20,435 bases of DNA, taken from a virus. The notes beneath the pieces are model-generated. The model did not search any database, was not told where the DNA came from, and saw nothing but the letters and a program-made list of their open reading frames with translations. Position 1 is the stretch's first letter; each line of letters begins with the position of its first letter. The stretch is from positions 1-20,435 of the IMG/VR virus record IMGVR_UViG_3300046777_000112; one strand, 5' to 3'. The position numbers and the translations under genes were made by a program. Positions 1 through 20,435 of the stretch are shown piece after piece.

Positions 1-325
1 CTAAGTACGCCCAGTTAGTTAACTCTATACCTACGGAATACTTATCTAAGTTCTTATACGGCAATCCTTGACCTTTAAACACGCTATCTTTTACGCCTAA
101 ATGCCAAGCCCAATCTCTCGAACTAAACGCTTGTGCTATCGTTCCTTCATATCCTACAACAAAAGCAGTAGCTACACGCTCTTTATTTGCTTCCCATCCT
201 TTAATAGTAGCGATAGGGTTTTTATTACCAGCTGTGTGATGTAAATAGATTTGTTTTTTGTCCGTGTTTTCGCTAATAAATTGCGATTCAGGTAAACGTT
301 GTTGAACTATTTTAGTAGTATCCAT
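1..325 (-). CDS. N-acetylmuramoyl-L-alanine amidase endolysin, N-terminal part (runs off window)
   Basis: Lysis enzyme expected to cleave the amide bond between MurNAc and L-alanine in peptidoglycan at the end of infection. The 108 visible residues read from ATG (complement of 323-325) to the window edge without a stop. Amidase_2-like landmarks are visible: YLHHTAGN (residues 27-34, probable first zinc histidine), the hydrophobic stretch VATAFVVGYEGTIAQAF (51-67), WHLG (74-77) and SVGIELTNW (97-105). The remaining zinc ligands would lie beyond the edge, so catalytic integrity cannot be judged. The start overlaps the holin stop as TAATG, which implies translational coupling and a holin-endolysin lysis cassette. 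There is no signal peptide, as expected for a holin-dependent enzyme. Family assignment comes from motif recognition by eye. Confidence 0.88.
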   Translation of the reverse strand, partial: MDTTKIVQQRLPESQFISENTDKKQIYLHHTAGNKNPIATIKGWEANKERVATAFVVGYEGTIAQAFSSRDWAWHLGVKDSVFKGQGLPYKNLDKYSVGIELTNWAYL

Positions 326-753
326 TATTCTTTTATTTTGTCAGCTTCTTCTTTTGCTCGTAAGACGAATGATTTAAGCGATTTAAGGATGTTTCTTCCT
401 GTAACAGACTGATAGGATTCATTGATAGAAACAACTTCCGTAAACACGCAGAATAAAGCTACGGCTTTAGTTAAAATTAATTCTATAGCTATGAAGTGCG
501 CGACTAAATCAGCTGCTATGTATTTCTCCACGAAAAACACAAACACAATAGCTAACGAATAAAGAAACGCCTTACTTATAGTGTGCGATAATTTACGCGA
601 CCTAAAAGAAGCGTATCCGTTTATCTTTACGCTTCTCCAAATACCAAATCCAGTGTCTAAAAGTATTGCTAAAATAGCCACGTAAATAAGTGGTTTAATA
701 GGCGATAACACCGCAAGAAAAGACGAACAAATTAAAAGTAGCTTAGTTTTCAT
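325..753 (-). CDS. Phage holin (membrane lysis protein)
   Basis: 142 residues with at least three, probably four, hydrophobic segments (about 4-19, 21-35, 62-76 and 84-104) and a charged C-terminal tail (KSLKSFVLRAKEEADKIKE). The pattern of paired N-terminal helices, a basic loop (FRSRKLSHTISK, 50-61), and further helices resembles the phage_holin_4 type proteins common in Bacteroidota phages. The expected role is timed permeabilisation of the inner membrane so that the endolysin encoded just downstream reaches the cell wall. It overlaps the upstream connector gene as ATGA and the amidase as TAATG, so the three are translationally coupled. The family call is from topology, length and neighbour; exact holin class is uncertain. 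Confidence 0.85.
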   Translation of the reverse strand: MKTKLLLICSSFLAVLSPIKPLIYVAILAILLDTGFGIWRSVKINGYASFRSRKLSHTISKAFLYSLAIVFVFFVEKYIAADLVAHFIAIELILTKAVALFCVFTEVVSINESYQSVTGRNILKSLKSFVLRAKEEADKIKE

Positions 754-1274
754 ATTATCAAAATTCCTATGTTATACCCGTTTTGGTCTTCGTCTTTTAA
801 TGGCTTCATATCTGAGTCAGTATTTAATGAACTTACAAACTCCGGGAATATATTAGGATTAGCTTTAACTTGTTCTTTTAGCCATTCTCTTAAACGTCTT
901 TCGTAGAATGCAGCCTTCTCTTCGTAGTGTTCCATACCAAAAGCTACTTCTGCTCTACTTACACTTGTAGAATAATCTCCGTTTTGTTGCTGTAAACCTT
1001 TATTTTTTAGTTGGTAAGACAAACCAAACACCGCATCTACTGCGCTATACCACGCGATACAAGGCTTTATCTTTTCTACCAATAACTCTTCGTCAGGATT
1101 AAGCGTTTGAGCGTTATACTGTGCTAATAAATAGTTGTAAAAATAAGTACCTAAGATAGGTTGTATTCTTAAATCACTCTGTGTCTTTACGTATGGAGTA
1201 ACGTCTGTTACATCTACGTTTGCAGTTATAGGAGTGTTCGTCTTTAAGTAGGTTTCAGTTATGAAGTAAATCAT
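750..1274 (-). CDS. Head-tail connector / adaptor-like protein (DUF6712-type)
   Basis: 174 residues, mostly helical. The N-terminal pattern (MIYFITETYLKTNTPITANVD, then DLRIQPILGTYFYNYLL) is typical of the small adaptor proteins that follow the portal in Bacteroidota siphoviruses; my recollection is the DUF6712 family. Such proteins are thought to dock under the portal ring as a gp6-like adaptor between head and tail. The middle region has a long amphipathic helix rich in Glu/Arg (EEKAAFYERRLREWLKEQ, about 118-135). The start codon overlaps the portal stop (TAATG) and the stop overlaps the holin start (ATGA). Location immediately after portal supports a neck role. The precise function is inferred, not proven by a catalytic motif. 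Confidence 0.62.
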   Translation of the reverse strand: MIYFITETYLKTNTPITANVDVTDVTPYVKTQSDLRIQPILGTYFYNYLLAQYNAQTLNPDEELLVEKIKPCIAWYSAVDAVFGLSYQLKNKGLQQQNGDYSTSVSRAEVAFGMEHYEEKAAFYERRLREWLKEQVKANPNIFPEFVSSLNTDSDMKPLKDEDQNGYNIGILII

Positions 1275-2587
1275 TATTCGGCAGTATTAGGTTGTATTCT
1301 ACTAAGTGGAGTATCTCCTCCTTCAATCGGTGGCAAAGATGCTAAAGCACGAATTTCATTCTCAGTCATAGAGTTTAAAACTTTCGTAGCTACAAGTGGA
1401 CTCATTGCATTTAACGCATCTTGAGTTTTACTTGCGCTTTCTTCTACCTCTACAATAGTTTCGTTTATGATTTGGAAATTATTGATTTTGTAATCAGCAG
1501 TAATTTTAGCGATATGCAACAACTCATTAAAGATATCTTCTACGATATGTCTTAACGGCATTACTACGTTTTTTTCGAATATTATGTAGGCTTGTTTGAT
1601 ATCAGAACCATTACCTAAAGAACCTGTTGTACGAATACCCATTAAGATGGGGTCTATAGTATGTGCGAAACATATTTGTTCCGTGTTTAATTCACTCGAT
1701 TCTTTAAATAATTTATCGTTGTTATTTGTCGGTAGACTTTCAATACTTGGCAACTGTTCAGGAGCATTAGCAAAAAACGCAACAGCTTTACCGGCATTTG
1801 ATGCGCCTTTTAATTTGTCTATCGTTTCGCGAATCATATGCTTTTCTTCTTCGCTTTGTGGTCTTTTAGGAAACATCATAGCAAAAGACGGAAATATGGA
1901 GTTCTGAATGTTAGCTTTAGCAAAATAACTTAACTCACCACTCAAGAAAGCAAAGTTTAACGCACTTGTATATGTAGGTAATGCGTAGTAATCTTGTCCT
2001 TCAGAGTTCATTTCGTAAACAAATAGCTGTATTTTATCCATACAAGAAGGCGAATAAGGTTTTATTGTTTCTACGTCAATACGAGAAGCCCAATCTTCAC
2101 AAATATAGTAGTAGCATTTATCTCTACTCACGCGAACCTTATCCGGATAGATATTTTCAGCCTTTTTAAACTTACCTTTTTCGTCAAAATATAGCTTAAA
2201 GTAAACTCTATTATGCAAAATAAGCTGTTTAGTAACGGCTAATTCACTCTTTTTAAGTTTCATTTTACGCTCCCACGTATACAATTCTAACTTCTCCTCG
2301 TTTGTTAGCTTGTCAGTTTTGATAGTAGAACCTCCTCCAACTACTGCGTTTGCTTTATAATCAACTATTGCTCCGTGAAGCGGACTTGTAAAGTAAAGTT
2401 GCGTCAATAGCTGAGGAAAAAGGTTATCGTGACCAAAAGGAATATATCCAGATATTTGATATCTTCCGTTTACATATGGTAAAGATAAGTTCGCACCTCC
2501 AACTTTACCGAAAGGTGTACTAAATGATTGATAACCCTCTACTATTTCGGGTTTTTCTTGTTTTTTAAAAATGTTATACCACGCCAT
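1274..2587 (-). CDS. Phage portal protein
   Basis: 437 residues, near the usual length for compact portals. It forms the dodecameric ring at the capsid vertex through which DNA is packaged and ejected, and it nucleates procapsid assembly. Visible features include an N-terminal IPFGHDNLFPQLL segment (about 50-62), SPLHGAIVDYKANAVVGGG (clip/wing entry, about 69-87), LFVYEMNSEGQDYYALPTYTSAL (stem region) and the C-terminal helical crown with NSMTENEIRALASLPPIEGG, a pattern common to Bacteroidota portals. It is coupled to the preceding small structural gene by a TAATG overlap and to the connector by another. Its place after the capsid genes and far from the terminase is unusual, since portals normally follow terL. 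Confidence 0.85.
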   Translation of the reverse strand: MAWYNIFKKQEKPEIVEGYQSFSTPFGKVGGANLSLPYVNGRYQISGYIPFGHDNLFPQLLTQLYFTSPLHGAIVDYKANAVVGGGSTIKTDKLTNEEKLELYTWERKMKLKKSELAVTKQLILHNRVYFKLYFDEKGKFKKAENIYPDKVRVSRDKCYYYICEDWASRIDVETIKPYSPSCMDKIQLFVYEMNSEGQDYYALPTYTSALNFAFLSGELSYFAKANIQNSIFPSFAMMFPKRPQSEEEKHMIRETIDKLKGASNAGKAVAFFANAPEQLPSIESLPTNNNDKLFKESSELNTEQICFAHTIDPILMGIRTTGSLGNGSDIKQAYIIFEKNVVMPLRHIVEDIFNELLHIAKITADYKINNFQIINETIVEVEESASKTQDALNAMSPLVATKVLNSMTENEIRALASLPPIEGGDTPLSRIQPNTAE

Positions 2588-2937
2588 TAGTCGTATATTG
2601 AATTAGTTACTACTCCCGCTACTACCATTCTACCTTCTTCTATTAAATTGTAATCGTTTACATTCGTGTTTTCGTCTACTATTATAGCTTCGTCACTTTC
2701 GTAAACGCTATATGTATATTGACCTTTAACAAAGTCTACGTCTACTCCTTCTTCTAAAGTAAATAAATTGTATCTTTCCGGATAAGGTGAAGAGTCTACA
2801 CCCGCCCATAAGATAGGCTCTACAGCCGTGTTAAATTCGTTCTCAAACACAAATAAATAAAAGGGACTACTATACGTAGTTACTTCAGTTAAAGTCAACA
2901 CAAATGTGTTTATTTGCCCTTTTTCTAAGTAAATCAT
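2587..2937 (-). CDS. Small beta-rich virion protein of unknown role
   Basis: 116 residues with a strongly beta-rich, aromatic composition (TTYSSPFYLFVFENEF, GQYTYSVYESDEAI). The opening MIYLEKGQINTFVLTLTE resembles small structural proteins found next to the portal and tail tube genes of Bacteroidota phages. No catalytic motif or membrane segment is present. It ends in a TAATG overlap with the portal, so it is likely made together with it. The start ATG lies 3 nt downstream of the recurring AATATAGT element, and the gene follows a terminator, so it begins a new translation unit. It could be a decoration, neck or tail accessory protein; I cannot choose between these. Confidence 0.6.
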   Translation of the reverse strand: MIYLEKGQINTFVLTLTEVTTYSSPFYLFVFENEFNTAVEPILWAGVDSSPYPERYNLFTLEEGVDVDFVKGQYTYSVYESDEAIIVDENTNVNDYNLIEEGRMVVAGVVTNSIYD

Positions 2938-2940
2938 ATA

Positions 2941-2948
2941 ACTATATT
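2941..2948 (-). promoter_or_regulatory. AATATAGT start-proximal element (before 116-aa gene)
   Basis: On the minus strand AATATAGT ends 3 nt before the ATG at 2937. The same octamer sits 1-5 nt before five other start codons in this window. It lacks the Bacteroidota -7 form TAnnTTTG and lies too close to the ATG for an ordinary promoter. A translation-initiation or regulator-binding role is inference. Confidence 0.4.
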
Positions 2949-2965
2949 ATAAGTATATTCTTGTA

Positions 2966-2980
2966 TTTGTTTAAAACAAA
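2966..2980. repeat. Perfect 7-bp palindrome TTTGTTT-A-AAACAAA
   Basis: TTTGTTT and AAACAAA flank one central base, next to the U-tract of the downstream terminator and about 30 bp before the start of the 116-aa gene. It could be an operator, or simply low-complexity A/T sequence. Only the symmetry is seen directly. Confidence 0.3.
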
Positions 2981-3005
2981 AAAAGCCACCCCGAAAAGAG
3001 TGGCT
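2978..3005 (-). terminator. Rho-independent terminator after tail tube gene
   Basis: On the minus strand a GC-rich stem AGCCAC/GTGGCT with a loop of about 10 nt is followed by a run of seven U. It lies about 20 nt after the stop of the 173-aa tail tube gene. It would reduce read-through into the portal and lysis genes. Confidence 0.8.
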
Positions 3006-3025
3006 AATTATGGAGAGAAAACAGA

Positions 3026-3547
3026 TTACAATAGACCCGCGATAATTGTAGGGTCAACCTCGTAAGATAAAAATTCATCTTCAGAGGTCAGAGTCAAAGA
3101 ATACTTTGAACCATCCGCACGGGTAGTACCTGAACCTTCACCTACCGCAGTAACTTGCATATACGGGAAGTACCAAAACTTACCATTTGCATCACCTATG
3201 ATTACAGCTAAGTATTGTTGACCAGCACCCATAACTTTAATAGCTTTTGATTTCTCTTGGTCACGTCTATGCAACATTAAGTTGATAGTTTTAGTAACGT
3301 AAGAAGAACCATTGATTAAGTCGATGTTTGCTTCTTCAGTATAAGAACCTACGTTTCTTCTAAATTCGATAGGAACGAATACATCTAAAGGGTCAGTTAA
3401 AGTGATACCATCAACAATCCAATTAGTCCCTGTTTCGTCAGTTGTAATAGATGCGATATTATCTTGTTGGTTTACGTACAACGTGTAAATTCCTCCGGAA
3501 TTATTGTCGCACGATTTTGTGATTGTTTGTAATGTTGCGCAAGACAT
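3026..3547 (-). CDS. Major tail (tube) protein
   Basis: 173 residues from ATG (complement of 3545-3547). A longer reading from a TTG at 3571 exists but would start inside the upstream terminator U-tract, so the ATG preceded by the A-rich leader AAAAATAAAATAT is preferred. The protein shows the pattern of Bacteroidota siphovirus tail tube subunits: CDNNSGGIYTLYV near the N-terminus, FRRNVGSYTEEANIDLINGS, RRDQEKSKAIKVMGAGQQYLAVIIGDANGKFW, and GEGSGTTRADGSKYSLTLTS. These subunits stack as hexameric rings around the tape measure. The gene is enclosed by two strong terminators, one after the capsid gene and one after its own stop, which suits a gene whose transcript level must be set separately and high. 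Confidence 0.78.
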   Translation of the reverse strand: MSCATLQTITKSCDNNSGGIYTLYVNQQDNIASITTDETGTNWIVDGITLTDPLDVFVPIEFRRNVGSYTEEANIDLINGSSYVTKTINLMLHRRDQEKSKAIKVMGAGQQYLAVIIGDANGKFWYFPYMQVTAVGEGSGTTRADGSKYSLTLTSEDEFLSYEVDPTIIAGLL

Positions 3548-3569
3548 ATATTTTATTTTTAAAAGTTTC

Positions 3570-3599
3570 AAAAAAAAGGGTGGCGATTAGTCACCACCC
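3570..3599 (-). terminator. Rho-independent terminator after major capsid gene
   Basis: On the minus strand GGGTGG pairs with CCACCC, then one C/A mismatch and two more pairs close a TTAG loop; eight U follow. It starts about 22 nt after the capsid stop codon. It should separate abundant capsid mRNA from the tail tube message. Confidence 0.88.
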
Positions 3600-3621
3600 C
3601 TTACCTATGAAATAATGTTTA

Positions 3622-4551
3622 TTAATCGAAACAAACGTTATAAACTACGATTTCAGATGGATTTGTATGGTAAAAACCTACTTTCAAGTTCGCTCTTGTA
3701 CGGATGTACGGCTCAGCAACTGTGTCAGAAAGGTTAACAGCTTTCAATGCTTTAGCATCACCTTCAGCATCAAATGCGTAGATAAGGTTGTTTTTCAAAG
3801 TCAACACGATAGTGTTATCCGGCATACCTTCAGCAACTACCATTTGAATACCTAAGAAAGTCAATCCTAAAGGAAGAGTTACATAAGTTTGAGTGTTTCC
3901 TGAAGCAGCAGCCAATTCGTAAGCTTGAGCAACGTTAGCAGAAACATAAAATCTTAAATCTCCTTTTTTGAATTTGATTGTAGATGGAGCAGCAGCCCAA
4001 ACACCTTCAAGCGTAGAAAGTACGTTAGAAGAAGTAACAGCACCTCCGTATTGACCTACTACGTCAGCGTCAGCACAAAGTTTCTTCAAATGACCATCAC
4101 ACAAAGAAAGGATAGCACTTTCAGATGTAGTGTCACCTTGCCATCTCAATAACTCAACGTCTTCACCAATTTGCTTAGACATAGTGTCCCAATAGTAAGA
4201 CATAAAAGAAGCAACAGTAAAATCTCCGTTAGAACCTTTAGCCATTTGTAAAGCTAAGAAAGATTGCTCAAGGTCAAACTGACAAATTTGTGCCATAGCT
4301 GACAAAGGACATACGTCGATGTCGATAGCGTTCAATGTATCAGTCGGAGCAGAGAAGTTACAAGTAGATGCTTGTAAGATGTTACCGAAAGTTACGTTAG
4401 CTAATTTAGTAGCTGACTTGATACCTGGAAGTGTACGGAAGTTATCCGCAGTAGTATCAGTTAAATAAGCGCGAGAGTAAAACTCTTCAGGATTCGCACA
4501 CAAAAGTGCGTTAGTTTCAACGTCTAAGTCGAATTTTAATTTACGATTCAT
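3622..4551 (-). CDS. Major capsid protein (HK97-fold candidate)
   Basis: 309 residues, close to the usual size of HK97-fold capsid subunits. It is placed directly after a protease-scaffold gene (2-bp gap) and before a strong terminator. The composition is typical of a capsid: Ala/Gly/Thr-rich, with codon use that looks more regular than its neighbours, suggesting high expression. The N-terminal part (MNRKLKFDLDVETNALLCANPEEFYSRAYL) may be the extension processed or bound by the scaffold. Segments such as LRFYVSANVAQAYELAAASG (mid P-domain) and the C-terminal PYIRTRANLKVGFYHTNPSEIVVYN (A-domain end) resemble capsids of Bacteroidota phages. The fold call is inferred from position, length and pattern; there is no short diagnostic motif for this family. 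Confidence 0.82.
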   Translation of the reverse strand: MNRKLKFDLDVETNALLCANPEEFYSRAYLTDTTADNFRTLPGIKSATKLANVTFGNILQASTCNFSAPTDTLNAIDIDVCPLSAMAQICQFDLEQSFLALQMAKGSNGDFTVASFMSYYWDTMSKQIGEDVELLRWQGDTTSESAILSLCDGHLKKLCADADVVGQYGGAVTSSNVLSTLEGVWAAAPSTIKFKKGDLRFYVSANVAQAYELAAASGNTQTYVTLPLGLTFLGIQMVVAEGMPDNTIVLTLKNNLIYAFDAEGDAKALKAVNLSDTVAEPYIRTRANLKVGFYHTNPSEIVVYNVCFD

Positions 4552-4553
4552 TT

Positions 4554-5540
4554 TTATTGGTTTTTAAAAGTATTACGAAATGCTTTGAATTTATCGAATG
4601 CAGACATTTTAACCTCTTCGATAACTTCTTCTTCTTCTTTTTCCATTATACGCTCTTCAACTTGGTTCTTCAAGTCTGCGATAATAGCAAGTAAAGAATT
4701 AACTTGTTCTTCAATCATAGGTTTAACCACAGCTAAGATAGCTTCAGCGTCAGTAGTAGGGTCAACAGCCATAGCCTCTTCTACAACTTCTTCAGTAGGC
4801 TCTTCGGTTGTTTCTTCTTTTACTTCTTCTTCTACTACGTCTTCTGCCATAGCAACCTCTTCTTTGACTTCCTCCTCAACTTGAGTTTCAGCCATTTCTT
4901 GTTCTTTAACCTCGATAATTTCTCCGTCTTTTACTACGTAGATTTTACCTTCGATTAAATGTTCTCCGTCTGGTAACTTCATTGTATTTAATTTAATTTG
5001 ATTACTTAGTTTCAGACCTAAAAAACCTTCAATAGAGAAACCTATTTGTTCGTCTTTTACTAATTTCTCGTAGTAGTCAACGTCGGTAACTTGAGCAGTC
5101 AACATCAAAGTACCTTTTGGGACTTCTATTCCGTAGCTTGTATAAGACTTGTCTTCTCGTGGTTTTTCAACTATCCAAGATTCAAGAATATAAGCGGGAA
5201 CAGTTTTCTCAGTTTCGTGTTCTAAGTTAAATAAATCTCTATTGTTTAAGTCACGCATAAACTTCGTGTATATTTGCTCTATTACCTCTTCGGTAAATTG
5301 AACATAATACTCACCGCTTTCGTCGTCACGTCTATAAATCTCCATTGGAATCATAGCGGGTGCAACGATTCGGTATTTAGTAGCGTCAGCAAAAAAGAAA
5401 GACTGCGCTTGATTAAACGCCATACCTTTAACTTTAATAGCCGGTGTTGAAGTGAATGCGATTTGTTCGATTCCTAAATCTTCTCCGTCGGAGTATTCAG
5501 GGTCGATTGTGATTTTATAGATAGGTAAATCTTTACTCAT
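4554..5540 (-). CDS. XkdF-type prohead protease fused to an acidic scaffold domain
   Basis: 328 residues in two parts. Residues about 1-175 match XkdF-like putative serine proteases (Peptidase_S78_2): YRIVAPAMIPMEIYRRDD (56-73), NLEHE with candidate catalytic His108, and IGFSIEGF with candidate Ser169. These enzymes mature the procapsid. Residues about 207-262 are extremely acidic (repeated EEE and VEEE), 263-312 look like a coiled coil, and the end is basic (SAFDKFKAFRNTFKNQ), the layout of a scaffolding protein with a capsid-binding tail. An in-frame Met at residue 216 (complement of 4893-4895, preceded by A-rich GAACAAGAA) could start a separate scaffold of 113 residues, as in lambda C/Nu3. 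The gene is divergent from the plus-strand chaperone pair and carries an AATATAGT element 5 nt before its ATG. Confidence 0.82.
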   Translation of the reverse strand: MSKDLPIYKITIDPEYSDGEDLGIEQIAFTSTPAIKVKGMAFNQAQSFFFADATKYRIVAPAMIPMEIYRRDDESGEYYVQFTEEVIEQIYTKFMRDLNNRDLFNLEHETEKTVPAYILESWIVEKPREDKSYTSYGIEVPKGTLMLTAQVTDVDYYEKLVKDEQIGFSIEGFLGLKLSNQIKLNTMKLPDGEHLIEGKIYVVKDGEIIEVKEQEMAETQVEEEVKEEVAMAEDVVEEEVKEETTEEPTEEVVEEAMAVDPTTDAEAILAVVKPMIEEQVNSLLAIIADLKNQVEERIMEKEEEEVIEEVKMSAFDKFKAFRNTFKNQ

Positions 5541-5572
5541 TTTGTACTATATTAAAAAGTGTGTTATATTTG
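5541..5572 (+). promoter_or_regulatory. Bacteroidota-type promoter for the plus-strand chaperone pair
   Basis: TTTG at 5541-5544, a 20-nt spacer and TATATTTG at 5565-5572 match the known Bacteroidota primary-sigma consensus (TTTG, 17-23 nt, TAnnTTTG) exactly. Initiation would fall near 5577-5580, leaving a leader of only about 5-8 nt before the ATG at 5585. It is the best promoter in the window and shares its bases with the start region of the divergent protease gene, including that gene's AATATAGT element (5546-5553). Confidence 0.8.
5546..5553 (-). promoter_or_regulatory. AATATAGT start-proximal element (before protease-scaffold gene)
   Basis: The octamer ends 5 nt before the ATG at 5540 on the minus strand, the largest spacing of the six copies. 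It lies inside the spacer of the plus-strand promoter, so occupancy of one could affect the other. Function is unknown. Confidence 0.35.
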
Positions 5573-5584
5573 TTAAAAAAAATT

Positions 5585-6130
5585 ATGATAGAAATTTTAG
5601 GAAAACAAATCCCGAATCAGTTAGACGAGTTAACTATTCAGCAATTTGAAGATATTACAGAGATACACAACGATTCGTCTTTAGATATAATCGAAAAGCA
5701 TATCAAAGTATTTGAACTTTTAGGAGTAAGTGAAGACGAAATGGTAGAAGCTGACATAGACTTTGAAACATTCAAGAAATATGTACAGGAATTTAACCAA
5801 AAAACTGACGCGGATATAATCAAAGAAATAGAAATAGACGGATATACATACAAGTCACACGAGGAAGAGTTTAAGCTATCGGTAAAAGATATGAAAGTAA
5901 TAGAGAAAATAATTAACTCTAAACACAAAGGTTATTTAAGCGAACTTATTGCCGTTCTATTTAAAAGAACTGACTTATCTAAAGTAGAACACTACGACAA
6001 AGCACACATCAAACACAAGGCTAAATTATTTAGAGAACAAAAAGCTGCCGTTGCAGTTCCTTATTTAGTTTACATAGGACAAAAATTCTCTAAACAAATT
6101 GAAAATGCTACTACCGAAGTCGTGGAATGA
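5585..6130 (+). CDS. Putative tail assembly chaperone, first of pair (plus strand)
   Basis: 181 residues from ATG at 5585. A GTG at 5561 is in frame but lies within the promoter and before any likely transcript start, so it is rejected. The pattern (LDELTIQQFEDITEIHNDSS, then a charged helical middle and GYLSELIAVLFKRTD) resembles the small helical proteins encoded next to tape measure genes in Bacteroidota phages, which act as tail assembly chaperones that coat the tape measure during tail building. No enzyme motif is visible. It overlaps the next gene by 26 nt in a different frame. It is transcribed against all its neighbours. Weak similarity to the second ORF suggests the two are paralogues. 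Role is inferred; it could be another accessory virion protein. Confidence 0.55.
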   Translation: MIEILGKQIPNQLDELTIQQFEDITEIHNDSSLDIIEKHIKVFELLGVSEDEMVEADIDFETFKKYVQEFNQKTDADIIKEIEIDGYTYKSHEEEFKLSVKDMKVIEKIINSKHKGYLSELIAVLFKRTDLSKVEHYDKAHIKHKAKLFREQKAAVAVPYLVYIGQKFSKQIENATTEVVE

Positions 6131-6842
6131 TATAGACGTTCTACAATTTAAAGAACTTCGTACACTAAAAGATATACCGGAACTATTTTCTCGTGAAATA
6201 GAAGCCTTAGCTACGCTCACGGGTCTACCATCTGAAGACTTAGAAGACTACGACGTTGACGAGATTCAAGAGTTTATGACAAAAGTAAAATGGATAAACT
6301 CAGAACCACCTAAGAAGTATAAATTAGAAGTAGCTAAGATGCATTTTAAGGGGTTTAATAAGCTAACTTTAGGGGAGTTTATAGATATAGAGTATTTCTT
6401 TAGCAAAGACTACATAGAAAATATTTCTGAGATAGCTGCTATATGCTACAAAAAGACGAAAAAAAACGAATGGAAAGAAACCATTTACGAACCTTATACT
6501 TATTCGCCTTTTGATAGGGCGTATCTATTTGACGAAATACCAATACCACACATTTACGGAATCATTCCAGAGTATTTGTCTTTTAGAGATAACTTTATGA
6601 AGACTTACGCTAACCTTTTTGAACCCGAATTTGAAGAAGAAGAAACCGAAGAAGATACTAAAGACCTAACACCAGAAGAAAAGAAAGAAATCCAAGAAGA
6701 ACAAAAGATTAAAAAATGGTCGTGGGAAAGATTACTATACTCTATATGTAACGAAGACCTGACTAAGATAAGTCAAGCCTCCGATTTGTCGTTAATATTT
6801 GTGTTTAATATGCTATCTATGAAAAAGGAACTTAACCTTTAA
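6105..6842 (+). CDS. Putative tail assembly chaperone, second of pair (plus strand)
   Basis: 245 residues from ATG at 6105; an in-frame TTG at 6099 is a weaker alternative. The N-terminal half (SWNDIDVLQFKELRTLKDIP, then LTGLPSEDL and LTLGEFIDIEYFFSKDYIENISEIAAICYKK) follows the same layout as the preceding protein. A Glu-rich linker (FEPEFEEEETEEDTKDLTPE, about residues 171-190) leads to a C-terminal helical end, WSWERLLYSICNEDLTKI and LSLIFVFNMLSM, a pattern I associate with tail chaperone C-termini in Bacteroidota phages. The reading frame is +1 relative to the first ORF, so the arrangement recalls overlapping chaperone pairs such as lambda G/T, but independent initiation at its own ATG is enough to explain it. 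Its stop overlaps the convergent gene's stop by 11 nt. Confidence 0.55.
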   Translation: MLLPKSWNDIDVLQFKELRTLKDIPELFSREIEALATLTGLPSEDLEDYDVDEIQEFMTKVKWINSEPPKKYKLEVAKMHFKGFNKLTLGEFIDIEYFFSKDYIENISEIAAICYKKTKKNEWKETIYEPYTYSPFDRAYLFDEIPIPHIYGIIPEYLSFRDNFMKTYANLFEPEFEEEETEEDTKDLTPEEKKEIQEEQKIKKWSWERLLYSICNEDLTKISQASDLSLIFVFNMLSMKKELNL

Positions 6843-7278
6843 ATGATAGCGCACCTAAGAACTCTCCTCCTATTGGATTGAAAGAATACACAATACTTTT
6901 CTTTTCTCCTAAAATTGTAGCAACTTGCAGAAGTGGATAGCGTTGTGTCATCCATTCGGTGTATTGTTCGAATATCTCGGAACTAACTCCGCTTTGATTC
7001 ATTAGGTCAGTTAACTTAGCGCAGAAATCATAGGACGCTATTACTCCGCCATTCCATAAGTTCGCTCCGTTGTTTAAGAATCCAAAGTAATACATCGCGT
7101 TAATCTGAATATTCAACTCTCCTAAAGCGGGTATTTCTGCGTTTATACGAACTGACTCGTACAAAGCCCCCGTGTCAATAGCATCGTATTCACGAATCAA
7201 AGATTGTAGTAATTTTTGAATCTTTACACGCGTCTTATACTTGACGTAGAATATTCCGTTATTTGCGTATCTTGCCAT
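6832..7278 (-). CDS. HK97 gp10-like tail completion / head-tail joining protein
   Basis: 148 residues. The segment YDAIDTGALYESVRINAEIP followed by LNIQINAMYYFGFLNNGANLW is the typical arrangement of gp10-like proteins, where a TGALxxS motif and a YxxFLNxG motif mark the fold. Those proteins join completed tails to heads or close the neck. It starts in a TAATG overlap with the 79-aa gene, and its stop overlaps the stop of the convergent plus-strand chaperone gene by 11 nt. In most siphoviruses this gene sits between connectors and tail tube gene; here it lies at the end of the tail block, next to the reversed cassette. The call is moderately secure from motif spacing. Confidence 0.55.
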   Translation of the reverse strand: MARYANNGIFYVKYKTRVKIQKLLQSLIREYDAIDTGALYESVRINAEIPALGELNIQINAMYYFGFLNNGANLWNGGVIASYDFCAKLTDLMNQSGVSSEIFEQYTEWMTQRYPLLQVATILGEKKSIVYSFNPIGGEFLGALSFKG

Positions 7279-7517
7279 TATTCTATAATTTCACTCCATT
7301 CAGGAGTATTCATTAAATCTAAGCATTCAGAATGCGTCAATAACTGCAAAGGAATGATTGTGCCATCTTTTATGAAAGTAGGTGTTTCTTCCCACTTTAA
7401 AACAAATTTAGAATTATCTAAAGACTTTCTAACTGTATCAGCACTCGTTTGACCTACTTGCGTAAAATCTACTTTTAACAAGTCATTAATATCTATTATT
7501 GCGTATGTATCTGTCAT
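7278..7517 (-). CDS. Small protein of unknown function in tail block
   Basis: 79 residues, not recognised. It is acidic to neutral and has no membrane segment, signal peptide or cysteine pair. The middle (SKFVLKWEETPTFIKDGTIIP) looks like alternating strands. It begins 9 bp after the LamG protein gene and ends in a TAATG overlap with the gp10-like gene, so it is almost certainly translated with it. It may be a neck or tail accessory protein or a chaperone for the LamG protein; neither is demonstrated. Reality of the gene is supported by the tight coupling and by the full-length open frame ending exactly at the next start. Confidence 0.6.
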   Translation of the reverse strand: MTDTYAIIDINDLLKVDFTQVGQTSADTVRKSLDNSKFVLKWEETPTFIKDGTIIPLQLLTHSECLDLMNTPEWSEIIE

Positions 7518-7526
7518 ATTCTTAAA

Positions 7527-8300
7527 TTAAGGCACGTCAGTAACTCTATCTCCGTTTTCCATATTAATAGAGCCTAAATCATAACTTCCTATATTGTCAT
7601 TTAACAACCATTGTGAACCGCTCCAAGTATCATCATCTCCCATTCTCCACCAATGCGTTGGGGGTGCTGCCAAAGTAGATAAATTAAATGGAACTCCACT
7701 ATTATAAATAGTCGCTGCATTCGAGCGTTGGTCAGTTCCCCAAATTGCAACCTCGTCAATGTTACCTAAAACAGGAGATTGATAACCGTTTGAATCTTCA
7801 CCAACCCAAATAGTCCCACTTGAAACAGGAAAAGCAGTAGGTAAACCACTCGCTGTATTATAAACATCTACCCCATTAACAAATGGTCTTATTTTATTAG
7901 CTTGCGTTGCTTGAGATAAATCACAACAAATTAATACGTGATTCCAAACACCAGCCGTTATAACGCCTGTATTACTTCGACAAAAAGAACCAGTTGTATT
8001 TACTGAAATATCTAATTGTCCAGTCGTTCTTAACCAAATTAATACTTGTGAATTATTTAAGGTTGTGTTTCTTGGAATCATAAAAAACACTCTACTTGTA
8101 GTTAAATTAGTAGGTTTAATCCACATTGACAAAGTGAATTTATTTGTACCATCTAATTCACTAAATGTAGTTGAACCTTTCGCGTATTCATCCACCCCAT
8201 CAAATAATAGTGAATATTGATTTGTGAATGGAGTAACCCCTCCTCCTCGTGCTAAAATTCCGTGCGTTGCTAAAAACATACTATTGCCGTATCCATACAT
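7527..8300 (-). CDS. LamG / concanavalin-like tail protein, probable receptor binding
   Basis: 257 residues. A short N-terminal segment (MYGYGNSMFLATHGILARGG) of a type frequent on tail-tip proteins of Bacteroidota phages precedes a LamG-like jelly-roll, about residues 29-205: YSLLFDGVDEYA, FTLSMWIKP, VWNHVLICCDLS, FVNGVDV and LGNIDEVAIWGTDQRS. This is the classic order of a Laminin_G_3 domain, which binds polysaccharides or glycans. The C-terminus has a W-rich segment (THWWRMGDDDTWSGSQWLL). The likely job is recognition of capsule or surface glycans by the tail tip. It follows the fibre-like and 90-aa genes with gaps of 2-10 bp, so the three probably assemble together. The sugar specificity cannot be read from sequence. 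Confidence 0.8.
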   Translation of the reverse strand: MYGYGNSMFLATHGILARGGGVTPFTNQYSLLFDGVDEYAKGSTTFSELDGTNKFTLSMWIKPTNLTTSRVFFMIPRNTTLNNSQVLIWLRTTGQLDISVNTTGSFCRSNTGVITAGVWNHVLICCDLSQATQANKIRPFVNGVDVYNTASGLPTAFPVSSGTIWVGEDSNGYQSPVLGNIDEVAIWGTDQRSNAATIYNSGVPFNLSTLAAPPTHWWRMGDDDTWSGSQWLLNDNIGSYDLGSINMENGDRVTDVP

Positions 8301-8302
8301 AA

Positions 8303-8575
8303 TTAAGCCAATACAAGTGCGACACTTCCTGAAGTTAAATCTACACCGCTAAACTTTTGGTCTGCCGTAGGTGTTAAGATAGCACCCGCTTTTACCGCTG
8401 TTGCCGGTGTTGTTATGTAGCTTGACTTTACGTCTACTCCCGCAATTTTAACCGCATTGAAAACAGTATCTTCAAGCACTACGATAGCGTCTATTGACGC
8501 TGTGTATTCAGTTGTGTTGTTTAGTATGAATGTTCCGTTATTCGCTACTAATTCGCCCATTAAATTTGTTGCCAT
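8303..8575 (-). CDS. Small tail/fibre-associated protein
   Basis: 90 residues, low in charge and rich in Thr, Ala, Val and Gly (ATNLMGELVANNGTFILNNTTEY; ITTPATAVKAGAILTPTADQKFSGVDL), predicted all-beta. Proteins of this kind are found beside LamG and fibre genes in Bacteroidota phages and bacterial extracellular contraction systems, where they are thought to be fibre accessory or trimer components. No enzymatic motif is visible. It lies 10 bp after the fibre-like gene and 2 bp before the LamG gene, so co-translation is likely. I do not recognise a named family and assign only a virion role. Confidence 0.6.
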   Translation of the reverse strand: MATNLMGELVANNGTFILNNTTEYTASIDAIVVLEDTVFNAVKIAGVDVKSSYITTPATAVKAGAILTPTADQKFSGVDLTSGSVALVLA

Positions 8576-8585
8576 TCGTCTTTTA

Positions 8586-9326
8586 TTACGTTGTTATATC
8601 TCCGCTTAAATACCATTCATTAGTCCCTCTTTTTATCAATGTACACATTGAATACTGAGCAGACGTTTTTGTTTTACCACCGCTTGAACGTAGCGTTACG
8701 CCTACAGCTGGTGTTATCGTTGTTTGCCCCGTGCCTAATTGACTTACTAAAATTTGAGTTCCTAAAGGAAAAGCTACACTCGCGTTTGTAGGTATGGTCA
8801 AAGTATTAGCCGTAGACACTTCCATTTCTATTAATTTATACGCGTCACCTAAAACCAAAGTGTAAGATGTCGCTTTCTTATCAAAAATAATTTCTTGTAA
8901 TGCCACAACACCCGAAACGTCAGGAAACGTGTAAACTCTATCCGCTGTGTTTAACGATGTTTTTAATGTCGTGTAATAGTCGTTATCGTTCTTATACTTG
9001 ATATCTCCGTTAACGTCAGCAAATAAAGCCGTAGATTGTCCCGAAGCGGTAGCGTCTGCGTTTTGGTGTTTAAGATGCAAGTGTCCCGCTCCGTTAGTTC
9101 CTTCAATGTAAACAGATTCAGCACTAAGTTTGTTAGCGCCTAAGTCAACATCTTGAGTTGCACCCGTATAAGGAACATACACACCACTACCTCCGTTTAT
9201 TATTTCTTGTCCTGTAATAGAATAAGTATCATAACCACTACCGGTATTAACACTAACCTCGAATAAATCAGTAGAAGATAAGTCTGCACCTTTAGGGTCA
9301 AGTTGTGATATCTTTGCTCTTGCCAT
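8586..9326 (-). CDS. Tail fibre-like protein
   Basis: 246 residues. The N-terminus (ARAKISQLDPKGADLSSTDLFEVS) is a common attachment segment, followed by GSGVYVPYTGATQDVDLGANKL (about 46-67), a phrase recurring in fibre proteins of Bacteroidota phages. Next come beta-helical stretches and a C-terminal domain with regularly spaced Thr/Ile (TLTIPTNASVAFPLGTQILV, GQTTITPAVGVTLRSSG) of the type found in trimeric fibre tips. Likely role: adhesin or adaptor at the tail tip, working with the LamG protein. The start ATG is 2 nt after an AATATAGT element and about 20 nt after an AAAACACGAA copy, so both recurring signals meet in its 29-bp leader. Confidence 0.7.
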   Translation of the reverse strand: MARAKISQLDPKGADLSSTDLFEVSVNTGSGYDTYSITGQEIINGGSGVYVPYTGATQDVDLGANKLSAESVYIEGTNGAGHLHLKHQNADATASGQSTALFADVNGDIKYKNDNDYYTTLKTSLNTADRVYTFPDVSGVVALQEIIFDKKATSYTLVLGDAYKLIEMEVSTANTLTIPTNASVAFPLGTQILVSQLGTGQTTITPAVGVTLRSSGGKTKTSAQYSMCTLIKRGTNEWYLSGDITT

Positions 9327-9328
9327 TA

Positions 9329-9336
9329 ACTATATT
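9329..9336 (-). promoter_or_regulatory. AATATAGT start-proximal element (before fibre-like gene)
   Basis: The octamer ends 2 nt before the ATG at 9326. An AAAACACGAA copy lies 8 nt further upstream in the same gap. No promoter consensus is evident. Confidence 0.4.
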
Positions 9337-9355
9337 ATTTTAAATTCGTGTTTTG

Positions 9356-9799
9356 TTACTCACCTTGTAATGGCACTTGACAATCAGTCCAATTTGAAAC
9401 GTCAACATCTAAAGTCATTAACCAACCCGCTGCATAGTCTAACAAGTCGTTGTTTAAAGGAGTAAATACCGGGTCAGTAACGATGTCGAAATCATAATCA
9501 TTTGAGAATCTAAAATAGTTTACTAAGTCTACTAAGATTTGATTACAATCTGAAAGTATTACGTTAATGTTTGCTCTATCTTTTTGTATTATATCAAAGC
9601 AATATATCTCTAAAGAAAATATGTTCGTGTTTTCGGTAGGTGTACTACCTACAGGAACGATATAGATAATCGGATATTTTTCGTCTTTAGTAGCAAAATT
9701 AAACAACTGCTCTTTGAAATCACTACCCACTTTCTTAACTTGTAAATGTGAGTTGTAAAATGCTTCTATCTTATTTATTAAGGCTTGATAACTTGTCAT
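9356..9799 (-). CDS. Probable tail terminator / tail completion protein
   Basis: 147 residues. The pattern YPIIYIVPVGSTPTENTNIFSLEIYCFDIIQKDRANINVILSDCNQIL and the ending DYDFDIVTDPVFTPLNNDLLDYAAGWLMTLDVDV is shared by a family encoded near the tape measure in Bacteroidota siphoviruses. Its alpha/beta layout and size (about 140-150 residues) fit tail terminator proteins, which cap the tube at its proper length. The start overlaps the tape measure stop as ATGA, indicating coupling. There is no catalytic motif. Assignment to the terminator role rather than to another minor tail protein is inference from fold pattern and position. Confidence 0.55.
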   Translation of the reverse strand: MTSYQALINKIEAFYNSHLQVKKVGSDFKEQLFNFATKDEKYPIIYIVPVGSTPTENTNIFSLEIYCFDIIQKDRANINVILSDCNQILVDLVNYFRFSNDYDFDIVTDPVFTPLNNDLLDYAAGWLMTLDVDVSNWTDCQVPLQGE

Positions 9800-11706
9800 A
9801 ATTCAGCGTTCTTTTTTATTTTATCAATTTTTGTTTGTGTAGTAGTTACATCGGTTTCACTTACTACCGCTTGTACTGTTATATTTTGGTTCGTTTCTAC
9901 GCTTGTAGGCGCACCAACTTGGTTAAGTTGATTACCTTGACCGAATAGATTTACTGCCGGTGTAGCTTGTGCCGTAGCTGTTGCTGTTGGAGCAGAACCA
10001 CCACCCGAAGGAATAGAACCACCACCACCACCTATAAACTTGGATATAGTTGACGCAGCGATAGAAGCTATAGAAGTAGCTGCACGTATTTTAGCAGCAG
10101 TTGAAGCACTTGTAGCCAATGCCGTACCGCCATCCGGGAGAAGTTTCCACGTAGGATTAGACCAATAACCGGATATTTCTCGTTGTGTATTTACGATTAT
10201 TTCACCAATAGCTAAAGCCTTATCTACTAAAAACAATGCGTTTGCTATTTTCTTGTTTTCTCCAGCTAATTCAGTTAATCCTGAAATCAAACCTTTTGCA
10301 AATCCTAACCTTGCATCAAATAAACCTTTCTCAGATTCTATTAACGCATCGTTATATTCTTTTAGCTTTTCAGCTTTTTCTTTTTGAGATTGTATTTCTG
10401 CTAAATCAGAGGCTAATTTTTTATCCGTTCTTTCCTTAGTAACAGCATTTAACGCATCCGATAATTCAGTAGCTTGTTTTAATTGTTCGTCTTTTGCTTT
10501 CTTTTGAATTTTCTTATCTTCTTCTTCTTGTAATTTTAAGTAGAAATCTTTTAGCTTTTTCCTTTCGTCAGCTGTTAACTTTTCATTAGTTTTTAGGTCG
10601 GCTATTAATCTATCGTATTTAACTTTGTTTTGTCTTAATTCTCTTTCAGTAGCATCTTTAACCAACTCTAATTCTAAGTCTTTAATTAAACGAGCAGCAT
10701 CTAATCTATTTTTAGCATATTCCTTTTGGTCTTCATTTGATTCTTTTAATATCTTGTTATAATTAGCTTGTGCAAGATTTAAAGCCGTTTGCGCTTGTAC
10801 TAATTCTTGATTACTTCCGCTTAATTTTTTGTCGATGCCAAGCAATTTTTCAGCCTCTTTATTTACACCCAAAAGATTTTCTACTTCTTGTTTTTGTTGA
10901 ACTAATTTCTTAGCGTTTTGAACTTCTAAAAGTGCTTGTTCTTTACGTAATGCTATAGTGCTTTTACCTTGAGATTCTAAAAGTGTTATTTCTGATTCAG
11001 CAAAAGTTTTACCTATTTCATAAGTTTTTTTAAGATTTTCTTGATATTCTCTTTGGTCATTTGTTTTTTGTTCGTATGCTGCTTGTAACTTTTCTAATCT
11101 TGCTTGTTCATTCTTAGCAGCTTCTTCTCCAGCGTGGTCAGTTAATCCTAACCAATCAGTCATATCTTTAAAACCTTGAATAGCTGCGTTTACAGGAATC
11201 ATTAATAAATCAAATGCTTTTCCTAAAAGACCTATTTTATTTAAGAAAATAACTACACCCGCAACGATAGCACCTATAACAGCCACAAGTAAGAAAATAG
11301 GATTAGTCAATAACATAACTCCGAATCTTACAAACGTTTGCCCTAACGTGCTAACAGTGCTTATCAATCCTTTAAACGCTCCTGTTATATCCTTACCGCT
11401 TATTCCAGCCATAGCAGTTTGAAATACCTTAGCCTTTTGCGCAGCACCTTCAAAATCTAAAGACATTAAGTCTTGTTTAATCATTCCAAAAGCATTAGAC
11501 GCAGCTTCAAACCTTGAACCGCTGTTAAAGATTGCTACTTGTTCGTTTGCGTCTTTTAATTGGTCGGCTAATTCACCCGCTCTTTGCGCGAGTTTAGTCA
11601 TTTGTTCCGGGTCAGTAGCATTTGCTATCTGACCTTTTAAATCACGCAATTCTTTTTTGATTGCGCCTATACCCGTGAGTTTTAAAGGAATTTCAACTTG
11701 ATTCAT
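9796..11706 (-). CDS. Tail tape measure protein
   Basis: 636 residues. It sets tail length, fills the tube and helps DNA cross the cell envelope. A short N-terminal segment (EIPLKLTGIGAIKKELRDLKGQIANATDPEQ) is followed by hydrophobic helices at about 127-160 (FLLVAVIGAIVAGVVIFL), a very long charged coiled coil (about 195-470), a second helical part (NALFLVDKALAIGEIIVNTQREISGYW is split by neighbouring segments) and a Gly/Ser/Ala-rich region with GGGGG near 555. By the family rule of about 1.5 Å per residue, a tail near 95 nm is expected. The gene is short compared with many siphovirus tape measures. Neighbours before it are two large baseplate-type genes, not the chaperones, which is the reverse of the usual order. 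An AATATAGT element precedes its ATG by 2 nt. Confidence 0.9.
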   Translation of the reverse strand: MNQVEIPLKLTGIGAIKKELRDLKGQIANATDPEQMTKLAQRAGELADQLKDANEQVAIFNSGSRFEAASNAFGMIKQDLMSLDFEGAAQKAKVFQTAMAGISGKDITGAFKGLISTVSTLGQTFVRFGVMLLTNPIFLLVAVIGAIVAGVVIFLNKIGLLGKAFDLLMIPVNAAIQGFKDMTDWLGLTDHAGEEAAKNEQARLEKLQAAYEQKTNDQREYQENLKKTYEIGKTFAESEITLLESQGKSTIALRKEQALLEVQNAKKLVQQKQEVENLLGVNKEAEKLLGIDKKLSGSNQELVQAQTALNLAQANYNKILKESNEDQKEYAKNRLDAARLIKDLELELVKDATERELRQNKVKYDRLIADLKTNEKLTADERKKLKDFYLKLQEEEDKKIQKKAKDEQLKQATELSDALNAVTKERTDKKLASDLAEIQSQKEKAEKLKEYNDALIESEKGLFDARLGFAKGLISGLTELAGENKKIANALFLVDKALAIGEIIVNTQREISGYWSNPTWKLLPDGGTALATSASTAAKIRAATSIASIAASTISKFIGGGGGSIPSGGGSAPTATATAQATPAVNLFGQGNQLNQVGAPTSVETNQNITVQAVVSETDVTTTQTKIDKIKKNAEL

Positions 11707-11708
11707 AA

Positions 11709-11716
11709 ACTATATT
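11709..11716 (-). promoter_or_regulatory. AATATAGT start-proximal element (before tape measure gene)
   Basis: The octamer ends 2 nt before the ATG at 11706, inside a 13-bp gap after the stop of the 922-aa gene. The gap is too short for a complete promoter, which favours a translational rather than transcriptional role. Confidence 0.4.
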
Positions 11717-11719
11717 AAA

Positions 11720-14488
11720 TTAAGGGTAGACACGTATTTCTAAAGTATTGTAATCTAATAAACCATCGGTTAACGTATTCGTAAAATCAAGTGTCCGTAT
11801 TTCGATAGTGTCCGTAGAAGTCCAAAAGATTCTTAAATAAGTATCTACTTGACTATTTGAAACCATTAAGTAAACTTGTCCCTGAGTAGGGAAAGCACCC
11901 GTTAACGTAGCTTCATATCTACCTATGGCAGCACGAGTAAAAACTAAATCGCCTAAATCATTTTCAAGTATGCTTAACGTAGGGTCATTAGTTCCCGCTT
12001 GACTAATGTTAGCGATGTATTTTTTATAGGTAGGTAAAGCATTAGATACGCTTTGTCCGTTTATGGTTTCTACTTGTAGATTCTTTGTTGTTATTCCGTC
12101 TTCTGCTAAGGCTTGTCCGTTGCCTTCTACTACAGCTTTTACGTTTTGTCCTATTACGTTACCTCTTCCTTTTACGTCTGCGTTACCTAAGATTACGTTA
12201 CTTTGTTGTGTTCGTGTTTTTACAACGCTATCACTACTTACAGCAACTATCGTGTCTTCTAATGGCGTTCCGTTACCGGTTTGAAATGGCACTAACTCAA
12301 TCTCGCTATCTACACTTATCAACTCTACTTTGGTTAACGATGTCCCGTTAGCATCGTAGTCAATCACTTTGTTGATATTCCACCAAGAATTATCAATCCG
12401 TATTTTGTCGTTTAACCTTAATGACTGAATGTCTAACTCATTTAAATCGAAATACGCAGTAAGCATTTTACCGACGTTTATTTGATTTATAGTTCTTCGC
12501 CAATATAAGTTATAAAGATTGTTATTCGTTAGCGTAGAAGGCGCATAATAGTAATAGTCACACGTTCCAAAGTTAATATCGAAAGTCGGTAGTAATGGGT
12601 TGTCGAAATGCCCTACAGCTGGATAGGTAGTTAGTCCTGTAGTGCCTATGTTTAAAGAAGGCGTGTTAGGAAACTCAACATCGTAAATATCGTAAGGCAG
12701 ACAAGTCAAGTTTCCTCCGTCTAATAAAACACGAATATTTATCTTCGGAGCAGCACCCGCAATATTAGGGACATACGCATCGAAAATAGTTCTTACTATA
12801 GGCGTAGGACTAAACACCAATTCTTTAACGTCAGTATCTCGAACATACTCATTATCGAAAGTGTATTCTATTTGTCCGTAAATCTCGTTAGTAATGTCAG
12901 TAAATATTGTATTAGGACTATCCTTGTCAGCTTTGTAAGTAAGTCTTAATTTCTTAGAAGTAACTTCAGGTAAAAATTGTAAGTTTTGTTCTCGGTCTTT
13001 TGCTAACTTATAAGTCCAATCTTTAACAGCTCCATTGTCGTAGTAGTTATCTCTATGTTCTAAGATTAGGTTGTTTGGTTGGTCTTCGTCTATTTCTACG
13101 TACAAATTATACATCTGAAATATAGACTTAACGAAGTCACTTTGCTTAATCTTTGAAGGAACATACCCTCCTACAGCTACAACTCCATTGTATAAGTTCG
13201 GAGCGTTATTAGGTAATATGTCAAGTTGTAAACTCGTAACATCTACCTCGTGGTTTACTTGAACTAAATTCCCTATCGAAGGAGCAGCAGCATCGCGCCA
13301 AAATGAAACACCCGCAGCTAAGAAACCTAATCCAACTTGAACTTCTATTGTGTCAGTAGGTAAAATATTTTGGCTTGTAGGAATGTTAACAACTTGCGAA
13401 ATAGTACCGATTGTATTTAGTCCGTTTGGTAGTGGATTCGTAGCATCAAATAATACACCTGAATGTATGTATTGTCCTACTACTGTTGTTCCGTTTTTTA
13501 TTAGCCTAAATCTCAAATAATAGTATCTATCTACTGATTGACCTTGATTAGAAAAAGAAAGTATTGAATAAGCATTACCACCACTTGTATTATCTAAGTT
13601 AATGTCAGCCGTGTAAGATAGCTTAAAATTATAGTATTGACCTTGCGTAGTGTCCGTGTATAATGGCGCAGTATAAACACCGGTAATAGGGTCGAAAGAA
13701 CCCGCTGAATCTAACACCTCAGTCCACGAATCTATAACCTCGTAGAACGTAGGATTTTGCCCTATAGGACTTACATACGAAGTAGTCCACGTATTATTAG
13801 CAATTACCTTGTAAGAATCTACATTCGCTTGTTCAACATCGCCATTGTAAGGAATTAGTAATTTATCAAACTTAGCGTCTTGAAGTCCATTCCACGTATA
13901 AGAGAAACCAGCATTTGAGAATATCCTATCGAAATACGTCTTAGCGTAAATAGCCGGTTTAAACTCGTTTAGTCTATACGTGTTGTCATCTGAATAGGGA
14001 AGGATGTATTTATATCCGTCAGCTACTGAGTTGCTAAAAGAACTAACTACAAAGGCACTATCTAAAGTGTGGTTTAAATCTGAGAAATCTAAATCCGTTA
14101 ATTCCTTGTTTGCTATCTGAGTGAAGAACTCAACTTTAGAATCTTTTATTAACAATTCGTAGTTAACTTCGTCTTCGTAGGCGTTCGTGTTTTGCTTCTT
14201 TATAACACCTGTTAATTGAATCAACGCATCTTCTAATACAGGAACTCCGTTTTGAATTACTTGACACTTTGTAATAGTGTTTATGTTAAATGTCCCCGAC
14301 TGAATATTTACATCGTAGTAATGCCCTAATAACTCGTGATTGTTCTTAGTACCTGGAGCGATAATAGTCTTCGAGAATGTTCCCGTTCTTTTGGATATGT
14401 CCCTAATATCTCCTATACTAAAATTCAAAGGAAACTTAACATCTTCTCTAATGTCAAGCGTTCCGTTTTCTAATACGATTTTAACCAT
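11720..14488 (-). CDS. Large tail / baseplate protein with exchangeable C-terminal domain
   Basis: 922 residues. The opening (MVKIVLENGTLDIREDVKFP, then IGDIRDISKRTGTFSKTIIAPGTKNNHELLGHYYDVNIQ) is characteristic of a large tail-tip protein of Bacteroidota siphoviruses. The central 550 residues are beta-rich and Tyr/Asn-rich. Near 780-830 there is a repeat-like bridge (NVILGNADVKGRGNVIGQN) leading to a final domain of about 100 residues (YKKYIANISQAGTNDPTLSILENDLG to TDGLLDYNTLEIRVYP), a module I recall at the C-termini of many different fibre and tail proteins in this phylum. That suggests modular exchange. It overlaps the previous gene by 8 bp, so the two are co-translated. Expected location is the tail tip, possibly as distal tail or central hub. 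Exact role unproven. Confidence 0.65.
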   Translation of the reverse strand: MVKIVLENGTLDIREDVKFPLNFSIGDIRDISKRTGTFSKTIIAPGTKNNHELLGHYYDVNIQSGTFNINTITKCQVIQNGVPVLEDALIQLTGVIKKQNTNAYEDEVNYELLIKDSKVEFFTQIANKELTDLDFSDLNHTLDSAFVVSSFSNSVADGYKYILPYSDDNTYRLNEFKPAIYAKTYFDRIFSNAGFSYTWNGLQDAKFDKLLIPYNGDVEQANVDSYKVIANNTWTTSYVSPIGQNPTFYEVIDSWTEVLDSAGSFDPITGVYTAPLYTDTTQGQYYNFKLSYTADINLDNTSGGNAYSILSFSNQGQSVDRYYYLRFRLIKNGTTVVGQYIHSGVLFDATNPLPNGLNTIGTISQVVNIPTSQNILPTDTIEVQVGLGFLAAGVSFWRDAAAPSIGNLVQVNHEVDVTSLQLDILPNNAPNLYNGVVAVGGYVPSKIKQSDFVKSIFQMYNLYVEIDEDQPNNLILEHRDNYYDNGAVKDWTYKLAKDREQNLQFLPEVTSKKLRLTYKADKDSPNTIFTDITNEIYGQIEYTFDNEYVRDTDVKELVFSPTPIVRTIFDAYVPNIAGAAPKINIRVLLDGGNLTCLPYDIYDVEFPNTPSLNIGTTGLTTYPAVGHFDNPLLPTFDINFGTCDYYYYAPSTLTNNNLYNLYWRRTINQINVGKMLTAYFDLNELDIQSLRLNDKIRIDNSWWNINKVIDYDANGTSLTKVELISVDSEIELVPFQTGNGTPLEDTIVAVSSDSVVKTRTQQSNVILGNADVKGRGNVIGQNVKAVVEGNGQALAEDGITTKNLQVETINGQSVSNALPTYKKYIANISQAGTNDPTLSILENDLGDLVFTRAAIGRYEATLTGAFPTQGQVYLMVSNSQVDTYLRIFWTSTDTIEIRTLDFTNTLTDGLLDYNTLEIRVYP

Positions 14489-15968
14489 TTATTATGTCGT
14501 TATTTGATAACCTTACTGAAATGCTTTGTTTAATCAAGTTCTTATTTCGTTGCTTAAATACTTCGAAGTTGTTTGTTAATACATTACAACTTAAATACTC
14601 GGTAGATTCAGGTATGCGTATAATACAACCAGTTTCGTCGTATCTATTTAGTAAGTCTTCCGTGATTCGGTAAGTTACGTTCTTTACCCACGTTTGTGGT
14701 GACGTAAGTAATTCTTGGAAATAAATACCCTCGTTCTCAGTCATCCAATTCGTGTTCAAGTCGTAGTCTTTAGTGACTTGAGTATTGTAATTAACGAAGC
14801 CTTGTTCATAAGTCTTATAAGACCACTCGCCACCACTAACAAAACCTTGAACATCCTTGTTGTAAGTTTCTCGCGTGATGTTTCCGCGTTCATAGTTTTT
14901 AAGCTGAAAAGCAAAACTACTTAGACTACCCATTCTATCTAAAAACAAAATGTGTGTTTCAGATATTAGTATTCGTCTATCTACATAAATTCTATATTTC
15001 GCGCTACGTTGCGTTATAACTAAAGAATCTGCATAGTAAACGTCGTAGTATTCAGTATCGCCTTTTATTAGTCCAGCAGTTCCTGAAACCAAAGTTAACG
15101 TGCCGAAGTTGTTACAGCCTACTGCTACACCTTTTATATATTCATTACCACTTATAGACTTATAGAAAACATCTCCGTTGCTATTTTCGAAGTAAACTCT
15201 TTCGTTTACTTTTACTCCGTTGTCGCGTAGGTTTAACCAAAGGTCTTGTCCTAATGTACAATGAAAAGACAATGGTTGGTTGGTTAGGAATAAAGCGTTA
15301 GTGTTATCGAGTACATAATCCGTGTTATCGTAAAACGGAAAGTCTACCCATTTAACCGCTCCATTGAAAACATATTTATCTAAAGTAGTAGTTATGTCCC
15401 TTGTAATAGTCTTTCGATTGTCAGCATACAAAACATCTCCGTCAATAGTTGCATCCGTTACATCTGACCAAAGCGCGTCTACTACTAAATAACCTACACC
15501 TTGAGCGATAACAGTATGTAAACCCTCTAATGTTGGATTCGCTAATCCTCCGTCTGTTTGATAGATAACTACTTGGTCACCTACTACAAAAGTGTTCGAT
15601 ACGTTTATTCTTACGTTCCCGGAACTATTCGTTAAAGAAGACGTGTAAGAAGTCTTAGTTAGATACTCCTCACCAAACTTAACGTCGTATTTGTAGTAGC
15701 AGTTATCCGCATCGTAGAACGTAGTAATAGACGGATTAAAGTTATAGCTTACTTGGCTACTTAAAAGTTTAGATAGGTCTTGTTCTCCATAGCCATTTGT
15801 ATCCGGAAGGATTCTATATTCAGCTATTTTGTTAGACGTTCCGCTTTCGTATATGTCGAAGATATACCTGAAGCCTTGATTGTTTACGTTAGTGCTATCT
15901 ATTATGAATTTACACTCGTTATAAGCTGGAGTGAAATCTTGTGGTTCTGCTATGATTGATATTGCCAT
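14481..15968 (-). CDS. Tail protein of unknown exact role (distal tail/baseplate candidate)
   Basis: 495 residues, beta-rich, with the opening MAISIIAEPQDFTPAYNECKF that is repeatedly seen at the start of a tail-tip gene in Bacteroidota phages. Further segments (RYIFDIYESGTSNKIAEYRILPD; LSFHCTLGQDLWLNLRDNG; FFYDN-type aromatic patches) look like surface beta sheets. No enzyme signature, signal peptide or membrane segment is seen. The 8-bp overlap with the 922-aa gene and position just before the tape measure indicate a baseplate or distal tail partner. It is the first gene after the large terminase, separated by 30 bp that hold one AAAACACGAA copy and one AATATAGT element. I do not recognise a named family. 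Confidence 0.58.
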   Translation of the reverse strand: MAISIIAEPQDFTPAYNECKFIIDSTNVNNQGFRYIFDIYESGTSNKIAEYRILPDTNGYGEQDLSKLLSSQVSYNFNPSITTFYDADNCYYKYDVKFGEEYLTKTSYTSSLTNSSGNVRINVSNTFVVGDQVVIYQTDGGLANPTLEGLHTVIAQGVGYLVVDALWSDVTDATIDGDVLYADNRKTITRDITTTLDKYVFNGAVKWVDFPFYDNTDYVLDNTNALFLTNQPLSFHCTLGQDLWLNLRDNGVKVNERVYFENSNGDVFYKSISGNEYIKGVAVGCNNFGTLTLVSGTAGLIKGDTEYYDVYYADSLVITQRSAKYRIYVDRRILISETHILFLDRMGSLSSFAFQLKNYERGNITRETYNKDVQGFVSGGEWSYKTYEQGFVNYNTQVTKDYDLNTNWMTENEGIYFQELLTSPQTWVKNVTYRITEDLLNRYDETGCIIRIPESTEYLSCNVLTNNFEVFKQRNKNLIKQSISVRLSNNDIING

Positions 15969-15969
15969 A

Positions 15970-15977
15970 ACTATATT
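15970..15977 (-). promoter_or_regulatory. AATATAGT start-proximal element (before 495-aa tail gene)
   Basis: The octamer ends 1 nt before the ATG at 15968; an AAAACACGAA copy lies 13 nt further upstream. The whole terL-tail gap is 30 bp, so both signals fill most of it. Confidence 0.4.
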
Positions 15978-15998
15978 AAATGACTTTTGATTCGTGTT

Positions 15999-17150
15999 TT
16001 AGAAAGCTATGTAGCTATCGTCAGTATAGTAATTTTCTTTTATGTAGGTGGTCGCGTATCGTATTGCATCCATAGCGTCATCGTATAATTTAACAGGTTC
16101 GTCCGTTATGTTATCACCTATCTTCTTCCACTTATAATTCTCGTATTCCTTTTTTAAGTAGGGTATATCTTGACAAAATACTCCGAAGGTCTTTACATTG
16201 TCAATACCCTTTTTAACTACCTTGTTAGCGTTTAATACGTTGAATCCCGAGTTGTTCATTTCCTGTATTATTTCGGGTCTTGAGTAGTCAGCTAATATCT
16301 CTACGTTCTCTTCGACTTTTAGTATCTTCATTTTCTCTATGAGATTCGAAGTAGTCAAATATGACTCGTAAATAATCGGTTCTATGTAAATGTCGTTATC
16401 TCTCCAGTACACCCTCATTAATGCAGTAGGGTGATTATATCCAAAGTCTAATCCATAGACATAAGAAGTAAATTTAGCGGGTCTATGTGTTATGAATGTC
16501 CAATTAGAATAGATGTTAGATTTACTAATGGCTTTTTCTCCGAGTGCGTAAATTTGATATAACGCTTCGTCAGTACGTTTTAAGTCTTCTATTTGACGTT
16601 TGATAGTTTCAGGTAGAAAAGGATTATCCTTGTAAGTAGATTTGATTAGTATTGATTCGTCTTTTGGTAACTCGTATAACCAACTCGAACTATCCGAAGG
16701 GTTGTAGTCGAATATTAGCTTAGTTTCGGTTCTCATATTCAACTGAGTGAAATCATCGTAGAATAGTTCGTTAGCTTCGTTACACCACGCTATGTCACGT
16801 TTACGCCCTCTAATCTTTTGTTCGTCGTCTACGGAGAAGAACTCTACTATACTTCCGTTTGGAAACCTATAGATGTTCTCTGACATATTGTGATTCGTCT
16901 TTTCGTAGATGTCTAAGTCTTTTAGTATTTCTAAGAAGTCACGCATTACCGTTGCTCTCAAAGCGGGGAAGGTCTTACGAATGATACTGACTACTTTGTT
17001 AGGATTTTGCAAACAATAAACGATTATCATTTGACAAAGCGAATAAGTCTTACTTGAACGAGAACCCCCTTCATTAATAACAAAACGCACTCTCTTTTCT
17101 TGTAGTGCGCTCCAGTTCTTTTCGAATATGATTGTACTATTTATTTCCAT
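15999..17150 (-). CDS. terL: Terminase large subunit (PBSX/Terminase_3 type)
   Basis: 383 residues: the packaging ATPase and nuclease that docks on the portal, pumps DNA into the head and cuts it. Walker A is GGSRSSKT (28-35), an adenine/arginine region follows (IIRKTFPALRATV, 57-69), Walker B with catalytic Glu is DIAWCNEA (119-126), and the coupling motif is DYNPS (148-152). The nuclease domain shows GLDFGY (233-238, Asp235), ILADYS (285-290, Asp288) and DDAMDAIRYA (357-366, Asp358 and Asp361), so both activities look intact. The length is compact but usual for this subfamily in Bacteroidota phages. The start codon lies inside the end of the 45-residue ORF upstream. Tail genes follow it, not the portal. 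Confidence 0.96.
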   Translation of the reverse strand: MEINSTIIFEKNWSALQEKRVRFVINEGGSRSSKTYSLCQMIIVYCLQNPNKVVSIIRKTFPALRATVMRDFLEILKDLDIYEKTNHNMSENIYRFPNGSIVEFFSVDDEQKIRGRKRDIAWCNEANELFYDDFTQLNMRTETKLIFDYNPSDSSSWLYELPKDESILIKSTYKDNPFLPETIKRQIEDLKRTDEALYQIYALGEKAISKSNIYSNWTFITHRPAKFTSYVYGLDFGYNHPTALMRVYWRDNDIYIEPIIYESYLTTSNLIEKMKILKVEENVEILADYSRPEIIQEMNNSGFNVLNANKVVKKGIDNVKTFGVFCQDIPYLKKEYENYKWKKIGDNITDEPVKLYDDAMDAIRYATTYIKENYYTDDSYIAF

Positions 17151-17274
17151 TTGCTACGTTATAAGCGTGTAATAGCATTTGAAGTTGTCTAACATCCATT
17201 ATAACTTGTGTTCGGTTTATAGTGACGCGCTCACCTTTCTTCTTTAGAATGAACGCTTCTACTACTTGACACAT
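17137..17274 (-). CDS. 45-residue ORF between terminase subunits
   Basis: An open frame from ATG (complement of 17272-17274) to TAG (17137-17139) encodes 45 residues: MCQVVEAFILKKKGERVTIN followed by a helical end (DVRQLQMLLHAYNVANGNK). It starts 4 nt after the small terminase stop and overlaps the large terminase start by 14 nt, so it exactly fills the space between the two and would couple their translation. I do not recognise the protein. It could be a small packaging partner or only a translational bridge. The tight fit and absence of competing ORFs support it as a real gene. Confidence 0.6.
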   Translation of the reverse strand: MCQVVEAFILKKKGERVTINRTQVIMDVRQLQMLLHAYNVANGNK

Positions 17275-17278
17275 CTGG

Positions 17279-17713
17279 TCAACTTCCCTTATTGTCACCT
17301 TTTACAATATTGATTTTTATTTCGTTTATCTCTTTGCCGTTTGTAGTGACGTCAGAGTTTTCTTTTAAGCCGTTTAACCTTGCAACGATATTGTTGTTAT
17401 ACTGACCTACTATCGCTCCTTCTATTTGGTCGTTTCGTATTTCTTCCTTAATGCGCGTAACGATGGTTACGAAATTTTGAAAGTTATTTTCAATGTTATA
17501 CCAATATCGGTTTATATCTTGGTTTATTTTATTGCAATAGGTTTTAAATCCGTCTATTGTTAATGGTGGTATATGGTCTTCATAGACTACTCCTTTTACT
17601 GTGGCTTTTGGTATTCGTCTTATTCTACTTTTGCAGTCTTTTTGATAGTCTTCAAATAGTTTATATAGTTCTTCTGGAGAACTTATGTTTCTTGGTTTTC
17701 CTCTATTAGCCAT
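17279..17713 (-). CDS. terS: Terminase small subunit (gp3-like DNA-packaging protein)
   Basis: 144 residues. The pattern RGKPRNISSPEELYKLFEDY, then PPLTIDGFKTYCNK, then TRIKEEIRNDQIEGAIVGQYNNNIVARLNGLKE is that of the gp3-like small terminase family (GP3_package), which recognises the packaging site and delivers DNA to the large subunit. Order of elements is a basic N-terminus, a central helical oligomerisation region and a C-terminal part that contacts the large subunit. Its start overlaps the preceding 63-aa gene by 8 bp. The large terminase follows after the 45-residue ORF. The call is strong because family pattern and neighbour agree. The packaging site itself is not identified. Confidence 0.85.
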   Translation of the reverse strand: MANRGKPRNISSPEELYKLFEDYQKDCKSRIRRIPKATVKGVVYEDHIPPLTIDGFKTYCNKINQDINRYWYNIENNFQNFVTIVTRIKEEIRNDQIEGAIVGQYNNNIVARLNGLKENSDVTTNGKEINEIKINIVKGDNKGS

Positions 17714-17897
17714 TTTTTATGTGTTTAAAGAATTCGTCTTCTGATATTTCTTCTATGCAGAATAAGTTAGGTTGGTCACTTAAGTAGAGTAGATAGTGGT
17801 GTCCGTCTTTTTGTAGCTTGTCGCATACGTATTGACAATAGTTCTGCACGTCAACACCGGTGTCTATTAAAAAGAACCTTAAATCTTCGTTTCTCAT
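17706..17897 (-). CDS. Small cysteine-containing protein of unknown function
   Basis: 63 residues, not recognised. It is acidic at the end (CIEEISEDEFFKHIKNG) and has three cysteines (positions about 20, 25 and 47), too few and too scattered for a clear zinc site. Its ATG overlaps the stop of the 42-residue basic ORF (ATGA), and its own end overlaps the small terminase start by 8 bp. It is thus part of the chain of coupled genes leading to packaging. No family or fold can be claimed. Confidence 0.65.
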   Translation of the reverse strand: MRNEDLRFFLIDTGVDVQNYCQYVCDKLQKDGHHYLLYLSDQPNLFCIEEISEDEFFKHIKNG

Positions 17898-18022
17898 CCT
17901 TGACCTCTATTTAGTTTTATATATCTTTTACTTGTTTTTAGCTTTGAGCTTTTTGAGTGTTGCTTAGGTCTTTTTTTTCGTGTTTTCCTAAGATGTGCCG
18001 TTACGTTAGTTTGCTTTTTCAT
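17894..18022 (-). CDS. 42-residue highly basic protein
   Basis: The frame from ATG (complement of 18020-18022) to TGA (17894-17896) encodes 42 residues: MKKQTNVTAHLRKTRKKRPK, then QHSKSSKLKTSKRYIKLNRG and QG. By count, 11 Lys and 5 Arg give 16 basic residues of 42, with no acidic residue. It starts 17 nt inside the 160-aa gene's end and finishes in an ATGA overlap with the 63-aa gene, the hallmark of a coupled operon gene. A nucleic-acid-binding or packaging-related role is possible from charge alone. The sequence fills what would otherwise be a 108-bp gap. One AAAACACGAA copy lies inside it as codons for Lys-Thr-Arg. Confidence 0.68.
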   Translation of the reverse strand: MKKQTNVTAHLRKTRKKRPKQHSKSSKLKTSKRYIKLNRGQG

Positions 18023-18488
18023 TTCTTATCTGTTCAAGTTTACGTTGCGCCCATTCTATTCCTTCGTCACCTCCCCAAGCTAACCACATTAAACGACCGC
18101 ATCCATCGCCTAATTCTTTGTCGGAGTTTTGTCTATGTCTTTCAAAGGCTGCCATTCTCGCAATAGTGTCCTCAGAAATAGCTTCTCCGTTTGCTAATTG
18201 GTTAGCTCTCATTTTACCTACAGGAGTACCGCAGTCACCCCATCCGTTTTCTTCTGCCCATCTTAACGCTATTTTTGCATTTTCAGTAGCTTGTTTAGGA
18301 TAGTCGTTATAAGTTTCTGCGTATGCGTCTAAGAATTTACTCATTGATGTCATTCTATCGGTAGTCCAAACTGAATTACATACGGCATATCTTTGACTTG
18401 CATCCGGGAAAGTATTTACAGACTCAGGGTCTGCCATACATCTTTCCATAAACTCTTTACGTGATTCGTCACTTTTTGGTCTTGGCAT
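18006..18488 (-). CDS. Stand-alone virion-associated protein with two Cys-bearing domains
   Basis: 160 residues. The first part (PRPKSDESRKEFMERCMADPE; then FPDASQRYAVCNSVW) and the second part (YPKQATENAKIALRWAEENGWGDCGTPVGKMRANQLANGE, split at Gly; LGDGCGRLMWLAWGGDEGIEWA) are segments that, in other phages, occur attached to protease, portal or head proteins. Cysteines fall at 17, 37, 86 and 130. The role of these segments is unknown; here they form their own gene between the sigma-like and terminase genes. It overlaps the 80-aa gene before it by 20 bp and the 42-residue ORF after it by 17 bp. There is no catalytic triad or nucleotide motif. Identification comes from recalled patterns, so domain names are not given. 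Confidence 0.62.
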   Translation of the reverse strand: MPRPKSDESRKEFMERCMADPESVNTFPDASQRYAVCNSVWTTDRMTSMSKFLDAYAETYNDYPKQATENAKIALRWAEENGWGDCGTPVGKMRANQLANGEAISEDTIARMAAFERHRQNSDKELGDGCGRLMWLAWGGDEGIEWAQRKLEQIRNEKAN

Positions 18489-18711
18489 TTCTTCTTCGTG
18501 TTTTTATAGGTTTAACTTCTTCTACAGGCGTTTCTTGTTCTATGCCTACATATTTTATCGTAGCATCTTCGAAAAGATAACCAAGTCCAATAGAAACGTA
18601 ATAAGAATATTTAGTAGGGTCTATAGTAGCTACTACTATTTTGCGGTTTCCTAAGATTCCGTCTTTTTGTACGATAGTTTTATCTATGTATTCTAATTTA
18701 ATCCTTTTCAT
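18469..18711 (-). CDS. Small protein with basic C-terminal tail, unknown function
   Basis: 80 residues. A beta-rich N-terminal portion (RIKLEYIDKTIVQKDGILGNRKIVVATIDPTKYSYYVSIGLGYLFE is one continuous region from about 3 to 48) is followed by a Glu/Pro linker and a basic tail KTRRRNAKTKK. Small proteins with this arrangement are found near the terminase in Bacteroidota phages, but I know of no assigned role. Start overlaps the 56-residue membrane ORF by 14 bp; the end overlaps the 160-aa gene by 20 bp. The basic tail could touch nucleic acid. It is unlikely to be an enzyme. Confidence 0.62.
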   Translation of the reverse strand: MKRIKLEYIDKTIVQKDGILGNRKIVVATIDPTKYSYYVSIGLGYLFEDATIKYVGIEQETPVEEVKPIKTRRRNAKTKK

Positions 18712-18868
18712 AATTCTCTAATTCTAATGCTAATTTAAATAAACACCACAACACTATAAATAACCCTCCAAAAACACGGAATAACTCCATATGATTAAGC
18801 ATTAAAGCAAAACCACCAAAGACGGCAGTAAAAAAAGCAAGTGTTGCAAGTAAATTAGCGTGTGTCAT
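18698..18868 (-). CDS. 56-residue two-helix membrane protein
   Basis: The open frame from ATG (complement of 18866-18868) to TAA (18698-18700) encodes 56 residues with two hydrophobic helices: LLATLAFFTAVFGGFALML (about 6-24) and LFRVFGGLFIVLWCLFKLAL (about 29-48), then a charged end ENYEKD. It starts 14 nt inside the sigma-like gene and ends 14 nt inside the 80-aa gene, filling a 143-bp gap exactly. Such two-helix proteins near lysis or regulatory genes can be accessory membrane proteins or antiholins, but this one lies far from the holin. Function is unknown. The AATATAGT element lies 1 nt before its ATG, although in coding sequence. Confidence 0.62.
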   Translation of the reverse strand: MTHANLLATLAFFTAVFGGFALMLNHMELFRVFGGLFIVLWCLFKLALELENYEKD

Positions 18869-19388
18869 AACTATATTGAATTTCTTTTATGCCTTGTTTT
18901 ATCTCTTTGATTAAGAAATGCGCAGCAGTCATTGATATATTGAAGTACTGACTTAGTTCCTTCTGAGTAGTTAAGCCTTTGTCGTAATATGCTTCGAAGA
19001 TAATTTGCTTAATTCTATCGTTTATACTATTTCGATATATCTCTATGATAGATTTTTTTAATATGTACTGCTCTTCTAACTGAATTTTCCATTCTAAATC
19101 CGTGTTTTCGCAGTCCTGTTGTTTTCCTTCTTCGATTGCCGTTACTCTATCGTCATTGTTTGACTGACTTGTAGACCATAAAACCTGGCATTTGATTGTG
19201 TTTAGAAGGTAAGATTTTACTTTTTCCTCACAAGCAGTATCGTCGTTTATGCTTAGAACGTGTAAATAAGAGTTGTTGATAACTGTGTCCGCGTCTATAT
19301 GGCTGTTCATTCTTACGAGGAAGTAGTTTGTGTATCTTCTTACCTCGTCGTAATTACATTGTATGTACTTGTCAAGAACGGCTTTCAT
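18855..19388 (-). CDS. Sigma-70-like (ECF-type) transcription factor
   Basis: 177 residues. An N-terminal helical part (LDKYIQCNYDEVRRYTNYFL and DADTVINNSYLHVLSI, about 5-47) resembles sigma region 2, where the -10 element is melted. A variable acidic linker (about 75-100) leads to a C-terminal helix-turn-helix: GLTTQKELSQYFNISMTAAHFLIKEIKQGI (split across 138-167), typical of sigma region 4. The size is that of ECF sigma factors. A phage factor of this kind could redirect host RNA polymerase to late genes, and the gene sits near the start of the late cluster. The match of region 2 is weak, so a regulator with only a region-4-like domain remains possible. It overlaps the 67-aa gene by 17 bp. 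Confidence 0.65.
   Translation of the reverse strand: MKAVLDKYIQCNYDEVRRYTNYFLVRMNSHIDADTVINNSYLHVLSINDDTACEEKVKSYLLNTIKCQVLWSTSQSNNDDRVTAIEEGKQQDCENTDLEWKIQLEEQYILKKSIIEIYRNSINDRIKQIIFEAYYDKGLTTQKELSQYFNISMTAAHFLIKEIKQGIKEIQYSYDTR
18870..18877 (-). promoter_or_regulatory. AATATAGT start-proximal element (before 56-residue gene)
   Basis: The octamer ends 1 nt before the ATG at 18868. This copy lies within the last codons of the sigma-like gene, so its match could be partly coincidental. Confidence 0.3.
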
Positions 19389-19575
19389 ACCAAGTCCTAA
19401 AATCAGTATACCATACTCTACGCCTTACCGATTGACAAAAACATTCCTTGTCTTTTATTCCGGTTATTCTTTCTTTTATGGTGCGTAGCTTAATTAGATT
19501 CGTCTTTGCGTATCTTTTGGTTTCGTCGAGTGCGTGAATCTCGTTTATTAATGCCGTGTCAGAGTCTGTAAACAT
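19372..19575 (-). CDS. Small protein with CFC motif, unknown function
   Basis: 67 residues from ATG (complement of 19573-19575). A longer frame from TTG at 19611 exists but would overlap the upstream gene by 64 bp, so the ATG (28-bp overlap) is preferred. An N-terminal amphipathic helix (SDTALINEIHALDETKRYAK) is followed by a basic middle and KECFCQSVRRRVWYTDFRTWYES near the end, which I cite only in outline: Cys-x-Cys then RRRVW. This pattern recurs in small phage proteins of Bacteroidota, without known function. It precedes the sigma-like factor with a 17-bp overlap, so co-expression is likely. Confidence 0.6.
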   Translation of the reverse strand: MFTDSDTALINEIHALDETKRYAKTNLIKLRTIKERITGIKDKECFCQSVRRRVWYTDFRTWYESRS

Positions 19576-19802
19576 TCCGATATTATATAAGCTGTTAATG
19601 AAACTATACAAGCGTAGAATAGATTATGCGTAGCTAATAACGTAGTCCAAAACGATACACACTTCCAGCACCCGAATGCACTATGCAAATACATCGTTAA
19701 AGGAGTAATGGGTAAACGCTCAAAAGACTTGTCAATAAGGACTTGGATAGGCTCAAATGCCGTAAACCACCAACTCAATGCTAATAAACTAATCAATTCC
19801 AC
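19548..19802 (-). CDS. Small membrane protein with CWKCxxFW motif
   Basis: 84 residues from GTG (complement of 19800-19802). Hydrophobic segments at about 2-14, 39-57 and 60-76 flank the motif CWKCVSFW (about 45-52), a CxxC followed by FW that recalls DUF1360-like small membrane proteins common in phages. The role of that group is unknown. It is the first gene after the terminator at 19833-19857 and probably opens the late transcript. The start is a GTG with a doubtful leader; no better in-frame ATG is available near the N-terminus. It overlaps the next gene by 28 bp. Confidence 0.62.
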   Translation of the reverse strand: MELISLLALSWWFTAFEPIQVLIDKSFERLPITPLTMYLHSAFGCWKCVSFWTTLLATHNLFYACIVSLTAYIISECLQTLTRH

Positions 19803-19806
19803 GATG

Positions 19807-19835
19807 TAAATATAATCATATTTTTTAAATACAAA
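19807..19835 (-). promoter_or_regulatory. Candidate promoter for the late gene run
   Basis: On the minus strand TTTG (19835-19832), a 17-nt spacer and TATATTTA (19814-19807) match the Bacteroidota consensus except for the last base. It lies directly after the terminator and before the first gene of the cluster. The start of transcription would fall at or next to the GTG, giving a leaderless or nearly leaderless message, which lowers confidence. Confidence 0.38.
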
Positions 19836-19857
19836 AAAAACCCACTATAAAAGTGGG
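19833..19857 (-). terminator. Rho-independent terminator after HTH gene, containing its stop codon
   Basis: On the minus strand CCCACT pairs with AGTGGG around a 5-nt loop, followed by eight U. The stop codon TAG of the 74-aa gene (19845-19847) lies within the stem, so the hairpin forms only once the ribosome has left. It marks the end of the upstream module. Confidence 0.85.
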
Positions 19858-20069
19858 CTTCTTCCGTCTTGGTAGTATTGTCTACAAACGTACTTATCTA
19901 TCTTTTGTAAGGTGGATAAGCTTACGTCTTTTCCTTCTAAGAATTTGTCTAAGTTGTATTGGTGGAACTTTTCACCTTTTAACTTTATTTCTTGTACTAT
20001 TTGATTTCGTGTTTTTCTACGTAGTAACTCCTGAAGTAACCTTCGTAGAGTGTAGTCATCAATGTACAT
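19845..20069 (-). CDS. Small helix-turn-helix-like protein
   Basis: 74 residues. The order of segments (RRKTRNQIVQEIKLKGEKF; HQYNLDKFLEGKDVSLSTLQKIDKYVCRQYY) resembles a Cro/XRE-like fold: helix, turn with LEGKDVSLSTL, and a final helix. It might bind DNA as a small repressor or regulator, but the third helix is degenerate, so I put the regulatory role at moderate confidence. It begins 2 bp after the upstream gene and ends inside the terminator stem. An AAAACACGAA copy encodes Lys-Thr-Arg near residue 19. Confidence 0.55.
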   Translation of the reverse strand: MYIDDYTLRRLLQELLRRKTRNQIVQEIKLKGEKFHQYNLDKFLEGKDVSLSTLQKIDKYVCRQYYQDGRSPLL

Positions 20070-20071
20070 AA

Positions 20072-20320
20072 CTAAAAGGGAAGGTCTTTGTTTATTACTT
20101 GTTCAGGTTTAATCCATTTACCTTGCGGTTGTTCTTCCGTCTTTTTGTAAGGCTCTGAAATCTTTACCGAAAAGTAAGTAGTTCCTTTTGCACTTTGCTT
20201 AACCCATAACGCTATTTCTTTGTCTTGACCATCTACGTTAATAGTTCCTTTGTAGTCTGGGTGCGTGTCCGCCTTTTTCTCGTTTTTGAAGATTGCTCCT
20301 CCGTTTACTTTTGTTTCCAT
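20072..20320 (-). CDS. DUF736-like small protein with SSB-like C-terminal tip
   Basis: 82 residues. The opening (NGGAIFKNEKKADTHPDYKG; TINVDGQDKEIALWVKQSAK) resembles the DUF736-like small beta-barrel proteins found near replication genes in phages. The last residues (NKDLPF) match the acidic Asp-Leu-Pro-Phe tip of bacterial single-strand binding proteins in Bacteroidota, the peptide that binds DNA repair and replication enzymes. It begins 3 bp after the truncated gene and ends 2 bp before the HTH-like gene, so the three form one unit. A role in DNA metabolism fits, but no OB-fold signature is certain. Confidence 0.55.
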   Translation of the reverse strand: METKVNGGAIFKNEKKADTHPDYKGTINVDGQDKEIALWVKQSAKGTTYFSVKISEPYKKTEEQPQGKWIKPEQVINKDLPF

Positions 20321-20323
20321 TTT

Positions 20324-20435
20324 TTATTTATTTATTTGTTTTACTTTTTCTAAATATAGAACTGCGTCCATAAGTTCTTCCTGTAGGTGTTTAAGCCATT
20401 CTAATTGACTTAATTCGTTTTCTTGTAGCGTAGTT
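20324..20435 (-). CDS. C-terminal end of a protein, possibly MazG-like (runs off window)
   Basis: Thirty-six residues are visible, from the window edge to TAA (20324-20326): TTLQENELSQLEWLKHLQEE, then LMDAVLYLEKVKQINK. The segment WLKHLQEELMDAVLYLEK is a helix pair typical of MazG-like nucleotide pyrophosphohydrolases or related all-alpha phage proteins, where acidic residues bind metal. With only the end visible, the family is a suggestion. The next gene begins 3 bp later, so it belongs to the same transcript. Confidence 0.5.
   Translation of the reverse strand, partial: TTLQENELSQLEWLKHLQEELMDAVLYLEKVKQINK

Follow-up and report, generated by a model that had tools for sequence, protein, structure and literature searches.

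The stretch of DNA analysed here (the window) covers positions 1 to 20,435 of IMG/VR virus record IMGVR_UViG_3300046777_000112. Analysis of its open reading frames indicated that all real genes lie on the minus strand except two, A and B, which alone lie on the plus strand (Table 1); each further plus-strand ORF of the window lies opposite a longer gene on the minus strand. Genes A and B overlap by 26 nt, and the reading frame of B is already open from a TTG at 6099. Forty-four nucleotides separate the start of A from that of the divergent protease gene (5540, minus strand), while the other end of the pair meets the convergent 148-aa gene in an 11-nt stop-to-stop overlap, which measures 4-24 nt in relatives. 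Both the plus-strand position of the pair between minus-strand genes and this overlap had been claimed in an earlier sequence-only reading; the ORF list confirmed the coordinates of the former, and the latter was confirmed by the end of the 148-aa gene at 6832. Family searches gave no match for the 148-aa protein or for the putative tape measure protein. A strong intrinsic-terminator-like stem of 12 pairs was found at 3602-3575 on the minus strand, between the capsid gene and a 181-aa gene (putative tail tube). The protein encoded at 7527-8300 carries a LamG domain (PF13385); its gene is among the few late genes with no detectable homologue in the cluster representatives, and it may possibly reflect variability in receptor binding.

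Table 1. Coordinates of the genes and sequence motifs of the window
Feature	Position	Strand	Remarks
Putative major capsid protein	3622..4551	-	Remote resemblance to gp02 of P12024L and to a phage protein annotated as major capsid
Head maturation protease (XkdF type), divergent neighbour	4554..5540	-	PF14550, E 2.3e-10
-33-like TTTG of A/B promoter	5541..5544	+	TTTG-N20-TATATTTG
Putative late promoter of protease gene, AACAAATATAACACACTTTTTAATATAG	5547..5574	-	6 nt before ATG
-7 box TATATTTG of A/B promoter	5565..5572	+	TAnnTTTG conserved before A
Gene A, short paralogue	5585..6130	+	181 aa, ATG 5585
Gene B, long paralogue	6105..6842	+	245 aa, conserved start ATG 6105
148-aa gene, convergent neighbour	6832..7278	-	From ORF list; HK97 gp10-like was a guess of the sequence-only reading
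Late-type motif before 246-aa gene	9330..9357	-	AAC spacing in 13/13 relatives with the box
Putative tape measure protein	9796..11706	-	Inferred from length and composition; TAATATAG at 11717-11710 heads the gene
AATATnG-type boxes alone, without AAC	11717, 2949	-	Motif scan
Late-type motif before 495-aa gene	15971..15998	-	Motif scan
Helix-turn-helix protein, candidate late regulator	18855..19388	-	177 aa, weakly RinA-like
Late-type motif, end of regulator gene	18871..18898	-	AAC-N18-AATATAG before 56-aa ORF

Relatives were gathered by scans with A, B, the protease and profiles. In the first relative set, A or B was opposed to the protease at every locus holding both, and the full set, with about 360 loci scored, contained none in which they share a strand. 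A, B and the protease are all present at 338 loci, which represent 218 distinct A-B sequences in 68 clusters; the number of distinct sequences is the fairer count because more than one locus derives from some contigs. The reversal is kept even in the most remote relatives, the MAG contigs L274 and L275, whose B proteins are 39% and 37% identical, respectively. A simple ORF caller indicated that A and B are the sole opposite-strand ORFs in four of the six long relatives (G001, G002, G005 and G006), while G003 and G004 have one or two extra small opposite-strand ORFs. The clade is a large family of uncultivated freshwater Bacteroidota phages with A and B reversed throughout. An inversion introduced by assembly or binning has practically no probability left as an explanation, since all scored relatives, which stem from many independent metagenomes and include two MAG contigs, agree in gene order and orientation; the orientation is therefore not an assembly inversion.

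Comparison with hhalign showed that A and B are paralogues (95.5%, E 1.3e-8), B having beyond A an acidic linker and an additional conserved C-terminal domain. In most close pairs both genes show purifying selection, with dN/dS of about 0.03-0.08, and with values of about 0.07 for A against close relatives and of 0.03-0.05 for B in most close pairs; the values of 0.23-0.26 obtained with L008 and L018 derive from an ungapped comparison of B and are possibly due to misalignment. The structure prediction and profile search proposed in the sequence-only reading gave good AlphaFold2 models (pLDDT 88 for A and 84 for B) and a match to PHROG 25418, not to a chaperone family. Searches of A and B against Pfam, PHROG and NCBIfam yielded no family match, B had no fold match in the PDB, and the viral matches of B that are named chaperone had E values of 0.14 or worse. 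Foldseek matched an uncharacterised phage protein family that includes proteins of phage P12024S (I6R9M9) and Flavobacterium phage 6H (R9VW65).

Alignment of B with the PHROG 25418 alignment (Duneviridae and others) extended over most of the length of B (hhalign 92.5%, E 5e-7, score 53.5), while 60 column-shuffled controls reached at most 22.2 and reversed controls 14.4. The likeness lies in the GEF.D and LYR regions, with a trace of the W-W C-terminal part, and A reaches the same superfamily indirectly, through its paralogy with B. Members of PHROG 25418 occur in Flavobacterium phage FPSV-F7 (QCW20227), laban6-1 (gp17) and Cellulophaga phage Ingeline (gp05), where they are situated between the portal/adaptor and tape measure genes on the same strand. 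There the family is represented by a single gene of about 300 aa, whereas the window carries a duplicated pair on the opposite strand. In phage Leef the homologue is near the portal gene and does not adjoin the tape-measure gene. Thus the close relatives compared for orientation are all reversed, while in cultured phages the remote homologues follow the strand of the structural genes; as they run with portal and tape measure there, the reversal was probably derived in the clade of the window. The homologue in Flavobacterium phage 6H, gp10 (L292:10352-10927), is truncated, being a 191-aa ORF broken twice relative to the intact 293-aa gene of FPSV-F7; a programmed frameshift in this gene was considered and rejected, since the double break looks like lesions or sequence errors.

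Analysis of the 44-nt gap revealed a candidate promoter for the pair. The pattern TTTG-N19-21-TAnnTTTG has its sole match in the window, both strands included, at 5541-5572, with about 0.5 matches expected in shuffled sequences. The element TAnnTTTG was found 11-17 nt upstream of the ATG of A in 58 of 67 cluster representatives and is absent from about 13% of the clusters (L275, L297, L300, L308 and others), while the -33 TTTG showed no conservation in relatives outside the subclade of the window itself. The canonical Bacteroidota promoter put forward in the sequence-only reading is thus upheld in its -7 half, kept in 58/67 clusters, and not in its -33 half, which is confined to that subclade. 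In Flavobacterium johnsoniae the -7 element shows almost no variation and the -33 element is far less distinct (PMC6847099), and the retention of the former without the latter before A fits this pattern. A scan for E. coli-type promoters remained at chance level, and Rfam gave no match.

In G001, G002 and G005 the same type of box was also found in gaps preceding early or replication genes. In G006, TATATTTG occurs in addition 69 nt upstream of a 386-aa gene of terminase size, so that the box does not mark early genes exclusively. Some relatives carry cargo genes between the divergence point and A, on the strand of A. Three distinct loci, L025, L202 and L255, carry an Acb2/Tad1-hairpin-like gene of the anti-CBASS sponge type, whose PF24729 matches (E 3.6e-4 and 1.3e-3) fall short of the curated cutoff; in L301 an N6/N4 methylase occupies this place. 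The C-terminus of the L301 methylase resembles a methylase of the G001 replication region. Genes of the Acb2/Tad1 and methylase types are usually needed early, and their presence as cargo fits an early activity of the A/B promoter. The early-type -7 box, and the anti-defence-type genes that head the cassette in some relatives, might also be taken to mean that A and B are themselves early, non-morphogenetic proteins of host takeover or counter-defence lodged inside the structural block. This we consider rather unlikely, as the remote homologues of B in the Duneviridae lie in line between portal/adaptor and tape measure genes, and as the whole clade has retained A and B, in contrast to what is typical of accessory early genes.

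The heads of the late transcription units carry a different signal, a two-box motif AAC-N17-19-AATATnG located 1-9 nt before the ATG. The 495-aa, tape-measure, 246-aa, protease and 116-aa genes all have the sequence (T/C)AATATAG 2-6 nt upstream of their ATG, while on the opposite strand no gene-proximal late-type site was found and A and B are without the late motif. The motif was first recognised by eye, and the counts that follow come from the same clade. Across clusters the box is close to the ATG of the protease gene in 44/67, of g116 in 25/45 and of g246 in 14/15, and of the capsid, portal, g147 and g181 genes in none. An AAC was present 15-21 nt upstream of the box, mostly at 17-19, in 48/48 cases for the protease gene, 13/13 for g246 and 8/9 for g148, as compared with 8-18% in shuffled sequences; the spacing was weaker for g116 (55%) and for the tape-measure gene (44% vs 24% shuffled). 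One hint from outside the clade comes from phage P12024L, in which the protease-position gene is preceded by a late-type motif, with its site at 150. We infer that AAC-N17-19-AATATnG is a putative phage late promoter. It is unlike the host promoter motifs described in the text of a study of F. psychrophilum (PMC9723704). The late two-box motif at transcription-unit heads is new here, and no report of it, or of an inverted chaperone cassette, was found in the literature.

A candidate for the factor that reads the late motif is the helix-turn-helix protein, which matched TIGR01636 (E 0.0077, below cutoff) and phrog_668 (E 4e-4) and is present in 6/6 long relatives. The late-type site at the end of its gene precedes the packaging genes, and by this position the protein is a candidate regulator tied to the late motif, in what would be a natural place for an early-to-late switch. 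Its assignment as an ECF sigma factor was considered and found unsupported; the sigma-like gp35 of P12024 has no match to it.

The sequence-only reading had also suggested that late transcription would cross A and B and produce antisense RNA. Taken as the means of control, this would have late transcripts from the 148-aa gene run into B and A and silence them. The convergent overlap of 4-24 nt in relatives, together with the lack of a terminator call between the 148-aa gene and B, leaves room for such read-through; the late-type motif of the protease gene at 5574-5547, however, would let the head genes be transcribed without passage through A/B and makes read-through unnecessary for their expression. 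Antisense silencing appears distinctly unlikely, although the lack of a terminator between the 148-aa gene and B still speaks in its favour.

Comparison of the two motifs within the gap showed that the AAC box of the protease promoter and the -7 box of A/B have one base in common, 5572. Among the 46 clusters with both motifs, the AAC box contains the G of the -7 box in 42, while in the remaining four the two boxes are 20 nt apart and therefore each is conserved in its own right. That the -7 box is a by-product of the late motif was rejected, since the other late sites have no AAATATA after the AAC and four clusters separate the two elements. The four clusters also bear on whether the pair was simply inverted once together with its promoter and has since been kept by descent, the orientation being neutral and no switch existing. 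A single ancestral inversion would suffice for this, since the more remote homologues are in line, but the -7 box has been kept despite diverged flanking DNA and the four clusters hold the distance from the -7 box to A while the position of the late box differs; we regard such a frozen accident as unlikely.

We favour, at a probability of about 0.5, the reading that A and B are duplicated morphogenesis proteins encoded in an inverted cassette under a host sigma-A-type promoter inside the late regulon. Against this reading stand the clusters that lack TAnnTTTG, the TATATTTG before the terminase-size gene of G006, the weaker AAC spacing at g116 and at the tape-measure gene, the purely positional tie of the regulator to the late motif, the negative chaperone family and fold searches, and the places of the homologue in Leef and of the possible structural homologue in P12024. 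Since a host-type switch overlaps an apparent late switch, the timing of the pair's synthesis probably differs from that of the other particle proteins. According to the proposed mechanism, the ancestor of the clade would have turned A and B around and placed them under a host sigma-A-type promoter, from which the host holoenzyme would transcribe them early and independently of the late regulator. The AAC-N17-19-AATATnG motif would be read as the phage late promoter, perhaps by RNA polymerase together with the regulator encoded at 18855-19388, and the late factor bound at the protease promoter would block the A/B start, so that the gap would supply A and B before, and at a lower dose than, the head and tail proteins. 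The overlap of the motifs suggests that the A/B and protease starts may be mutually exclusive. A full form of this scheme, in which the 44-nt gap would be a compact clade-wide switch of interleaved host-sigma and late promoters, with assembly factors made first and then shut off by the late polymerase, is put forward as a tentative possibility. The own promoter and separate control proposed in the sequence-only reading are supported by the -7 box in 58/67 clusters and by the different motif at the late heads, and find no support in the -33 half.

Tailed phages usually carry their structural genes in one orientation and express them jointly at a late stage. The clade-wide inverted cassette with its own promoter type is real, while we infer its mechanism; as a clade-wide exception it offers a natural test of whether assembly factors need a separate dose or timing. 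The putative late motif would in turn offer a way into the gene regulation of uncultivated Bacteroidota phages.

Among the known systems, the Bacteroidota sigma-A promoters (TTTG / TAHHTTTG) are resembled by TATATTTG, which lies at the expected distance from the start; by their geometry, A/B transcription would start at about 5577 with a leader of about 8 nt (PMC6847099). As to function, A and B most likely assist the assembly of the tail or connector, and A, in its short form, and B, with its extra C-terminal domain, would act as chaperone-like assembly factors. The siphovirus tail chaperones of the lambda gpG/gpGT type are encoded directly upstream of the tape-measure gene on the same strand, and one domain occurs in them in both a short and a long form, the latter extended at its C-terminus. 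Genes A and B are like them in having short and long forms with a C-terminal extension on the long one, and unlike them in being two paralogous genes, each with an ATG, instead of one frameshifted gene. They differ also in lying on the opposite strand, about 3 kb from the putative tape-measure gene and not next to it, and in having no family match. The tail assembly chaperones of the sequence-only reading accordingly stand as plausible by the position of the remote homologues and by the short/long architecture, and are without a family or fold match.

Among distinct relatives, 141/141 have B in the +1 frame of A, the frame that a +1 or -2 shift would reach, while B has its own in-frame ATG in 136/136 relatives. 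A programmed frameshift from A to B, suggested by the conserved +1 frame and a CCGAA stretch, appears less likely in view of this ATG; the CCGAA stretch encodes the conserved P-K/N-S-W motif of B and is missing from the L057/L063 group. A separate start of B is favoured over a frameshift because B has its own ATG and is a paralogue of A.

Nonlabens phages P12024L/S (Inhavirus) have a similar late-gene order and a distant capsid homologue. Their possible A/B-like protein, gp40, is encoded after TerL on the late strand and reached only 21.6% with hhalign. In P12024L (L276:33158-35521) the small opposite-strand genes gp51-gp58 occupy the position of A/B, so that this phage and the window both carry opposite-strand genes upstream of the protease-position gene.
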